Shown here: positions 1 to 64,000 of the stretch, in pieces | Layout of the letters: the number at the start of each line of letters is the position of its first letter | Position numbering within the stretch: the stretch's first letter is position 1 | Source of the DNA: Candidatus Palauibacter poriticola | GTDB lineage: Bacteria; Gemmatimonadota; Gemmatimonadetes; Palauibacterales; Palauibacteraceae | Assembly (NCBI GenBank): GCA_012270965.1 | Contig: JAAXHJ010000048.1 | Coordinates: forward strand, 1-64,000 | Direction of reading: 5' to 3' | DNA: 64,000 nt | Translations under genes and position numbers: made by a program | Notes under the pieces: model-generated | Told to the model about the DNA's origin: nothing | Database searches by the model: none | What the model saw: the letters and a program-made list of their open reading frames with translations, nothing else

Positions 1-1
1 G

Positions 2-946
2 CCGCGCGCGCGCGGCTTTCTCGCCATGGGCGCGATCCACCTCCGTACGCGCTCGCCGTGGGGATTCGCGTGGCGGCGCAAGACCGTGGACGCGGCGCAC
101 ACGATTCAGGTGCAGCCCGGGATCCGGAGCCTGCTGCGCGACCGCAGCGGCCACGCGCTCCGGCGCGGCCTCCGCACCGCCGGCCCGCGCCGCAGCCGGC
201 AGTGGGGGGACGGCCGCGAGTTCGAGAGCCTGCGCGACTACGCCGAGGGGGACGACCCCCGCATCGTCGACTGGAAGGCGTCCGCGAAACGCCGGCGCTT
301 CGTCGTCCGCAACTACGAGGCGGAACGCAGCCAGCACGTCGTCCTCGCGATCGACGCGGGCCGCCACATGCGCGAGCGGCTCGGGGACCGGGAACGAGTG
401 GATTTCGCGCTGGCGGCGGGCATGATGCTCGCCAACCGGGCGCGAGGCTTCGGCGACCGCGTCGGAACCATGGTGTTCGACGACGAGATCCGGCATCTGT
501 CGCCGCCCCGCCGGTCCGATCCGGCCGCGCTGGCCCGGATCTTCGCCGGCGTGGAGACCCGGCCGGTCGAGCCCAACTACCCGCTCGCGCTCGCCACCCT
601 GAGCCGGACGTTCCGCAAGCGGTCGCTCGTCATCCTCTTCTGCGATGTGATCGACGAGGCCGTCTCGAGGGCGCTCGTGACGTCGCTCGCCCGCATCGGG
701 CGGGCGCACCTCCCGCTGGCCGTCGCCATCCGCAACCCGGCGCTCGAAGCGGCCGCGACCCAGCCCGCCTCGGATGAGGCCGCGGTCTTCCATCGCGCCG
801 CGGCGGAGGAACTCGTGCAGTCGCGCGCCACGACGCTTCAGGTCATGCGCCAGTCCGGGATCCTCGTCGTCGACACGCCGCCCGGCGACGCGCTCGCGCG
901 CACCCTGGACAAGTACGTCGAGATCAAGGAACGGGGGTTGCTTTGA
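2..946 (+). CDS. DUF58 domain protein, 5' end cut off by the window
   Basis: DUF58 proteins usually sit beside MoxR AAA ATPases and are thought to help assemble or mature envelope proteins; their biochemical role is not settled. The visible part carries the family core, with EFESLRDYAEGDDPRIVDWKA followed by a von Willebrand A-like fold (AIDAGRHM, then LVILFCDV). The frame is open from base 2, before the first ATG at 26, and reads RGFLAMGAIHLRTRSPWG there, which matches the interior of the family. The true start and the usual two N-terminal membrane segments therefore lie upstream. The TGA at 944-946 overlaps the 3' end of the convergent RDD-SpoIIM gene by 23 bases. Family is confident, function is not. 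Confidence 0.88.
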   Translation, partial: PRARGFLAMGAIHLRTRSPWGFAWRRKTVDAAHTIQVQPGIRSLLRDRSGHALRRGLRTAGPRRSRQWGDGREFESLRDYAEGDDPRIVDWKASAKRRRFVVRNYEAERSQHVVLAIDAGRHMRERLGDRERVDFALAAGMMLANRARGFGDRVGTMVFDDEIRHLSPPRRSDPAALARIFAGVETRPVEPNYPLALATLSRTFRKRSLVILFCDVIDEAVSRALVTSLARIGRAHLPLAVAIRNPALEAAATQPASDEAAVFHRAAAEELVQSRATTLQVMRQSGILVVDTPPGDALARTLDKYVEIKERGLL

Positions 947-2684
947 CCCTTCCGCGCGGGCCGTCGCCGGAACCCCGGCCGGCGAGGCCGAAGTACGCCG
1001 CGAGCAGGAGAGCTGTCGTCCCGCCGAAGGCGAACTTCGCCGCGGCCGGAAGTCCCGATGGGGAATAGAACCCCTCCACGAGACCCGCCACGATCAGCAG
1101 GAGCACCGACCCGCCGACGAGCGAGAGGAAGGCGCGGCCCCGCTCCCGCAGCGCCTCCCGGCGCGTGCGCCGTCCGGGTACGAGGAGCGCCGACCCGAGC
1201 CCCAGTCCCGCGCCGCCCGCCAAGCAGATGGCGGTGAGTTCCAGCACGCCGTGCGGGAAGACGAAGGCGAGAATCACCCCCAGCACCTCGTTGTTCGCAT
1301 ACAGCCCGAACGCAGCCCCGAGCAGGACGCCGTTGAAGACGAGGATCAGCAACGTGCCCACTCCGGCCAGCAGCCCGCCCGCGAATGCGACGAAGCTCAC
1401 GCCCACGTTGTTCGTCACGAGGGCGGAGGACAGGGCCGGCCGCTCGGCGCCTTCGACATCGATATAGGAGGCGTTGATGTCCCCGCGGGCGGTGTTCTCG
1501 GCTCTCGCCAGCATCCCCGCCGGCATGATCGCGCGCGCCCGCGCCGGACGATCCCGGACGGCCGCGTACGAGGCCAGCATGGGACCGAAGAGGAGCAGGG
1601 CCGCGAGAAGCACCGGCCGGTGATGGCGCCGCACCGCCCGCGGCAGTTCGCGGCCGATCCAGCGCCCGAGGGGGACCCCCGCCCTTCCCTTTGCGCGGTA
1701 CAGAAGGTTGTGCCCGGCCCCCGCCCACCGTTCCACCGCCTCCAGCAGCCCCGGTGAGGCGCCGTATGTTCGCGCGCGGGCCAAGTCGGCCGTTACGCCG
1801 CGGTACAGGTGCCCGAAGGCGCGCACCTCCGACTCGCTGAACCGGTCCAACGCGCCGGCGCGTCCCTTGTCCACGAGGTCCGTGTAGGCGGCCCACGCCT
1901 GGCGCCGCTCGCGCGCCATCGCCGCGGCCTGGAGGCTCGTCCCGCCCTGGCGGGCCGCGTGTCTTGGAGCCTCTTCCGCGTGCAGCCGGACGAGGCGCGT
2001 ATCGGGAGCCGCTTGCGAGTCCACCCCGTCCTGGCCCGCGGCCGATCGCACCGCATCCCATACCGAGGCGGCGACGCGGCTGCGGACGCTCGGCTCCAGC
2101 CCGGCGCGGCGCGCCACGTAACCCGCCACCAGCGCAAACTGGTCGGCGGAGAGTCGCGGGCGCCGCGAGCGACCGGCCGTCGGCGGCTCATCCCCAAACA
2201 TCTCGCCGCCTCCCGTGTCCCGGACCACGATCGTGCCCGCGACCAAGTCTCCGAGGCGCTGCGCCCGTCGGTTGAGGAGGATGGATGCGGCCCCGGCCAT
2301 CCCCGTCACCCCCGGCTGCAGATCCACGATCCGGATCAGGTTGCGGAGCACCGACCCCTGGAAGGAGAGCGGCTCGCCGCCGTCGTGCAGCACTCGCAGC
2401 CCCACCGCGCGCTTCCCCGGCGTGCGTCCGTCCCACACCGCCTCGAAGAAGAGGAAATACCCCCACACCGCGAAGAAACTGAGGAGGTAGAGCACGGCCC
2501 GTCCGAGCCCGCCCGCGTACTGGGAGACCAGCGTCACGAGCAGGATGGCCGCCGCAATGATGGCCAGATCGAGGGCGAGAGCGGCCGCGCGCGACCCCAG
2601 ATCCGCGAGCTGGTACTCGAGTTTGACGTGCTCCGGCGTCTCCAGCGCGATCCGGCGGTGAAGCCCCGCCCGCGCATCACGCAT
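924..2684 (-). CDS. RDD domain - SpoIIM (stage II sporulation protein M) fusion membrane protein
   Basis: About 586 residues. The N-terminal third is an RDD transporter-like domain (LADLGSRAAALALD, then GRTPGKRAVGLRVL) with several membrane segments. A soluble linker follows, then a SpoIIM-type domain (NNVGVSFVAFAGG, LYANNEVLGVILAFVFPHGV) with about five more membrane segments. RDD and SpoIIM proteins are often separate genes next to DUF58 and MoxR genes; here they are one polypeptide. I chose the ATG at 2684, which overlaps the stop of the upstream gene by 8 bases, over an in-frame start at 2738. It is the last gene of a five-gene unit. SpoIIM homologues in non-sporulating bacteria are of unknown role, so membrane remodelling is only a guess. 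Confidence 0.86.
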   Translation of the reverse strand: MRDARAGLHRRIALETPEHVKLEYQLADLGSRAAALALDLAIIAAAILLVTLVSQYAGGLGRAVLYLLSFFAVWGYFLFFEAVWDGRTPGKRAVGLRVLHDGGEPLSFQGSVLRNLIRIVDLQPGVTGMAGAASILLNRRAQRLGDLVAGTIVVRDTGGGEMFGDEPPTAGRSRRPRLSADQFALVAGYVARRAGLEPSVRSRVAASVWDAVRSAAGQDGVDSQAAPDTRLVRLHAEEAPRHAARQGGTSLQAAAMARERRQAWAAYTDLVDKGRAGALDRFSESEVRAFGHLYRGVTADLARARTYGASPGLLEAVERWAGAGHNLLYRAKGRAGVPLGRWIGRELPRAVRRHHRPVLLAALLLFGPMLASYAAVRDRPARARAIMPAGMLARAENTARGDINASYIDVEGAERPALSSALVTNNVGVSFVAFAGGLLAGVGTLLILVFNGVLLGAAFGLYANNEVLGVILAFVFPHGVLELTAICLAGGAGLGLGSALLVPGRRTRREALRERGRAFLSLVGGSVLLLIVAGLVEGFYSPSGLPAAAKFAFGGTTALLLAAYFGLAGRGSGDGPRGRVKATPVP

Positions 2685-3714
2685 CACGCAACCTCGACCC
2701 GGCTCTCCGATCGGTGCCGTACTTCTCGAAGAAGGCATCGGTGCCGGCCGGGAGCAGCAGCCGGTCCGCGATGGCCGCGATTTCCTCCGCCTCGCGCCAC
2801 GCCTGCTCCAGCATCGATAGCTCGCCCTCGAGGGCCCGCCGTTCCTGTTCCTCGTGCAGGGCCATTTCCAGCGCCAATCGCGTGGGCTTCGACATGTTCC
2901 TCACATAGCCGGACACGTCTCGCCCACCGGAACGACGATCTTCCTTGACGGCGTGGGCCAGGTAGCGTTCGGGGTGACCCTGCGCTTCGATTTCGGCCAC
3001 GGCGGCCTCCACGGCCCGACGTGTACCGCCGCTATCGTTCAGTTTGGGAAGCACCACCGAAGCCACGCGACGGGCATCGTCCCCATCGAAGAACGCTCTT
3101 CGGCCCCGCTTGGTCATCTCGACGGTGAATCCCGGCGTCGCGTCGGCGGGGAACATCTTGATCTGCCGAACGTCCATCGGACTGAACTTCACGATCGCGC
3201 CCGGATCCACCCGGACCTCGCTGGCCTCTCGGCCGCCGATGGAGGTCTTGGCGGCCGAGCCGCGATAACTCCAGGCCATCCCGACGGCAACAAGGCCGAT
3301 CGACGCGACCGCAGGTAGGCTGAGCTGCATGAGCGCGCCGACGGCCCCTCCCGCGGGAACCGCAACGGCGTACCGCCACATTCTCCGCCGAAACAGGTCT
3401 CCGTAGCGCCAAGCGGCGAACTCTCTGCGGGGTGGCCTCCCGATGCGAACGAGTTCCAGGCCTTCGCGGTGGCGGGCGAGTCCGATCTGATCGGTCGAGG
3501 CGCGCAGCGGCGTGGCGCGGAAGAGGCGTTCGCACGTTTCCACAGCCTCCCAGCGCTCCTCGAGCGGCGTCAGGTTCCATCGACGGCATTTCCGGCACAC
3601 CACCCACAGCCGGCCCCTGGCCACGTCGAACGCGAGTCGGCGTCCCACCGGAAAGGTCTCGACGACTTCGTTGGACCCCAGCGGCCTCTTGCAGAACAGG
3701 CAGGTGCCGTACAC
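2677..3714 (-). CDS. Zinc-ribbon membrane protein of unknown function
   Basis: 345 residues from a GTG start. Two CxxC pairs at residues 5-8 (CLFC) and 40-43 (CRKC) form a likely N-terminal zinc ribbon. Two hydrophobic segments follow around residues 112-150, then a soluble domain and an Arg/Glu-rich, probably helical tail. I do not recognise a named family. It begins 15 bases after the ABC permease stop and its own stop overlaps the RDD-SpoIIM start, so it is probably cotranscribed and perhaps translationally coupled with both. No strong Shine-Dalgarno sequence is seen before the GTG. Confidence 0.72.
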   Translation of the reverse strand: MYGTCLFCKRPLGSNEVVETFPVGRRLAFDVARGRLWVVCRKCRRWNLTPLEERWEAVETCERLFRATPLRASTDQIGLARHREGLELVRIGRPPRREFAAWRYGDLFRRRMWRYAVAVPAGGAVGALMQLSLPAVASIGLVAVGMAWSYRGSAAKTSIGGREASEVRVDPGAIVKFSPMDVRQIKMFPADATPGFTVEMTKRGRRAFFDGDDARRVASVVLPKLNDSGGTRRAVEAAVAEIEAQGHPERYLAHAVKEDRRSGGRDVSGYVRNMSKPTRLALEMALHEEQERRALEGELSMLEQAWREAEEIAAIADRLLLPAGTDAFFEKYGTDRRAGSRLRDA

Positions 3715-3729
3715 GGGGCGTGGCTAAAG

Positions 3730-4563
3730 TTAGAGGTCGCGGCGGCGGAACGAGATGTACGCGATGCCGACGAGGAGCGCCGTCCAAGCGGCGGCGGTGA
3801 CCATGTGCCACGTGGGGTCGACCGGGGCCGGCGGCGTCCGGCCCGCCGCTTCGACGGCGGCGGCGTAACGCTCGTGGGCCGCTGCGTCGTAGTTGCGGAA
3901 CTCGAAGAGCGGGAAGGCGTTCGTAAACGGCAGGTAGTCGAGCCAAGCCCGGTAGTCCGGCAGGAAGCGGCTGACGAGCGCGGGCAGCATGCCGGACTCG
4001 ATCGGGCCGACCCAGAGGAACCATACGGCCAGCGCCGCTCCGGTCTTGCGGATCACGAGCGTCAGAAGGAAGGCGAGCGCGCCCACGCTTAGGAACGCCA
4101 TCCCGAGCCCCGCGCCGGCTTGCAATACGGAGAGCGGGACGAGCGGCGCCTCGGCGGCCGCGAAGTCGGTCCGAATCAGCACGAGCACCGTCGGGATCAA
4201 CACGTGGACGCCGATGAAGGCGAGCCCCACCATCGGCAACAGGAGCGCCTTGCCCCAGAACCACTGCGACTTCGAGAGTCCGTCGATCACGTTTTGCCGG
4301 GCCGTCCGCCAGCCGAACTCCGTCGCGGACAGCAGCACGAACGTGAGGGAGGCGAAGATGACGACGGTGGGGGACTCGTCCCCGAACACGGAGGCCCACA
4401 TGTCGGGGAGCCGGAAGCCCTCGCTCCCCTCGAGGAACGGCTGGGCGTAGTTCATGAGCGTGAAGAACGCGTAGAAGCCGAGGGCGATCCAGAAGGCGAC
4501 CCGCTTCCTCGCCTTGAACCACTCGTTGCGCAGCAGCACGCCGAACGCCCGCGCCCCCTTCAT
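3730..4563 (-). CDS. ABC-2 type transporter permease
   Basis: 277 residues with about six hydrophobic segments and the N-terminal LLRNEWFKARKR motif typical of ABC-2 permeases that pair with NatA/CcmA-like ATPases. The ATG at 4561-4563 overlaps the stop of the ATPase gene by four bases (ATGA), so the two are very likely translationally coupled and form one exporter. Substrate cannot be read from the sequence. Proteins of this type export drugs, lipids or peptides, or lack a known substrate. Confidence 0.85.
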   Translation of the reverse strand: MKGARAFGVLLRNEWFKARKRVAFWIALGFYAFFTLMNYAQPFLEGSEGFRLPDMWASVFGDESPTVVIFASLTFVLLSATEFGWRTARQNVIDGLSKSQWFWGKALLLPMVGLAFIGVHVLIPTVLVLIRTDFAAAEAPLVPLSVLQAGAGLGMAFLSVGALAFLLTLVIRKTGAALAVWFLWVGPIESGMLPALVSRFLPDYRAWLDYLPFTNAFPLFEFRNYDAAAHERYAAAVEAAGRTPPAPVDPTWHMVTAAAWTALLVGIAYISFRRRDL

Positions 4564-5495
4564 TGAATCTCTCCAAATCCCTCGGGCGCGCCCGTGATCT
4601 CCATGAAGGCGTCCTCCAGCGATGGCCGTTCGAGCGACAGGTGTGAGGCGTAGATCCCCCGTCCGGCGAGAAAGCGGTTCAATTCGGAGAGCCCGCCGCC
4701 CCCGATCCGCACGAGGACCCGGCCATCCTCGACCCGCGCATGGCTTGCGCCATCGAACTCGGACACGGCCCGTCGCAGCACCTCGATGTCCCCATCGGAG
4801 CCCACGGCGGCCACCGTTCCGGCGGAGGTGAGGTCGTCCACGCTCCCCTCGCGGACGAGCCGGCCGGTCTCGATGATCGCAACGTGCGTGCAGGTGCGCT
4901 CGACCTCGTGCAGCATGTGGCTCGAGAGAAAGATCGTCTTCCCGCGGCGGGCCAGTTCGCGGATGATGTCGCGGATCTCCCGCTGTCCCGCCGGATCGAG
5001 CCCGTTGGCCGGCTCGTCGAGAATGATGAGTTCCGGGTCGCCGATCATCGTGGCCGCGAGCGCAAGTCGCTGCTTCATGCCCAGCGAGCACGCCTTGAAC
5101 TTCGTCTTCCGGCGCGAGGTCAGGCCCACGATTTCGAGGACCTCGGCGATGTCCGCCTCATCGCTCCCCTTCACCCGGGCCACCACCCGCAGGTTGTCCC
5201 GGCAATTCAGGTAGGGATAGAAGTTGGGGTATTCGAGCGTGGCGCCGATCCGCTGGCGCGCGGCGTGCAGCTCGGAGGGCGTCTCCCCGCCGAACAGCCG
5301 GAACGAACCGCCCGTCGGGTTGATGATCCCGAGGAGCATCCCGATCGTCGTCGTCTTGCCGCTCCCGTTCGGCCCCAGGAAGCCGTACACCTGTCCGGCC
5401 TCCACCCGCACGGAGAGCCCGTCGACGGCCAGCGTCCCCGCTCCGCGCAGTGCCGTGTATCGCTTCGACAGTCCCTCGGTTTCGATGATCGTCAT
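4560..5495 (-). CDS. ABC transporter ATP-binding protein
   Basis: 311 residues with all nucleotide-binding motifs: Walker A GPNGSGKTT, a signature-like SLGMKQR, Walker B LIILDEP with the D-loop GLDPAGQ, and the switch histidine in SSHM. The C-terminal 90 residues form the extra domain usual in ABC-2 ATPases. It energises the permease encoded next. The start at 5495 overlaps the stop of the upstream coiled-coil gene by four bases, and its stop overlaps the permease start by four. Together these overlaps argue for a single transcript. Confidence 0.92.
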   Translation of the reverse strand: MTIIETEGLSKRYTALRGAGTLAVDGLSVRVEAGQVYGFLGPNGSGKTTTIGMLLGIINPTGGSFRLFGGETPSELHAARQRIGATLEYPNFYPYLNCRDNLRVVARVKGSDEADIAEVLEIVGLTSRRKTKFKACSLGMKQRLALAATMIGDPELIILDEPANGLDPAGQREIRDIIRELARRGKTIFLSSHMLHEVERTCTHVAIIETGRLVREGSVDDLTSAGTVAAVGSDGDIEVLRRAVSEFDGASHARVEDGRVLVRIGGGGLSELNRFLAGRGIYASHLSLERPSLEDAFMEITGAPEGFGEIQ

Positions 5496-5848
5496 GTGAA
5501 GTCACCTAGTCCCTGACGCGGGGTTTCGCCACGGGCTGCCGGGCGCTGACGCGGGGTTTCGCCGCGGACTGCCGGCGTTCCGCCGGTGGCGGGTTCTTCC
5601 AGTTGCCGCCGGAAGAGTTCCGCCTCGGCGAGCTGGTCCAGGATCTCGCCCCGATCCCGGCTCTCGGCTTCAAGTTGCTCGACCCGCTCCTCGAGCCGGG
5701 CGATCGTCTCGCGGTCCCGTTTCCGAGGTCCGAACGCTTCCACCAGATCCCGCACCAGGGGCCGCAGGGCAAAGTGCGTCGCCATCGCGATGACCGGAAT
5801 GCCGACGGTGAAGAAGATCGCAACGATGGCGATGATCATGTCTTCCAT
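5492..5848 (-). CDS. Small membrane-anchored coiled-coil protein, first gene of the ABC unit
   Basis: 118 residues. One N-terminal membrane segment (IIAIVAIFFTVGIPVIAMA) is followed by a charged helix rich in Glu and Arg (TIARLEERVEQLEAE), likely a coiled coil. The tail contains the duplicated octapeptide RGETPRQ. The layout recalls phage-shock-type membrane proteins, but similarity is too weak to name it. The start ATG has GGGGTGAG upstream. Its stop overlaps the ABC ATPase start by four bases. It may regulate or scaffold the exporter; that is inference from position. Confidence 0.65.
   Translation of the reverse strand: MEDMIIAIVAIFFTVGIPVIAMATHFALRPLVRDLVEAFGPRKRDRETIARLEERVEQLEAESRDRGEILDQLAEAELFRRQLEEPATGGTPAVRGETPRQRPAARGETPRQGLGDFT
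5513..5578. repeat. Tandem duplication, 2 x 33 bp, in a gene 3' end
   Basis: Two near-identical 33-base units begin CTGACGCGGGGTTTCGCC and add one extra RGETPRQ-containing block to the C-terminus of the small coiled-coil protein. The second unit contains a 21-base stretch (5542-5562) found again, exactly, at 56277-56297 downstream of addA. Confidence 0.85.
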
Positions 5849-6065
5849 ATCTCACCCCTGCGCATGCGCGTCATGCCCGTGTGGCCCCGGTACCACCCCC
5901 GTCTCCCGGTGCGCGCCCCCGCACATGCGCGTCATGCGGCATTAGGACGGAAAGCGTGGCACGGTGGTTTCGCGCGGGCGGAACGGACTCTCCCGGCAGG
6001 CCGTGGCGAAGACCCCGCTGCGCGCGGGCGGCGCTGCATCTCGCCCGAACGCTGCGCTTCACCGG
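5849..6065. repeat. Intergenic copy of a dispersed repeat family
   Basis: This gap between two minus-strand genes has no convincing gene. It holds two motifs shared with other spacers in the window: GGTGGTTTCGCGCG at about 5963-5976 and CGTGGCGAAGACCCCGC at 6002-6018. Reverse-complement versions lie at 8265-8316, and related ones at 56277-56297 and 63215-63233. Confidence 0.5.
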
Positions 6066-8129
6066 CTATCGGGGAGGCCGGCGGCCGAGAATGCCCCGGC
6101 CCCACACGTTGTTCCCCCGGTTCACGTCGGGCATCACGCCGTCCGGGTCGATCTGGACGTTGCGCACCGGGCCGCCGGGCACCTCCAGGACATGGGTGCC
6201 GTCCACCTGCCACGCGTCGACCGGCACCTCAAATCGCTGCTCTTCCCCGTCTTGGAAGAGGATTCGCGCCTCGAGCGGCATCGGGATGCCCCCTCGATTC
6301 TCGAACACGACCCGTGTCGTGTCGCCCAGACGCGTGACGGAGGCGATCGCCTGGTCCAGGATCGCGTCCTCGTAGATCCAGCCCCTGAAGAACCAGTCGA
6401 GATCCCGCCCCGACACATCCTCCATCGTGCGGATGAAATCGGCCGGCTGCGGGTGCTTGTACGCCCAGCGCCGCATGTATTCCCGGAAACCCTCGTCGAA
6501 CACGTCGGGCCCGAGAACCTCCTCGCGCAGGAGGACGAGGACCGCGGCCGGCTTGTTGTAGGCCAGAACCCCGATATCCGCTTCCGGAATGCTGTCGGCC
6601 GGCGTGTACACGGCGAAGCTCGGGTGGCGCGTGTCCGTCGCGATCTGGGCGGGGGACATGAGTTCGCCCAGGATCGGCTCCCCGCCCGCGAACTCGATGC
6701 CGGAGTAGTAGTTCATGAAGGTGTTGAACCCCTCATCCATCCACGCGTAGCGCCGCTCGTCGGAGCCCACGATCATCGGGAACCAGGTATGTCCGATCTC
6801 ATGGTCCGTGACGGAGAAGAGGAACGCACCCCGGGAACGCCACGAACAGAAGACGATCATCGGATATTCCATCCCGAGCGCGAGGCCGGCCACGTTGATG
6901 GCGACGGGATACGGATAGCGGAGCCACTGTTCCGAATAGTACCGGACGCTGTGGAGCAGGTACTCGGTGGAGCGCTCCCAGCCGCTGGTCCCGCGTCCGC
7001 CGATGCTCTCCTCGGGGTAGGCGGACATGATGAGGACGTCCTCCCAGCCGGCGGCGTCCCACACGAAGCGGTCGGAGGCGGCCCACGCGAAGTCGCGCAC
7101 GTTCTCCGCGCGGAAGCGCCATGTGAGCGGGGCCTCGCCGGGTGGCCGCGTGAGGTCCTCTCCGGCTTCGTCCGGCCCGATGATGTGGACCGTCTCCTCC
7201 GAGAGGCGCGCCTCCGCGAGCCGTTCGCGCTGCATCGGCGTGAGAACCTCCTCCGGATTGAGGAGTTCTCCCGTGGCGACGACGACAAACTCCCGCGGAA
7301 CGGTCAACTCGACGTCGAAGTCGCCGTACTCCAGATACCATTCGCCCTGCCCCAGGAAGGGGGACTGGTTCCACCCGTTGACGTCGTCGTACGTGAAGAC
7401 GCGCGGATACCACTGCGCGAGCTGTAGGATGATCCCGCCCCGGATGTCGAGCTGCCCCATGCGGTCGCCGCCCGTCTCGGGGATTTCGAACGCGAAGTCG
7501 ATCTCGACCTCGACCTGGCTTCCGCCCGGAGGGAGGGGTTCGGCGAGCAGGACCTCCATCATCGTATCCTCGGTCCGGTACTCGGGGACCGTCATCTCGC
7601 CCTCGAAGGCGGCGCGCACGCCCGAGATCACGAAACCGCCGTCCTTGAAGAAGCCGCCGTGGCGAACCTCTCCGCCGAGTTCATCCGCTCTCAGCGCCCC
7701 GTAGCTGGTCTCGCGGAAGAGGTTCTGGTCGAGCTGCACCCACAGGCTCGTGAGCGAATCGGGGCTGTTGTTCGTGTAGGTGATGCGTTCCGTGCCTTCG
7801 ATGCGATCGTCGACGAGAGTGGCCCGGATGTGGTAGTCGGCCCTCTGCTGCCAGTACGCTTCGCCGGGGGCGCCGGCGGCAGTCCGAAACCCGCCGGGGT
7901 CGGGGAGGTCGAGGGGTTCGAAGGCGCCGGCGGGATCGAAGATCCTGCGCAGCGAGTCGCGGACCGCGAGTTCGGCCGCCTCCGCCGCCTCCCGTGCCTC
8001 CCGCTCATCCTCCTGCGCCGCCAGCCCGCCGTACGGCGACCCATGCGACAGCTGCGGCAGAACCGGCGTGAGCAGCGCGGCCAGCATCACCACGGAGAAG
8101 GCGCGCGCCCCCCGGCTGATCGCTCTCAT
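6066..8129 (-). CDS. Exported M1-family zinc metallopeptidase (aminopeptidase N-like)
   Basis: 687 residues. An N-terminal signal peptide (FSVVMLAALLTPVLPQLSHG) is followed by the M1 saddle domain and the gluzincin active site: HEIGH at residues 443-447 supplies two zinc ligands and the catalytic Glu, and the Glu in WMDEGFNTF about 20 residues later is the third ligand. Family members cleave N-terminal residues from peptides; export places it in the periplasm or outside the cell. The ATG at 8129 has GGGGAG close upstream, so longer in-frame starts reaching 8663 are rejected because they run into the repeat-rich spacer and the divergent S9 gene. Confidence 0.92.
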   Translation of the reverse strand: MRAISRGARAFSVVMLAALLTPVLPQLSHGSPYGGLAAQEDEREAREAAEAAELAVRDSLRRIFDPAGAFEPLDLPDPGGFRTAAGAPGEAYWQQRADYHIRATLVDDRIEGTERITYTNNSPDSLTSLWVQLDQNLFRETSYGALRADELGGEVRHGGFFKDGGFVISGVRAAFEGEMTVPEYRTEDTMMEVLLAEPLPPGGSQVEVEIDFAFEIPETGGDRMGQLDIRGGIILQLAQWYPRVFTYDDVNGWNQSPFLGQGEWYLEYGDFDVELTVPREFVVVATGELLNPEEVLTPMQRERLAEARLSEETVHIIGPDEAGEDLTRPPGEAPLTWRFRAENVRDFAWAASDRFVWDAAGWEDVLIMSAYPEESIGGRGTSGWERSTEYLLHSVRYYSEQWLRYPYPVAINVAGLALGMEYPMIVFCSWRSRGAFLFSVTDHEIGHTWFPMIVGSDERRYAWMDEGFNTFMNYYSGIEFAGGEPILGELMSPAQIATDTRHPSFAVYTPADSIPEADIGVLAYNKPAAVLVLLREEVLGPDVFDEGFREYMRRWAYKHPQPADFIRTMEDVSGRDLDWFFRGWIYEDAILDQAIASVTRLGDTTRVVFENRGGIPMPLEARILFQDGEEQRFEVPVDAWQVDGTHVLEVPGGPVRNVQIDPDGVMPDVNRGNNVWGRGILGRRPPR

Positions 8130-8451
8130 CGAATCTCCCCTTTCACCGCCACGTTTCGTGGCCCCTTGTGCTCGCGTGATCCTCATCGGCCGACGGCGGC
8201 GGCGGGAACCTGCCCATCGCCCTGGCCGCCCGCAGTAACCATGGGCGACCAGCCCTTCGTGGACGGCGTCGAAACCACGCTGCCTTCCAGCGGCGTCGAC
8301 GCGGGGTCTTCGCCGCAACTCGCCAGCCTTGGAAGATGGCAGCGTTTCGAACATCGCACACCTGTTTGTATCGCACACCTGTTCGTAATGTGGGACCGGT
8401 ATTCCGATCCGAGAGCGCGTCACCGCGTCACGCCAACCGAGAGGTGCCGAC
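8130..8451. promoter_or_regulatory. Divergent spacer with a nested inverted repeat and a 2 x 17 bp repeat
   Basis: The 322-base spacer between the divergent M1 and S9 genes must hold both promoters, though I cannot pick clear -35/-10 boxes. An imperfect 21-base inverted repeat lies at 8269-8289 and 8330-8350 (TCGAAACCACGCTG... against ...CAGCGTTTCGA). Inside it GCGGCG (8290-8295) faces CGCCGC (8311-8316). A 17-base tandem pair follows (8353-8369 and 8370-8386, ATCGCACACCTGTTYGT). The structure looks like a mobile or REP-like repeat element rather than an operator. Confidence 0.5.
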
Positions 8452-10635
8452 ATGTCCGGCTTTTCGACCGCTGCGTTCCCGCGCCTTCCCCGGCGAGTCT
8501 CCAGTTTGCCGGGTCTCGCGCTCGCCGCCAGCCTCCTCCTCCTGCCCCTGCCGGCTTGGGCGCAAGCGGACGCCACGGCGGCCGAGGCCGGCTGGACGCC
8601 CGCCCTGAGCATGCAGTACCGCGCCGTCTCCGGGACCGCGATCTCCCCCGATGGCTCCCGCATCGCGCTCGTCGTGCGCGAGCCGCTGATGGAGGGACGG
8701 CAGTCGGAGTATCTGAGTCACATCTGGATGGCCGACGCGGACGGGACAGGGACCGTGCAGTGGACGCGCGGGAAGGCGTCGGCCGGGTCGCCGCGGTTCT
8801 CGCCCGACGGCGCCTGGCTGAGCTTCACCTCCGGCCGCGAGGGAGAGGGGGAGGCGGGCAGCCAGGTGTGGGCGCTGCCGATGGCGGGCGGCGAGGCCCG
8901 GCGGCTTACGAAGGCGGAAGGGTCGGTGGGGGGATATCGCTGGTCGCCCGACGGGACGCGCATCGCCTTCCTCATGCGGGACCCGCCGACCGCGGAGGAG
9001 AGGAAGGCGCGGGAGGAAAAGCGGGATGTGATCCTCGTGGACCGGGACTACAAGTTCTCGCACCTGTACGTCGCCGCCATCGATCCGGAGTCGGACGAGC
9101 CCGTCGCCGCCGTTCGGCTCACCGCCGGCGACTTCCACATCACCGGCTTCGGCTGGGCCCCCGACGGGGGACGGATCGTGTTCGCGCACCAGGCCGATCC
9201 CCGCATCAACACCGGGCGCTTGAGCGGCGACCTTTCGACGACGACGGTCCCGGATGCGGCGGAGATCGCCCAAATTCTCGCCGCGCGCGGTGCCGAGGGA
9301 GATGACGACGACGACTCGGGCGAAGGCGCGGACGCCGATCCGGCCGCCGTCGGGGAGATCGCGCTCCTCGTGGGCGGGGCGGGGATCGAGCGGAGCCCGC
9401 ACTGGTCGCCGGACGGCGCCTGGATCGCCTACGTGTCGACCGGCAATCAGCCGGAGCCGATCGGCTTGGGGGACGTGTACGTCATGCCGGCCGCGGGCGG
9501 CGAGGCGCGACGGCTGGACACGCCGAACCGCAGCGCGGCGGTGCTCGGTTGGTCGGGGGATTCCTCGGAGCTGCTTCTGCTCGAATCGCTCGGCACGCGC
9601 CGGCACGTGCTGGCCGTCCCAGCCGATGGTGGCGAGTTGCGCTTCATCTCCTACGGGGATGGCGTGGTCGGCTCGGCCGCGCTCACGGATGACGCGAGCC
9701 ACATGGCCTTCACCTGGCAGACCCCCGACGAGCCGTGGGACGTCTTCGTCTCGCCCACGAACGGGTATGCGCCGCAGCAGGTGACGGATCTCCATGCCAG
9801 CGTGCCGCGCCCAGAGATGGGGCGCACGCAACTCGTCTCCTGGACGTCCACGGAAGGGTTCGACATCGAGGGCCTTCTCACCTATCCCGTGGGCTACGAG
9901 GAGGGCGAGCGCGTGCCGCTCATCCTGAACGTGCACGGCGGGCCGGCGGGCGTCTTCAGCCAGAGCTTCACCGGCAGCCCGGCCGCGTACATGCTGCAGT
10001 ACTTCGCACAGGAGGGCTTCGCGATCCTGCGCCCGAACCCCCGCGGCTCGACCGGTTACGGGAAGGACTTCCGCTACGCCAACTTCCAGGACTGGGGCTA
10101 CGGCGACTTCCGGGATCTCATGTCGGGGGTCGACCATGTGATCGAGATGGGGGTGGCGGACGCCGACCGTCTCCTCCTCATGGGCTGGAGCTACGGCGGC
10201 TACATGACCTCGTGGGCCGTCACCCAGACCGACCGCTTCGTGGCGGCGAGCATGGGGGCCGGACTCCCGAACCTGGTTTCGATGACGACGACGACGGACA
10301 TCCAGGACTACCTCGTGGGTCACATGGGGGTTGAGTTCTGGGAGGACTACGAACGCTACGAGCGGCACTCGGCGATGTACCACATCGCGAACGTGGTCAC
10401 GCCGACGCAGGTGATTCACGGGGCCGAGGATCTGCGCGTCCCGTTCACGCAGGGACAGGAGTTCTACCGCGCCCTCGACCGCCGCGGCGTGCCGACGGAG
10501 ATGGTCGTGTACCCGCGCACGCCGCACGGTCCGCGCGAGCCGAAGTTCGTCATGGACGTGTCGGAGCGGATCCTGGCCTGGTTCCGGAAGCACTTGGGAT
10601 CGGCAGCGGTCGCGGCCGAGGACGAGAGCCGCTGA
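8452..10635 (+). CDS. Exported S9-family prolyl oligopeptidase / dipeptidyl aminopeptidase
   Basis: 727 residues: signal peptide (LALAASLLLLPLPAWAQA), a beta-propeller with WSPDGTRIAF-type repeats, then an alpha/beta hydrolase domain. The catalytic triad is visible as Ser580 (GWSYGG), Asp660 (HGAEDLRVP) and His692 (PHGPREP), with the oxyanion-region HGGPAG. Members cleave short peptides after Pro or Ala. An acidic linker (GDDDDDSGEGAD) interrupts the propeller. The ATG has GAGAGGTG just upstream. It is one of four S9 peptidases in the window; all appear exported but they are not tandem copies. Confidence 0.93.
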   Translation: MSGFSTAAFPRLPRRVSSLPGLALAASLLLLPLPAWAQADATAAEAGWTPALSMQYRAVSGTAISPDGSRIALVVREPLMEGRQSEYLSHIWMADADGTGTVQWTRGKASAGSPRFSPDGAWLSFTSGREGEGEAGSQVWALPMAGGEARRLTKAEGSVGGYRWSPDGTRIAFLMRDPPTAEERKAREEKRDVILVDRDYKFSHLYVAAIDPESDEPVAAVRLTAGDFHITGFGWAPDGGRIVFAHQADPRINTGRLSGDLSTTTVPDAAEIAQILAARGAEGDDDDDSGEGADADPAAVGEIALLVGGAGIERSPHWSPDGAWIAYVSTGNQPEPIGLGDVYVMPAAGGEARRLDTPNRSAAVLGWSGDSSELLLLESLGTRRHVLAVPADGGELRFISYGDGVVGSAALTDDASHMAFTWQTPDEPWDVFVSPTNGYAPQQVTDLHASVPRPEMGRTQLVSWTSTEGFDIEGLLTYPVGYEEGERVPLILNVHGGPAGVFSQSFTGSPAAYMLQYFAQEGFAILRPNPRGSTGYGKDFRYANFQDWGYGDFRDLMSGVDHVIEMGVADADRLLLMGWSYGGYMTSWAVTQTDRFVAASMGAGLPNLVSMTTTTDIQDYLVGHMGVEFWEDYERYERHSAMYHIANVVTPTQVIHGAEDLRVPFTQGQEFYRALDRRGVPTEMVVYPRTPHGPREPKFVMDVSERILAWFRKHLGSAAVAAEDESR

Positions 10636-10658
10636 GCCGCCGGGGCACCGCCCCCTCC

Positions 10659-11477
10659 GTGCCGGTCGACGCTCTCTCCGGTCCGGTCGACGCTCTCTCC
10701 AAGCTCCTGCTCACGCGGGCGCCGGGAGAGGCCGCGGTCCGGGCGTGGACCGACGAGATCGCGCACGGTCTCCTCAGCGCGTCCCCTCGTCTCCGCGAAC
10801 CGAACTTCACGAGGATCGGCCGGGATGATCTCGCGTCGTTGTTCGCGGCCTACGACGCGCGCTTTCTCGACGGTCTCTGCGGACGCATCCTCGGCCCGGG
10901 CAGGCTCGGCTTCCGGCTTTCCGGGCGGATGACGCGCACGGCGGGCAAGACCACGCGCTTCGAACGGCGGGGTGGCGGCCCGCGATTCGAGATCGCGGTG
11001 GCCACGTCCATCCTCTTCGACGGGTTCGGGGACGACGACCGGGATGTGACGGCGTGCGGGCTCCCCTGCCGGAGCCGGCTCGAGGCGCTGCAGCGGATCT
11101 TCGAGCACGAACTCGTGCACCTCGCCGAGTCGCTGTGCTGGGGCGAGAGCCACTGCGGCAGGTCGCGCTTTCGGGGGATCGCGGAGCGGCTCTTCCTCCA
11201 TCGGACGCACACCCACCAACTCATCACCCGCTCCGAGCGCGCCGCCCGGGACGGGATCGTCGTGGGTTCCCGCGTCACCTTCGTCTATCGCGGCCAACCC
11301 CTGACGGGACGCGTAAACCGGATCACGAAACGCGCCACCGTGCTCGTGGAGGAGGCGGGGGCCGCCCGCTGGTCCGACGGGCGCCGCTACGCCCGCTACT
11401 ACGTGCCCCTCGGCCAACTCCAACTCGTCGCCCCGGAGACGGACCGCGAGCCGGAACCGCGACGGGGGCGGACGTGA
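10659..11477 (+). CDS. SprT-like zinc metalloprotease-fold protein
   Basis: 272 residues from a GTG start 23 bases after the S9 gene. An HELVHLAE motif with His150, Glu151 and His154 is followed by CHCGRSRF-like Cys/His-rich sequence (GESHCGRSRFRG), as in SprT-like proteins, and a C-terminal SH3-like segment (GSRVTFVYRGQPLTGRV). No signal peptide is seen, so it is probably cytoplasmic. SprT/Spartan proteins act on DNA-protein crosslinks in eukaryotes; the bacterial role is mostly unknown. The DNA-repair gene immediately downstream fits but does not prove a repair role. The extreme N-terminus is a two-copy heptapeptide (PVDALSG/PVDALSK). Confidence 0.68.
   Translation: MPVDALSGPVDALSKLLLTRAPGEAAVRAWTDEIAHGLLSASPRLREPNFTRIGRDDLASLFAAYDARFLDGLCGRILGPGRLGFRLSGRMTRTAGKTTRFERRGGGPRFEIAVATSILFDGFGDDDRDVTACGLPCRSRLEALQRIFEHELVHLAESLCWGESHCGRSRFRGIAERLFLHRTHTHQLITRSERAARDGIVVGSRVTFVYRGQPLTGRVNRITKRATVLVEEAGAARWSDGRRYARYYVPLGQLQLVAPETDREPEPRRGRT
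10662..10703 (+). repeat. Tandem duplication, 2 x 21 bp, at the SprT-like gene start
   Basis: CCGGTCGACGCTCTCTCC is repeated with identical sequence at 10662 and 10683, encoding PVDALSG then PVDALSK. The unit length keeps the reading frame. Confidence 0.85.
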
Positions 11478-11499
11478 CCGCAACCCGCGGGAGCCGCAC

Positions 11500-11553
11500 G
11501 TGACCGGGCCCCGCCGGAAGCCGCACGTGACCGGGCCCCGCCGGAGCCGTCCG
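11500..11553 (+). repeat. Tandem duplication, 2 x 27 bp, spanning alternative starts
   Basis: GTGACCGGGCCCCGCCGGA is repeated at 11500 and 11527, encoding TGPRRKPH then TGPRRSRP. Both copies offer a GTG start, so the duplication creates two possible N-termini nine residues apart. Confidence 0.85.
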
Positions 11554-12738
11554 AAGTTCACCCGGGAGGCGACGGTTCGCTTGTGGCTGCACCGCCAGGG
11601 GCTCACCCGGCCGCGCGGATCGACTCCGCTCGACGCCCCGGCCTTCGTAGAGCACCTGGAACGGACGGGCGCCCTGCAACTCGACAGCGTGAACGTCGTG
11701 GACCGGGCCCACTACCTGACCCTCTGGAGCCGGTTCGGATCGTACGACCGCTCCGACGTGGACCAGTGGGTGTACGGGGACCACCTCGCGTACGAGTACT
11801 GGGGGCACGAAGCTTCGATCCTTCCCATCTCCCATCTCCCCCTCGGACGGCGGCGCATGCGACGGTTTCCCCCCGCGAGCTGGTCGGGTCGCGCGTGGTG
11901 GAGCCGATACGCGACCTCGACCGCGTCGAAGCGGCGGGTGCTGCGGCGGCTGCGCGCGCAAGGACCTTTGGAGAGCGTCGACTTCCAGCCGCGGCCGGCC
12001 GAACGCGAGGCGGAGACGGACTCGCTTGCGTGGCGCCTGAGGGAGGACAAGCGCTCGCTCAAGCTGCTATGGCACGACGGACGCGTCGCGGTGGCGGGGC
12101 GGCGTCACTTCCGCTGCGTCTATGACCTAGCGGAACGGGTCTACCCGGACGGGCCGGCCGCGACGCTCGCCGAATACCACGACAGTTGGCTCCTCATAGG
12201 GCTTTCGGGTTGCGGCATCTCCCCCGAGCGGCACCTCGTCAACTACTTCACCGGGCCGGAACTCAACGCGGCGGAGCGGCGCCGGGTCATCGCCCGCAAC
12301 CTGCGCCGGAAGCGGATCGTCGAGGTCGAGGTGGAGGGATTGCGGGGGCCGTGCTACGCGCTGCCCGAACACTTGGACGGCGTCGATCAACTCCCCGAGC
12401 CCGAGGGGACGACGCTCATCTGTCCCTTCGACTCCCTGCTCTGGCAGCGGAAACGCGCCGCCGAACTCCTGGATTTTTACTACACCGTCGAGATCTACGT
12501 CCCCGCCGCGAAGCGAAGGTACGGCTACTACGTCCTGCCCATCCTGCACGACGGCCGCTTCGTGGGCCGGCTCGACCCGAAACTCCACCGCGACCGCGCC
12601 GTCCTCGAAATCCGCGCGCTCCACCTCGAGCCGAACTTCGCCCCCACCCCGCGTTTCGAGGCCGGGCTCGACGACGCCATCGCAGGCCTCGCCGATTTCC
12701 TGGGCGCGACCGACATCGCCATGCCGCAGAACGGCTGA
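11500..12738 (+). CDS. ycaQ: YcaQ/AlkX-type winged-helix DNA glycosylase
   Basis: About 412 residues. It matches the HTH_42 (YcaQ/AlkZ) family along its length: LWLHRQGLTRPRG, then the catalytic Q-hydrophobic-D motif in LQLDSVNVVDRAHYL, AYEYWGHEASILP, and the C-terminal ICPFDSLLWQRKRA and GYYVLPILHDGRFVGRLDPK. Family members unhook interstrand crosslinks and excise bulky alkylated bases; the Q-x-D form is the YcaQ branch as opposed to the Q-x-Q AlkZ branch. The start is uncertain because a 27-base duplication gives two equivalent GTG codons (11500 and 11527). It follows the SprT-like gene by 22 bases, probably in one operon. Confidence 0.88.
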   Translation: MTGPRRKPHVTGPRRSRPKFTREATVRLWLHRQGLTRPRGSTPLDAPAFVEHLERTGALQLDSVNVVDRAHYLTLWSRFGSYDRSDVDQWVYGDHLAYEYWGHEASILPISHLPLGRRRMRRFPPASWSGRAWWSRYATSTASKRRVLRRLRAQGPLESVDFQPRPAEREAETDSLAWRLREDKRSLKLLWHDGRVAVAGRRHFRCVYDLAERVYPDGPAATLAEYHDSWLLIGLSGCGISPERHLVNYFTGPELNAAERRRVIARNLRRKRIVEVEVEGLRGPCYALPEHLDGVDQLPEPEGTTLICPFDSLLWQRKRAAELLDFYYTVEIYVPAAKRRYGYYVLPILHDGRFVGRLDPKLHRDRAVLEIRALHLEPNFAPTPRFEAGLDDAIAGLADFLGATDIAMPQNG

Positions 12739-13002
12739 GCCGGGGTCCCGCGGAGTATGGACCGGCAAGACGACCGGACCGTACCGGGGGAAACGTCCTC
12801 GTGAACTTCGGAGGTGCTTGCTGAAACGCCCGTTCCGGCCCTGCCGCGCTCACGCTACCGCGGCCACCGTCCCGGGCCTTCTCGCCCTCGCGACGGAAGA
12901 CTGCGGATCGTTCAGACAAACCTCAACTCCAAGCTCAGCCAACCTCTGGGGCGGGTGGGTCAGGCCATATGCGAAGCTCAGACAGATGGAGCTGTCCCGC
13001 TT

Positions 13003-13164
13003 TCACGGACGGTTGGTTTTTGGGGTTGATGGGTGTGAGGGTTGCCGTGCGGGATCGAGCAGGCCCGCCCCTTCTTCGTCTGCGCATCCAAGCTCGATGG
13101 CACCGACCAGCGCGAACACGCAGGCGAGCAGGGCGGTTCGGACGAGTGAGAATCGCGTGCTCAT
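13003..13164 (-). CDS. Small secreted or lipoprotein-like peptide, 53 residues
   Basis: The ATG at 13162-13164 has an excellent GGAAGGAGAAG ribosome site seven to twelve bases upstream. The product begins MSTRFSLVRTALLACVFAL, a good signal sequence, then IELGC, a poor lipobox, and ends in a Pro-rich tail (SHPSTPKTNRP). It is either a genuine small exported peptide or the leader of a truncated lipoprotein gene. No homologue is recognised. Confidence 0.38.
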   Translation of the reverse strand: MSTRFSLVRTALLACVFALVGAIELGCADEEGAGLLDPARQPSHPSTPKTNRP

Positions 13165-13424
13165 TTGGGACTTCTCCTTCCCGTGGTGCTGCCGTTGATT
13201 CTCGGCAAACCGAAGGAGCGCCTGCCGTCGGACAGGAGATTGCTCACCGGGGCGTCCCTCCCGCAGTGTTGGGAGCCACGGATGGCTCCAGCGAGGGCGG
13301 TATGCGCACAGACTGATGGGAGGTACAGGAGAATGGCGTGGCGCTCGTTCGCGAACATTGCAGCCCTCCCTATTCTTGCGTGGGCTTCGGGTTGTGGTGA
13401 CGGGCTGCTACACCATCGGACCCG

Positions 13425-13711
13425 CAGCCTCGGGTGATCGGCGATCCCGGGATGGCTCCAGCGCTCCCGCCTCAACCGCTCGATCCGCCGCCGTCCGTGC
13501 GGGGGGATCCGCCGCAGAAGGCGGTGCTGCCTCGAACTCCGGTCCCCGAGCCCTTCCTCCTCCTCCTCCGGGAACCGCTTTTCCCGCTTGAGAGCCGTCC
13601 GACGACTCGCCCCCATCTCCGCCGCCACCACCTCCACCGGCTCCCCGCCCTCGATCCGTTTCACCGGCAGTGCGTGCCCCGGGGCGTCAACGTCCCTGTC
13701 TTGGTCACCAT
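13425..13711 (-). pseudogene. IS481-family transposase N-terminal remnant
   Basis: The helix-turn-helix part of an IS481 transposase is readable: LTPRG near the start at 13711, then, after a one-base frameshift near 13668, VKRIEGGEPVEVVAAEMGAS, GLGDRSSRQHR and RIERLRRERW. Similarity stops after about 80 residues and the DDE catalytic domain is absent. The element is therefore truncated and frameshifted and cannot encode active transposase. Family is given from the characteristic DRSSR/RIxxLRRxR pattern. Confidence 0.62.
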
Positions 13712-13793
13712 CTCGTCATCTACGGCCCCTAGCACCGTCGGGCAGGTTCAGTCAGGTTTGGGCCGGGTTCCGTGAGACGGAAGAGAAGACTGC

Positions 13794-15070
13794 GTGCTCC
13801 ATTCAAGAAGGGGATGCTGGGCGGCGGTTCTGCTCCTGTTCGTGGTGGGCTGCCAGGGGGATGGGGCGTTCCCGCCGGAGGAGCAACTCTCGCCGGCGCG
13901 GGTCTCGGCGACCGAGCCCTCCGCCCCTCCCTCGGCGGACTCTCCGCCGCCGGGGGCCGCGGTGGACACCGTGGCGGTATCGCCGGAGGACGCCCCGCGG
14001 CTGATAGGAGCCGCCGTAAGGGGCGGCGCGGTCGTCGCGAACGGCAGGGTGCTGGGAATCATCGGCCCCTCCGGCGACCCCTCGGGGGGCGACGCGAGAG
14101 CGGCCGGATCCGTCATCTGCTGGTATCTCGTGTACTACTGGCTGGACACGGGCGTGATCTTCCGCGTCGAACTCCCGTTCTGCGAGGGTAGCGGAAGCGA
14201 CGAGGACGATTTCGAGCTGTCCCGCGACGGGTCGGTCGCCCGCGGCGAAAGGGCGGGGTGTCGAGTGACGGGCCCGGGCTTGGGCCCCTGCATTTCGCCT
14301 GGACGTCGGATAACGCGAGCGTTTCCGGGATCGGGATCAGTGAGTGGAAGGGCGAGGCGACGGAGTCCACGGAGATCGCGGTGGTCGTCACGGCGGGGGA
14401 AAGCCTCGTCTTCTCCCCGGCGGCGGAGACGATCACGGTGCGTGCGCGAGGCTGGAGCGCGCCTTCGGGGGCATCGATTGTGGAGGAACCCGCCGCGCTG
14501 GGCAGCGTTCTGGGGAACTTCCACGTCGCCTGGCCCGAATTCTCCGTTCGGCGGGGCGGCGGGCCCTGGGGCGGCCGGTGGTACGTGCGAAGGACCAGGG
14601 ACTACGCGGTAAGGCTTCGTATCCACCACGACCTGGACCCCCACACGACGGTGGGGTACGGGACGACGGATCCCGTGTCGGCGGTCAGCTTGGCGGCAAG
14701 CTGCGCGGCGCACGCCACCCTCGACAGCGTTGAGACCGTTCCCGGCGTCAACGCCGCGTGCGGGACGGGGGGCCGGTGGCGGGCGTTGCGCGACGAAGTG
14801 GTGGCGCACGAGAACGAGCACAAGGCCGGCTACGTGGGCTGCGTGCCCGCGATGGACGAGCGGATCGAGGTGCTGGACGGTTTTTCGGGTACCGAGGCGG
14901 AAGCGCATGAAGCCGTAGAGGAGTTGCGGGAACTCGTCCGGAAGGCGGATGCCGCGATCAAGGGCCCGACGAGGCCGGACGCGACGTTCACCCTGTGGTA
15001 TCACATCGGGTATTGGTGGCTCGGGGGATGGACCTCGAAGGGACACGCGGACTCGGGCGCGCCGTGCTAG
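13794..15070 (+). pseudogene. Frameshifted lipoprotein with a HENEH zincin-like motif
   Basis: Two frames join into one protein of about 425 residues. The first, from the GTG at 13794, gives a lipoprotein signal (AAVLLLFVVGC), a Pro/Ser linker and a folded region (AAGSVICWYLVYYW). The second takes over near 14251-14258 (GPLHFAWTSDNASV, a possible Ig-like region) and ends with VVAHENEHKAGYVGC, a HExxH motif of the zincin type. One base missing from the run GGGCGGGG would restore a single frame. The secreted-protein gene 14 bases downstream is probably in the same operon. Either a true pseudogene or an assembly error; enzyme activity is unproven. Confidence 0.62.
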
Positions 15071-15084
15071 AGAGGGTCGGAGAC

Positions 15085-15882
15085 ATGATCGGGAAGCGGC
15101 TGTGTCTGGCGTTGATTACGGTCGCGTGGCCGGGTACCGCGACCGGCCAGGAGGCGGAGCGGCTGCCCGCGAACCCGGCCACCGCCTCGTCGGTGCTGGC
15201 GGCCATGCGGGCGCCGTACGCGAGCGGCCTGGACTACGAGCGGAGGCCGGAGGTGAGGGCCGTCCGGCTGCTGAGGCAGCGGTACGAGGCCCGGTCCCGC
15301 GCGGAGCTGGACGCGTTCGCGGACGAGCTGGTGCGGATCGTGTTCGAGGGGAGGGTCGAGGGACGCCAGCTGTCGATGGCGGGCGACAACGCGCGGGCCG
15401 CACTCGCGGCGAGCGCGAACCAGGGGGAGGAGGGGGAGATTCCCTACGAGGGGGCGTGGGACGCGCTGCACCGGATCTGGGAGGCGGAGGCGCGAACGGC
15501 GCCCCCGGGGGAGCGGTGGGACTACTACGGCGCCCTGGGCGCCCTTTACCGGATCGAGCCGCGGGGTCGGGGCCGGGACCTGCTTTACGCCGAGATCGCG
15601 GCGGCCGCGGTGCCGACGTGGAGCGACGCGCGGCCGTGGAAGCCCGGCGATACTCCGGAGAAGCCCGTGCTGCCGGGGTCCACGCCGTGGTGCCGACTCG
15701 TTAGGACGGTGTGGTTCTATTGGAAACACGGGTGGGGGGATTCCCGAGCACCCGAGGCGGTCCGGGAGGGCGACCCGGATGCGATGGATGCTTGGGGCCT
15801 GCGCCGCGTCGAGGCGGAAGTCCCCGGCACGTCGAAGACGCTGAAGGAGATTTGCGGCACGAACTCGACCACCATCTACTGA
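15085..15882 (+). CDS. Secreted protein of unknown function
   Basis: 265 residues from an ATG 14 bases after the HENEH lipoprotein gene. The first 22 residues (MIGKRLCLALITVAWPGTATG) are a likely signal peptide. The rest is mostly helical, Glu/Arg/Trp-rich, with no repeats or catalytic motif I recognise. Two cysteines near the C-terminus (STPWCRL and LKEICGTN) could form a disulfide. Its proximity suggests it works with the lipoprotein before it. Confidence 0.6.
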   Translation: MIGKRLCLALITVAWPGTATGQEAERLPANPATASSVLAAMRAPYASGLDYERRPEVRAVRLLRQRYEARSRAELDAFADELVRIVFEGRVEGRQLSMAGDNARAALAASANQGEEGEIPYEGAWDALHRIWEAEARTAPPGERWDYYGALGALYRIEPRGRGRDLLYAEIAAAAVPTWSDARPWKPGDTPEKPVLPGSTPWCRLVRTVWFYWKHGWGDSRAPEAVREGDPDAMDAWGLRRVEAEVPGTSKTLKEICGTNSTTIY

Positions 15883-15969
15883 CCCTTCGGGCACGGATCC
15901 CGCGCAGCCCGGGTCGTCGGGGACGAAGTCCGCCGGACTCGGTGCCGCCGAGGAAGGCGCGGATCCTGC

Positions 15970-16250
15970 ACAGGCGATGATGGTCCAAGACTTCCCTGCG
16001 GTTGCGTGTGACGACGACGAGCTCGCGAGCAAGGGCGGTGGCGGCAATCAGGCTGTCCTTGACAGGCATCGGTCGCCCCCGGCGCGGAGACGCGCAAGGA
16101 GTTCCGCCCACCGGAGCCCCGTGTTCGCATCCAGCGGGACGCATTGGACTCTGCGCACCAACTCCTCGAACCATGACTCGAGCGCGTCTCGGCCCTTCCC
16201 GGGCGCCAACAGTTGGTCGAACAATCCCCGCTCGAGGATGCCCGGCCGGG
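15970..16250 (-). pseudogene. VapC-like PIN-domain toxin remnant
   Basis: The C-terminal half of a PIN-domain toxin is readable in two frames. One gives ESWFEELVRRVQCVPLDANT and GLRWAELLARLRA. After a one-base slip in the G run near 16078-16082 the other gives GRPMPVKDSLIAATALAREL then VVTRN, matching the conserved PMPxxDxLIAATA...VTRN block. The N-terminus with the first catalytic Asp is missing and the fragment abuts the aldolase gene stop. No antitoxin gene remains beside it. Confidence 0.6.
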
Positions 16251-17033
16251 TTAGGTGTGGTAATCCTGGCTTTCGGCGTCGAGCATTTCCTTCATGCCAT
16301 CGAGATAGCCCGCCTCGCCGGCCGACTCCACGGACATGTCGGCGTTGTGCCGCGCCGCCGCGACCGGGATCGGGCGGATCTTCCGGCCCGTCTGAAGCGC
16401 GAGCAGCTCGTTCATGCAGGCGCGCTCGAGCTGGTAGAGCCACAGCATCGTCTTCTCGATCGTGTCGCCGACCAGCAGCACGCCGTGGTTCGCGAGGAAG
16501 AGCACCCGCTTGTCGCCCAGGGCCTCGACCATGCGCTCGCCCTCGTCCGCCTCCGTGACGATCCCCTCGTACCCGAAGTACGCGCAGTTCCCGTAGAACA
16601 CCGCCGCGTTCTGGCTTCCGCGCTCGTCCAGTCTCCACCCGTCGATCGAGGCGAGCGCCGTGCTGTACGGGGCGTGGATATGGAGGGCGCACATGATGTC
16701 GGGCCGGGCGCGCTGGATGGGCTCGTGGATCGCCCACGCGCTCACGTTCAGCCGCCCTTCGCCGCCCACGGGACGCCCGTCCGGTCCCACCTCCACCAGA
16801 TTGCCGGCCGTCACGCGGGAGAAGTGCGTCTGCCCGGGCGTGATGAGCAGGTGTCCGGGCCTGCCGGGCGCCTTGCAGCTGAAGTGGTTCCACGTGCCCT
16901 CGTGCATGTTCTCGTGCACGACGATCCGGTGCACCGCCGCGAAGTCGATGCGCGCCTGCCGGATGGCGGCATCCTCCACGCCGGCGTCCAGCGGGGACGG
17001 AACGGGGGGAACGGCGGTCTCGGCCGTGTTCAT
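16251..17033 (-). CDS. Class II aldolase/adducin family protein
   Basis: 260 residues. Metal-binding histidines are visible in HIHAPY and in ANHGVLLVG, with the N-terminal HENMHEGTWNHFS block and LLITPG, all typical of the L-fuculose-1-phosphate aldolase / AraD fold. Members carry out aldol cleavage, epimerisation or decarboxylation on sugar-phosphate-like substrates; the substrate is not predictable here. I prefer the ATG at 17033 over the adjoining GTG because AGGAGACAG lies at proper distance upstream. Confidence 0.87.
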   Translation of the reverse strand: MNTAETAVPPVPSPLDAGVEDAAIRQARIDFAAVHRIVVHENMHEGTWNHFSCKAPGRPGHLLITPGQTHFSRVTAGNLVEVGPDGRPVGGEGRLNVSAWAIHEPIQRARPDIMCALHIHAPYSTALASIDGWRLDERGSQNAAVFYGNCAYFGYEGIVTEADEGERMVEALGDKRVLFLANHGVLLVGDTIEKTMLWLYQLERACMNELLALQTGRKIRPIPVAAARHNADMSVESAGEAGYLDGMKEMLDAESQDYHT

Positions 17034-17187
17034 CACCTGTCTCCTGCGCGCGGGAATCCTCCCGCAACCTCACGAGCGGCACCGGCCGGATCAAGCGATG
17101 CCCGCGCAATCGTCACGCCCCGGCGCCCTTGATCGTTCGTGGGGCGGGGTCTTCCCGTCCCGGCGCACTCCAAGCGGAACACAACGC

Positions 17188-18471
17188 ATGCCGAACGTCG
17201 CTGCCGCGCTCCTGTGGACCACCGCCTCGATCCTCGGGTCGGGGGAGGTGCCGGGCTATCCGGGGTCCGCGAAGTGCGGCCTCCGCCCGGACCCGCCGCC
17301 CGGCATGCCCGATTACGTCGCGATGGTTGACGAGGTGGTGGTCGGCCCCCTCTCCGACTTGGACGAAGAGGTCGCGGACCGCCTCCACACCGTCGCGATC
17401 GTGTGCTGGCGGTTCCTCGCGGAACACTACGGTCTGCACGATCCGCCGGCGCGCCGAGGCGCGGCCTTCGGGCTCACGCGCGACTGGATTGCGGACAAGG
17501 AGCGGGCCATCGCCGCCGGCGCCAAGGCCCTCGCGGCCTCCCAGGAGCGTTATCGTGCGCGCCACGGCGTCTACGCGGACCGGATCGAGCTTCTGACGGA
17601 CCACACGCTTCCAACGCCGCTCCACGCCTCCGTCTTCCGAACCCCGCGGGGCTGGTGGGGCCGCGTCGACTTCGACCCGGGCTGGAGCGCTCACATCCCG
17701 CTCGGGCGGGCGGACATCGCGTGCTACGTCTTCGCGGGCGAGTTCCCCGCCGAGTGGCCGGCGGTCTTGGCGCCGGGGGCACCGCCGGCGGAGGCGGGCC
17801 AACCCCGGTGCCGCCGGGGGCGTTGGCTCGAGAAGGCCAACCCAGCGACCGCCTTCGAGAGGATCGACCACGCGGTCCCGGGCGAGGTCTTCAAGTGCGC
17901 CCCGCGGGCGGTGGGCGACTCCCCTCCGCCGGACGCGGTCGTCATGTTGGACTGGGAGGTGCTCGCCACCCCGCCCTCGGAGTGGGATCCCCGGGCACAC
18001 GATATCGCCCACCAGCGGATCATCTGCTGGCGCTGGATCGAGCGAATGTTGGGCATCAGGGTGCGTCACGGCGTCATCCACGCGCTTACCAAGGCGGGGC
18101 TGGAGACGCTGCGCGGGGAAGGGTATGCCGCGCTTGAGGCCCTGGTCGCCGCACAGGATCGGCACCGGACAAGGCACGGCGCATTCGCGGAGCGTCTGGA
18201 AGACCTCGCCGGGTATGGGACGCCCGATTTCCTTGAGGTTCGCATGATCGGCGCGCAAGACGGGTGGGTCGCGCGGGCGAGGGCGGTTTTTTCGTGGACG
18301 GGGTGGCTGCTCCCCGGCAGCCTGGCCGACGTCGAGTGCCACGCGTTCGGGGGCGCCGGAACCGGCGATTGGGAAACCGTCGGGGCCGAGCGCCACGGCT
18401 CGCTGACCGAGGGCCGGCCTGCCTGCATCGAGCCCAAGCCCGCGAGCGACCCCGGATCGGGCGGCGGCTGA
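17188..18471 (+). CDS. Exported protein made of two tandem copies of an unknown domain
   Basis: 427 residues with no family I recognise. An N-terminal hydrophobic stretch (VAAALLWTTASILGSGE) may be a signal peptide. The rest is two homologous halves, roughly residues 45-205 and 245-410. Each has ICWRW/VCWRF, an alpha-helical block with RYRARHGVYADRIELL or RHRTRHGAFAERLEDL, a GWWGRVDFD/GWVARARAVF strand pair and a closing DIACYVFAG/DVECHAFGG. The Cys pair recurs in both halves and may form a disulfide. The RHGxYAxRxxxL pattern resembles the variable domain of type II pseudopilins, but no pilin-type cleavage site is present. Confidence 0.62.
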   Translation: MPNVAAALLWTTASILGSGEVPGYPGSAKCGLRPDPPPGMPDYVAMVDEVVVGPLSDLDEEVADRLHTVAIVCWRFLAEHYGLHDPPARRGAAFGLTRDWIADKERAIAAGAKALAASQERYRARHGVYADRIELLTDHTLPTPLHASVFRTPRGWWGRVDFDPGWSAHIPLGRADIACYVFAGEFPAEWPAVLAPGAPPAEAGQPRCRRGRWLEKANPATAFERIDHAVPGEVFKCAPRAVGDSPPPDAVVMLDWEVLATPPSEWDPRAHDIAHQRIICWRWIERMLGIRVRHGVIHALTKAGLETLRGEGYAALEALVAAQDRHRTRHGAFAERLEDLAGYGTPDFLEVRMIGAQDGWVARARAVFSWTGWLLPGSLADVECHAFGGAGTGDWETVGAERHGSLTEGRPACIEPKPASDPGSGGG

Positions 18472-18547
18472 CATTCTCGCTTCCCCCTCCCGGGATCAAC
18501 GATTACCATCCCGCGCTCACGAATCCTCCGGAGGAGCGCGGGAGACA

Positions 18548-19567
18548 GTGCGGGTAACGCCGGATTCCATCGCCGAGACCGAACCGCTCGACGCGGTCAT
18601 CGTGGGGGCCGGCCCATGCGGGCTCGCCGTGGCGGTCGCCGTGAAGGGGCGCGGGCTGAGCTACGCGATCCTCGACCGCGGGTGCATCACCGAGTCGCTG
18701 ACCCGCTATCCCTCCTACATGACGTTCTTCTCCACGGCGGAGCGGCTGGAGATCGGGGACGTTCCCTTCACGATCCCCGAGCCGAAACCCACGCGGCGCG
18801 ACGCCCTCGCCTACTACCGGCATGTCGTCTCCCACCACGGCATCGGGGTGCGCCAGTACGAGGAGGTGACGGGCATCGAACCAGTGGGGGGCGCGTTCAC
18901 CATCCACACCCGCGCCCGTGACGGACGGGAGGACCGCCTTGCCTCCCGGGCGGTGGTCGTCGCCACCGGGGGCTTTGGGGAACCGAACCGGCTCGGGTTC
19001 GAGGGGGAGGATCGGCACCGCCGGGTCATCCACTACTATAGGGAGCCCTTCCCCTTCTTCGACCAGGACGTGCTCGTGGTGGGAGGCGGCAACTCGGCGG
19101 TGGAAGCGGCGCTGGAGCTGTACCGCAACGGGGTCCGCGTGCGCATGGCGCACTTCGCGGACGCGCTCGACCGCGGCGTCAAGCCGTGGGTGCGTCCCGA
19201 CATCGAGAACCGGATCGCGAACGGCGAGATCCCCATGCACTGGGGATCCCGCGTCGCCCGTCTCGGCACGGGTAGCGCCGCCATCGTCGAGGAGTCCACG
19301 GGGGCCGAGACCGTGGTCTCGAACGACTGGGTGCTCGCGATGACGGGCTGGCGGCCGGACGCTACGCTGCTGAGCGGCCTGGGGGTCGAGGCGGATCCGG
19401 ACACGGGGATTCCCGCGCACGACCCGGAGACCATGGAGACGACGGCGCCGGGCGTCTACATCGCGGGCGTGATCGCCGCCGGCCTCAACGCGAACAAGAT
19501 CTTCATCGAGAACGGCCGCGAGCACGGCGCCCTCATCGCCGCCCGCCTGGTCGGCGCCTCCCGCTAA
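18548..19567 (+). CDS. ypdA: YpdA-type putative bacillithiol disulfide reductase
   Basis: 339 residues. FAD-binding Rossmann motif GAGPCG near residue 21, the YpdA hallmark YPSYMTFFSTAERLEIG, a second NAD(P)H-binding GGGNSAVEAALEL near residue 180, and C-terminal GVYIAGVIAAGLNANKIFIE. The known homologue (Bdr) reduces oxidised bacillithiol with NADPH. Family membership is clear; that this organism makes bacillithiol is inference, since no bsh genes are in the window. The GTG start is preceded by GGAGGAGCGCGGGAGA. Confidence 0.86.
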   Translation: MRVTPDSIAETEPLDAVIVGAGPCGLAVAVAVKGRGLSYAILDRGCITESLTRYPSYMTFFSTAERLEIGDVPFTIPEPKPTRRDALAYYRHVVSHHGIGVRQYEEVTGIEPVGGAFTIHTRARDGREDRLASRAVVVATGGFGEPNRLGFEGEDRHRRVIHYYREPFPFFDQDVLVVGGGNSAVEAALELYRNGVRVRMAHFADALDRGVKPWVRPDIENRIANGEIPMHWGSRVARLGTGSAAIVEESTGAETVVSNDWVLAMTGWRPDATLLSGLGVEADPDTGIPAHDPETMETTAPGVYIAGVIAAGLNANKIFIENGREHGALIAARLVGASR

Positions 19568-19584
19568 CTCCGGCTCCGGATCGC

Positions 19585-20087
19585 CTAGAAGGCCGTGGAA
19601 AAAGTGACTGGCCGGGAAGCCGGTTGTAGAAGCGGCGAAATGGGCGTAGTCGCGGTTGGGTTGTACAAGAGGCCGCTTGAGGGGCGGAGGGAGCCGGCCC
19701 GCGGGTCCAAGAGGCCGAGGAAGCGGTCCAGCTTCGCCAGATCCTCCCGCGTCGGCGTCTCGATCCCCGAAGCTATTGCCAGCTGCTCCAGCCACGCGTC
19801 GTACTCCGTCCCGTCGTCGCGCCGTGCGAATCGCGCGCATCGCCGCGTTCGCCCCGGGATCGTCGAATCCACCCCGATGGTCCCGCCTTTGAGCAGCCCC
19901 GACTCCCTCAGCCAGATCCAGTCCCCGCACCGCCACGCGATGCCCCGCTCCGAGCCGATCCCCTCCAGGTATCCCACCATCAGCATCCGGAAGTAGCCGC
20001 CCGGAGGAAGGCCCGGCCGGCCCATCCGGGTCGCGTAGAACTGCCGGCACGTATCCTCCGCGAACTCGTCGAAACCGCTCTTGCGCG
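19585..20087 (-). pseudogene. Decayed DDE transposase with an internal deletion
   Basis: Reading from about 20087 the fragment gives SGFDEFAEDTCRQFYATR, then MGRPGLPPGGYFRMLMVGYL, EGIGSERGIAWRC, and after a jump GGTIGVDSTIPG, with ANAAMRAI in another frame and GTEYDAWLEQLA back in the first. This order matches a common DDE transposase type (GRP-xPPGxYFRML...ERGIAWR...DSTxxxANAAMR), but about 60 residues between the two blocks and the C-terminal catalytic part are gone. I do not assign the IS family. Its 5' end lies inside a DUF5615-like toxin start. Confidence 0.62.
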
Positions 20088-20125
20088 GGAGCCGTACCGA
20101 GGTTGATGTCGAGGAAGAACGTCAT
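20088..20125 (-). pseudogene. First codons of a DUF5615 PIN-like toxin, cut by an insertion
   Basis: The ATG at 20123-20125 overlaps the antitoxin stop (ATGA) and begins MTFFLDINLGT, the usual opening of DUF5615 PIN-like toxins, which normally follow DUF433 antitoxins. After about a dozen codons the homology is replaced by transposase sequence. The rest of the toxin is not found within the window. Confidence 0.45.
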
Positions 20126-20446
20126 GCCGCGAGTTGTCGCTCGAACTCCACCGCTGCCTCGACCTCGCCCGCCGTCAGATCCCACCAGGAACGAACAGCA
20201 TCGATCCTCTCATCCTTGGCGCCAAAAAAGATCGCGGACGTTCGCGGTCGCGACGCCTTTACGGGCAAGCACGGGACGACCGAAACACATGAGGGGATCG
20301 AGGACCTCTCGCCCAAGCGGATACCACCGGCGCGCCAATCCTCCGGGGGACTCGAATTCGACTTGTGCCGAAAGCTCCTGTATGACCGGCGCGATGGTCC
20401 ATGGTCCGCCCGAGAGAAGCTCGAGGATCGCATCGCCCGTGTCTCA
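20122..20446 (-). pseudogene. DUF433-family antitoxin remnant with one frameshift
   Basis: One frame reads APVIQELSAQVEFESPGGLA, RRWYPLGREVLDPLMCFGRP, then VLARKGVATANVRDLF, and the other continues AKDERIDAVRSWWDLTAGEV and EAAVEFERQLAA before the stop at 20122. This is the C-terminal half of a DUF433 antitoxin. A single extra base in the T run (A run at 20224-20229 on the plus strand) accounts for the frame change. The N-terminal DNA-binding part is missing upstream. Local GC is lower than in neighbouring genes. Confidence 0.6.
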
Positions 20447-20595
20447 CTCTGGGGCAGATGTCGCTCCTCGCTTTCGTCCTGGGAATCCTGGTCGGCGAGC
20501 GACTCTCCCGCTCTCATCGGGGGAACAAGTGGACTTGTAGGCCCGGCAGCGGCGATCCGCCGACGGCCGGTCCGGACCCGGACGGCGTACCGGAG

Positions 20596-21828
20596 TTACC
20601 CGGGGTGATCCGTACCGATTACGGCCTCGTCGGCTAGGCGGGAGACCTCCGCGTCGGAGAGCTTGAGGAGTTCGGCTAGGATCCGCCGCGTGTCGCGGCC
20701 CAGGGTGGGCGCGGGGTTGACCGGAACGTCGGGGGCATCCGAGGTCAGGAGGGGGGTGCGGACGAACTGGAGTTCTCCGAGTTCGCCGTAGTCCACGGCG
20801 ACGCTCACTGCGCGCGCCTCGAGTTGTGGACACTCCAGCAGGTCCTCGGAGGTCTGCACCGGACCCGCGGGGACCCCCACCTCTTGGAGTCGGCGTACGG
20901 CCTCGGCGCGGGTCAGTTCGGCGAACAGGGGCCGGACGATCTCGTCGAGGAGGGCGCGGTTCTCGGTGCGCGCGTCGGGGGAATCCAGGCGCGGATCGTC
21001 CAGCAGGTCGGGGCGTTCCAGCATGCGGCAGAAGCGGCGCCACATAATGTCGTCGGGAATCGTGAAGGCGACGTATCCATCGCTCACCGGCATCGGTCCG
21101 CGCGGATAGAAGCCCGGCGGATCCCCCCGTCTCGGGCGCGCCCCGGTGTTGGCGGCGAGCGAAATCATGCGCTCGTTCAGCGACAGCACGCCGTCGTACA
21201 TGGCGGAGTCCACGAACTGGCCCTTCCCCGTCACGGTGCGCCGGTAGAGGGCCATCGTGACGCCGTGCGCCGCGGCGAGCCCCGCGTACAGGTCCGGCAT
21301 CCCGTAGATCGAGGGCGAGGGCGGCTTGTCGGCGAAGCCGATCATGTGCATGACGCCCCCCATCGCCTCCGCCACGACATCGAACGAGGGCCAGCCGCCG
21401 TAGGGACCCTCACGCCCGGGCAGTCGCCCGAACCCCGACACGGCGGCGTACACGAGCCCGGGGTTCAGCTCGGCGAGCGACTCATAACCGAGACCCAACC
21501 GGTCGACGGACCCCGGCCGCAGGTTCTCCACCACGACGTCGGACTTGGCGACGAGGGAACGGTAGAGGTCGCGCCCCTCGTCGCTCTTGAGGTTGAGCGC
21601 GACGGATTGCTTGTTCCGGTTGTAGGCCATGAATCCGACGCCCATGCGGACGCCGTTCCTCTCCACGAAGGGAGGGATGGACCGGCGCGGATCCCCCAAG
21701 CCCGGGCGCTCGATCTTGATGACCTCGGCCCCCGCATCCGCGAGCAGCAGCGAGCAGTAGGGGGCGGACATGTATTGTTCGAGCGCGATCACGCGCACGC
21801 CCGCCAGCGGCCGACCGGAGTCGGTCAT
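20596..21828 (-). CDS. CaiB/BaiF family CoA-transferase (class III)
   Basis: 410 residues. The hallmark blocks are visible: PLAGVRVIALEQYMSAPYCS, ADAGAEVIKIERPG, NRNKQSVALNLKS, VVENLRPG, and the catalytic aspartate in GMPDLYAGLAAAHG. Family III CoA-transferases move CoA between carboxylic acids through a mixed anhydride with this Asp; substrates range from carnitine and bile acids to oxalate and aromatic acids, and cannot be told here. The ATG has GGGAGA upstream. It stands alone between the antitoxin remnant and an S9 gene. Confidence 0.92.
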   Translation of the reverse strand: MTDSGRPLAGVRVIALEQYMSAPYCSLLLADAGAEVIKIERPGLGDPRRSIPPFVERNGVRMGVGFMAYNRNKQSVALNLKSDEGRDLYRSLVAKSDVVVENLRPGSVDRLGLGYESLAELNPGLVYAAVSGFGRLPGREGPYGGWPSFDVVAEAMGGVMHMIGFADKPPSPSIYGMPDLYAGLAAAHGVTMALYRRTVTGKGQFVDSAMYDGVLSLNERMISLAANTGARPRRGDPPGFYPRGPMPVSDGYVAFTIPDDIMWRRFCRMLERPDLLDDPRLDSPDARTENRALLDEIVRPLFAELTRAEAVRRLQEVGVPAGPVQTSEDLLECPQLEARAVSVAVDYGELGELQFVRTPLLTSDAPDVPVNPAPTLGRDTRRILAELLKLSDAEVSRLADEAVIGTDHPG

Positions 21829-21895
21829 GGATGGATCTCCCTGGTTCGAGGGGATCGGGTGATGGTTGATCGAAGGTCAGCTCGTCGCTGCAGGG

Positions 21896-23956
21896 TCAGC
21901 TCGTCGCCGGCATCGTCCGGTACTTGTCGAACCACGCCACGATGTTCGCGATCTTGGCCATGAGCTGGCTCGGGCGGCGGCTCATGTCGTGCGAGGCCCC
22001 CGGCAGCCGGATCACGGCCGTGTCGATCCCGCGCAGCTTGAGCGCGTGGAACATCTGGTACGACTCCGACAGCGGCGTCCGCAGATCCTCCTCTCCCGTG
22101 ATGATCATCGTGGGCGTGTTCACGTTCCCCACGAGTGAGATGGGAGAGTACTCCCAGTACGCCTCCGGGTTCTCCCACGGGAGTCCCTCGTAGCGGCTGT
22201 GGTAGTAGCCGTACCAGTTGTCCGCCGTGAGCGTCTTGCTGATCCAGTTGACGACGGGTTTCTGGGCGACGGCGGCTCGGAAGCGGTCCGTCTTGCCGAC
22301 GATCCAAGCCGTCATGATGCCGCCGGCGCTCCCCCCGGTAACGAAGAGGTTGTCCTCGTCGATGTACCCCCGGTCGATGACGGCATCGACGCCGGACATG
22401 AGGTCGTCGTAGTCCTGCCCCGGATAGTTGTGATAGAGGAGGTCCGCGAACTCCTCGCCGTAGCTCGTGCTCCCGCGCGGGTTCGCGTAGAGGACGACGT
22501 AGCCGGCGGCGGCGAGCAGTTGCATTTCCGCCGAGAAGCGGTCTCCGTAGTTCGAGACGGGCCCCCCGTGGATCTCGAGGATAAGGGGATAGCGCCGCTC
22601 CGGATCGAAGTCGGGCGGCTTCACGACCCACCCCTGGATGGGACGGCCGTCGAAGGAGGAATCCCACCACATCTCCTCGACCTCGCCCAGTTGCCGGTTC
22701 GCGAGCAGGTCCTCGTTCAGCGACGTGACGCGACGCACGCCGCGGCCCCTCGCACCGACGGCGACCTCCCCCGGAGCTTCGGGACGGGTTTGGTTGAGCG
22801 CGAAGCTCCCATCGTCGGCGACGCTGAACGAGCCCCCGCCGTAGGGACGCCCGTAGGACGTGCCCCCCAGATCCTCGGCCAGCACTTCGAGATCGCCGTC
22901 GAGCGTGGCGAAGCCGACCTTCGAGTTCCCCTCGTCGTCGTATTGGAAGTAGAGACCGCTTCCGTCGGAGGCCCACACGGGGTTGGAGACGCTGCGGTCG
23001 AGTCCTTCCGTGAGGACGCGCCGCCCGTTCCCGTCAAGGTTCATCACTTGGAGCCGGCTCACCTGATAGGTGCGCGTGCGGTCCTCGTAGCCGACGAAAG
23101 CGATCAGCCGCCCGTCGGGAGAGACGGCCGGATTCCGGTCGGGTCCGGGGCGGTCGGTGAGGGGGCGCACCTCTCCGGTGACGACCGAGACGATGTAGAG
23201 TTCGGAGTTGCGGTAATCGTGGACCCAGTCCTCGTTCCGGTTGGACGAGAAGACGAGGTGCTGGCCGTCCGGCGTCCAGGCGGCCGCGCTCTGGTGCTGG
23301 AAGTCGCCCGCTGTGACCTGCGTCGGCGTCCCGCCCTCGACGGGAACGATGAAGATGTGATCGAAGCCGAAATCCAGATATCCGACGCCGTCCTGCCGGT
23401 TCTTGAAGCGGTCCTCCATGACGGGAGGATCGGCCCACTCCGCCCCGGCGGGCGGCTTCGGCGGCGGGGCGAGGCTCGGCGGCGGGTAGGGAACGAGCTT
23501 GTTGAACGCGAGGTGGCGTCCGTCCGGCGACCAGCGGAGCCCCCGGGGCGACTCGATGAGCTGCGTGAGCGTGGCCTCCTCGCCCGTGTCCATCCATCGC
23601 ACATGGATCTGGCCGTCCGCAGTGTACGCGATGCGGGTTCCGTCGGGAGACCACCGCGGGGAACCGCCCGTCCCGATCCGCCGGTGATTCGACCCGTCGG
23701 CGTTCATGATCCACAGCTCGGACTTCTTCGCGTCCCGCATGATGTCCATCGACGTGCGGACGTACACGACCTGGCCGCCATCGGGCGAGATCCGCGGGTC
23801 CGCGGCGTATTCGATCTCGAACACGTCCATCGGCTCGAAACGCCCCTGCGCAGCCACGCGGTCGGCACCCAGCGCGCCCGAAGCGGCGAACAGGGCCATG
23901 GCGAACTTCGTCATTCGAGTCTTGGGAAGGCTCTTCTCAGGCATCTCACGCATCAT
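21896..23956 (-). CDS. Exported S9-family peptidase (acylaminoacyl-/dipeptidyl-peptidase type)
   Basis: About 686 residues. Signal peptide (MTKFAMALFAASGALGADRV), TolB-like propeller repeats (RWSPDGTRIAY, AVSPDGRLIAF), then a hydrolase domain with HGGPVSNYG and a triad of Ser543 (GGSAGG), Asp624 (GEEDLRTP) and His656 (GASHDMS). It probably degrades short peptides in the periplasm. Start taken at the first of two adjacent ATGs (23956) with CGGGAG upstream; an in-frame extension to 24025 has no ribosome site. A very long antisense frame on the plus strand is a codon-bias shadow. Confidence 0.92.
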   Translation of the reverse strand: MMREMPEKSLPKTRMTKFAMALFAASGALGADRVAAQGRFEPMDVFEIEYAADPRISPDGGQVVYVRTSMDIMRDAKKSELWIMNADGSNHRRIGTGGSPRWSPDGTRIAYTADGQIHVRWMDTGEEATLTQLIESPRGLRWSPDGRHLAFNKLVPYPPPSLAPPPKPPAGAEWADPPVMEDRFKNRQDGVGYLDFGFDHIFIVPVEGGTPTQVTAGDFQHQSAAAWTPDGQHLVFSSNRNEDWVHDYRNSELYIVSVVTGEVRPLTDRPGPDRNPAVSPDGRLIAFVGYEDRTRTYQVSRLQVMNLDGNGRRVLTEGLDRSVSNPVWASDGSGLYFQYDDEGNSKVGFATLDGDLEVLAEDLGGTSYGRPYGGGSFSVADDGSFALNQTRPEAPGEVAVGARGRGVRRVTSLNEDLLANRQLGEVEEMWWDSSFDGRPIQGWVVKPPDFDPERRYPLILEIHGGPVSNYGDRFSAEMQLLAAAGYVVLYANPRGSTSYGEEFADLLYHNYPGQDYDDLMSGVDAVIDRGYIDEDNLFVTGGSAGGIMTAWIVGKTDRFRAAVAQKPVVNWISKTLTADNWYGYYHSRYEGLPWENPEAYWEYSPISLVGNVNTPTMIITGEEDLRTPLSESYQMFHALKLRGIDTAVIRLPGASHDMSRRPSQLMAKIANIVAWFDKYRTMPATS

Positions 23957-24085
23957 CGGCTCCCGGGATCGGACGGGGGACGGGACCGGAAACATATCTC
24001 CCCGATTCGACCCGCAGGCAACCATCGCGTTATCGTCCGGCTCGTCCGGATTCTTCCCACAGTGCCGCCCGACTACCCCGGGGTG

Positions 24086-25846
24086 ATGGACATGGTTCGG
24101 CTTTCCCTACGATGCGCCGCCCTCCTGGCCGCGAGCGCCGCTCTCGCCGCAGGCTCCCTCCCCACCCGCCTCTCCGGGCAGGAATACGACGTCGTCATCC
24201 GCAACGGACGCGTCATCGACGGGACCGGTAACCCGTGGTTCGCGGCGGACATCGCGATCACCGGCGACCGGATCGCGCGGATCGGGAGGCTGGGCGACGC
24301 GACGGCGCGGCGGGTGGTGGACGCGGCGGGGATGTACGTCTCGCCGGGCTTCATCGACCTACACTCGCACGCCGACCGCGCCCTGACCTCCGAGCACCTG
24401 GAGGCCCGGCGGGCGAAGAGCCTGAACAGCCAGGGGCTCACGACGGTCATCGGCGGGCCCGACGGCCGCAACCAAGCATGGCCGCTACGGACGGAGATCG
24501 CGGCGCTCCGGGAGCTGGGCCACGCGCTGAACTTCGTGCCGATGGTGGGACACGGCACGGTCCGGCGCGAGGTGATGGGCGACGACTACGAGCGCCCGGC
24601 AACGGAGGAGGAGATCGCCCGCATGCAGGCGCTCGTGCGCGAGGGCATGGAGTCGGGGGCGTGGGGGCTGGGAGCCGGCGTCGAGTACCGCCCCGCCCGC
24701 TTCAGCACGCCGGAGGAGATCATCGCCCTCGCCGAGGCCGTGGCTCCCTACGACGGGTTCTACGTCGCGCACCAGCGCAGCGAGGCGGCCATGCCGCTGT
24801 GGGAACTGCCGAGCACCGTAACCGACTGGCCCGTGGACGGGAATCAGGGGCTGGCGGAGACCGTGAACGTCGCCCGCGAGACGGGTATCCGCGTCGTGGC
24901 GAGCCACCACAAGGCGCGAGGCCGCTCCAGCTTCGGCCGCTCCGGTCAGGACACGCTGGTTGTGAAGCGGGCGCGGGAGGAGGGGCTCCAAGTCTACCTC
25001 GACGTCTATCCGTACGAGACGTTCGGCGGGGGCGCGCGGCCCATGATTCCGCGCTGGAGCCTCGTGCACGACACCGTGGACACGAGCGGCGGGAGGGACA
25101 GCCCGGTCTACGGCCGCGAGGGGATGTTCGACGACGCCCGGGCGCACCTTGAACGCCGCTGGGCGGATCCGGAACTCCGGGGTCTCATCGCTCGCGACAT
25201 CGAATGGATTGTCGACCACAACGGGGGCCCGGACCGCGTGGTCGTGGTGGGCTATCCCGATTCGACCTACGTGGGCCGGACGCTGGAGGAACTGGGCCGC
25301 CGGCTGGGCGTCGCCTACCAAGACGTCGTCGTCCACATGGCGCTCAACGGATACCCGGACGTTCTCGGCGGGGCCTGGACGCGCGGGTACGGGATTCACG
25401 ACGCGGACATCATCAACTACTACCGGCAGGACTATACGGCCACGGCGTCCGACGCGGCCGTGAGCGGGGTCGGGGGCGTGCCCGAGTTCGCCTCGCGGCC
25501 CGGCGCGCACCCCCGCCACTTCGGTGCCTTCACGCGCAAGATCGCCCGCTACGTGAAGGAGCTGAAGGCGATCACGCTTCCCTTCGCCATCCGCTCGATG
25601 ACGGGGCTTCCGGCGCGGATCATAGGGCTGGAGGACCGAGGCTTCCTGCGCGAGGGCTACCGGGCTGATCTCGTCGTATTCGACCTCGAACGGCTGCGCG
25701 ACCGGGCCACCGTGCTTGAGCCGGACCTGTTCAGCGAGGGGGTCGACTACGTGATGGTGAACGGCGTGTTCACGGTGGACGCGGGCGAGTTCACCGACGA
25801 ACTCCCCGGAGAGGTCATCCTGCGCCCGCGCAACTCCGCGTATTAG
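24086..25846 (+). CDS. Exported N-acyl-D-amino-acid deacylase / D-aminoacylase-like amidohydrolase
   Basis: 586 residues. After a signal peptide (LLAASAALAAGSLPT) come the amidohydrolase features: YDVVIRNGRVIDGTGNPWF, GFIDLHSHADR with the HxH metal ligands, VVASHHKA, and near the C-terminus MTGLPARIIGLEDRGFLREG. It best fits the D-aminoacylase branch, which releases D-amino acids from N-acyl derivatives. Export, the S9 gene divergent from it and the many peptidases nearby suggest scavenging of peptidoglycan- or peptide-derived D-amino acids; the exact substrate is inference. Two close ATG codons (24086, 24092) are equally possible starts. Confidence 0.87.
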   Translation: MDMVRLSLRCAALLAASAALAAGSLPTRLSGQEYDVVIRNGRVIDGTGNPWFAADIAITGDRIARIGRLGDATARRVVDAAGMYVSPGFIDLHSHADRALTSEHLEARRAKSLNSQGLTTVIGGPDGRNQAWPLRTEIAALRELGHALNFVPMVGHGTVRREVMGDDYERPATEEEIARMQALVREGMESGAWGLGAGVEYRPARFSTPEEIIALAEAVAPYDGFYVAHQRSEAAMPLWELPSTVTDWPVDGNQGLAETVNVARETGIRVVASHHKARGRSSFGRSGQDTLVVKRAREEGLQVYLDVYPYETFGGGARPMIPRWSLVHDTVDTSGGRDSPVYGREGMFDDARAHLERRWADPELRGLIARDIEWIVDHNGGPDRVVVVGYPDSTYVGRTLEELGRRLGVAYQDVVVHMALNGYPDVLGGAWTRGYGIHDADIINYYRQDYTATASDAAVSGVGGVPEFASRPGAHPRHFGAFTRKIARYVKELKAITLPFAIRSMTGLPARIIGLEDRGFLREGYRADLVVFDLERLRDRATVLEPDLFSEGVDYVMVNGVFTVDAGEFTDELPGEVILRPRNSAY

Positions 25847-26051
25847 TCGCTCGCGCCGGCCACCCCTTCGGGTTCGCCGTACAGGCCGCGGTCGTGGCCC
25901 GCCGCCGCGAGCCCAGCACTTGATTTGCCCACGGCCGGGGCCCGGTAGAGCGGATCCGTCTCCACCGGGCCGGGATCGACGCCCGCGTCCTCTATCCCAA
26001 TCCCGTCTTCGACGCTTGACGGCCCAGGCCGATATGAACAGGATGGCCGGA
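25847..26051. other. Spacer without a recognised gene
   Basis: The minus strand is open here and reads GVDPGPVETDPLYRAPAVGK ending near 25843, which looks protein-like but matches nothing I know and lacks a start. It may be the tail of a decayed gene. Confidence 0.3.
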
Positions 26052-26238
26052 TGAGACGAGCCGGCGACAAGGAAGCGAACAACGCCCTCAGCGAAGCGGA
26101 GCTGGTGCGCCGGGGCGTGGCAGCCCCTCCCCGCGCTCCTCTCGATATCGAACGCTTCCCGAGTACCCCCGCCCCGCGGCTACCCCGGGGACCTGCGCCA
26201 GCGAGATGATCGTGGCCGAGCGCCGCGAGGGCCGCTGA
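26052..26238 (+). pseudogene. Possible type II antitoxin remnant, frameshifted
   Basis: One frame reads NALSEAELVRRGVAAPPRAP and LDIERF; another ends MIVAERREGR followed by a stop at 26238. The combination resembles the C-terminal half of VapB/Phd-type antitoxins (LxRRG...P...PAP...RxER). No toxin gene follows. It ends 31 bases before the PQQ dehydrogenase start. Confidence 0.35.
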
Positions 26239-26269
26239 GACCACTCCGCACCCGTGACCGGGAGAGACT

Positions 26270-28387
26270 ATGCGCACGCGACTCCACGCCCTGCTGCTCC
26301 TCCTTCCGGCCGCCGCCTGCACCGCGGGCGCGCCACCGCCCGAGCCGTCGGCCGTGCGGAGCGCCGCCGATGTGACCGACGCCGTGCTCGAGGCCGCCCG
26401 GCCCGATGGCAACTGGCTCACCTATGGCGGCAACTACGCGGAGGACCGCTTCAGCACGCTGGACGAAATCACGCGCGACAACGTCGGTCGTCTCGGCCTC
26501 GCTTGGACGTACGACATCGAGTTGCGCGGCGGGGTCGAGGCCACGCCGCTCGTCGTGGGCGGCGTCATGTACGTCAGTTCTCCGTGGAGCGTGGTACACG
26601 CCATCGACACGCGGACGGGCGAGCGGCTGTGGCGCCACGACCCCGCCGTGCCGCGCATCCGCGGGCGCCTCGCCTGCTGCGACGTGGTGAACCGCGGCGT
26701 CGCGCTCTACGAGGGCAAGGTGATCGTGGGCACGATCGACGGGCGCCTCATCGCACTCGATGCCGAGACCGGCGACGTCGTGTGGGAGACGCTCACGGTC
26801 GACCCGAACGAGGCCTACACGATCACCGGCGCGGTTCGCATCGTCCAAGGTATGGCCATCATCGGAAACGGGGGAGCCGAGTACGGCGTCCGGGGCTACG
26901 TGTCGGCCTACGACGCGGACGACGGCGAACTCGTGTGGCGCACCTACACGGTGCCCGGCAACCCGGCGGACGGGTTCGAATCCGAAGCCATGGAGATGGC
27001 GGCGGAGACGTGGAGCGGAGAGTGGTGGATCGCGGGCGGCGGCGGCACGGCTTGGGACTCGATCATCTACGATTCGGACCTCGACCTCCTCTACATCGGA
27101 ACGGGGAACGGGTCTCCGTGGTCCCGAAGCCACCGCAGCCCCGGGGGCGGCGACAACCTCTTCCTCGCCTCGATCCTCGCCCTGCGGCCGCAGACGGGCG
27201 AATACGTGTGGCACTTCCAGACGACGCCCGGCGATCACTGGGACTACACGGCGGTCCAGCCGATGACGCTCGCCGACCTCGAGTTCGAGGGGCGCATGCG
27301 CCGCGTGATCATGCAGGCCCCGAAGAACGGGTTCTTCTACGTCCTCGATGCGGAGACCGGCGAGTTCCTCTCGGGTAGGGAGTACATCGTCCAGAACTGG
27401 GCCGAGGGACTCGACCTCGAGACGGGCCGCCCCACCGAGCGGCCGGAAGCCGTGCACGCGGAGGTGTGGACGCTGATCACGCCCGCCGCCCTCGGGGGCC
27501 ACAACTGGCAACCGCAGTCCTTCAACCCCGAGACCGGGCTCATGTATCTGCCGATTCAGGAGGGATGGGTCGAGCGCAGCGAGCCGCCCGACTGGACGTT
27601 CACCGATCTCGAGATCGAGGACCACGGCTACGGGCCGGCCGTGAGCAACCTCGGGCTGCTGAGCCGCTACGGCGCCCGGGATGAGGCGGGGTTCCTCGTC
27701 GCCTGGGATCCGAAGGCGCAGGAGGCGCGCTGGACCGTCCCCCAACTCGGCTATTGGAACGGCGGAACCATGACGACGACGACGGGCCTCGTGTTCCAAG
27801 GCGGCGGGGACGGCCGCTTCGTCGCCTACGACGCGGAGACCGGAGATCCGTTGTGGGAGGTCTCGACCGGCCTCGGCATCCTCGGCGGTCCCGTGACCTA
27901 TCTCGTCGACGGGCAACAGCACGTCTCGGTGGCCGCCGGCTGGGGGGGTGCGCGCGGCCGGAGCGGCTCCCCGTACGGCGAGGCGGCGGACTACGAGCAG
28001 CGTGGGCGGATTTTCACCTTCGTCCTGGACGGGACGGAGCCCATGCCCACACCGCAGCGGAAGCGGCCGGCGAACGTGCCCGACCTCGATCTGCCCGCGG
28101 ACACCGAGTCGCTGGCGCGCGGGGCGACCGCGTACCGGCAGTATTGCCGCATCTGTCACGGCGCCGGAGGCGGCTCGGAGGGCGCGATGCCGAACCTGCA
28201 GCGATCAACCGACATCGTCCACCGCAACTTCGAGGACATCGTGCTGGGAGGGAGCCGCGAGACGGAGGGGATGCCATCGTACGAAGGATTGCTCGATGCC
28301 GAGCAGGTTCGGCTGATCCAAGCCTTTATCGTGTCGAGGGCGCGGGAGACGAGCGCGGCCGAGGCGGGGGCGGGCGGCGGCGGCTGA
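26270..28387 (+). CDS. PQQ-dependent dehydrogenase with a C-terminal cytochrome c domain (quinohaemoprotein)
   Basis: 705 residues. Lipoprotein-like signal (LLLLPAAACTAG), then an eight-bladed PQQ propeller: WLTYGGNYAEDRFSTL, the adjacent cysteines Cys136-Cys137 (ACCDVVNRG) that form the ring disulfide over PQQ, NPGD-type GDHWDYTAVQP, and repeated YDAETGDPLWE blades. The C-terminal domain carries one haem c site, CRICH at residues 626-630. It should oxidise an alcohol in the periplasm and pass electrons through the fused haem. The substrate is unknown; PQQ synthesis genes are not in the window. GGGAGAG precedes the ATG. Confidence 0.92.
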   Translation: MRTRLHALLLLLPAAACTAGAPPPEPSAVRSAADVTDAVLEAARPDGNWLTYGGNYAEDRFSTLDEITRDNVGRLGLAWTYDIELRGGVEATPLVVGGVMYVSSPWSVVHAIDTRTGERLWRHDPAVPRIRGRLACCDVVNRGVALYEGKVIVGTIDGRLIALDAETGDVVWETLTVDPNEAYTITGAVRIVQGMAIIGNGGAEYGVRGYVSAYDADDGELVWRTYTVPGNPADGFESEAMEMAAETWSGEWWIAGGGGTAWDSIIYDSDLDLLYIGTGNGSPWSRSHRSPGGGDNLFLASILALRPQTGEYVWHFQTTPGDHWDYTAVQPMTLADLEFEGRMRRVIMQAPKNGFFYVLDAETGEFLSGREYIVQNWAEGLDLETGRPTERPEAVHAEVWTLITPAALGGHNWQPQSFNPETGLMYLPIQEGWVERSEPPDWTFTDLEIEDHGYGPAVSNLGLLSRYGARDEAGFLVAWDPKAQEARWTVPQLGYWNGGTMTTTTGLVFQGGGDGRFVAYDAETGDPLWEVSTGLGILGGPVTYLVDGQQHVSVAAGWGGARGRSGSPYGEAADYEQRGRIFTFVLDGTEPMPTPQRKRPANVPDLDLPADTESLARGATAYRQYCRICHGAGGGSEGAMPNLQRSTDIVHRNFEDIVLGGSRETEGMPSYEGLLDAEQVRLIQAFIVSRARETSAAEAGAGGGG

Positions 28388-28441
28388 ACCGACGGACCCA
28401 TCACCGACAACGAACCAACGAACAACGAGAGGAACCGACTC

Positions 28442-28888
28442 ATGAAGCGCTTCATTCTGGTCCTATTTCTTGCCAGCGGAGGTTTCGCGACCATGGCTCC
28501 CGATCTTTCGGCCCAGCGTGAGTACATCAACCCGCGGCACGCGAGCGAGGAAGGCGTCCCGCCCTTCAGCGGCGCCGTCTGGGTGGGCGACCTGCTCTTC
28601 GTGTCGGGGTCGCTGGGACTCGTGGACGGGCGTCCCCCGAACGACGCGGAGGAGGAGGCGCGCCTCGTCATGGAGTCGATCAAGAGCACGGTGGAGGCGG
28701 CCGGGATCACGATGGACGACCTCGTCTCCGTGCAGGTGTTCTGTTCGGACGTCGATCTCTACGACGTGTTCAACGGGGTCTACCGGACCTACTTCACGGA
28801 GAATTTCCCGGCGCGCGCCTTCCTCGGCTCCGGGCCCCTCCTGTTCGGGGCGCGCTTCGAGGTGCTGGCCATCGGCTCCCGCAACTGA
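28442..28888 (+). CDS. Exported RidA/YjgF-family protein
   Basis: 148 residues: a cleavable signal (LVLFLASGGFATMAPDLSA) before a full RidA domain (FSGAVWVGDLLFVSGSLGLV, VQVFCSDVDLYDVFNGVYRT, FPARAFLGSGPL). Cytosolic RidA hydrolyses reactive enamines and imines from PLP enzymes. The Arg of the active site is present in FPARAF. Export is the unusual point and suggests a different role, perhaps with the PQQ enzyme 54 bases upstream. GAGAGGAA lies seven bases before the ATG. Confidence 0.85.
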   Translation: MKRFILVLFLASGGFATMAPDLSAQREYINPRHASEEGVPPFSGAVWVGDLLFVSGSLGLVDGRPPNDAEEEARLVMESIKSTVEAAGITMDDLVSVQVFCSDVDLYDVFNGVYRTYFTENFPARAFLGSGPLLFGARFEVLAIGSRN

Positions 28889-28893
28889 GCCGC

Positions 28894-28937
28894 GGCAGCC
28901 GAGCCGGGGCAGCCGAGCCCGAGGGCAGCCGAGCCGG
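28894..28937. repeat. Short tandem repeat, about 3 x 14-15 bp, intergenic
   Basis: GGCAGCCGAGCC occurs three times in a row directly after the RidA stop. The unit length is not a fixed multiple of three. The repeat sits where the ribosome site of the next gene is expected. Confidence 0.7.
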
Positions 28938-28946
28938 GGGCGGGAG

Positions 28947-29864
28947 CTGATCACCGAGGCGGGGCCCGTAAGAGGACCCCGGCCCGATCTCGCCGACGCG
29001 CTGGAGCGGGGGGAGATCGTCTTCTTCCCCGCGTGTCCGGTGACGCTCCCGCCGAAGCGCAACTTGGTGAGGCTGCGGACGGAACTCCCGAGCCGGTTGC
29101 GGGCGAAGAACGTCAGCTACCACCCCGAGAGCGGACGCCTTCGCGGAGTCGCGTCGCGCGCAGGGATGCGGGAGGCGGTTCTCGACACCCTCACGGCGCA
29201 TGGCGCCAGGGTTCGCGCCTTCCTGAGGGAGTGCATGCCCGCGCTCACCGAGGGATGGACCGTGGGGACGACGAGCTTCCGCCCGATCCAGGAGCGGGGC
29301 CGCGGCCTCCCCGCGCACGCGAGCAACGAGCTGATCCACTTCGATGCCGGTGCCTACGGGGCCACGGACGGGGACCGAATCCTCCGTTTTTTCGTCAACG
29401 TGAACCCGGACGAGGACCGCGTATGGTGTACGAAGGGGACGTTCCCCGATGTGTTCGCGCGGTGCGGGACCGAGGCGGGGGTGGCAGACGGCGGCTCGCT
29501 CGAGCGGGGCCCGGCGGACCGTCTGCGCAGGCGCCTGCTGAGGGGGATCGCGAAGGCGGGGCTGGGTGAGGCGGTGCTGGCGGACTCCAGCCCGTACGAC
29601 CGGCTCATGCGCCGCTTCCACAACTATATGAAGGACACGCCGGCCTTCCAGGAGCGGGACGAGTCGTGGCGGGAGATCCGCTTCCCGCCCTTCTCGGCCT
29701 GGATGGTTCTCACCGACATGGTGAGCCACGCGAGCGTGGCCGGGCAACACGCGCTCGTGGACACCTTCATCCTCCGGCTCGCCGCATGCCGCCGCCCGGA
29801 ACTCGCCCCCATCAACATCCTACGCGGGCGGCAGGGAAACGCCCGAGCGGGGGGGACCGCCTGA
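28947..29864 (+). CDS. kdoO: Kdo hydroxylase family dioxygenase
   Basis: About 305 residues, matching the Kdo_hydroxy family: ALERGEIVFFP, KNVSYHPESGRLRGVA, GTTSFRPIQERGRG, then the iron ligands in ASNELIHFDAGAYG (HxD) and the distal histidine in MVSHASVAGQHALVDT, with ILRFFVNVNPDEDRVW between. These Fe(II)/2-oxoglutarate enzymes hydroxylate Kdo of lipopolysaccharide at C3. The start is unclear: no ATG or GTG stands before the conserved region. I give the CTG at 28947 as the earliest plausible codon, and a start inside the upstream repeat or a small frameshift cannot be excluded. Confidence 0.8.
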   Translation: MITEAGPVRGPRPDLADALERGEIVFFPACPVTLPPKRNLVRLRTELPSRLRAKNVSYHPESGRLRGVASRAGMREAVLDTLTAHGARVRAFLRECMPALTEGWTVGTTSFRPIQERGRGLPAHASNELIHFDAGAYGATDGDRILRFFVNVNPDEDRVWCTKGTFPDVFARCGTEAGVADGGSLERGPADRLRRRLLRGIAKAGLGEAVLADSSPYDRLMRRFHNYMKDTPAFQERDESWREIRFPPFSAWMVLTDMVSHASVAGQHALVDTFILRLAACRRPELAPINILRGRQGNARAGGTA

Positions 29865-29963
29865 GGCTGTGGACAAGCCCGAGGCGGGGGAACGACCGAG
29901 GCAGGGGAAACGCCTGAGACGAGGGAAGGGCCCGAGGCGGGGAACTCCAAGTGAGGGAGGCCG

Positions 29964-30746
29964 ATGAAGCGCGCCATCGCCGTAGACTGGTCCGGAGCGA
30001 AATCGGGAGCGAAGTCCAAGATATGGCTCGCCGAGGTCCGTGAGGAACGCCTGACCTGTCTCGAATCGGGACGCGACCGTAGTGACCTGGTCCAGCATCT
30101 GATCGACGCCGCCTCCACCGAGCCGGATTTCGTCGTTGGCTTGGATTTTGCGTTCTCGTTCCCCCGCTGGTTCGCGGAGCAACGGCGCGCAGCGTCAATC
30201 AAAGAGCTTTGGGATCTCGTCGCCGAGCGGGGCGAGGCGTGGTTGGCAAGTTGCCGGGAGCCGTTCTGGGGAAAACCGGGAAGGAGGAAGCCGAACCTAC
30301 CCGAGCACTTCAGGCGCACGGAATGGGAGGTGTTCGGGGCGACAGACTCGAAGCCTAAGAGCGTGTTCCAGATCGGGGGCGGCGGTGCGGTGGGCACCGG
30401 CTCGATTCGAGGCATGCCTCACCTCGCGAAGCTCCGCGCGGCGGGCTTCTCGATCTGGCCGTTTGACGAGGTGCGGACGCCCCTGGTGATCGAGATCTAT
30501 CCGCGGCTGTTCTTCACGCGTTCGGTGACCAAGTCCGATTTCGATGAGCGGCACGCATACTTGAAGCAAGGGTTCCCGGAACTGGAGGGCTTGCTCGCGT
30601 GCAAGGCCAAGTCTTCCGAGGACGCCTTCGACGCCGCGGTCTCCGCCGTGGTCATGAGCCGCCACCTGAACGAACTATCGGACCTTGCCGCTTCCCGGGA
30701 CCGCACGGAGCGCATCGAGGGAAGAATCTGGTGGCCCCCGGAGTAG
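29964..30746 (+). CDS. DUF429 protein (predicted RNase H-like nuclease)
   Basis: 260 residues. IAVDWSGAKSGAKSKIWLAE at the N-terminus, VVGLDFAFSFP and the C-terminal SSEDAFDAAVSAVVMSRHL supply the acidic residues of the DUF429 RNase H-like fold. Activity is predicted but not established for the family. Base composition is lower in GC than in its neighbours, hinting at transfer. The preceding spacer (29865-29963) is filled with degenerate CCCGAGGCGGGGAAC-like repeats. It converges on the PLP lyase gene. Confidence 0.82.
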   Translation: MKRAIAVDWSGAKSGAKSKIWLAEVREERLTCLESGRDRSDLVQHLIDAASTEPDFVVGLDFAFSFPRWFAEQRRAASIKELWDLVAERGEAWLASCREPFWGKPGRRKPNLPEHFRRTEWEVFGATDSKPKSVFQIGGGGAVGTGSIRGMPHLAKLRAAGFSIWPFDEVRTPLVIEIYPRLFFTRSVTKSDFDERHAYLKQGFPELEGLLACKAKSSEDAFDAAVSAVVMSRHLNELSDLAASRDRTERIEGRIWWPPE

Positions 30747-30759
30747 GCGGCCGCCCGTA

Positions 30760-30815
30760 GTAGGTGCCGTCAATAGGGTGCCCTCAGCAGGGTGCCGTCA
30801 GTAGGTGCCGTCGAG
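30760..30815. repeat. Short tandem repeat, four 13-14 bp units across a stop codon
   Basis: Four variants of TAGGTGCCGTCAG run through the convergent junction. One of them encodes the terminal DGTY and stop of the PLP lyase gene, so the repeated units lie just beyond its natural end. Confidence 0.65.
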
Positions 30816-32093
30816 AAAGGTGTCGTGGAGGCGGTCGCTCCGGGCGATGGCGACGCACGCCTCGAGGTCCGAGAGGTATTCGCCGAGCACGGGCGTGTGG
30901 ACGGATGTGATCGGCTGGTGGATGGCGGGCGGCTTGCGGTGCTGTCCCATCATCCAGCCCCGCTCGTTCATGAGCCTTGCCACCGCGAAGATGTTGAACG
31001 GTTCTCCGGGCTCGACATCGTAGCGGAAGAGGTTCGTGTCCCCCTCGGGTTCGAACACGTAGAGGCCGTCGATCTCCCTCACGCCCTGAATCGCCGCGCG
31101 GGTCGTCTCCATGATCCCGCGCACGATCTCCCGGTATCCCTCCCGCCCGAGGTGCCGGAGCATGGTCCAAGCGCACGCCACCGCGCCCCCCGGCCGGGAG
31201 CCTTGGGCCGTGGCCGAGGCGTAGGAACCGCCGGCGAGATCGCGGACGACATACCGCGCGTGCCGCACGTCGTCGCCATCGGTGAAGAGCACGAGGGAGG
31301 CGCTCTTCTGCGCGAAACCGAACTTGTGGAGGTCGGCGGAGAGGCTGGATACGCCCGGGACGGAGAGATCGAAGTCGGGGACCGGGTAACCGAGTTCCCG
31401 CGCAAAGGGCGAGATGAAGCCGCCGTAGCAGGCATCCGAGTGCAGACGGACGCCCGTCTCGAGGGCGAGTTCTCCCAGCTCGCGCATGGGGTCGATGAGG
31501 CCGTAGTAGATGGTGGGGGCCCCGGCGTAGATGAAGACGGAGGCTTCGTCGATAGCCTCGCGGATGGCGTCCACATCAGCGCGATAGTCGGCCCGGCAAT
31601 CCACGTACTTCATGTCGAGGTCGAGGATCTGGGCCGCCTTGTCGACCGACGGGTGGCGGCTGTAGGCGGCGACGATGTTGAGCCGGCCCAAGTCCGGGCG
31701 CGCTTCCCGCTTCATGTCGCGCGCGACCTTCACGGCCTGGAAGATGCTCTCCGTGCCCCCCGAGGTGAACTGGCCCGCCGCGCCCTCGGGCGCGTTGAAG
31801 AGATCGAGACCCATCTCGACGACCTCTTCCTCCATCGCGCCGACGCTGGGGAAGGAACCCTGCCCCGAGAGGGCGTTCTCCACCGAGTAGATCGCGTGAG
31901 ACGCGTCCTGCACCCGCTTTAGGTCTTCGTTCACGTAGTAGACGAGGTACGGAACGCGACCGTTCCTCCAGTCGTAGTCGATCGCCTTACGGTCGAGCAG
32001 TTCGCCCCTGAGCGTCTCCCACTCGATTCCCCGCTCCGGGAGTCGCTTTCGGGTCCGAACCTCAGGACTCAGCGTACTCGTTGCCCGCGCCAC
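30798..32093 (-). CDS. PLP-dependent lyase/decarboxylase, sphingosine-1-phosphate lyase type
   Basis: 431 residues. The fold-type I decarboxylase pattern is clear: GQFTSGGTESIFQAVKVARD, HSDACYGGFISPFARELG, and the PLP-binding Lys257 in SADLHKFGFAQKS. Sequence order fits the S1P lyase branch, which splits phosphorylated long-chain bases, or related amino acid decarboxylases. No N-terminal membrane anchor is seen, so it is soluble. I chose the GTG at 32093 because GGAGG lies eight bases upstream; longer in-frame starts run into intergenic repeats. Natural substrate is uncertain. Confidence 0.84.
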   Translation of the reverse strand: MARATSTLSPEVRTRKRLPERGIEWETLRGELLDRKAIDYDWRNGRVPYLVYYVNEDLKRVQDASHAIYSVENALSGQGSFPSVGAMEEEVVEMGLDLFNAPEGAAGQFTSGGTESIFQAVKVARDMKREARPDLGRLNIVAAYSRHPSVDKAAQILDLDMKYVDCRADYRADVDAIREAIDEASVFIYAGAPTIYYGLIDPMRELGELALETGVRLHSDACYGGFISPFARELGYPVPDFDLSVPGVSSLSADLHKFGFAQKSASLVLFTDGDDVRHARYVVRDLAGGSYASATAQGSRPGGAVACAWTMLRHLGREGYREIVRGIMETTRAAIQGVREIDGLYVFEPEGDTNLFRYDVEPGEPFNIFAVARLMNERGWMMGQHRKPPAIHQPITSVHTPVLGEYLSDLEACVAIARSDRLHDTFLDGTY

Positions 32094-32425
32094 TTCGATG
32101 TCCTCCGTCGTACGGTAGCGTGCCTCGACATCCGTCCGCGTCACCGACCGGTGCCGGTCGGTTGCCGGTCGTCGGGTTCCAACCTTGTCCCGCGGGATCG
32201 GCCGGGCAACGCGCCGGGATCGGCGGAGCAACGCGCCGGGATCAGCCGGGTAACGCGCGGAGATCGGCTGGACACGCCGTCGGACGCGCCGCACGCACGC
32301 ACCGCCGGACGCGCCGCCGCACGCGCCGGTCGGACGCGGGGCTTGTCTGTCGAGGCGGGCTCCAATCAGATACCGGGTCCGCAAGCCGTCGAGAAGACCG
32401 GCCCGCACCCTAGCCCGAGAGACGG
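32094..32425. repeat. Divergent spacer holding 22-bp tandem repeats
   Basis: The spacer between the PLP lyase and the symporter contains three 22-base units (32194-32215, 32216-32237, 32238-32259; consensus GGGATCGGCCGGGCAACGCG) and then a GC-rich stretch with repeated GGACGCGCCGC. No gene is seen. Both promoters must lie here, but I could not recognise boxes. Confidence 0.7.
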
Positions 32426-33898
32426 ATGGCCTGGCTGCAGACACACTGGATCGCGGTGGCCCTCCTCGCCGCGTACGGCACCCTGCTCGTGCGGCACGCG
32501 ATCGAGGGCCGCCGCGGGACGAAGGGACGGGCGGACTACTACGTCGGAGGACGGTCGATGGGCGGGGTCGTGCTCGGCCTCTCCTTCTTCGCGACCTACT
32601 CGAGCACGAACAGCTTCGTCGGCTTCTCGGGACAGGCGTACACCTACGGGGCGCCCTGGCTCCTGCTCGCGCCCGCCGTCGTCGTCTTCTCCCTCGCGGC
32701 CTGGATTTGGGTCGCGCCGCGGCTGCGCGCTTTCACGGGGGCGGTGGATTCCGTCACGCTCGCCGACTACGTGGGGTTCCGCTTCGAGAGCCGGGCGGCG
32801 CGCGTGCTCGCGGCGGTCATCGTCATCTTCGCCAGCTTCCTGTACATGATCGCCGTCTTCAAGGGGATCGGGAACCTGCTCGAGATCTTCCTCGACATCC
32901 CCTACAGGGGCGCGATCGGGTTCGTGTTCCTCGTCGTCGTCCTCTACACGGCGGTCGGCGGGTTCATCTCGGTCGTGAAGACCGATGCGGTGCAGGGGAT
33001 CGTGATGTCGATCGCGGCCGTCCTCCTCTTCTGGGGCACGCTGAACAGCGCCGGGGGGCTGGGGGCCATCGACGCGATCCGCCAGGCGCCGGCAACCTCG
33101 GGGCTCTTCCGCTGGGACGCCGCCATGCCCTTCCCCGTCCTCATCGGGATCATCGTGGCGGGGACGCTCAAGTTCATCGTCGATCCGCGACAGCTCTCGC
33201 GCTTCTACGCGCTCGCCGGCCCGCAGGCGGTGCGCCGCGGACTCATCGTGTCGACGATCGCGTTCCTCGGCGTGTACACGCTCCTGCTCCCGATCGGGCT
33301 CTATGCCCACGCGGTGATCGGCGGCGGGCTCGCGGAATCGGACCTCGTCGTGCCGACGTTGCTTGGGGATGCGGGGATTCTGCCGGCGCTCCCGGCGGCG
33401 TTCATCCTCGTGGCCATGCTCGCCGCGGCGATGTCGTCGCTGGACAGCGTGCTGCTCGTGATGGCCTCGACTTGGGAGCGGGACGTGATCTCATTCTTCC
33501 GCCGGGCGGAGGCGGGACGAGATGAGGGAGGCGACGAGGGACGCGCCGTGGCGCATACGCGGTTCTGGGTCGCGCTGTTCGCGGTCATCACGGCCGCCCT
33601 CGCGCTCAATCCGCCGGGGAGCATCGTCACGCTGACCGCGTTTTCGGGTGGCCTCTACGCGGCCTGCTTTTTCCCTGCCGTGGTACTCGGTCTGCTCTGG
33701 CGGCGAGGTTCCGGCGCGGGAGCCGTGGCTTCGCTCCTGACCGGCGTCACGGTGCTGCTGTGCTGGGATCTGGTTCCGTTCGCCGGTGCCGTACACGAGG
33801 TGTTCCCCGCCATGGCGCTCTCGCTCGCCGCCTACGTGGCGTGCGGCCTCGCGGCCCCGCCACTGGCCGCGGCGCGCCGCCTCGACGTCAGCCTCTGA
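32426..33898 (+). CDS. Sodium:solute symporter (SSS family)
   Basis: 490 residues with about thirteen hydrophobic segments. Family signatures: YYVGGRSMGGVVLGLSFFAT, YSSTNSFVGFSGQAY near the sodium/substrate site, and the later LAAAMSSLDSVLLVMASTWE. It imports a small solute driven by sodium; the substrate could be an amino acid, sugar or carboxylate and is not predictable. A short cytoplasmic loop rich in Arg, Glu and Gly (AEAGRDEGGDEGR) lies after the eighth or ninth segment. It is divergent from the PLP lyase. Confidence 0.9.
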   Translation: MAWLQTHWIAVALLAAYGTLLVRHAIEGRRGTKGRADYYVGGRSMGGVVLGLSFFATYSSTNSFVGFSGQAYTYGAPWLLLAPAVVVFSLAAWIWVAPRLRAFTGAVDSVTLADYVGFRFESRAARVLAAVIVIFASFLYMIAVFKGIGNLLEIFLDIPYRGAIGFVFLVVVLYTAVGGFISVVKTDAVQGIVMSIAAVLLFWGTLNSAGGLGAIDAIRQAPATSGLFRWDAAMPFPVLIGIIVAGTLKFIVDPRQLSRFYALAGPQAVRRGLIVSTIAFLGVYTLLLPIGLYAHAVIGGGLAESDLVVPTLLGDAGILPALPAAFILVAMLAAAMSSLDSVLLVMASTWERDVISFFRRAEAGRDEGGDEGRAVAHTRFWVALFAVITAALALNPPGSIVTLTAFSGGLYAACFFPAVVLGLLWRRGSGAGAVASLLTGVTVLLCWDLVPFAGAVHEVFPAMALSLAAYVACGLAAPPLAAARRLDVSL

Positions 33899-33919
33899 CG
33901 CCGGCCCCGACCGTCCGTA

Positions 33920-34435
33920 TCAGGCTCTGATGCGGTTTCGGCCGTCCGTCGCGAGATCGAGGGCGAGCCGACAGCACAGCGACCCTCGGTCCGCTCCATC
34001 CTGCAGTTCGCTCGGCGGCTTCCAGCTCCACTCGGAATACTGGGTGACGCCGGGGACGGGCTGCGGTACGCGGGGCTCTCCCGCCACGATCCGGGCCGCG
34101 TGCAGTCGCATCTCGAGCCGATAGCCCGCGCGGTCGAGGTGGCCCGTGCGGTCGAAGCGGCACGCGCGGTCGAGGTGGCCCGCGCCCAGGCAGCCGAGAT
34201 CCTCCGTCTCCACCCCGAGTTTCTCGCAGCCGATGCGCCGCACGAGCGCCTCGTCCAGCTCACCCTCGGCGTGCGAGCCCGCGGGGAGGCCCCACGCGCC
34301 GGGGAGATCGGGATCGTCAGCGGGGCGGCGCACGAGCAGCCAGCGCGGCGTCTCGCGGGCCGACCCCGGGGCCTCGATTACCAGGGCCAGCGCGGGACGC
34401 GAGGAGCGGGTTCCGGGGCCGCCGTCGCCCATCAT
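33920..34435 (-). CDS. Nudix-fold protein with a degenerate Nudix box
   Basis: 171 residues. LLVRRPADDPDLPGAWGLPA followed by GSHAEGE and an EKLGV end marks a Nudix fold. The canonical box needs REUxEExGU; here the Glu after the Arg is replaced by Ile and the EE pair is EK, so metal binding may be weakened. An 18-base repeat inserts GHLDRACRFDRTGHLDRA in the next loop. The start overlaps the stop of the TolB-PHP gene by four bases (ATGA), so translation is probably coupled. It may be a non-hydrolytic or specialised member. Confidence 0.75.
   Translation of the reverse strand: MMGDGGPGTRSSRPALALVIEAPGSARETPRWLLVRRPADDPDLPGAWGLPAGSHAEGELDEALVRRIGCEKLGVETEDLGCLGAGHLDRACRFDRTGHLDRAGYRLEMRLHAARIVAGEPRVPQPVPGVTQYSEWSWKPPSELQDGADRGSLCCRLALDLATDGRNRIRA
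34127..34180 (-). repeat. Tandem repeat, 3 x 18 bp, inside the Nudix gene
   Basis: Units at 34127, 34145 and 34163; first and third are identical (CGCGCGGTCGAGGTGGCC). They encode GHLDRA, CRFDRT and GHLDRA, keeping the frame. Confidence 0.9.
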
Positions 34436-36939
34436 CGCGCGGCCAGCGCCTCCAGCCGTTCGCGCGCGGCGTCGAAGCGGCCGAGGAGGTTGGGGATGCC
34501 CGTCCCTCCGTAGCCCGCGGTCAACCGGAGGCGTGCCACGCCCAGGATGGCGAGGAGTTCGGCGGCCGCAGCTCCGCGGGCGGCGGGCTCGGAACTACCG
34601 ACGCTCCCGATCCATACGGGTGCGGTGTGCGCGAACGGGTAGTTCGCCATCATCGGCCAGCGGGCCGGGCCCCCGATGGCGCGCGCCGCGACCCATCCCC
34701 CCTCCGGAAGCGTCAGGTCGCCCTCGAAGCGACGCGAGCCGGGGCCGTCGAGCCCTTCTCCGCTCCACGCGACGCCGCCGTTCACCAAGACCTCGACCCG
34801 ATCCACCTCCGTGGCGGTCGCGACGTCGAGCGACCACGAGACGTCGCCACCGGATACGACGTGGCCGGGGCCCGCCCCGCCGACCGTGAACTCGAGGAAC
34901 GGTCCGTTGGTCACGAAGGTTCGGCCGCTCCGGAGCGCGCTCATGTAGCTCGACCAGTTCTCCGCGGTCCCGGTGCGTGCGTACACGCGCGAGGTGCCGA
35001 TCGCCATCGTGCGGTAGAAGTTGTTCATCACGTCCGTCCCGGCCGACGGTACGATCGGGATGCCCGCGTTGAGCAGCAGGTGCCAGATTTGCGACGTGAG
35101 CACTTCGTCACTCCAGAGGCAGACGATCTCGAGCGCGTCCAAGTCTCCCAGCACGGCGTCGGCGACGAGTTCGATCGGCACGCCGCCGTACAGGTCGGCG
35201 ATCGGGGCCTCCGCCCAGGGCGTCGCGCGCGGCATGCCCCGGGCACTCACGGGGTGCACGTAATACTGGAAGCCTCCCTGTGCCCGCGCATGGCGCAGCG
35301 GCTCGGCGTTCGCGCGGTCGTCCGATCCGTAGACCTGGTAACCGGGTCCCCACACCCAGGGCCAGAACAGGTCGTCGATCTCGATCAGACCCAGGTGTCC
35401 CAGGAAGTGGGATCGGACCTCCTGGCCGAAGCGGATGAAGGGCGGGCCGCCGGAATGCCGCCACGTCCACAGATCCTGGTCCTCGAACCGGTTGTGAAGG
35501 TTGGCGAGCAGCGGCGTGGCGAAGTCCAGCGCCTCGCCCAGCATCATCGGCCTCAGATCGTCCGGCGAGAGGTCGTACGGCCCGCCGTAGTTGAGGTGGA
35601 AGTGATGCTCGCCCGAACTCCAGCCCGCGCCCCGCGCGTCCCAGACGGGAGACAGCACGAGTTCCGCCTCCTGGGCACCGGACTCGCCGTCCACGTGCAG
35701 CGTCGCCGATGCCTCGGGCGTCGCGAGCCCCTGAACGGCCGAGACCGTGACCCCGCCGCTGGGGACGGTGAGTTCGATCACGCCGGGAGAATAGAAGAAG
35801 ACGCGGCCGCTCTGCCCGTCGAAGCGCGCCTGCGACGCCCCCGGAACGGCGGGATGTCCGGCCGCGTCGACGACGGCGAGCCTTGCCGGCACCGGTGCGC
35901 CGCCGCCCTCGAGCACCGTTCGTATTCGAACGCGCCCCGTCGCCGCGCCCCAGTCCCAGGCGGCCACGTTGATCGTCTCGACGGGGCCGCCCGCTGCCCG
36001 CACGCGCTTGAGCGTCAAGCGTTCCCACTCGTCGGCTTCGGAGAAGTAGACCCACTCGCCGGACGGATCCCATGCCGGCGTGAGCGGCAGGCCCCCCGAC
36101 GCGAGCAGAATCGACGGCCCGGGGTCGGCCACGTTCAGGAGTCGAAGGTCCCACCCCTCCTGCGTCGGCCAGTTGACGGCCACAGTGGATCCGTCGGGAC
36201 TCAGCGCGGGGCGCGCCATCGACGCGATGCTCCCCTCGATGAGCGTCCGCGGCTCCGCTGCGTCGCCCGAACGCACGACGACGCGGTCGCGGCCGCCGCC
36301 CTTCCACAGGTACACGAGCGCGCGTTCGCCGGGTTGGGGCTTGAGTTCGATCCCGGGCGCGTCGGTCACCTGTCGGCGGACGCGAGTCTCGAGGTCGACC
36401 GCCCACAGATCCAGGGTCCCCGCCTCCGATTCGGCGGATGAGTAGAACAGCTTCGTACCGTCGGCCGAGAAGGCGGGATCGAGTTCGAGTCCGGGACTGT
36501 CGACGCGCCCGAGTTCCGCCCCGCTGCGCGCGTCGACCCAGACGATCTCCGTGTCCTCCGTATCGTCGCGCACGAAGGCGATGAGACCCCCGTCCGGAGA
36601 CCACGCCGGGCGGGCGTCGATCTCCCCGCCGCGGGTCAGTCGGCGCGCCACGCCGCTCGCAAGGTCCATGACCCAGATCCAGCCGCGCGCGGCGAACGCC
36701 AGGCGCGCCCCGTCCGGCGACGGAGCGGGATCGACCGGCCCGGCGGCAAGGATCGGAAGTTCGTAGCCCTCGAGGTACACGTGGTGGCCGTACCCCGCGA
36801 CCTTAGGATAACGATGAGTCCACTGCGCGTTCCCGCCTACGGGCGACAGCGCGAGTCCGAACACGGCCGCCCCGACGGGCAGAAACGACGAAACTCGGCG
36901 GGGCGAAGCCGAAGGCGGAAAAGTCGATTGCAATCGCAT
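34432..36939 (-). CDS. Exported TolB-propeller protein with a C-terminal PHP/CehA-type hydrolase domain
   Basis: 835 residues. A signal peptide (SSFLPVGAAVFGLALSPVGG) is followed by TolB/WD40-like repeats (APSPDGARLAFAARG, AWSPDGGLIAFVRD, ALSPDGSTVAVN), a beta-rich linker, then a metallohydrolase region with GEHHFHLNYGG (HxH), YYVHPVS and VPSAGTDVMNNFY, as in CehA/McbA-like PHP-superfamily proteins. CehA/McbA hydrolyse carbamates; other members act on phosphoesters or are unknown. The ATG at 36939 is preceded by GGGAGG at ideal spacing. It is cotranscribed with the Nudix-like gene. Confidence 0.8.
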   Translation of the reverse strand: MRLQSTFPPSASPRRVSSFLPVGAAVFGLALSPVGGNAQWTHRYPKVAGYGHHVYLEGYELPILAAGPVDPAPSPDGARLAFAARGWIWVMDLASGVARRLTRGGEIDARPAWSPDGGLIAFVRDDTEDTEIVWVDARSGAELGRVDSPGLELDPAFSADGTKLFYSSAESEAGTLDLWAVDLETRVRRQVTDAPGIELKPQPGERALVYLWKGGGRDRVVVRSGDAAEPRTLIEGSIASMARPALSPDGSTVAVNWPTQEGWDLRLLNVADPGPSILLASGGLPLTPAWDPSGEWVYFSEADEWERLTLKRVRAAGGPVETINVAAWDWGAATGRVRIRTVLEGGGAPVPARLAVVDAAGHPAVPGASQARFDGQSGRVFFYSPGVIELTVPSGGVTVSAVQGLATPEASATLHVDGESGAQEAELVLSPVWDARGAGWSSGEHHFHLNYGGPYDLSPDDLRPMMLGEALDFATPLLANLHNRFEDQDLWTWRHSGGPPFIRFGQEVRSHFLGHLGLIEIDDLFWPWVWGPGYQVYGSDDRANAEPLRHARAQGGFQYYVHPVSARGMPRATPWAEAPIADLYGGVPIELVADAVLGDLDALEIVCLWSDEVLTSQIWHLLLNAGIPIVPSAGTDVMNNFYRTMAIGTSRVYARTGTAENWSSYMSALRSGRTFVTNGPFLEFTVGGAGPGHVVSGGDVSWSLDVATATEVDRVEVLVNGGVAWSGEGLDGPGSRRFEGDLTLPEGGWVAARAIGGPARWPMMANYPFAHTAPVWIGSVGSSEPAARGAAAAELLAILGVARLRLTAGYGGTGIPNLLGRFDAARERLEALAAR

Positions 36940-37017
36940 GCACCCTCCCGTTCGTGATTTCCGCGATCCCGCCCGTCCGAAGAATGAGCGGCTCACCGAC
37001 TCCGCGACACGGGGGAG

Positions 37018-37053
37018 CCTCGCGGTCGAGCCGCCGCTCGCCCGACCGCGAGG
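37018..37053 (-). terminator. Perfect 11-bp hairpin after the LRR-metzincin gene
   Basis: CCTCGCGGTCG (37018-37028) and CGACCGCGAGG (37043-37053) form a perfect 11-base stem with a 14-base loop, starting 12 bases beyond the stop of the minus-strand LRR gene. No U tract follows, so it is at best a hairpin-only terminator or mRNA-stabilising element. Confidence 0.5.
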
Positions 37054-37065
37054 TTCAGCCTCGAC

Positions 37066-40000
37066 TCAGCGGCGCCAAGCCGACGCGCCGGGTAGGCCGC
37101 TGCTCACCAGCACTTCGAGTCCCGGTTCGGGGGCGCGCGCATCCGCCGCGCTGAGAGCGAGGGGACCCGCCGGGAGGTCGGAGAGAATGGCCCGCACCTG
37201 ACCGGTCGCCGGATCGCGCAGGATCGCGATCGGAGGCTCGCTTCCCTCCGTCATCTCGACGCTGCCGTCCGGCCCGGAGAGCACGAGGCTCGCCATTTCC
37301 GTGGCCCACTCCGGCTGGACGGGCAGCGCGAACGCGAACCCGGACCGCCCGTCACCATCCCACACGCCGGCCATCGTGAAGCTGAGCGAAAAAAGCTCGC
37401 CGCCGTCCGCGCGCCGTCCGGTCAACCGCCACGGTCCGCCGGAGGTGGGCACGGCCGGCCGCGTTTCGACGACGAAGGCCGGATCGAGCCAAGGATTCCC
37501 GTCCGCGGTGACGCCTCCGGACACGAGGAGCGTCCGAGACGCCGCCGGCGGCTCCCACACCTCGAGCGGATCCTGGAGGCGGAAGCGCAAGGCGTTCGTG
37601 AAGTAGTAGTCGCTAACCCACGTGGGGTCGCAATAGCTCATGAAATCCGCCCGGTCGGGAGGCACGAGCGACCCGCCCTCGCGAGGATCGTAGCCCCACA
37701 CGCCGGATCGCGCGTTGTCGTGGGGGAATGACGGATCCGCGCCCGCGGGATCGCCGCAGTCCGCGTGGCGCAGGCTGAGGTTGTGTCCAAGTTCGTGCGC
37801 GATGGTCTCCGCATTGAGGACCGAGACACTGGTCTTCCCGCGATACAGGAGGCTGTCCGGCCCGAACGGCAGCCACGCAACGCCAGCGGCTCCAGCGGGA
37901 TCCGGGATGAGCCCCATCCAGTGTCCGGCCCCGTCCTCCATGAGCCGTATGGTCCCGACATCCGCCAGGATGTCGAAGATGTCGTTGGTGTCGACCGTCA
38001 CGCTGCCATGCCGCGTGATTTCAAGTTCGCCCACGGGAAGGTAATGGTTCGTCTGCCAGAAGATCTCGTCGTCCGGGTCGGCGTTGGCGACCACCGTCAC
38101 GGCCTCACGGTCGTTGTCGACGGTCGAGACGAACGGGATCAGGGTCAAGTACATCGGAGGCACGTCCCTCACATCAACCGCCGTTCGCCCGGTCTCGGGG
38201 ATGCGCTTCGACACGCCGAGATTCGGATCCAGCGTACCATCGGGGTCGACCTCGACGACCATCTCCAGTCCGGGCTGGATCACGTCGGCGGGGATGACGG
38301 CGTGAGGGGAGAGGGAGAGTTCGCCCTCCCGCACTTCGGTCGGAATCATCGACGACCCGGCGGCGATGTCCTCCACGTGTACTTCCGCCCCGTCCACGAA
38401 GAACGTTGCCCGGACGGGCGGGATCGTCGCACCGGTCTCCTCTTCGGACATCACGAAGACGCGCAGGAGCGCCTCTTCCCCGGCGATGAGCGGGACCGGA
38501 TAGTCGCGCGACTGCGCCGCCTGCGTCAGGTAGGCCTGCGCGTGGGCCTCGGCCCCGCATGGCCGGATCCGGTACTTGAGGAGCGCGGACTCCAGCCACA
38601 TGCGGAAGGCGGGGGTCCGCGGCATGCAAAGCCCCGTGCCGTCCGCTCGCAGTTCGAAGATCTCCTCGAGCTGGGTCATGCCCTCGGGCAGCGGACCGGA
38701 CAGATCCGGGTTGTCATGGAGCCACACTCGGTACAGTGCGCCGGCATCGCCGAGTTCCGGGGGCAGCGGCCCGGACAACCGATTGTTCTCCGCCAAGAGG
38801 AACGTGAGGCCGTTGCTCTGCCCGAGTTCCGCCGGAAGCGGTCCCTCGATCATGTTGTCGGAGATCCAGAGTGAGAACAGCTGATCGAGCTGGCCGAGCC
38901 AAGCGGGCAGCGGTTCCGACAACTGGTTGCCGTGGACGCGGATCGTACTGAGGTTCCGGAGTGCCGCGAGGCTTTCGGGCAGGCCGCCCTCGATCCGGGT
39001 TTCCGTGATGCGAAGCACTTGGAGTGCGGTCATGGCGCCGAACTCCTCGGGAATCGAACCGTCGAAGCGGGCTTCGTAGAGGTGGATTTCCCGCAGGTTG
39101 GTGAGGTTGCCCAGCTCGGGCGGGATGGGGCCGGACATCTGGTTCCCGCCCACCCACAGCACTTCAAGCTTCGCGAGGTTTCCGATCTCCGGCGGGATCT
39201 CACCCTTGAACTCGTTCCCGTCGATATCCATCCGGCGCAGCTCGGTAAGCTCGCCGATTTCCGCCGGGACCTCGCCCTCGAGCCGGTTGTAGTCCAAGCG
39301 CAGCACCCGCAGGTAGGGGAAGTACCGGATCTCCGGGGGGACCTCTCCCGACAGGTTGTTTCGGTTCAGGTCGATCTGCGTCACCCTGCCCGCCGAATCC
39401 ACCGCAATGCCGTACCAGTCATCGAGTGGGGCGTTGGTCAACCAGTTGTTCGAGTTGGTCCAGCTCGGTCCGCCCATGGCCTCGTAGAGCGTCGCGAGGT
39501 CCGACCGCTCCTCGTTACACGCGAGGAACTCGCCGTCGCGCGTCGGGATCGCATTCAGCCACGCCCTGAATCCCTCGTCGCGCACCGTACACAGCATCGT
39601 GCCGCCGTAGTGGAGCGTCTCCATCCCTAGCTCCGAGAGAGAGAACGGGATTGGACCGGAGAGTTTGTCGTTCCCGCCCACCCGCAGCTCGGTGAGGAGG
39701 GCCAGGCTGCCGAGCTCCTCCGGAAGCTGGCCGTTCAGGCCGTTCTCGCTCAGGTCGATCACCGTCACGCGGGATTGCTCGTTCGCCGTCACGCCGTACC
39801 AGCTCCCGACCGGCGCGTCGGTTCCCCAGCCGTCGTTGTTCGTCCACTCCCCTCCGCGCGTGCCGATGTAGAGGTCCATAAGCGTCGCGCGATCCAGACT
39901 GTGTACCGCGAGGGGAGCGGTGGTCGAGGCGGGTCCCGACGTGGCGCTGAGACTCGCGTTTCCCTCCTTCAGACCGGTCACGAGCCCGGATCCATCGACC

Positions 40001-40326
40001 GTCGCGACCGCCGGATCGCTGCTCGTCCAAGTCACCACTGCGTCGGAGATCACCTGCGCTCGATCATTGAAGACGCGGGCGCGCACGCGAACCGTATCGC
40101 CGGCCACGACCGCGATCTCGGCCGGTTCCAGCGTGACGCTCGCCGCCACGGGCGCCGCCGGCTGGGGGGGTGGCGTCGTCGACGGCGGTGGCGACGTCGT
40201 GTCGTCCCCCCCACAGGAGAGGACGGCCAGACCGAGAAAGCCGAGCACTGCGGAACGCGAGACTCGGGCGCGAGAGGAACGAGAGGAATCGGGCCTTCCG
40301 GAGGTGGTGCGGCTGCGCTTCGTCAT
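37066..40326 (-). CDS. Lipoprotein with Ig-like domain, plant-type LRRs and a metzincin-like protease domain
   Basis: 1086 residues. Order: lipoprotein signal (LGFLGLAVLSC), Pro/Thr linker, Big_2-type Ig-like domain (about 60-140), two LRR-cap units (YIGTRGGEWTNNDGW), about a dozen plant-type LRRs (IGNLAKLEVLWVGGNQMSG; about 190-590), a beta-rich domain (600-800), then HELGHNLSLRH (His844, His848, His854) and the Met-turn-like DFMSYC. Metzincins normally have Gly in HExxHxxGxxH; here it is Ser. A C-terminal beta domain follows. The part after the LRRs is homologous to the protein at 52578-54383. It probably sits on the cell surface and cuts or binds a protein partner; activity is inference. 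Confidence 0.82.
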   Translation of the reverse strand: MTKRSRTTSGRPDSSRSSRARVSRSAVLGFLGLAVLSCGGDDTTSPPPSTTPPPQPAAPVAASVTLEPAEIAVVAGDTVRVRARVFNDRAQVISDAVVTWTSSDPAVATVDGSGLVTGLKEGNASLSATSGPASTTAPLAVHSLDRATLMDLYIGTRGGEWTNNDGWGTDAPVGSWYGVTANEQSRVTVIDLSENGLNGQLPEELGSLALLTELRVGGNDKLSGPIPFSLSELGMETLHYGGTMLCTVRDEGFRAWLNAIPTRDGEFLACNEERSDLATLYEAMGGPSWTNSNNWLTNAPLDDWYGIAVDSAGRVTQIDLNRNNLSGEVPPEIRYFPYLRVLRLDYNRLEGEVPAEIGELTELRRMDIDGNEFKGEIPPEIGNLAKLEVLWVGGNQMSGPIPPELGNLTNLREIHLYEARFDGSIPEEFGAMTALQVLRITETRIEGGLPESLAALRNLSTIRVHGNQLSEPLPAWLGQLDQLFSLWISDNMIEGPLPAELGQSNGLTFLLAENNRLSGPLPPELGDAGALYRVWLHDNPDLSGPLPEGMTQLEEIFELRADGTGLCMPRTPAFRMWLESALLKYRIRPCGAEAHAQAYLTQAAQSRDYPVPLIAGEEALLRVFVMSEEETGATIPPVRATFFVDGAEVHVEDIAAGSSMIPTEVREGELSLSPHAVIPADVIQPGLEMVVEVDPDGTLDPNLGVSKRIPETGRTAVDVRDVPPMYLTLIPFVSTVDNDREAVTVVANADPDDEIFWQTNHYLPVGELEITRHGSVTVDTNDIFDILADVGTIRLMEDGAGHWMGLIPDPAGAAGVAWLPFGPDSLLYRGKTSVSVLNAETIAHELGHNLSLRHADCGDPAGADPSFPHDNARSGVWGYDPREGGSLVPPDRADFMSYCDPTWVSDYYFTNALRFRLQDPLEVWEPPAASRTLLVSGGVTADGNPWLDPAFVVETRPAVPTSGGPWRLTGRRADGGELFSLSFTMAGVWDGDGRSGFAFALPVQPEWATEMASLVLSGPDGSVEMTEGSEPPIAILRDPATGQVRAILSDLPAGPLALSAADARAPEPGLEVLVSSGLPGASAWRR

Positions 40327-40628
40327 GGGTTCGCCTTGCGTTTGTTGGGGGGAGGGCCCTCACCGCCACCGGCGAAGGACCGGCGAGTCGCCGCCGGGCA
40401 GCGCCCCCCGCGTATACCAGCAACCTAAACCGACGTTCCCCCAACGTAGAGACGCGCCAGCCGTTTGGCACGGCTCCTCCCGCTTCGCGCGACGTGCCGC
40501 GGCGCGCATCGGTTCCCGCGCCGGCGGAGGGGCGACCCGCACGAGTATTGCCCCGGGCGATGGTCCGGCAATACCGATCAGAGAGGGAAAACCCATTCCG
40601 CGACCCGCGATCGGAGATCGGGACCGCC
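40327..40628. other. Spacer between divergent genes, nothing recognised
   Basis: About 300 bases separate the LRR-metzincin gene from the plus-strand membrane gene. I see no repeat, RNA or clear promoter boxes. An in-frame ATG at 40560 could extend the membrane protein. Confidence 0.4.
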
Positions 40629-41246
40629 TTGACCGAACCTGCCGTCACGCTGACCGACTACGGGCTCACCCTGCTCTGCGCCGTACTGGTCTGGCGGGCG
40701 CGCTCGCGCGTGCGGGCCGATCTCCGCCCGTGGGCGATGGGCCTCTTCGCCGGCTCCGGCGCCGCAGCCCTCTTCGGCGGCACCGTACACGGCTTCTTCG
40801 GGGACGCCGCGACGCTCGGATACCGCCTCCTCTGGCCCGCCACGATCCTCACCGTCGGGGCGACCGGGCTCGCGGCCTGGGGGCTGGGCGCGCGAGTCGA
40901 TGGCCGGCCCGCGGGTACGCGGTGGGTGACGCGGCTCGCCGGGCTCGCCTACGCCGCCTACGTCGCCATCGTGCTGGCCGGGTGGCAGGCGTTCGCCGTC
41001 GCGGTCGCCTTCTATCTGCCCGCCGTCATCTATCTCACGGTGCGCTTCGCGCGCGCCTACCGCCGCCGCGCCACCGCGAGCCGGCGGCGGGCGCTGACCG
41101 GCCTCGGGCTCACCTTCGCGGCGGCGGCCATCCAGCAGCTACAGGTCCCGATCCACCCGGTGTGGTTCGACCACAACGCGCTATACCACGTCGTGCAGGC
41201 GGCGGCCTTCATCCTTCTCTATCAGGGCGTGAGCGGCGAAGACTAA
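40629..41246 (+). CDS. Multi-pass membrane protein of unknown function
   Basis: About 205 residues with six or seven hydrophobic segments (LTDYGLTLLCAVLVWRA, AYAAYVAIVLAGWQAFAVAV, AFILLYQGVSG) and the conserved-looking IHPVWFDHNALYHVVQAAAF near the end, whose histidines lie close to the membrane. Start unclear: the TTG at 40629 gives LTEPAVTLTDYG, a natural N-terminus; the ATG at 40560 adds 23 polar residues. Its stop is 29 bases before the S9 gene start, so the two may be cotranscribed. No function can be given. Confidence 0.65.
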   Translation: MTEPAVTLTDYGLTLLCAVLVWRARSRVRADLRPWAMGLFAGSGAAALFGGTVHGFFGDAATLGYRLLWPATILTVGATGLAAWGLGARVDGRPAGTRWVTRLAGLAYAAYVAIVLAGWQAFAVAVAFYLPAVIYLTVRFARAYRRRATASRRRALTGLGLTFAAAAIQQLQVPIHPVWFDHNALYHVVQAAAFILLYQGVSGED

Positions 41247-41275
41247 TGATGCTTCTCCAACGTCAGGGGTGTGCC

Positions 41276-43441
41276 ATGCGTACCGCGATCTTCCCCGGCT
41301 CCCGGCTTTTTGCCGCCGGTTCGGTTCCCGCCGCCGGTTCGGTTCCCGCCGCCGGTGCCGTTCCCGCCGTCGGTTCCGCTCTCGCTGCCGGTGCCGTTCC
41401 CGCTGCGGGTTCCGTTCTCCGGGCCGGTTCCCTTCTCGCTGCCGGTTTCGTTCTCTCCGTCATCCTCTGCGCCGGATTGGCCGCCCAGGAGGGCCGGCCG
41501 ATGACGGTCGAGGACGTCCTCGCCCTCAAGAACCCGTCACAAGTCTCCTTGAGCCCGGACGGACGGTGGGTGGCCTACGTCGTCACGGAACGGGACATGG
41601 AGGAGGACCGTCAGGAAACCAACGTGTGGGTCGTCCCCGCTGCGGGCGCTCCGGCGGAGGTCCGTCAGCTCACCTTCCGCCCCGGATCCGACGATTCACC
41701 GGTCTGGCACCCATCGGGAGAATGGCTCGCCTTCTCCTCCGATCGGGAAGGGACAAGACAGGTCTACGGGATCCGGCCCGACGGCGGCGAGGCGTGGCAG
41801 GTGACGTCCCACGAGACCTCGGTCGGGAGCTTCCGCTTCGCGCCCAACGGCCGGCGGATCGGTTTCGTGGCGAGCCCGTCCGCGACGGAAGCGGACCGCG
41901 AACTCGAGGCCCTGCGCGGCCGCCCGATGGTCTGGGACTCCGTCTACACGGACCAGTGGTCGCGCCTCCACGTTGCCGAACTCGAGGACGATGTGGCCGA
42001 CGAGGGAGTGAGGTGGTCGCCGGACGATCTCCACGTGACGTCCTTCGTATGGTCACCCGACTCGCGAGCCGTCGCCTACGGGGCTCGCTCGTCCCCCGTC
42101 TTGAGGACGACCTACTACGGCGCGACCTACGTGCAGGAGGGCGCGGAAGCGGAGGCCCGGAGCGTCACGGCGATGCCGGGCGGGGAGAATCCGGTGGCGT
42201 GGGACGACGAGGTTGGCCTCATCGTGTCCGGGACGGGGCAGCTCCTCGGAACCTTCAACCGACAGTTGTGGCGCGTGCCGGTCGACGGGGGCGGCGGCGC
42301 GCCGGAGCCGGTGTCGCTCACCGCCGGGCTGGATGCGAACGCGAACCTCGTCCACATCGATGGCTCGCGGCTCATCGTCTCAGCGGCGCGACGCACCGGA
42401 GCCACCGTGTACCGGATCCCGCTCGCCGACGGTGCCGCGGCGGGACCGCCGGACGATCTGACCGATGGCCGGCGCTACTACTCCGGCACCTCCGCCTCGG
42501 CGGACGGGCGCTTTCTCGCACTCACCGCCGAGGACGGCATGGCGCCGCCGGACCTCTTCATCACCCCGATGGACGCCTTCCGCCCCGAGCGCCTGACCGA
42601 CCTGAACCCGCGGGTGGCCAGCCTCGCACTCGGCGCGCAGCGGGTCGAGTCGTGGCGTTCGCGAGCCGGCGGCGAGGAAATCGAAGGCGTACTCACCCTT
42701 CCCGCCGGGTACGAGGAGGGGGACCGCGTCCCGCTGGTCCTCGTGATCCACGGCGGCCCGGCCGGGATCTCCTCGGATCGCTTCAACGCGACGCGGGGCG
42801 CCTACCCGGTGCAGGTGTACGCGGGGATGGGGTTCGCCGTACTGCAGCCGAACTACCGGGGTTCGAGCGGCTACGGGGAGCGTTTTCGGGGTCTCAACCG
42901 CGGCGACATCTCCGGCCGGGACTGGGTCGATATCGACTCCGGCGTGGATGCGATGGTCGAGCGCGGGATCGCGGACCCCGACCGGCTGGCCGTGAGCGGA
43001 TGGAGCTTCGGAGGACACCACACCTACTGGGGCATCACGCAGACCGACCGCTTCAAGGCGGCGAGCGCGGGGGCCGGCGCGAACGATCTCATCTCCATGT
43101 ACTCGCAGACGGACATCCCCGAGTTCTACCACACCTACCTGGGTCCGAAACCGTGGGAGGACTGGGATCTTTACGAGGAGCGCTCCGCCTACCGCCATGT
43201 TGAAAACGTGACGACACCGCTGTTGATCCAAGTGGGCGAGAGGGACGAGCGGGTTCCCGCCGAACAGAGCATCCAGTTCTTCGAGGCCGTGCGCGCCATC
43301 GGCAGGGCTCCGACGACTCTTGTCCTGTATCCGGATCAACCACATGGTGTTAGATCTCCGCGCCTACAGCGGGATCTCATGTCGAGAAACGTGGAGTGGC
43401 TCACCCGCTGGGTTTTGGAAGCGGAGGCGCTGGTGCCGTGA
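41276..43441 (+). CDS. Exported S9-family peptidase with a repeat-expanded N-terminus
   Basis: 721 residues. The export signal is odd: MRTAIFPGSRL, then eight hexapeptides of the AAGSVP type, then a normal hydrophobic core and cleavage region (FVLSVILCAGLAAQEG). After a propeller (LSPDGRWVAYVV, FVWSPDSRAVAYGA) comes the hydrolase domain with HGGPAG and a triad of Ser577 (GWSFGG), Asp657 (GERDERVP) and His690 (PHGVRSP). Start chosen at the ATG with AGGGG seven bases upstream; another ATG at 41246 overlaps the previous stop. It probably cleaves short peptides outside the cytoplasm. Confidence 0.9.
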   Translation: MRTAIFPGSRLFAAGSVPAAGSVPAAGAVPAVGSALAAGAVPAAGSVLRAGSLLAAGFVLSVILCAGLAAQEGRPMTVEDVLALKNPSQVSLSPDGRWVAYVVTERDMEEDRQETNVWVVPAAGAPAEVRQLTFRPGSDDSPVWHPSGEWLAFSSDREGTRQVYGIRPDGGEAWQVTSHETSVGSFRFAPNGRRIGFVASPSATEADRELEALRGRPMVWDSVYTDQWSRLHVAELEDDVADEGVRWSPDDLHVTSFVWSPDSRAVAYGARSSPVLRTTYYGATYVQEGAEAEARSVTAMPGGENPVAWDDEVGLIVSGTGQLLGTFNRQLWRVPVDGGGGAPEPVSLTAGLDANANLVHIDGSRLIVSAARRTGATVYRIPLADGAAAGPPDDLTDGRRYYSGTSASADGRFLALTAEDGMAPPDLFITPMDAFRPERLTDLNPRVASLALGAQRVESWRSRAGGEEIEGVLTLPAGYEEGDRVPLVLVIHGGPAGISSDRFNATRGAYPVQVYAGMGFAVLQPNYRGSSGYGERFRGLNRGDISGRDWVDIDSGVDAMVERGIADPDRLAVSGWSFGGHHTYWGITQTDRFKAASAGAGANDLISMYSQTDIPEFYHTYLGPKPWEDWDLYEERSAYRHVENVTTPLLIQVGERDERVPAEQSIQFFEAVRAIGRAPTTLVLYPDQPHGVRSPRLQRDLMSRNVEWLTRWVLEAEALVP
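41309..41452 (+). repeat. Eight 18-bp repeats inside a signal-peptide region
   Basis: Units of 18 bases around GGTTCGGTTCCCGCCGCC encode FAAGSV PAAGSV PAAGAV, PAVGSA LAAGAV PAAGSV and two degenerate copies. The first units are most alike and the last most diverged, next to the original hydrophobic core. Confidence 0.92.
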
Positions 43442-43503
43442 GGCCCCGCCGCGCCGCTACGTTGATTAATCGCATGAAGGGACGCCCGCGGAGGAGGAGG
43501 ATC

Positions 43504-44328
43504 ATGCGACGGCCCCGTCGGAGTCTGTGCGGTCTCGCGCTCGTGGCGAGCGCCCTCGCGGCCACCGGTCGGGCCGCGGCGGCGGCGCAGGAGGAACCCG
43601 AGGTCACCGAGGCCGGTCTCGCGCGCGGCGAGATGTTCTATCAGGCCCACTGCGGCCGCTGCCACGGCATGCTCGGCCACGGGGGAGAGGGGCCGAGCCT
43701 GGCGCGTCCCACCCTGCCCCGCGCGCCGGACCACGCATCGCTCGTCCGGGTGATCCGGCGCGGGATCCCCGGGACCGGCATGCCCGGAACGAGATCCAAC
43801 CTCGTGTCGGATCTGGAGGTCGGCCTCGTGGCCGCCTACGTCCGCACGCTGGGACGGGACGCCGTCGTGGAGGTCGCGGGGGACGCGGCGCGCGGGCGGG
43901 AGGTGTTCGCCACCGCCGGCGACTGCTACTCCTGTCACGTCGTCAACGGCCGCGGAACGGGGATCGGCCCCGAACTCACGGGCATCGGGCTTCGGCGCGG
44001 CGTCGACTACCTCTACGCGTCGCTGCGGACGCCCGACTCGCAGTTGCCGGTCTCCAGGCGGGGCATCCTGCGCGGATTCAGGGGATACCTGCCGATCCGC
44101 GCGGTGACGCGCGAGGGCCGCGTCATCACGGGCATGCGGGTGAACGAGGACGACTTCACGATCCAGTTGCGGTCGATCTCCGGCCGCACGGTCTCGCTTC
44201 GCAAGGAAGATCTCGTGGAACTCGAGAAACAGTTCGATCATTCTCTGATGCCCGCCGTGGAGGAGATGACGGAGGCGGACATCGACGATCTCGTCGCCTT
44301 CCTCGCCGACCTCGGAGGAGGATCATGA
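43504..44328 (+). CDS. Exported dihaem cytochrome c, partner of the following PQQ enzyme
   Basis: 274 residues. Signal peptide (LCGLALVASALAATGRAAA), a first cytochrome domain with CGRCH, and a second with CYSCHVVNGRGTGIGPELTG, whose downstream part (RTPDSQLPVSRRG, VNEDDFTIQLRSISGRTVSL) matches the haem-binding domain known from PVC-group proteins. It should be periplasmic and accept electrons from the quinoprotein encoded next, whose start overlaps its stop by four bases. The ATG at 43504 has GGAGGAGG five bases upstream, stronger than the ATG at 43474. Confidence 0.88.
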   Translation: MRRPRRSLCGLALVASALAATGRAAAAAQEEPEVTEAGLARGEMFYQAHCGRCHGMLGHGGEGPSLARPTLPRAPDHASLVRVIRRGIPGTGMPGTRSNLVSDLEVGLVAAYVRTLGRDAVVEVAGDAARGREVFATAGDCYSCHVVNGRGTGIGPELTGIGLRRGVDYLYASLRTPDSQLPVSRRGILRGFRGYLPIRAVTREGRVITGMRVNEDDFTIQLRSISGRTVSLRKEDLVELEKQFDHSLMPAVEEMTEADIDDLVAFLADLGGGS

Positions 44329-45977
44329 CCCGACGCATACCTCTCCCCTCGCCGGCCTCGGCCGTGGCGGCCTCCGCGCTCGCGGCGGGGGCCCTCCTGT
44401 TCGGCGCCTCCCTCGCGGACGCGGTCGCCCAGGTGTCGTTCGAGCGCCTCGTGAACGCGGAAGACGAGCCGCACAACTGGCTCACGTATTCGGGCAACTA
44501 CGCCTCCCACCGTTTCTCCGCCCTCGACCAGATTCACCGCGGCAACGTCGGGGATCTCAAAGTGCTGTGGGCCTACCAGATGAGCGGCGGGCTCATCGAG
44601 ACGACGCCGATCGTGGTGGACGGCGTAATGTACGTGACGGAACCGCCGAGCAACGTGAGCGCGCTCGACGCCCGCTCCGGACGCCGCCTCTGGCACTGGT
44701 CCGCCGAGGTCCCGGCCTCGACAAAAAACATCGGATTCCCCCGCGTGAACCGCGGCGTCGCGATCCTCGGCGAAACCGTGTTCGTGGGCACGCTCGACGC
44801 CCGCCTCGTGGCGCTCGACGCCCGCTCCGGCGCCGTCCGCTGGGAGGTGGACGTCGCGGACAACGACCTCGGGTTCTCCATCACGCTCGCCCCGCTCGCC
44901 CTCGACGGAAGGGTCATCGTGGGCATGTCCGGCGCGGAGGCGGGGGCGAATGGGTTCATCGACGCGTACGACCCCGCGACCGGGGAACGGCTGTGGCGGA
45001 CCTACACGATTCCGAGCCCGGGCGAGCCGGGCAGCGAGACGTGGGGCGGCGACAGCTGGGAGCACGGCGGCGGTTCCACCTGGCTCACCGGCTCCTACGA
45101 TCCCGAACTCGACCTCCTGTACTGGCCGACCGGCAATCCGGCCCCCGACTGGAACGGGGACGCGCGACCCGGCGACAACCTTTACACGAACTGCATCCTC
45201 GCCCTCGATCCCGACACGGGGGAGATGCGGTGGTGGTTCCAGTACACGCCGCACGACACGCACGACTGGGACGCGACCGAGATCCAGGTGCTCGTCGACG
45301 CGGAGTGGGAGGGAGAGCCGCGCAAGCTGCTCGTAACGGCGAACCGGAACGCCTTCTACTACGTGCTCGACCGCGAGACCGGCGAGTTCCTGCGCGGCGT
45401 GGAGTACTCGAAGCAGACGTGGGCCGAGGGCCTCGACGAGAGCGGCCGGCCGATCGTAATCCCGGGCACCGAACCCACCGAGGAGGGGAACCTCGTGTGG
45501 CCCAGCCTTCAGGGAACCGCGAACTGGTTCAGCCCCTCCTACAGCCCGGACACGGGGCTCTTCTACCAGGCGACCCGAATCATGGGCGCCATCTACTACA
45601 AGACCGAGGTCGAATACGAGCCCGGCCAGCCGTTTCTCGGCGGCGGCGAGCAGGCGCTGTCCGGCGACGAGGCGAGCGGCGCCGTGAAGGCGCTCGACGT
45701 GCTCACTGGCAAACTACGGTGGGAGTTTCCGCTGCTCTCCCCTCCGTGGGCCGGCGTGATGGCCACGCGAGGCGGCCTCGTCTTCGGCGGAAGCAACGAG
45801 GGCAACATCTTCGCCCTCGACGCCGAGACGGGAGAGCCGTTGTGGGACTTCCAAGCCGGTGGCGGCGTCCGCACCAATCCCATGTCGTTCGAGGTGGACG
45901 GCGAACAGCGCGTGGCCACCGCCGCGGGCGGAGTCCTGTGGGTGTTCGGGTTACCCCGGATGCACGCCGGGTCGTAA
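44325..45977 (+). CDS. PQQ-dependent dehydrogenase without haem domain
   Basis: 550 residues. Signal peptide (AVAASALAAGALLFGASLADA), then PQQ propeller motifs: HNWLTYSGNYASHRFSALDQ, GVMYVTEPPSNVSALDARSG, WAEGLDESGRP and FALDAETGEPLWDFQAGGG. It lacks the adjacent-cysteine pair seen in the PQQ enzyme at 26270-28387; KNIGFPRVNRG stands in that place. The haem domain is also absent, and the dihaem cytochrome c upstream, coupled by an ATGA overlap, probably takes its place. Substrate likely an alcohol or aldehyde, unresolved. Confidence 0.9.
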   Translation: MTRRIPLPSPASAVAASALAAGALLFGASLADAVAQVSFERLVNAEDEPHNWLTYSGNYASHRFSALDQIHRGNVGDLKVLWAYQMSGGLIETTPIVVDGVMYVTEPPSNVSALDARSGRRLWHWSAEVPASTKNIGFPRVNRGVAILGETVFVGTLDARLVALDARSGAVRWEVDVADNDLGFSITLAPLALDGRVIVGMSGAEAGANGFIDAYDPATGERLWRTYTIPSPGEPGSETWGGDSWEHGGGSTWLTGSYDPELDLLYWPTGNPAPDWNGDARPGDNLYTNCILALDPDTGEMRWWFQYTPHDTHDWDATEIQVLVDAEWEGEPRKLLVTANRNAFYYVLDRETGEFLRGVEYSKQTWAEGLDESGRPIVIPGTEPTEEGNLVWPSLQGTANWFSPSYSPDTGLFYQATRIMGAIYYKTEVEYEPGQPFLGGGEQALSGDEASGAVKALDVLTGKLRWEFPLLSPPWAGVMATRGGLVFGGSNEGNIFALDAETGEPLWDFQAGGGVRTNPMSFEVDGEQRVATAAGGVLWVFGLPRMHAGS

Positions 45978-45992
45978 GCCGAGCAGCGCGAC

Positions 45993-46855
45993 GTGAACCC
46001 ATCCGCGTCCACGGATGCCCCGGACACTGCCATTGCGGATATCTATCGGCAGATCACCGACCAAGTGATTGAGGCCTTGGAGGCGGGCACCCCCCCCTGG
46101 GTGAGGCCCTGGAGCACGCCCGGGCCCGCTCGGCGTCACCTCGGCACTGCCTATAGCGGCATCAATCAGCTCGTGCTGTGGCTTAGGGCGACTGGGGTAC
46201 GGGAGCTGCTATTGGCTGACCAAGAGGCAGGCCGCGACGTACGGCGCGCACGTGCGCGACGGCGAGGAGGGGGTGGAGATCCTCCGCCCCGTCATGGATG
46301 GTGTCGATGCGGTTCACTGGCAGCCCTACGTGGTTTTTAATGCGGAACAACTTGACGGCCTCCCCCGACGCTTCCTAGCCGCAGATGTCCGAGATGATCA
46401 ACCGTCGCCCCACGACAGGGTTCCGGCCGCGGAAGAGCTACTGCTGGCGTCTGGGATAGCGGAGGTGTTCCACGGTGGCGACAGGGCATGCTACAGGCCG
46501 CTTGACGATTCTATCGACATGCCGCGCTTCGAGTATTTTCACGACGCGCGGAGCTACTACGGAACACTCGCGCACGAACTCGTTCACTGGACCGGGCACG
46601 AGACCCGACTAGGGCGCCTGCGGAGCGGACGGTTCGGCGACGAGAGCTATGCGATGGAGGAACTCGTGGCCGAGGTCGGATCCGCCTTCGTAATGGCGCG
46701 CCTCGGCCTTCCCGGAAACATGCGCGAGGATCACGCATCCTACATCGCGTCGTGGTTGCGGAGGCTACGAGAGGACAAGGAGGCGATATTCCGGGCGGCG
46801 GCCGCCGCCCGGAAGGCCGCCGACTATATCGTCGTCGCCGCGGCTGGCGACCGGG
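45993..46855 (+). pseudogene. ardC: ArdC-like antirestriction protein, frameshifted
   Basis: The N-terminal ssDNA-binding domain reads IADIYRQITDQVIEALEAGT and PPWVRPWSTPG from a GTG at 45993; the rest, in another frame, reads GYGSCYWLTKRQAATYGAHV, WQPYVVFNAEQLDG, the zincin motif AHELVHWTGHETRLGR, and ends SYIASWLRRLREDKEAIF. Removing one base from the G run at 46194-46197 restores the whole ArdC protein. ArdC proteins protect incoming plasmid DNA from restriction and are carried by conjugative elements, so this marks an integrated mobile element. The frame runs on into transposase sequence with no stop. Confidence 0.75.
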
Positions 46856-47840
46856 TCCGCAGACTCGCGGCCCGCCGGTTGGACGACCGGAACTACGTTG
46901 TCGTTTACTTGAGCCGCGTAAGGGTCGGGAAGCACGACCTCGCGCTGGCCGTGGGGCTGGAAGAGGGAGGACGCAGGAGGCTGCTGGGCGCGCGATCGGC
47001 TGGCGGGAAGCTGCCGGATCGGGAAATTGCGGAGCCCGCCCTGTTGAAGGAGTTGACGGACCGCGGGCTGCGGACCAGCGAACCGCGGCTCTTCGTAATC
47101 GGATCGGGCCTGTGGCGGCAGGCCGTGCGGGATACTTTCGGACGCTCATGCCTCCTCCAACAGTGCCGCTCCGAGTTCGTCGACCGGATCCTGGCAATGT
47201 TGCCCAACCGCCTGGTGTCGCTGGAGCCCACGTCCTGGTCGCGCCGGTTGCCCGGCTCCGCGTGGAACCCGGCGACAATAGACCATGGTTTGAACCATGG
47301 TGCGGAATGGAGGTCTTTCTCGCCTTGGGGGGGATCGGCGGCGATGTCCCGAGGCGAGGTCGTCGCCTTTGAAGAGTTTTTGGGGCCGCGGCACCACGCG
47401 AGTCGGTTGGCGTGCCGTTCGGCACAGGATTCGGCAGGCGTTCGAGGGAGGGCGGGGACCCGAGGCGCTGTTGGAGCTGGCGGGTTGGTTGGAGCTGATG
47501 CGGCACCGCGAAGCCGCAGGCATCATGCGAAAGAGGCTGAAGGGGCTGTTCGTCGTCGACAAGCTGCAGGTCGACCCGGCGTTGCGGAGGAACATCCTTA
47601 CGACGAACGTGATCCTGCGGGCAGGCCGCGGCCTGCCCGGACAGATCTGCTCCCCCGGTAGGTGGCGGCAGAGTGCGATGGCCTTGCGGTGGGCGGTGGC
47701 CTCTTTCCTCGAGACCGAGAAGAGATCCAGAAGGGTGACCGGGTTTCGGGATCTGCGGACGCTGAGGGATCAGCTTGCGTGCGGTGACTTCCTGGACCTC
47801 CCCCGTCGTAGCCGCTTGTGGATGGCGGACGGCGGGTACT
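46856..47840 (+). pseudogene. IS256-family transposase remnant
   Basis: In frame with ArdC the sequence reads RVGKHDLALAVGLEEGGRRR, LLKELTDRGLRTSEPRLFVI and AVRDTFGRSCLLQQCRSEFV, the central part of an IS256 transposase. In another frame it continues FEGGRGPEALLELAGWLELM, ALRRNILTTNVI, MALRWAVASFLETEKRSRR and VTGFRDLRTLRDQL, the C-terminal part. The N-terminal third is missing and at least one frameshift separates the halves. Its end lies directly before the ribosome site of the next gene. Confidence 0.7.
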
Positions 47841-47867
47841 CTCTACACGCTTCAAAGGAGTTCGGCG

Positions 47868-49667
47868 GTGAATGATCGAGGAACGGGCCATGCCCGTGAC
47901 AAAGATGCGGCGAGTACATCCCGCAGGCGTGTGGCCGTACCGAGCCTCCGCCGCCGTGGGGCATGGGCAGCGGTGATTCCAGGGGCGACCGCCCTGCTCG
48001 CGGTGGCGGCCGCGGACGCTCAGATCCCCACCGCGCGGGCTCAGTCGCCGCACCCCTCTCCACCGAGCCTCGAGGAGATCGACGCGTGGGTCGAGGACGC
48101 CATGGCGCGCTGGGAAGTACCGGGGCTGGGCGTGGCCATCGTGTACGGTGGCGAGAGCTACCTGTCCACCGGCTACGGCGTGCGCGAACTCGGGCAGCCG
48201 GAACGCGTGGACGGCGGGACGCTGTTCAGCATCGGCTCCTGCTCGAAGGCGTTCGGGGCCGCGACGCTGGCTTCCCTCGTCGAGGAGGGGAAGCTGCGCT
48301 GGGACGACCGCATCACCGACCACATCCCGTGGTTCCGTCTCCACGACCCATGGACGACGCGCGAGATCCGCGTGCGGGATATCGTCACCCACCGAGTGGG
48401 GACCGGGAGCAACCAGCCGCTGCGTCCGCTCGTCACGGACCGGCGCGACTATCTCATGCGCCTCCCCCATACCGAACCGGACCACGCCTTCCGCGACCGG
48501 TACGGCTACACGAACGACATGTTCGTTCTCACGGGCCACCTCGTGGAGACCGTCTCCGGAACGGACTGGGACTCCTACGCGAGAGAGAGGCTCTGGACCC
48601 CGCTGGGCATGACGACGACGACGGCCCGCATGGGGCCCGCCAACGCAAGCCCGAACCACGCCGAGCCGCATGCGATCATCCAACGGAGGTTCATCGGGAA
48701 CGCGGCCACCACGGGGATGCCGCTGGAGCCCGTGCCGTGGCAGTACGCCGAGAACGTCACCGTGCCCTCGGGCGGCGTCATCACGTCGGCGGACGAGATC
48801 ACCGAGTGGATGCGGTTCCACGTCGGCACCCATCCGAATCCACCGCTTTCCCGCTCGTCCGTCGAACTCATGCACCGGCCGCATACCGTGATAGCGAACC
48901 CGAGTAGCTGGATGCCGTTCGAGGGGTCGGGCGCGTACGCGATGGGCTGGTCGACGGGGAGGTTCGGGGACGTGACGGCGGTGGGGCACGGAGGGAACGC
49001 GCTTGGGTTCAACTGCTCGATCGCGCTGGTGCCGGAAGAGGGATTCGGCGTGTGGGCGACGACGAACCGGAACTCGGAGCTGCCGTGGGTGCTCACGAAG
49101 TGGGCGCTGGCGCGTTTCGTGGGCACGGAGGAACTGCGGAGCCGCGATTGGCATGCGGAATTCGAGCGGAGCGTCGCCGAGGGAAACCGGCGGACCTTCG
49201 AGGCGGATGAGGCGCGCCGGGCGGCCCGGCTCGACCAGGGCCCCTCGGTGCCGCTGGAGGCCTACGCCGGAACCTACCACAACGGCTACGCCGGAGAGCT
49301 GCGCATTCGCCTCACGGATGAGTCGGTCCCGCCTCTCATGCCCGCCGAGGGCCGGTTGGGCCGCTGGGACGGGACTCCGGGGGTGCACGAACGTCCGGCC
49401 GCGAGCGCATCGGCGGGCACCGAAGGCAACGGGGCGGGCACGGGGCCGGCGAACGGCACCGGCGAGGCGGCGGGCGAAGTGCGGCTCGTGGCCGAGTTCG
49501 ATGGCCGGGAACGACCGGTGCGGATGCCGCTCGAGCACTGGCACGTCGACCGCTTCGACATGTGGTTCGGCGACGTAAGGATCGGCGTCTCCTTCGTGCT
49601 GGACGCCACCGCCCGCGTGACGGGCGTCGAGATGGACTACTACGGCCGCTTCGACCGCGTGCGCTGA
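47868..49667 (+). CDS. Exported serine beta-lactamase-like hydrolase (class C fold)
   Basis: 599 residues. A basic N-terminus and hydrophobic segment (VIPGATALLAVAAADAQ) precede a beta-lactamase/DD-peptidase domain with SCSK (Ser124, Lys127), YTN (Tyr214, Asn216) and VGHGGNALGF in place of KTG. A C-terminal domain starting at VPLEAYAGTYHNGYAGELRI resembles DUF3471 and contains a Gly/Thr/Asn-rich linker. Such proteins are esterases, D-peptidases or unknown; resistance cannot be assumed. The GTG start has AAAGGAG seven bases upstream, provided by the border of the IS256 remnant. Confidence 0.87.
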   Translation: MNDRGTGHARDKDAASTSRRRVAVPSLRRRGAWAAVIPGATALLAVAAADAQIPTARAQSPHPSPPSLEEIDAWVEDAMARWEVPGLGVAIVYGGESYLSTGYGVRELGQPERVDGGTLFSIGSCSKAFGAATLASLVEEGKLRWDDRITDHIPWFRLHDPWTTREIRVRDIVTHRVGTGSNQPLRPLVTDRRDYLMRLPHTEPDHAFRDRYGYTNDMFVLTGHLVETVSGTDWDSYARERLWTPLGMTTTTARMGPANASPNHAEPHAIIQRRFIGNAATTGMPLEPVPWQYAENVTVPSGGVITSADEITEWMRFHVGTHPNPPLSRSSVELMHRPHTVIANPSSWMPFEGSGAYAMGWSTGRFGDVTAVGHGGNALGFNCSIALVPEEGFGVWATTNRNSELPWVLTKWALARFVGTEELRSRDWHAEFERSVAEGNRRTFEADEARRAARLDQGPSVPLEAYAGTYHNGYAGELRIRLTDESVPPLMPAEGRLGRWDGTPGVHERPAASASAGTEGNGAGTGPANGTGEAAGEVRLVAEFDGRERPVRMPLEHWHVDRFDMWFGDVRIGVSFVLDATARVTGVEMDYYGRFDRVR

Positions 49668-49681
49668 CTAACGGGTCAGCG
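49662..49681. terminator. Possible bidirectional hairpin at a convergent junction
   Basis: CGCTGAC and GTCAGCG form a perfect 7-base stem around TAACGG, and contain the stop codons of both convergent genes. No T tract on either side. A shared termination role is plausible but weakly supported. Confidence 0.35.
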
Positions 49682-49882
49682 GGCGTACATCCGGTTCGCG
49701 TAGCTGTACGCCGTGACCGCCGACACGATATGGCAGATCCAGCCCAGCGCGCCGCCGGTTCCGAGCCACAGGCCGGGGGTCACGAGCAGCCAGAAGAGTC
49801 CGCGCAGGAACTTGCCGTTGTACCACTGGCCGACGCCCGGTATGAGCAGGCTCAGCACGGCGGCCATCAAAGGGTTCTTCAC
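49676..49882 (-). CDS. Small TM2-like membrane protein, 68 residues
   Basis: Two hydrophobic segments linked by GVGQWYNGKFLRG, the pattern of TM2/DUF5683-type small membrane proteins (PGxGQxYxG). GTG start with GGGGAGG six bases upstream, a strong ribosome site. Function unknown. Confidence 0.72.
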   Translation of the reverse strand: MKNPLMAAVLSLLIPGVGQWYNGKFLRGLFWLLVTPGLWLGTGGALGWICHIVSAVTAYSYANRMYAR

Positions 49883-49990
49883 GTGAGTCCTCCCCAGCGA
49901 AGCGTCCGAGTCTCCAAGCTGGCGGGGTAAACGCCCGCACGGTGACGTTCTACGCGGGGTCGGCGACGGGGGTTTCCGGACTCACGGCCC

Positions 49991-52009
49991 TCACCCCGCG
50001 GCGCAGCCGCCCAGGTGCCGGGTGAAGAACTCCTCCAGCCGCGAATACATGTCGACGCGATTGTCCGGGTTCCGGAAACCGTGCGCCTCGTCCGGGTACG
50101 TCTTCACCTCGACGCTCTTGCCGAGCCGCTCGAATTCGGCCACCGCGTTCTCGAAGTTCTGGATCGGCACGCGGCGGTCGAGTTCCCCGTGCATGAGGAG
50201 AACGGGAGCCGTGATGTCGGCGATGCGCGACACGACGTTGCTCTTGGCGTACGTGTCGGGGCGTTCGTCGGGTGTTCCGCCGTGGCCGGTGACGGAGAAG
50301 ATCTTCCCCAGCCGGTCCGTGTACTCGAGCGTGTTCAGCTTCGAGTAGGCGCCGCGCATGGGGACGGCCGCGTCGAACTTGTCCGGGGTCAGGCTGATCG
50401 CCGACAGCGACATGCTCCCGCCGTAGCTGCCGCCGTAGATCCCCACCCGCCCGTTCACGTAGGGGAGCGTGCGGAGGAAATCGGCCGCCGCGCCCGCATC
50501 CCTCGCCTGGTCCCAGAGCCAGTCCTCGACGGAGAGATCCTGGAACTCGCGCCCGAAACCGGATCCCCCGCGATAGTTGATCGCGAGCACTACGAACCCT
50601 TTCGAGGCGAGGTATTGTTCCGTGAGGTTCAGGCCCTGCTGGTAGGAGTTCGTCCCGCCTCCGTGAACTTGGACGAGCGCCGGGCAGGCGGCCCCCTCCT
50701 CCCATTGCGGCGGGCGGTACAGGAAGCCCTGGATCCGGAGTCCATCGAAGCTGGGGAAGGCGATCTCCCGGGGTGCCACGGCCGACCGCCAGGACGGTGA
50801 GAACGAGGTGAGACGCTCCGCGACGCCGCCCATGAGGTCGAGGGCGTACGCTTCCCCTCCCCGCGTCGGCGACGAGTGGACGAAGGCGAGGGACCGGGCG
50901 CCCGCCGTGTGGCTGACGCCGGAGATCGTCCCCTCCATGTGCGTGACTCGGGTGGCCACGCCGCCGGCGGCGGGCACCGTCCAGACGTTCATCGTGCCGC
51001 GTTCGAGGTAGGGGAAGTAGACGAACGCGCCGTCCTCCGACCAGGATGGGGCATGCCGCATCGCCGCATCGGTCGCGTAGACCTGCATGTCCACGATGCG
51101 CTCCGCCGCCCCGGCTCCCGATTCCGGATGCTCAACACCCGCCGCGGGATGCTCAACACCCGCCGCCTGATCCTCGGTACCGGCCTCCGGATCCTCGGCT
51201 CCCGCCTCCAGGTCCTCGATCACGTAGATGTAGGAGAGGTCCTCGTACCAGTATTCGTCCTTCGCGGTGCCGAAAACGGCGATCCGATCGCCCTCCGGCG
51301 ACCACACGGGGGTGGACATCGCCATCAGCGTGCGGGTGAGCTGCCGGTGGTCTCCGGTCTCGACATCGACGAGCCAGAGGTCGTCGTGCCAGTAATCGGA
51401 CGCGTTCGACACATAAAGAATCTCGCGGCCATTCGGCCGCCAGGCGGGCGCGAAGCGTGGATCGTCGACCGACATGGCGGCCTCGGTCAGCTGCCGCGGC
51501 GGGGCCGAGCCATCGGCCGGCACGAGCCAGATGTCCTGGTGGCCGCTCGCCGTCGAGTAGAACGCGATCGTCTCCCCATCCGGCGAAAAGGCCGGTGCCC
51601 GGACACCCTCCATGCGGTCCATCAGGGGACGCGCCTCGACATCGCCGACGTTCGCGACGCGCACCTGGCCGCCGGCCGCGAAGGTGATCCGGTCGCCGCC
51701 GGGTGCCCAAGCCGGACCCGAGCCCCGAAGCCAGAAGCGCGGCGCCCCGAAGCCGCCGTTCTCGCGGCGAGCCGCCAGATACAGCCCCGAACCGTCCGGC
51801 CCCGAGCCGGAAACCGCGAGGTGCCGTCCATCGGGCGAGATCGAGACGCCGCGCACGCCCGCGTTGTTGCGGTGGATGTTGGCAAGCGTAAGGTCGAGTT
51901 CCGCCGGCGCGCCCCCGGGCGCCGCATCTCCCGGCGCCCCGCACGCCGCCCAGACCAAGACCAGAGTGACGACCCAAAAAGCACCAAGAAGCCGATTCGC
52001 GTCCGTCAC
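49991..52009 (-). CDS. S9-family peptidase lipoprotein
   Basis: 672 residues. Lipoprotein signal (FWVVTLVLVWAAC), TolB-like propeller repeats (SISPDGRHLAVSG, AFSPDGETIAFYS), and the hydrolase domain with VQVHGGGTNSYQ and a triad of Ser528 (YGGSYGGS), Asp611 (HGELDRRVP) and His643 (EAHGFRNP). The propeller contains an acidic heptapeptide repeat (EDPEAGT type) around residues 265-300. GTG start 11 bases after the barrel-protein stop, so it is the last gene of a four-gene minus-strand cluster. Lipid anchoring suggests it processes peptides at a membrane, alongside the metzincin lipoprotein. Confidence 0.92.
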   Translation of the reverse strand: MTDANRLLGAFWVVTLVLVWAACGAPGDAAPGGAPAELDLTLANIHRNNAGVRGVSISPDGRHLAVSGSGPDGSGLYLAARRENGGFGAPRFWLRGSGPAWAPGGDRITFAAGGQVRVANVGDVEARPLMDRMEGVRAPAFSPDGETIAFYSTASGHQDIWLVPADGSAPPRQLTEAAMSVDDPRFAPAWRPNGREILYVSNASDYWHDDLWLVDVETGDHRQLTRTLMAMSTPVWSPEGDRIAVFGTAKDEYWYEDLSYIYVIEDLEAGAEDPEAGTEDQAAGVEHPAAGVEHPESGAGAAERIVDMQVYATDAAMRHAPSWSEDGAFVYFPYLERGTMNVWTVPAAGGVATRVTHMEGTISGVSHTAGARSLAFVHSSPTRGGEAYALDLMGGVAERLTSFSPSWRSAVAPREIAFPSFDGLRIQGFLYRPPQWEEGAACPALVQVHGGGTNSYQQGLNLTEQYLASKGFVVLAINYRGGSGFGREFQDLSVEDWLWDQARDAGAAADFLRTLPYVNGRVGIYGGSYGGSMSLSAISLTPDKFDAAVPMRGAYSKLNTLEYTDRLGKIFSVTGHGGTPDERPDTYAKSNVVSRIADITAPVLLMHGELDRRVPIQNFENAVAEFERLGKSVEVKTYPDEAHGFRNPDNRVDMYSRLEEFFTRHLGGCAAG
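51126..51209 (-). repeat. Tandem repeat, 4 x 21 bp, in the S9 propeller
   Basis: Units at 51126, 51147, 51168 and 51189; the first two differ by one base. They encode EDPEAGT, EDQAAGV, EHPAAGV-type heptapeptides, a likely flexible acidic loop. Confidence 0.9.
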
Positions 52010-52020
52010 ACCGCCCCCTT

Positions 52021-52581
52021 CTAATCGAATTCGAGTGCGACGCCCAGATCGATGCCGAGCGCCACGGCATGGTCGGTGCTCGACGGCGTGTCGGCCGACA
52101 TGCGCCGCCACGACAGGCCCGGCCCGATACGCAGGCGGCCGACGCGAAGCCGGAGTCCGGCGGCCGCCTCCAGACCGGCACCCGCCCGCGGGGACTCCCC
52201 TTCCGTCCCGACGCGCATCGTGCCGTAGAGGACGCCGACGCGCCCCCACAGCCAGCGTCGCGACAGCTCCGCGCCCAAGGCGGCGTGGTTGCCGGTGACG
52301 GTCGGCTCGCTCCCGCGGCAGAATCCCTCCCGGCAGCCGAAGGCGGTCCGGACATACGCCGCGGAGATGGCGATGTGCGGGCGCAGCCGCCGCGCAATCC
52401 GGATTTCGTACGACAGGTCGGGAGCCCATTCGAGGCCCGCCGCGGTGGATGTGTGATTCCCCACCGCAAGACCGCTCCGCACCTCCACGGAGGTCTGGGC
52501 CGCGGCGGCGCGCCCCGCGACCGGCAGGCCGGCGGCCACCAAGGCGAGGGCAAGGCTGGCGCGGCACCACCGGCCCGTCAT
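52021..52581 (-). CDS. Predicted outer-membrane beta-barrel protein
   Basis: 186 residues. Signal peptide (ASLALALVAAGLPVAGRAAA), then alternating polar/hydrophobic strands (SYEIRIARRLRPHIAISAAY, LWGRVGVLYGTMRVG, LRLRVGRLRIGPGLSWRR) and a C-terminal strand ending in Phe-Asp (LGIDLGVALEFD). Length and pattern fit an eight-stranded barrel. Two Cys (GCREGFCRG) lie in one loop and may be bridged. Its ATG overlaps the stop of the metzincin lipoprotein by four bases. It could anchor or present that protein, which is inference from context. Confidence 0.74.
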   Translation of the reverse strand: MTGRWCRASLALALVAAGLPVAGRAAAAQTSVEVRSGLAVGNHTSTAAGLEWAPDLSYEIRIARRLRPHIAISAAYVRTAFGCREGFCRGSEPTVTGNHAALGAELSRRWLWGRVGVLYGTMRVGTEGESPRAGAGLEAAAGLRLRVGRLRIGPGLSWRRMSADTPSSTDHAVALGIDLGVALEFD

Positions 52582-54383
52582 TGCCGGGGGCCCGAGATCC
52601 CGGCGTGCGGAACCCCGTCGCTGACCATGAAATCCAACCCCTCCGCCCACGGAGGCACCTTCCGCGGGTCGCGCAGGATGCCCCGAAGACGGCGCGTGCC
52701 GGGGTCCAGGACCAAAGCCGCCGCGCGACCCCCCGAACGCCCGATCGCGACCACCCCGCCGGGACCGGACAGCCGGACTCGCTCCAGTCCATCGGAACCG
52801 GCCCAGCGGCTCTCGTAGGGAATCGTGAAGACGAACTGTCCGCCCCCGTACTCCACTTCGTCCGGAGTGAATGAGAAGGAGAACAGGGACCGGCCCGCCG
52901 CGTCGAATCCATCCAGGCGGTACGGACCCTCCCCGGCCGGCGGCTTCGGGGGCGCGTTGATGACGAAGGCGGGTTCCAGCAGAAGATCCGCGGCGCCGGC
53001 GTTGCCCCACAGGAGCAGCGTCGGCTCGGGGTCGGACCTCCGCAGGATCAACGATTCGTGCCTCCGCCGGAACTCCATGGCCTTGACGAAATGATAGTCG
53101 CTGATCCAACTCGGATCGCAGTACGTCATCAGATCCCGATACTCGGCCGGGTCGACCATTCGCGTGTTCCCGCGCCGGGTCTCGTATCCGAACACTCCGA
53201 TGGAGCCCTCCTCGTACGGAAAGTCCGGATCGGCGTTCAGCGCCCCGCCGCAGGGAGCATGCCGGAGCCCCATGTTGTGCCCCAGCTCGTGGGCAAACGT
53301 GTCGATATCGAGGACTCCCACGCCGACCGGCAGCCCGATGTAGCCCAAGCCCCTGAAGGGGGACCCGGGAGGCTCCGCGAGGGCACCGTAGTAGTAGTCC
53401 CGCCGCCGCTCGATGAGCCGGAGCACGCTAATCTCGCGCAGAAGCGCCAGCCAACCCGCCGCGGTCGTGAGGTCCGCCGTCGTGCGGTAGGGCTCGCGTA
53501 TCCTCAGTTCCAGTTCACCGATCGGGAGTACGGAACGCACGAACTTCATCCTTACGCCCGTCGCCGTCATTCCGTCGGCCCACCTCACGGCCGTCTCCGC
53601 GTCGGCGGAGTGCGCCACCGGCACCACCGTCAGACCCATCGGGGGAACCGTCAGCACATCCAGCCTCAGGCGCCCCTGGGCGGGCACGCGCCGGTCGCTT
53701 CCCGGGACCGCCGGCACGAGGCCATCCGGATCCAGCTCCACGACGAGTTCGACGCCGGGCTGGAGGACCCACCCCGGCACCATCCCGTTGAATGATCGGT
53801 CGAGCCTGCCCTCCTCGGCCTCCAGCGGGATCTGGTCCGATGGCGGATCCAGCCGCAGCGTGTGGACCGGTGCGCCATCGTGATGGAAGGTCGCCGCCGG
53901 CCGGGGGCGGAAGAAGCTGGTTCTGTCTCCCGTGACGAAGACGCGAAGGAGTGCGGGGCGGCCCGCGATCAGAGGAACGTCCCCGCCCAGCGTCTGGACC
54001 GCCTGCGTCAGATGCACGGCGGAGGCTTCGATCTTCACGCTCGCCGGGTTCACCCTCAGCCAGGCTTCGGCCCGCAGGCTCGCCACCTCGGCGGTGACCC
54101 GCGTCACGCGACCCCCCTCTAGGCCGATGACCTCCCCGTCCGCTTGGACTGCGGCGACCGATGGATCGGCTGCGGCCCAGCGCGGAGGCGCCCAGGCCGG
54201 GATCGTGCTGAAGGCCGCACCGCCCTCGTCGAGAACCCGCACCCGATACCGGACGGCCTCGCCCTCGAGGACGGTGGCGTCGGCGGGGAGAAGCTCGAGC
54301 GTGCGCGGAACCCGCTCGGGCTGCGATGCCAGGTCGCCGCAGCCGGCCACCGCGAGGACCGCGCATAGGAATCGCTTGTTCAC
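52578..54383 (-). CDS. Metzincin-like lipoprotein, paralogue of the LRR-metzincin
   Basis: 601 residues. Lipoprotein signal (FLCAVLAVAGCGD), an Ig-like domain (LELLPADATVLEGEAVRYRV), a beta domain, then HELGHNMGLRH with zinc ligands His365, His369 and His375 and the Gly of the metzincin consensus, plus a Met-turn in DLMTYCDPSW. Shared blocks with the 37066-40326 protein include VPLIAG-x2-ALLRVFV, QPGVELVVELDPDG and VPPMGLT. It lacks the LRR block. GTG start with AAGGTGA upstream. Predicted surface metalloprotease; the substrate may be host, prey or self proteins. Confidence 0.8.
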   Translation of the reverse strand: MNKRFLCAVLAVAGCGDLASQPERVPRTLELLPADATVLEGEAVRYRVRVLDEGGAAFSTIPAWAPPRWAAADPSVAAVQADGEVIGLEGGRVTRVTAEVASLRAEAWLRVNPASVKIEASAVHLTQAVQTLGGDVPLIAGRPALLRVFVTGDRTSFFRPRPAATFHHDGAPVHTLRLDPPSDQIPLEAEEGRLDRSFNGMVPGWVLQPGVELVVELDPDGLVPAVPGSDRRVPAQGRLRLDVLTVPPMGLTVVPVAHSADAETAVRWADGMTATGVRMKFVRSVLPIGELELRIREPYRTTADLTTAAGWLALLREISVLRLIERRRDYYYGALAEPPGSPFRGLGYIGLPVGVGVLDIDTFAHELGHNMGLRHAPCGGALNADPDFPYEEGSIGVFGYETRRGNTRMVDPAEYRDLMTYCDPSWISDYHFVKAMEFRRRHESLILRRSDPEPTLLLWGNAGAADLLLEPAFVINAPPKPPAGEGPYRLDGFDAAGRSLFSFSFTPDEVEYGGGQFVFTIPYESRWAGSDGLERVRLSGPGGVVAIGRSGGRAAALVLDPGTRRLRGILRDPRKVPPWAEGLDFMVSDGVPHAGISGPRQ

Positions 54384-54450
54384 GCTGCTCACCTTGTTCC
54401 CGGGCCACATCGCAGGCAAGCCGGACCCCCTCGCGGTCAAGCCCCCGCCG

Positions 54451-55464
54451 TCACGGCTCCGGCGGGCGCACTTGACGCAACCCCGCGGTGATGAGCGTCC
54501 ACTGCAACATCATCTGGTCGCGCACCGGCATGGGGACCAGCCCGTGTTTCTTCGCCTCGGCGGAGACCGCGGTCGGCGCGGTCCCCTTGGACAGCTCGCT
54601 CCCCCAAGCGTCGAGCCGCCCCTTCCAGCGTTCGGCGGCCGGATCCGGAGGGCCTGGACTGTCGCCCACGCCGGGGAGGATGAAAAGCGGCATCTCCGAG
54701 ACGAGGGTGAGCGTGTCGTGGCCAAGACCGCGCAGCGTTTCCATCGAACTCGGCCAGAAGCGGGACGCGGTCTCGGAGTCCCCCAAGGTTTCGAAGTGGG
54801 CGGCCATGCGGCTCGAGTCGGGTCGCGAGGCGAAGCCCCGCTCGAAGCGGAAGAAGCCCTTCTCCCCGTGGCGCTCGGCATCGTGCAGGGCGTAGCCGAG
54901 CGCTCGCGCGCGTTGACGGCACGAGGCCTTCAGCGCTTCGCAACGATGCTCCCAAGCGCGATCGATGAGGAAAAAGGGGCCCCCGGCGAACCCCATACCG
55001 TGCAGGGAGGCGTGCAGCACGAAGGGTCGATCGCACGTGCGCCACCAATCGTACGCCGCACGGTTCTCGGGCCGCGCTCCGGGGTCGGCGTCGTCGCGCG
55101 GGAAGCCGAATTCGATGTCGTCGCCGGGCAGCTCCCGCACCTTGCCCGCCAAGTATCGCCCGAGATCGTACGCGTCCGTACCGGCATCCTGCCACGGGGC
55201 GTTCCGGCTCTCCCCATCGGGGTTGATGTGCGGGATGATCCACCACTGATGGCGGGTGAGCATCGGATCCTCCGGGTCGAGTCCCGCCAGGCAGCCGGCG
55301 AGCCGACGCAGGAGACGCGGACCCACCGGTTCGTCGGCGTGGCAGCCGCCGAGCAGGCTCACGGCCTCGCGCCCCCGCCCGAAGCGGAAACCCACGACCG
55401 GCCGCCCTTCGCGCGACGACCCGAGTACGCGCCCGGAACTCGCGGAAGTGTCCCGGGAGGCCAT
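54451..55464 (-). CDS. M14-like zinc carboxypeptidase
   Basis: 337 residues. GCHADEPVG gives the HxxE zinc motif and VLHASLHGMGF the third histidine; NPDGESRNAPWQ is the substrate-binding Asn-Arg-like region of M14 enzymes. The SEMPLF segment near residue 265 may hold the catalytic Glu. No clear signal peptide is seen, unlike its neighbours. It is the first of the four-gene cluster, 67 bases ahead of the metzincin gene. It may trim peptides C-terminally or act on cell-wall peptides. Confidence 0.8.
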   Translation of the reverse strand: MASRDTSASSGRVLGSSREGRPVVGFRFGRGREAVSLLGGCHADEPVGPRLLRRLAGCLAGLDPEDPMLTRHQWWIIPHINPDGESRNAPWQDAGTDAYDLGRYLAGKVRELPGDDIEFGFPRDDADPGARPENRAAYDWWRTCDRPFVLHASLHGMGFAGGPFFLIDRAWEHRCEALKASCRQRARALGYALHDAERHGEKGFFRFERGFASRPDSSRMAAHFETLGDSETASRFWPSSMETLRGLGHDTLTLVSEMPLFILPGVGDSPGPPDPAAERWKGRLDAWGSELSKGTAPTAVSAEAKKHGLVPMPVRDQMMLQWTLITAGLRQVRPPEP

Positions 55465-55648
55465 GATCCGGTCGAACCGTCGTGTCAGCGGGGTTTCGAT
55501 TCGGAGTCTCCGTTCGGTCGTCGGACTGGGGTTCCGATTCCGGGTCGCGCCGGGGTTGGGCGGTGTTCTCCGTCACCCTACATTGGACTCTCCCTCGCGT
55601 CACCTCGTGGCGGGAGTACGCCGGAACCCGGGAGTCCGACCGAATATC

Positions 55649-56233
55649 ATGGATGTCCTGACGCCGATCGTCGTTCTGGGGCTGGTCGTGGCCGCACTCG
55701 TGGGTCTTGCGTTCGGCTGGTGGCTCCGCAGCCGACGGATCGCCGGAAGGGAGCTGACGCTCAAGCGTCGATTCGACAACCGCCTGTCCGCCATCGAAGA
55801 GGACGCCCGGCGCGTGCTGGAGCGTGCGCGGCTCGATTCCGAGGACGCGCAACGGAAGATCGAGGCCGAGCGGGACAGCCTCTACTCCCGCCTTGCGAAG
55901 CTGGATCCCGAGGGGGTTGGGATCGTGACCACGGAGCGGCGGGCCGGCCTCCCGCGGACGCGAGCGGGTCGCGGGCGCAACGCGCGTCCCCGGGCCGTGG
56001 AGGGGGCGGGCGCGGGGGCATCGCGCGAGAGCGACGATCTGACGCGCATCAAGGGGATCGGCCCTACCTTCGAGGCGCGGCTGAACGAGATGGGCTACCG
56101 CACGTATCTCGATCTGGCCCGGTGGACCTCCGAAGACCTCGATGCGCTCGGCAAGGGGTTCGGCGCCCGCATCCGGCTTGAGGAGTGGTCCGACCGGGCG
56201 GCCGAACTCCATCGCCGGAAGTACGGCGCGTAG
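55649..56233 (+). CDS. Membrane-anchored protein with a C-terminal helix-hairpin-helix domain
   Basis: 194 residues. One N-terminal membrane segment (PIVVLGLVVAALVGLAFGWW), a charged helical middle (IEEDARRVLERARLDSEDAQ), a basic Gly/Arg/Pro linker, and DDLTRIKGIGPTFEARLNEM followed by GYRTYLDLARWTSEDL, an HhH/DUF4332-like domain that often binds DNA. The combination suggests nucleic-acid contact at the membrane. It converges on addA. Function unknown. Confidence 0.7.
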   Translation: MDVLTPIVVLGLVVAALVGLAFGWWLRSRRIAGRELTLKRRFDNRLSAIEEDARRVLERARLDSEDAQRKIEAERDSLYSRLAKLDPEGVGIVTTERRAGLPRTRAGRGRNARPRAVEGAGAGASRESDDLTRIKGIGPTFEARLNEMGYRTYLDLARWTSEDLDALGKGFGARIRLEEWSDRAAELHRRKYGA

Positions 56234-56276
56234 AACTCGCGTACCGACCTTGTCGGACGAGTGCCTCACGGCTCTC

Positions 56277-56297
56277 GGCGCTGACGCGGGGTTTCGC
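56277..56297. repeat. Exact 21-bp copy of the 5542-5562 repeat
   Basis: GGCGCTGACGCGGGGTTTCG plus C, just downstream of the addA stop, identical to 21 bases inside the coiled-coil gene 50 kb away. Confidence 0.8.
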
Positions 56298-56306
56298 GGC
56301 GGGCGG

Positions 56307-59300
56307 CTATAGCGCCAGCACGATCCCTCGGGCCGGTTCTCCGTTGGCCCGTTCGATGGCTTCGACGTAGCAGGCGACCTGCGCCTCGTATTGGGTGCGC
56401 GCCGCGGCGGGGCGGCGGTCCGTCTTGTAGTCGACGACCGTCCAGAGGGGGCCGGACCCGGTGACCTCGCGGAAGGCGAGGTCCGCGACGCCCTCGACGA
56501 TGGCCTCGTCCCTCCCGCCATCCCGCTCCCCAGCCGGTGCCGCGGCCTCACGCACGTGGAATACCGGGACCTCGCGCTGGACCGCGCCGGGCCCGGAGAC
56601 CAGGGCGGCGCGCGCCCGGTCGAGCACTTCGTGTTCCAGCGCGCGCGCCGCGAGAGCCGCCGCCGCGACGATTTCGGTCTCGGGACTTCCCAGCGTGCGC
56701 CCCAGAGTTCCCGCCAGCCCGTCGAGCGCGCCGGAGTTCGCGTCTAGAGGGGCCTCGGCGAGTATGCGATGGACGAGATCGCCGAATCGCTCGCCGCCCG
56801 GACGCCCCGCCCCTTCCGCCCCCTCGGCTCCCGGCCGCGGCACGTCGATCCACGCGACATGCGTGTCCCCGTGGGCCGCGGCGTCAGCTTTGTGCGCGTC
56901 GTCGAGCTTGGCGGCGTCGTCGGGCTTGGCGGCGTCGTCGGGCTTGGCCGATTCGGCGGCGCGGCGCGCGATCGCCCCCGCCGTCACCACCGACATCGTG
57001 CGGCGTCCCCCCGCCTCCAACTTCGCCGCGCGCGACGCCTGCCACTCCCGGTGCGCGCCCATCCCCGCCTCGAAATCCAGAGTGGGTTGTTCCTCCCTCT
57101 CGACCTCGAGCAAGCGGCGTTGGCGATCACCCGCCCCGGGGTGCGCGTCGAGATCCAGCGCCGCGGGATCCCACCACACGACGTCCGTTCCCGCTTCGGC
57201 GGCATGCAGCCCCGGCGCGACCGAGTCGCGCGGCGCGCGGTGCTGGCCGCCCTTCCCATCCGGACGGTCCAGCACCGACTCCGCGCGGAAGGCCGGGGCT
57301 CCCAGGCTCTCGGCGGAGGACGGCTGGCGGCGCGCGCCGCGGGGCGGATACACCGCCGGATTCAGCGACTCGAGCCACCATTCGCGGTCTTCCTGGGAGA
57401 ATCCGCCGTGGCCATCGCGGCCGTCTCCGAGGGCCGGCACCACGAGCAAATCGCGCGCCCGCGTGGCCGCTACGTACGCGAGCCGGTCCGCCTCGGCCAT
57501 TTCCCGGCGCCGCTCCGTCTCGGCGTTGTCCAGGATGTCGCGCGGGGTCGCGCCGCAGAGGCGCTGGGCCCATAGGCGCCGCCCCGCATCCATGTGCTGC
57601 GACGGCGGCTCGTGCGCCGCCGGGCAGGTCATGTCCGCCAGGATGACGACGGGGAACTCTAGGCCCTTGGCCTTGTGCACCGTCATCATCCTCACGCCTT
57701 CGGTCCCCTCCTCGACGATGGGCGCCTCCTCGGACTGCCCGCGTTCGGCTTCGTCCTCGAGGCGGTCCAGGAACGCTCGAAACGAAGGGCTGCCCCGGCG
57801 CTCGAAGACGCGCGCCCGGTCGACGAGCCGGAGGACGTTGGCCAGCGCCTGCTCGCCCGTCGGCCAGATCGCGATGCCCGCGTGGGCGCGCGCGGCCGAG
57901 AGCAGACGCCGGAGCGTCTCCGGGATCGGACGCCGGTTCCGCTGCCGGTGGAGATCGCCAAGGAGCCCGAGCACGGTCGCCACGTCCCGCAGTTCGGGTT
58001 TCAGCGCCGTTACGTCCCTGCGGCCGTTCTCGCCGTTGTCGCCATCCGTCTCCCACCCCGCGAGCGGATGCAGCGGACCCGCGTCAACGCCGAACTCGAA
58101 CAGCGCCCGGTCGCCGAGCGAAAAGAGCGGACCCCGGAGGGCGGCGTACACCGCCAGCCGGTCGTCCGGCCACTCGATGGCCGTGAGCGCGTTCCGTACG
58201 GCAAGCACCTCCTCGCGATCATGGTACGAGCGGCCGCCGACCAGTACATGGGGAACGGCGCGGGCCTCGAGCGCGCGCACATAGGGGCGCGTCACGTCCT
58301 CCCCCCACTTCTGAAAGCGCCGGAAGAGGAGGCAGATGTGTCGGGCCTGAACCCGCACCGGACGCTCCGGATGATTCCGTTCCGTGACGACCCAGCCCGA
58401 CTCGCCGACCAGCCAGCGCACCATCTCCGCGACCGCGGCGGGGAGGGATTCCTCGACCGCGGTTCCCCAGACCCTTCCCAGTCTTCCGTACGGTCTCGGG
58501 ACCGGCAGGGCGATGATGGCGGGCTGGCTCCCGACATCGCCGCGGAAGCGCGCGAGCGGCACATACTCCGCCTGGCTTCCATCCTCGGCCGCCTTCATCC
58601 GCGTCGCGAAGGCCCCGTTCACGGCGGCCTGCAAACGGGGCTGCGACCGGAAGCTCGTGGACAGGTGCAGCACCCGCGCCCGGGCGTCCCTCAGGCGGCG
58701 TTTGGTCTTCTCGTACAGCATCACGTCCGCCCGGCGGAAGCGGTAGATCGACTGCTTCGGATCCCCGACGACGAAGAGCTTACCGCTCGCGGGCACGATG
58801 TGCTCCGGCCGCGCCTCCTCCGGATCCTCGCCGCACAGGAGGAGGAGGATCTCGACCTGCAGCGGATCGGTGTCCTGGAACTCGTCGACGAAAAAGCGCG
58901 TGAAGCGTTGCCGGTAGTGCCTCCGGATCTCCGGAATGTCTCGCAGGAGGTCCCTCGCCCGGATCAGAAGGTCCACGAAGTCGAGGCATCCGTCGCGCCG
59001 CTTGACCCGCTCGTACCGCTCCGTCACGGGCCAGAGTTCGTCCCGCAGGTGCGCAGCCAGCTCCGCATCCGCCGTCTGCAGGATCTCCTCGACCTCCTCC
59101 CGGACCGCGTCGCGGCGCGCGACGACGTCGGCCTTCGCGAGTCCGCCGCCGAAGTCCCGCGAGCGAAAGCCGCGCCAGAACCAGCCGCGCCAGCGGGCAC
59201 GCACGAAAGACCGCAGCCAACCCTCGAGATAGTCGTAGTCGCGGCCGCACGTCTTCTCCCTCCGCGCGATCTCGCGCACGCCGCGTTCGATGTGGCGCAG

Positions 59301-60002
59301 GTTCTGCGTGAGATAGTCGTCCGGGCGGGAAGCCAGCGGGGCGTAGGCGGCAAGCTCCCGCAGGAGGTCGAGAGCGCGGTCGAGTTCGGCCTCGCGGTCC
59401 CACTCGGGTCTGGACCACGGCGCGTCGAAGTCGCGCTGGTCCACGAGGCTGCCGGCCGCCGCCCGCAGCGCCGCGCGCGGACCGCCCGAATTCCGCGCAT
59501 AGCGACGGCGCAGGGCTCTGCTCACACCGGGACCGGGATCCGCCAGCGCGCCCTCGAACCAGATCTCGAAGGCGCCGTCGAGGAGACGGCCGGCTTCGTC
59601 CTCCGCGGCGACCCGGAAGGCCGGATCGACGCCGGCCTCGATCGGCCGTTCGCGCAACAAGTCGGCGCAGAAGGCGTGGATCGTGCCGATGTGGGCAAGC
59701 TCCAAGTGGCCCAGCGCACGCGAGAGGCGCTCGCGGGCTTCTCCGTGCTCCTCGCCGAGCCGAGCCTCCTCGATCGCCGCCCGCAGCCGGAGTTTCATCT
59801 CGCCGGCCGCCTTCTCGGTGAAGGTGACGGCGACGATGTCCTCCAGCGTGCCCAGACCGTGCCGCAGCACCTCGACGATCCGGCCCGTGAGCGCCGTCGT
59901 CTTCCCCGTCCCCGCCGCCGCTTCGACGAAGAGCGTGTCCTCGAGATCGTTCCGGATCGCGTCGCGCGCCTCCTGGTCGGCGAGTCTCCCCGGCCGGGTC
60001 AC
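56307..60002 (-). CDS. addA: AddA-type ATP-dependent helicase/nuclease subunit A
   Basis: 1231 residues. UvrD-like helicase with Walker A AAAGTGKTT near residue 30, VAVTFTEKAAGEMK, DEFQDTDPLQ (motif II), GDPKQSIYRFRRADVM (motif III) and MTVHKAKGLEFPVVILAD. The C-terminus has a PD-(D/E)XK nuclease with VEGVADLAF and VVDYKTDRR. With AddB it unwinds and resects double-strand ends for recombination, and degrades foreign DNA. The GTG start overlaps the addB stop by four bases. A three-copy hexapeptide (AKPDDA) lies in the linker before the nuclease domain. Confidence 0.92.
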   Translation of the reverse strand: MTRPGRLADQEARDAIRNDLEDTLFVEAAAGTGKTTALTGRIVEVLRHGLGTLEDIVAVTFTEKAAGEMKLRLRAAIEEARLGEEHGEARERLSRALGHLELAHIGTIHAFCADLLRERPIEAGVDPAFRVAAEDEAGRLLDGAFEIWFEGALADPGPGVSRALRRRYARNSGGPRAALRAAAGSLVDQRDFDAPWSRPEWDREAELDRALDLLRELAAYAPLASRPDDYLTQNLRHIERGVREIARREKTCGRDYDYLEGWLRSFVRARWRGWFWRGFRSRDFGGGLAKADVVARRDAVREEVEEILQTADAELAAHLRDELWPVTERYERVKRRDGCLDFVDLLIRARDLLRDIPEIRRHYRQRFTRFFVDEFQDTDPLQVEILLLLCGEDPEEARPEHIVPASGKLFVVGDPKQSIYRFRRADVMLYEKTKRRLRDARARVLHLSTSFRSQPRLQAAVNGAFATRMKAAEDGSQAEYVPLARFRGDVGSQPAIIALPVPRPYGRLGRVWGTAVEESLPAAVAEMVRWLVGESGWVVTERNHPERPVRVQARHICLLFRRFQKWGEDVTRPYVRALEARAVPHVLVGGRSYHDREEVLAVRNALTAIEWPDDRLAVYAALRGPLFSLGDRALFEFGVDAGPLHPLAGWETDGDNGENGRRDVTALKPELRDVATVLGLLGDLHRQRNRRPIPETLRRLLSAARAHAGIAIWPTGEQALANVLRLVDRARVFERRGSPSFRAFLDRLEDEAERGQSEEAPIVEEGTEGVRMMTVHKAKGLEFPVVILADMTCPAAHEPPSQHMDAGRRLWAQRLCGATPRDILDNAETERRREMAEADRLAYVAATRARDLLVVPALGDGRDGHGGFSQEDREWWLESLNPAVYPPRGARRQPSSAESLGAPAFRAESVLDRPDGKGGQHRAPRDSVAPGLHAAEAGTDVVWWDPAALDLDAHPGAGDRQRRLLEVEREEQPTLDFEAGMGAHREWQASRAAKLEAGGRRTMSVVTAGAIARRAAESAKPDDAAKPDDAAKLDDAHKADAAAHGDTHVAWIDVPRPGAEGAEGAGRPGGERFGDLVHRILAEAPLDANSGALDGLAGTLGRTLGSPETEIVAAAALAARALEHEVLDRARAALVSGPGAVQREVPVFHVREAAAPAGERDGGRDEAIVEGVADLAFREVTGSGPLWTVVDYKTDRRPAAARTQYEAQVACYVEAIERANGEPARGIVLAL
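56896..56949 (-). repeat. Tandem repeat, 3 x 18 bp, in the AddA linker
   Basis: GCGTCGTCGGGCTTGGCG-like units at 56896, 56914 and 56932 encode AKPDDA, AKPDDA and AKLDDA ahead of the nuclease domain. Confidence 0.92.
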
Positions 60003-63000
60003 GGCGTCTCCCTCAGGCGCCGCAGATCGACCGGCGGAGGCTTACGCCGGGTGCGGAGTTCCTCGTCGGGCCCGCAGAGCTGCCGGTAGTCGCACCAGCC
60101 GCAGGCGTCCTCCCGCGGAAGCGCCGGAAAACTCCCGGCCTCGAACGCCCCGCGCAGGATCTCGCTCAGGACCCCCGCCGCTTCGAGCGCCCGATCGTCG
60201 AGCGGCACGACGTGGTCCCGAAACTCGCCATCGGCCGTGCAGTAGTACAGCCGCCCCGATTCCACTCGCTGTTCCGGGAACAGCGTCTGGGCGGCGAGCC
60301 CGTAGAGGACCGGCTGCAGGATCTCGCCTCCCTGAATCGTCGCTCCCGCCTTCGCCCAATACCGGCCGGTCTTGTGGTCCGTGACCCGCAAGACGCCGGC
60401 CGGGGTCCGTTCGATGAGGTCGATGGCGCCGCGGAGCTTCAGTCCGACGTCCAAGTCGACCGGCTCCCTCACGGAGCGCGCGTCGCGGCCGGGATCCCGG
60501 GGGAGCCCGAAGGAAAGCTCGAAGCGCCACGGCTCGAAGGGTGACGGGCTGTCGCTCTCGTGCCGCAGCCACTCCCGCAAGTCCTGCCGGATCAACTCGA
60601 TGCCGTCGTCCCACACCCGGTCGATCGCCGGCACGAGACGGTCGCGGAAGTCCTCCGCCACCCTCTCGAGCACCTCCTCGAGGATCTCGGATACCCGCGC
60701 GCCGTTCTCCGGCCCCACCGGAAGGAGGGGACGCTTCTCCGTGCTCTCGGCCTGGAGCCGGGTAAGGAGTTCGAACTGGACTTGATGCACGAGCGAACCG
60801 CGCTGCAGCGGGTCGAGCGCCTCGATCCCGGTCGGTTCCTCGCGCGGGCGCAGACCCTGAATCGCCTGGAGATAGAAGCGGTACGGGCACGCCGCGAAGT
60901 GCTGCAGCGCCGTAACCGAGTAGGGACGCGCGTCGGGCGATTCCTTCGCCAGCGCCGCCGCCGCCCGCTCGGAGAGCTGAACGAGTCCGTCCGCCCACGT
61001 CCAGCGCGGCACCTCCCAGCGGTAGGCGCGGAAACGGAGGGCGCGCGCCAAGTGGGGGTTCGAGTGGAGGAGATGACCCGCCGCCTTCACCGCGCGTCCT
61101 CCGCGGACGTCGTGCTTGTCCAGTTCGTCGAGCACCGCAAGGTCGTACTCGGCCTCGTCGATCGCCTGTGCGCGGCGTTTCGGCGCCGGCCAACCGATCC
61201 GCGCATCGGAGACCTCCTCCGCCCGCTGTGCAAGTTCCTCGAAGCCGGGCAGCCGGCCCTCCGCAGCGCGTATCGCCTCGAGCGCGTAGAAGGAGGGCAC
61301 CCGGGGCCGGGTCTTCACGGCGTCGATGCGCGGGTAGGAGAGAACGACCTGCCTCCGCGCCGCTCCGACCGCGAGCCTGAAGGCGAGCCGCTCCCGCCCA
61401 ACGCGGTCGTGGTTCGTTGCGAGACGGCCGGGAGCCAGCCGCCGCCCCATCTCGTCGAGCAGGATCGGATCTTCCCCGATCTTGGGAGGGAACACGCGCT
61501 CGGCCATGCCGGGGACGAATACGACGTCGAAGGCGAGCCCCCGCGCCGCATCGATGGGCCCGATGAACACGCGGCCGTAACGGTTCGCGGGCGGAGGTTC
61601 GGGGACCTCGAGGAGTCGCGGCGTGAGAACGCGCAGCACCTCGTCCAGGGCGACCGGACCGAGAGGCCCCATCGGCGCGAGGTCGGACAGGGCGGCGAGC
61701 ACGCTTGCGGGCCGGCGAAGCGAGTGGGCGGCGAGGGGGGTCAGCGCGGCCAGCCAACTCTCCCAGCGGGCCTCCCGGGGCAACTCGGACAGCTCCGACA
61801 GCAACGGGAGTGCGTATTCCCGCAGGGAGTCGAGATTGGCCCGCTTCCGGTCGGTCCACGCGAGGCGCGGGTGTTCGGCATCCTCCGCCTCCAAGGCGGC
61901 ACGCTTGTACTCGAGTTGCGCGGCCAGACCATCGAGTCGCCGCTCCCAGCGCTCCAGGCCCCCAACGACGGCCGCGTCGACGAGCAGCCCCTCCCAGCGG
62001 CGCGGGTTCCGTCCCGGGTTCTCTCCCCCCTCCGGCACCTCCCCAATCGACACGTACTCCGAGAAGCGAAGCGCGGAGTAGTCGTCGGCCCGGCAACGGA
62101 GAAGGGCCAGAAAGGCCCGGCCCGCCGGATCCGGACGCCGCGCGCCGTCCGCGAACCAAGGACGGATTCCCGCACGGTTGAGCGCCTCCTCCAGGTATGG
62201 CCGATAGTCTTCGGGCTGACGGAGGAGGATCGCGCACCGATCGAAGGGCGTTCCGGCCTCGGCGAGCGAGGCGAGCCTGCGCGCGATCTCCACGGCTTCC
62301 CGGCCCTCGCCGGGAGCGGAGAACACGGTGACCGCATCGTCCGCCGCGGATTCCGCCGGCACCGGACCGAAGAGGTGCGCATGGAGGCGCCCGATCGCCC
62401 CCCCGGCGGCCCTGGCGGCCCCGGAGGTCGGAGGCGGACCGGAGGGGCGCGCGCCCGCGTCCTCCAGCGCCCGCAGCGTGCGGTCATCCCCCTCGGGCAC
62501 GGTCGCGAGCAGCCCGCGGCCTCGCTCGATGAGCGCCGCGACGAACCGTCCCTCCATTTCCGTCCAGATGCGGGCGTCCAGAATCAGGAGGCGCCCGTCC
62601 TCGACCCCCGGCCGGGCGTCCGGATCGTGGAGCGCCGAGAGCGCGGCCTTGAACACGCCGGCTCGATCCGCCAGTCCGGCCGCCCTCCATTCCGCCTCGA
62701 CCGCTTCGCAGAGGGCGGCGAGGGCCGCGTCGACGGGAGCGATCTCCGACCGCGTGACGCCCGCCATGCGGAGGGCGTCCACGGCTCCTCCCACGGCGCG
62801 AACGAAGCCGGGCGTGTCCGACACCGCCGCCAGGCGGCCGAGCTTCCGCCCTTCGAGCCCCGCCAACGCTCGGGCCACGATAGCGTCGCGAGCCGCCGCA
62901 CCGCCGATCGCCCTCCCGTCGGAAGCGAGCCGCGAGAGCGCGACCTCGCGAGCCAGGAGGCGCAGCGTGGTGCGGCGCCAGCCCATGGCGGCCCCGGCCC

Positions 63001-63160
63001 TCCGGGCCCCGCGCAGGAGCAGCTCGTGAGGCCCGGACAGCGTCTCTCCGATGACCGTCACACCCTCCCGGGACGGTCGCTCCGCGAGCCATTCGCGCGC
63101 GGCGTCGAAGCGCACGGCGGCGGTTGGGGAGACGATGAGGCGGGCGGAGGGCGCGGGCAT
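59999..63160 (-). CDS. addB: AddB-type nuclease/inactivated helicase subunit
   Basis: 1053 residues. It has a helicase-like fold without a Walker A (LIVSPTAAVRFDAAREWL at the start), later FDVVFVPGMAERVFPPKIGE, and a C-terminal PD-(D/E)XK nuclease with LRGAIDLIERT and VTDHKTGRYW. Four cysteines, one in AACPYRFYL and three in CGWCDYRQLC, fit the iron-sulfur staple of AddB-like nucleases. It pairs with AddA, whose start overlaps its stop. I prefer the ATG at 63160 over the GTG two codons upstream; neither has a strong ribosome site. Confidence 0.9.
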   Translation of the reverse strand: MPAPSARLIVSPTAAVRFDAAREWLAERPSREGVTVIGETLSGPHELLLRGARRAGAAMGWRRTTLRLLAREVALSRLASDGRAIGGAAARDAIVARALAGLEGRKLGRLAAVSDTPGFVRAVGGAVDALRMAGVTRSEIAPVDAALAALCEAVEAEWRAAGLADRAGVFKAALSALHDPDARPGVEDGRLLILDARIWTEMEGRFVAALIERGRGLLATVPEGDDRTLRALEDAGARPSGPPPTSGAARAAGGAIGRLHAHLFGPVPAESAADDAVTVFSAPGEGREAVEIARRLASLAEAGTPFDRCAILLRQPEDYRPYLEEALNRAGIRPWFADGARRPDPAGRAFLALLRCRADDYSALRFSEYVSIGEVPEGGENPGRNPRRWEGLLVDAAVVGGLERWERRLDGLAAQLEYKRAALEAEDAEHPRLAWTDRKRANLDSLREYALPLLSELSELPREARWESWLAALTPLAAHSLRRPASVLAALSDLAPMGPLGPVALDEVLRVLTPRLLEVPEPPPANRYGRVFIGPIDAARGLAFDVVFVPGMAERVFPPKIGEDPILLDEMGRRLAPGRLATNHDRVGRERLAFRLAVGAARRQVVLSYPRIDAVKTRPRVPSFYALEAIRAAEGRLPGFEELAQRAEEVSDARIGWPAPKRRAQAIDEAEYDLAVLDELDKHDVRGGRAVKAAGHLLHSNPHLARALRFRAYRWEVPRWTWADGLVQLSERAAAALAKESPDARPYSVTALQHFAACPYRFYLQAIQGLRPREEPTGIEALDPLQRGSLVHQVQFELLTRLQAESTEKRPLLPVGPENGARVSEILEEVLERVAEDFRDRLVPAIDRVWDDGIELIRQDLREWLRHESDSPSPFEPWRFELSFGLPRDPGRDARSVREPVDLDVGLKLRGAIDLIERTPAGVLRVTDHKTGRYWAKAGATIQGGEILQPVLYGLAAQTLFPEQRVESGRLYYCTADGEFRDHVVPLDDRALEAAGVLSEILRGAFEAGSFPALPREDACGWCDYRQLCGPDEELRTRRKPPPVDLRRLRETP

Positions 63161-63214
63161 GCACACAACCTATCGCCGCGAACGCAACGCGCCATCAACG
63201 CCCCCCACCGGCCC

Positions 63215-63297
63215 GCGGCGAAACCACGCCGCGTTTGGGCGGCGCCGCCTTCGCTTGAACGCTGCCTTCGCCTCAACGCTGCCTTCGCCTCAACGCT
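63215..63297. repeat. Spacer with a dispersed-repeat motif and 3 x 17 bp tandem units
   Basis: GCGGCGAAACCACGCCGCG at 63215-63233 matches the motif at 8265-8280 and, reversed, 5961-5976. Directly after it GCCTTCGCCTCAACGCT is repeated three times (63247, 63264, 63281; last two identical). Confidence 0.75.
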
Positions 63298-63399
63298 GCG
63301 CCACGGCCCGCCAAGCGTGCGCCGCTTGACGCCGCCGATGGCCGCGGACGATCCTCAAGAATGACGCTCGCGCACCGCTTCACCTCCGCGTAGCAGCCC

Positions 63400-64000
63400 G
63401 TGGCCGCCGTCGACCGCCGCGACTTCATGCGGGGCGCCGCGCTGGCCGGCGCCGGGCTCGCCCTCGGCTGCGGCGGGGAGGACCGGCGGACGGAACGGGC
63501 GGCACCCACCGGCGGCTCCGCCGGGACAGCTCCCCCGGGCGGCTCGGCCGGGCCGCCCCCCCCGCTGCTCATCGACCGGGCCAGCGTCTTCGACGTAAGG
63601 GCCGGCACCATGCGCCCGAACACGAGTGTCCTCGTCCAAGCCGGCCGCATCGGAGCGGTCGCCCCCGGCACCGAGCTGAACGCCGATTCCGGCGCCGCCC
63701 AAGGCGCGGCGCGCATCGACGGGTCCGGCCTCTTCGTCCTCCCCGGACTCATCGACGCGCACGTACACGTCACCCACATCCTCTACCAGTCGTACATGAC
63801 CGGCGACGAGGTCCTGCCCTTCTATCTCGGACACGGAGTGACCTCGATCCGGAGCACGGGAGACAACGTCCCGGCCCAGCGCCTCGTCGAGCGCTACGCC
63901 GACGAGCGCCCGGAGATCTCTCCCAACGTCTTCCGGTGCAGCTTCCTCATCGACGGCAACCCGCCCTGGCATCCCGACGTGGGCTGGTATCTGGCGACCC
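63400..64000 (+). CDS. Amidohydrolase with Tat-type signal, cut off by the window end
   Basis: About 200 residues visible, no stop reached. It starts VAAVDRRDFMRGAALAGAGL, a twin-arginine signal, then ALGCGGED, a possible lipobox, and a Gly/Ser/Pro linker. The amidohydrolase begin is clear: LIDRASVFDVRAGTMRPN, VLPGLIDAHVHVTH with the HxH metal ligands, and LGHGVTSIRSTGD. Folded export by Tat fits a metalloenzyme loaded in the cytoplasm. The GTG at 63400 lacks a good ribosome site. Substrate unknown. Confidence 0.82.
   Translation, partial: MAAVDRRDFMRGAALAGAGLALGCGGEDRRTERAAPTGGSAGTAPPGGSAGPPPPLLIDRASVFDVRAGTMRPNTSVLVQAGRIGAVAPGTELNADSGAAQGAARIDGSGLFVLPGLIDAHVHVTHILYQSYMTGDEVLPFYLGHGVTSIRSTGDNVPAQRLVERYADERPEISPNVFRCSFLIDGNPPWHPDVGWYLAT

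Follow-up and report, generated by a model that had tools for sequence, protein, structure and literature searches.

StcE, of peptidase family M66 (PF10462), is a soluble secreted protease, and lipoproteins that work together with a beta-barrel at the outer membrane include RcsF with OmpA, TbpB with TbpA, and LptE with LptD. We analysed a window of 64,000 nucleotides from Candidatus Palauibacter poriticola (positions 1 to 64,000 of contig JAAXHJ010000048.1, assembly GCA_012270965.1) in which the gene of an M66/StcE-like metzincin, very probably a lipoprotein, overlaps that of a predicted outer-membrane barrel. The metzincin resembles StcE in its HExxHxxGxxH motif, in its multi-domain beta architecture and in its fold, as StcE (3ujz) was the top PDB match of its model (E 1.2e-12). 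However, its sequence match to M66 covers only about 53 residues round the zinc site, its whole-chain TM-score against StcE is only 0.33, with several domains arranged otherwise, it is predicted to be lipid-anchored, its gene is coupled to that of a barrel, and many members of its family lack the bend glycine. The barrel agrees with the OmpA transmembrane domain, NspA, Ail, OmpX and OmpW in its size, in how many strands it has and in having short turns inside and longer loops outside, but its identity to them is 11-15%, and it differs from them in an invariant cysteine pair in outer loop 2 and in the coupling of its gene to that of a protease. Unlike the lipoproteins of the three described lipoprotein-barrel systems, the present one is a large predicted protease, and the pair is known here from genes and models.

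The pair lies within a run of four minus-strand genes that the first-pass annotation had read as one surface proteolysis system of three different proteases and a barrel, and the gene boundaries and spacings on which that reading was built were all confirmed. An M14 zinc carboxypeptidase-like gene (54451..55464, 337 aa, with HADE, LHASLHG and SEMP motifs and no signal peptide; PF00246, 1.3e-11) is followed after 67 bases by the metzincin gene (52578..54383, 601 aa), whose GTG start at 54383 was the sole start candidate common to every ortholog in the genus. The metzincin stop overlaps the start of the barrel gene (52021..52581, ATG start at 52581, 186 aa including the signal peptide) in a 4-base ATGA (52578..52581), and 11 bases past the barrel stop lies the GTG start (52009) of a gene for an S9 prolyl-oligopeptidase-family protein (49991..52009; GGSYGGS/D/H triad; PF00326, 1.7e-41). 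The assignment to three different protease families was upheld by the Pfam matches to M14, M66 and S9, that to M66 (PF10462, 1.6e-6) scoring 27.8 bits against a gathering cut-off of 20.6 over residues 346-398, and the call of a barrel stood up to structure prediction.

The metzincin begins with a 14-residue signal peptide up to a lipobox cysteine (MNKRFLCAVLAVAGC), and this Cys14 was invariant in 20/20 orthologs, which makes the protein very probably a lipoprotein, judging from its N-terminus. N-terminal Ig-like (Big_2-like) and beta domains precede the catalytic domain and a C-terminal beta domain in a model with a pLDDT of 92.2, built from 60 sequences. The zinc site reads HELGHNMGLRH and the Met-turn DLMTYC; The zinc site was conserved throughout the 20 orthologs, and HExxH and the third histidine were invariant in the metzincin alignments A1 and A3. 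C377 and C421, which flank the zinc site, are invariant as well. The bend glycine of HExxHxxGxxH is retained in the window protein and is S, N, D, R or T in many relatives; among the loci L076-L154 it is replaced in many M66-like metzincins that keep the other zinc-site residues, which is unusual for metzincins. Because the zinc site was intact in every scored copy except one long paralog, these proteins do not appear to be pseudo-enzymes, and the idea that the tandem copies described below are pseudo-enzymes was not supported, the site being intact in almost all of them. Several metzincin matches in genomes of family f6 (L022, L024, L027 and L028) contained a single in-frame stop within the alignment. 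The S9 protein, which had been called the second lipoprotein of the cluster, is a less secure case; its lipobox is an atypical VWAAC, most orthologs have SAAC or SVAC, and one (G010) has glycine in place of the cysteine; the protein is at most a probable lipoprotein.

Modelled with AlphaFold2 from 23 sequences, the barrel has eight strands (mean pLDDT 85.7), joined by short turns at one end of the barrel and by longer loops at the opposite end, and a hydrophobic N-terminus that ends in AAAAQ. Its nearest solved folds were OmpA, NspA, Ail, OmpX and OmpW (Foldseek E 1e-8 to 1e-5). The sequence match of the window protein to OMP_b-brl (PF13505) was weak (0.2; 12.3 bits vs a cut-off of 28.7), while a distant family member (L128) scored 30.7 bits and 12/23 members matched at E<=1. 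Cys83 and Cys88 (FGCxxGFC) were invariant in 23/23 barrels and lie in loop 2, which is predicted to be extracellular by standard topology; this loop matches the strands in conservation and ranks with the most conserved loops. Three genomes (G093, G101 and G111) hold weak barrel relatives that also have a cysteine pair and adjoin no metzincin, and the cysteine loop therefore did not arise for partnership with a metzincin; given these unlinked relatives, the loop is not exclusive to the pair.

Adjacency of the two genes proved to be general. At a threshold of E<=1e-20 for strong barrel homologs we found 31 loci in 29 genomes, and 30 of the 31 adjoined an M66-like metzincin. The remaining locus (L193; G046:C1:2620000-2632000) has an intact barrel gene preceded by no more than a C-terminal metzincin remnant, as might result from decay or replacement of the protease. 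The pair was found in marine bacteria, for the most part associated with sponges, that belong to at least seven genera and two families. Its 4-base overlap was kept in 13/13 Palauibacter genomes, at 8/11 evaluable loci outside the genus and at further loci in the genome collection, for a total of at least six genera. Coupling of the metzincin and the barrel by start-stop overlap, as had been proposed, is thus a conserved feature, and the two genes are a genuine pair, retained in many lineages and usually start-stop-coupled. Outside the genus, identity to the window proteins was 36–48% for the metzincin and 34–46% for the barrel, and two distant pairs showed 37% and 28% (L113, in the MAG CSSed162cmB) and 31% and 28% (L128, in a GSL MAG), respectively. 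One family often has the extended unit metzincin–barrel–metzincin, whose downstream metzincins form a clade of their own (SH-aLRT 100); a barrel-metzincin-barrel-metzincin arrangement also occurs, consistent with tandem duplication or reordering. Linkage to a barrel could not be treated as one simple clade of the metzincin tree, which needs about 7 label changes and places the two distant pairs outside the main group (support 87). Six metzincins from records titled Gammaproteobacteria (L098, L101, L103, L111, L121 and L125) group with those of Gemmatimonadota, and these titles may be wrong.

Such conservation bears on whether the two proteins are partners at all, as the metzincin and the barrel could be no more than envelope genes that share a transcript and are passed on as a single cassette, with no physical or functional partnership. 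Co-regulation or joint transfer can hold gene pairs together, and the genome has other stop-start overlaps, the addB and addA genes of the window also overlapping by 4 bases (59999-60002); since overlaps of this length are nothing unusual in a genome of this kind, the argument for the pair rests on conservation of the overlap in distant lineages. There the linkage has outlasted divergence to 28-37% identity as well as tandem duplications and changes of gene order, and the pair stays linked while every other neighbour is lost, all of which speaks against co-transcription alone and leaves it, in our estimation, an unlikely explanation, albeit one to be taken seriously.

A further point against mere co-transcription is the kind of metzincin that barrels accompany. 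Metzincins of this family occupy seven near-full loci in the source genome, alongside fragments. One of them, in the window (37066-40326, minus strand), encodes a 1086-aa probable lipoprotein with an Ig-like domain, leucine-rich repeats and a C-terminal M66-like metzincin; it is a distant paralog of the pair's metzincin with the zinc site HELGHNLSLRH, in which the bend glycine is replaced by serine. Sponge-type Gemmatimonadota MAGs have many LRR-protease fusions of this kind, and the four long paralogs scanned in relatives were Ig-like (Big_2)/LRR fusions. The LRR-fused proteases share the catalytic and C-terminal domains of the pair's metzincin at roughly 40-48% identity but carry leucine-rich repeats and extra Ig-like domains and have no barrel alongside. 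Barrels adjoined short lipoprotein metzincins in 21 loci, and none was found beside a long fused paralog in any locus examined. About eight loci (L093-L097, L099, L105 and L116), a few of them on cut contigs, have a short metzincin and no nearby barrel, indicating that the barrel is not always needed.

Conservation of the pair did not extend to its two flanking proteases. The order M14-metzincin-barrel occurred in 13 genomes, all of the window's genus, among the 119 relatives searched, and most Palauibacter genomes keep the order of all four genes. However, in the genus members fetched a block of ~17 kb (addB, addA, an HHH gene, M14, metzincin, barrel, S9 and a beta-lactamase-like gene) is kept whole, and it includes genes of unrelated function, addA and addB, at similar identity, as well as the beta-lactamase-like gene in the opposite orientation. 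As the whole block is equally syntenic, gene order within the genus does not set M14 or S9 apart from the other genes, both of which proteases are unlinked to the pair outside it. Strong M14 orthologs (E below 1e-50) were present in 43 genomes and lay beside a metzincin in 13 of these, in one genus only; those outside the genus, mostly at 54–64% identity, never adjoined one, and in a congener (G014) M14 is present without metzincin, barrel or S9 at the site. We detected no hydrophobic N-terminus or export signal in the M14 protein of the window or in its orthologs (maximum 12-residue hydropathy of 0.51 at the N-terminus, vs 2.4-2.6 in the other three proteins), and an enzyme without a signal peptide is not part of a surface cluster, although it had been placed in one.

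The S9 gene was displaced or absent at the site in 5/13 close relatives: another S9 gene lies between it and the barrel in G007, G015 and G005, a 2-kb gap separates the two in G008, and it is missing in G012, so that the 11-base spacing is not general among genus members. Its best relatives outside the genus were located elsewhere, unlinked to the pair. S9 domains are frequent in the source genome, with about 28 matches in 3.56 Mb. Four of them are in the window, at 9991-10602 (plus strand), 21920-22540 (minus strand), 42809-43414 (plus strand) and 50006-50623 (minus strand).

The first-pass annotation had envisaged a membrane complex in which endoproteolysis feeds the S9 peptidase and the carboxypeptidase. 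That four genes lie on the same strand with short gaps in the window, in an order kept in most Palauibacter genomes, speaks for such a system; however, the background synteny of the addAB-containing block with its divergent gene, the location of M14 elsewhere in 30/43 genomes, the insertions and losses at the S9 gene and the multiplicity of S9 proteins, and the unexported M14 leave the four-gene system unsupported and, taken together, largely refute it. We found no sign of substrate hand-over between the enzymes, and we regard serial action of the three proteases at the barrel as highly improbable. M14 and S9 are ordinary neighbours, outside the conserved unit; they would be general peptidases that adjoin the pair by chance in this genus.

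We propose that the functional unit is the metzincin-barrel pair, in which the barrel, as an outer-membrane partner dedicated to a lipid-anchored M66-like protease, docks or positions it, a reading to which we assign a probability of roughly 0.55. According to this model, the metzincin would be lipidated at Cys14 and, as its +2 residue is not Asp, sorted to the outer membrane, where its Ig-like N-terminal domains may keep the M66/StcE-like catalytic domain clear of the membrane. The barrel would be translated from the metzincin's message, usually via stop-start coupling, and its strands, together with a surface-exposed outer loop putatively stapled by a disulfide, would serve as the docking or positioning partner of the protease. 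In sponge tissue, sediment or brines the complex may then cut extracellular proteins, perhaps O-glycosylated ones or those of the matrix; cleavage of mucin or matrix is a guess by analogy with StcE. Alternatively, the barrel could be a substrate or regulated target of the metzincin, by trimming of its outer loops or in periplasmic quality control, rather than its anchor or docking partner. Genes of a protease and its dedicated target often lie side by side, one outer loop of the barrel is conserved, and the catalytic site of the metzincin is intact. However, a predicted disulfide holds loop 2, which is highly conserved and not a variable cleavage site, the barrel is mostly strand with short turns, and the metzincin belongs to a StcE-like family with an architecture suited to large extracellular substrates; we consider it distinctly unlikely that the barrel is a target. 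The docking or positioning reading might be carried further, to a barrel that is needed to place, orient or expose the lipid-anchored M66-like protease at the surface, the two forming a display module that occurs as metzincin-barrel-metzincin cassettes in sponge symbionts; this stronger form is speculative, and we hold it to be rather unlikely.

Many of the isolate codes (RHO, COS, IRC and SB06xx) denote sponge MAGs, and CSSed stands for soda-lake sediment and GSL for the Great Salt Lake. Palauibacter, of the order Palauibacterales, is a genus of Gemmatimonadota whose known habitats are sponges, corals, marine sediments and saline soils (PMC10469786). The protease family and the barrel fold are of known kinds, and we found no published description of the coupled pair or of its cassettes in the open-licence literature. 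As its coupling is kept across families amid changing neighbours, the pair is a testable candidate for a means of placing a lipid-anchored protease at the outer membrane. More broadly, the M66-like proteases of sponge-dwelling Gemmatimonadota, which occur as lipoproteins and as Ig-like/LRR fusions, make up a large family that seems to be undescribed, and this points to the degradation of host matrix or glycoproteins as a candidate symbiosis trait.
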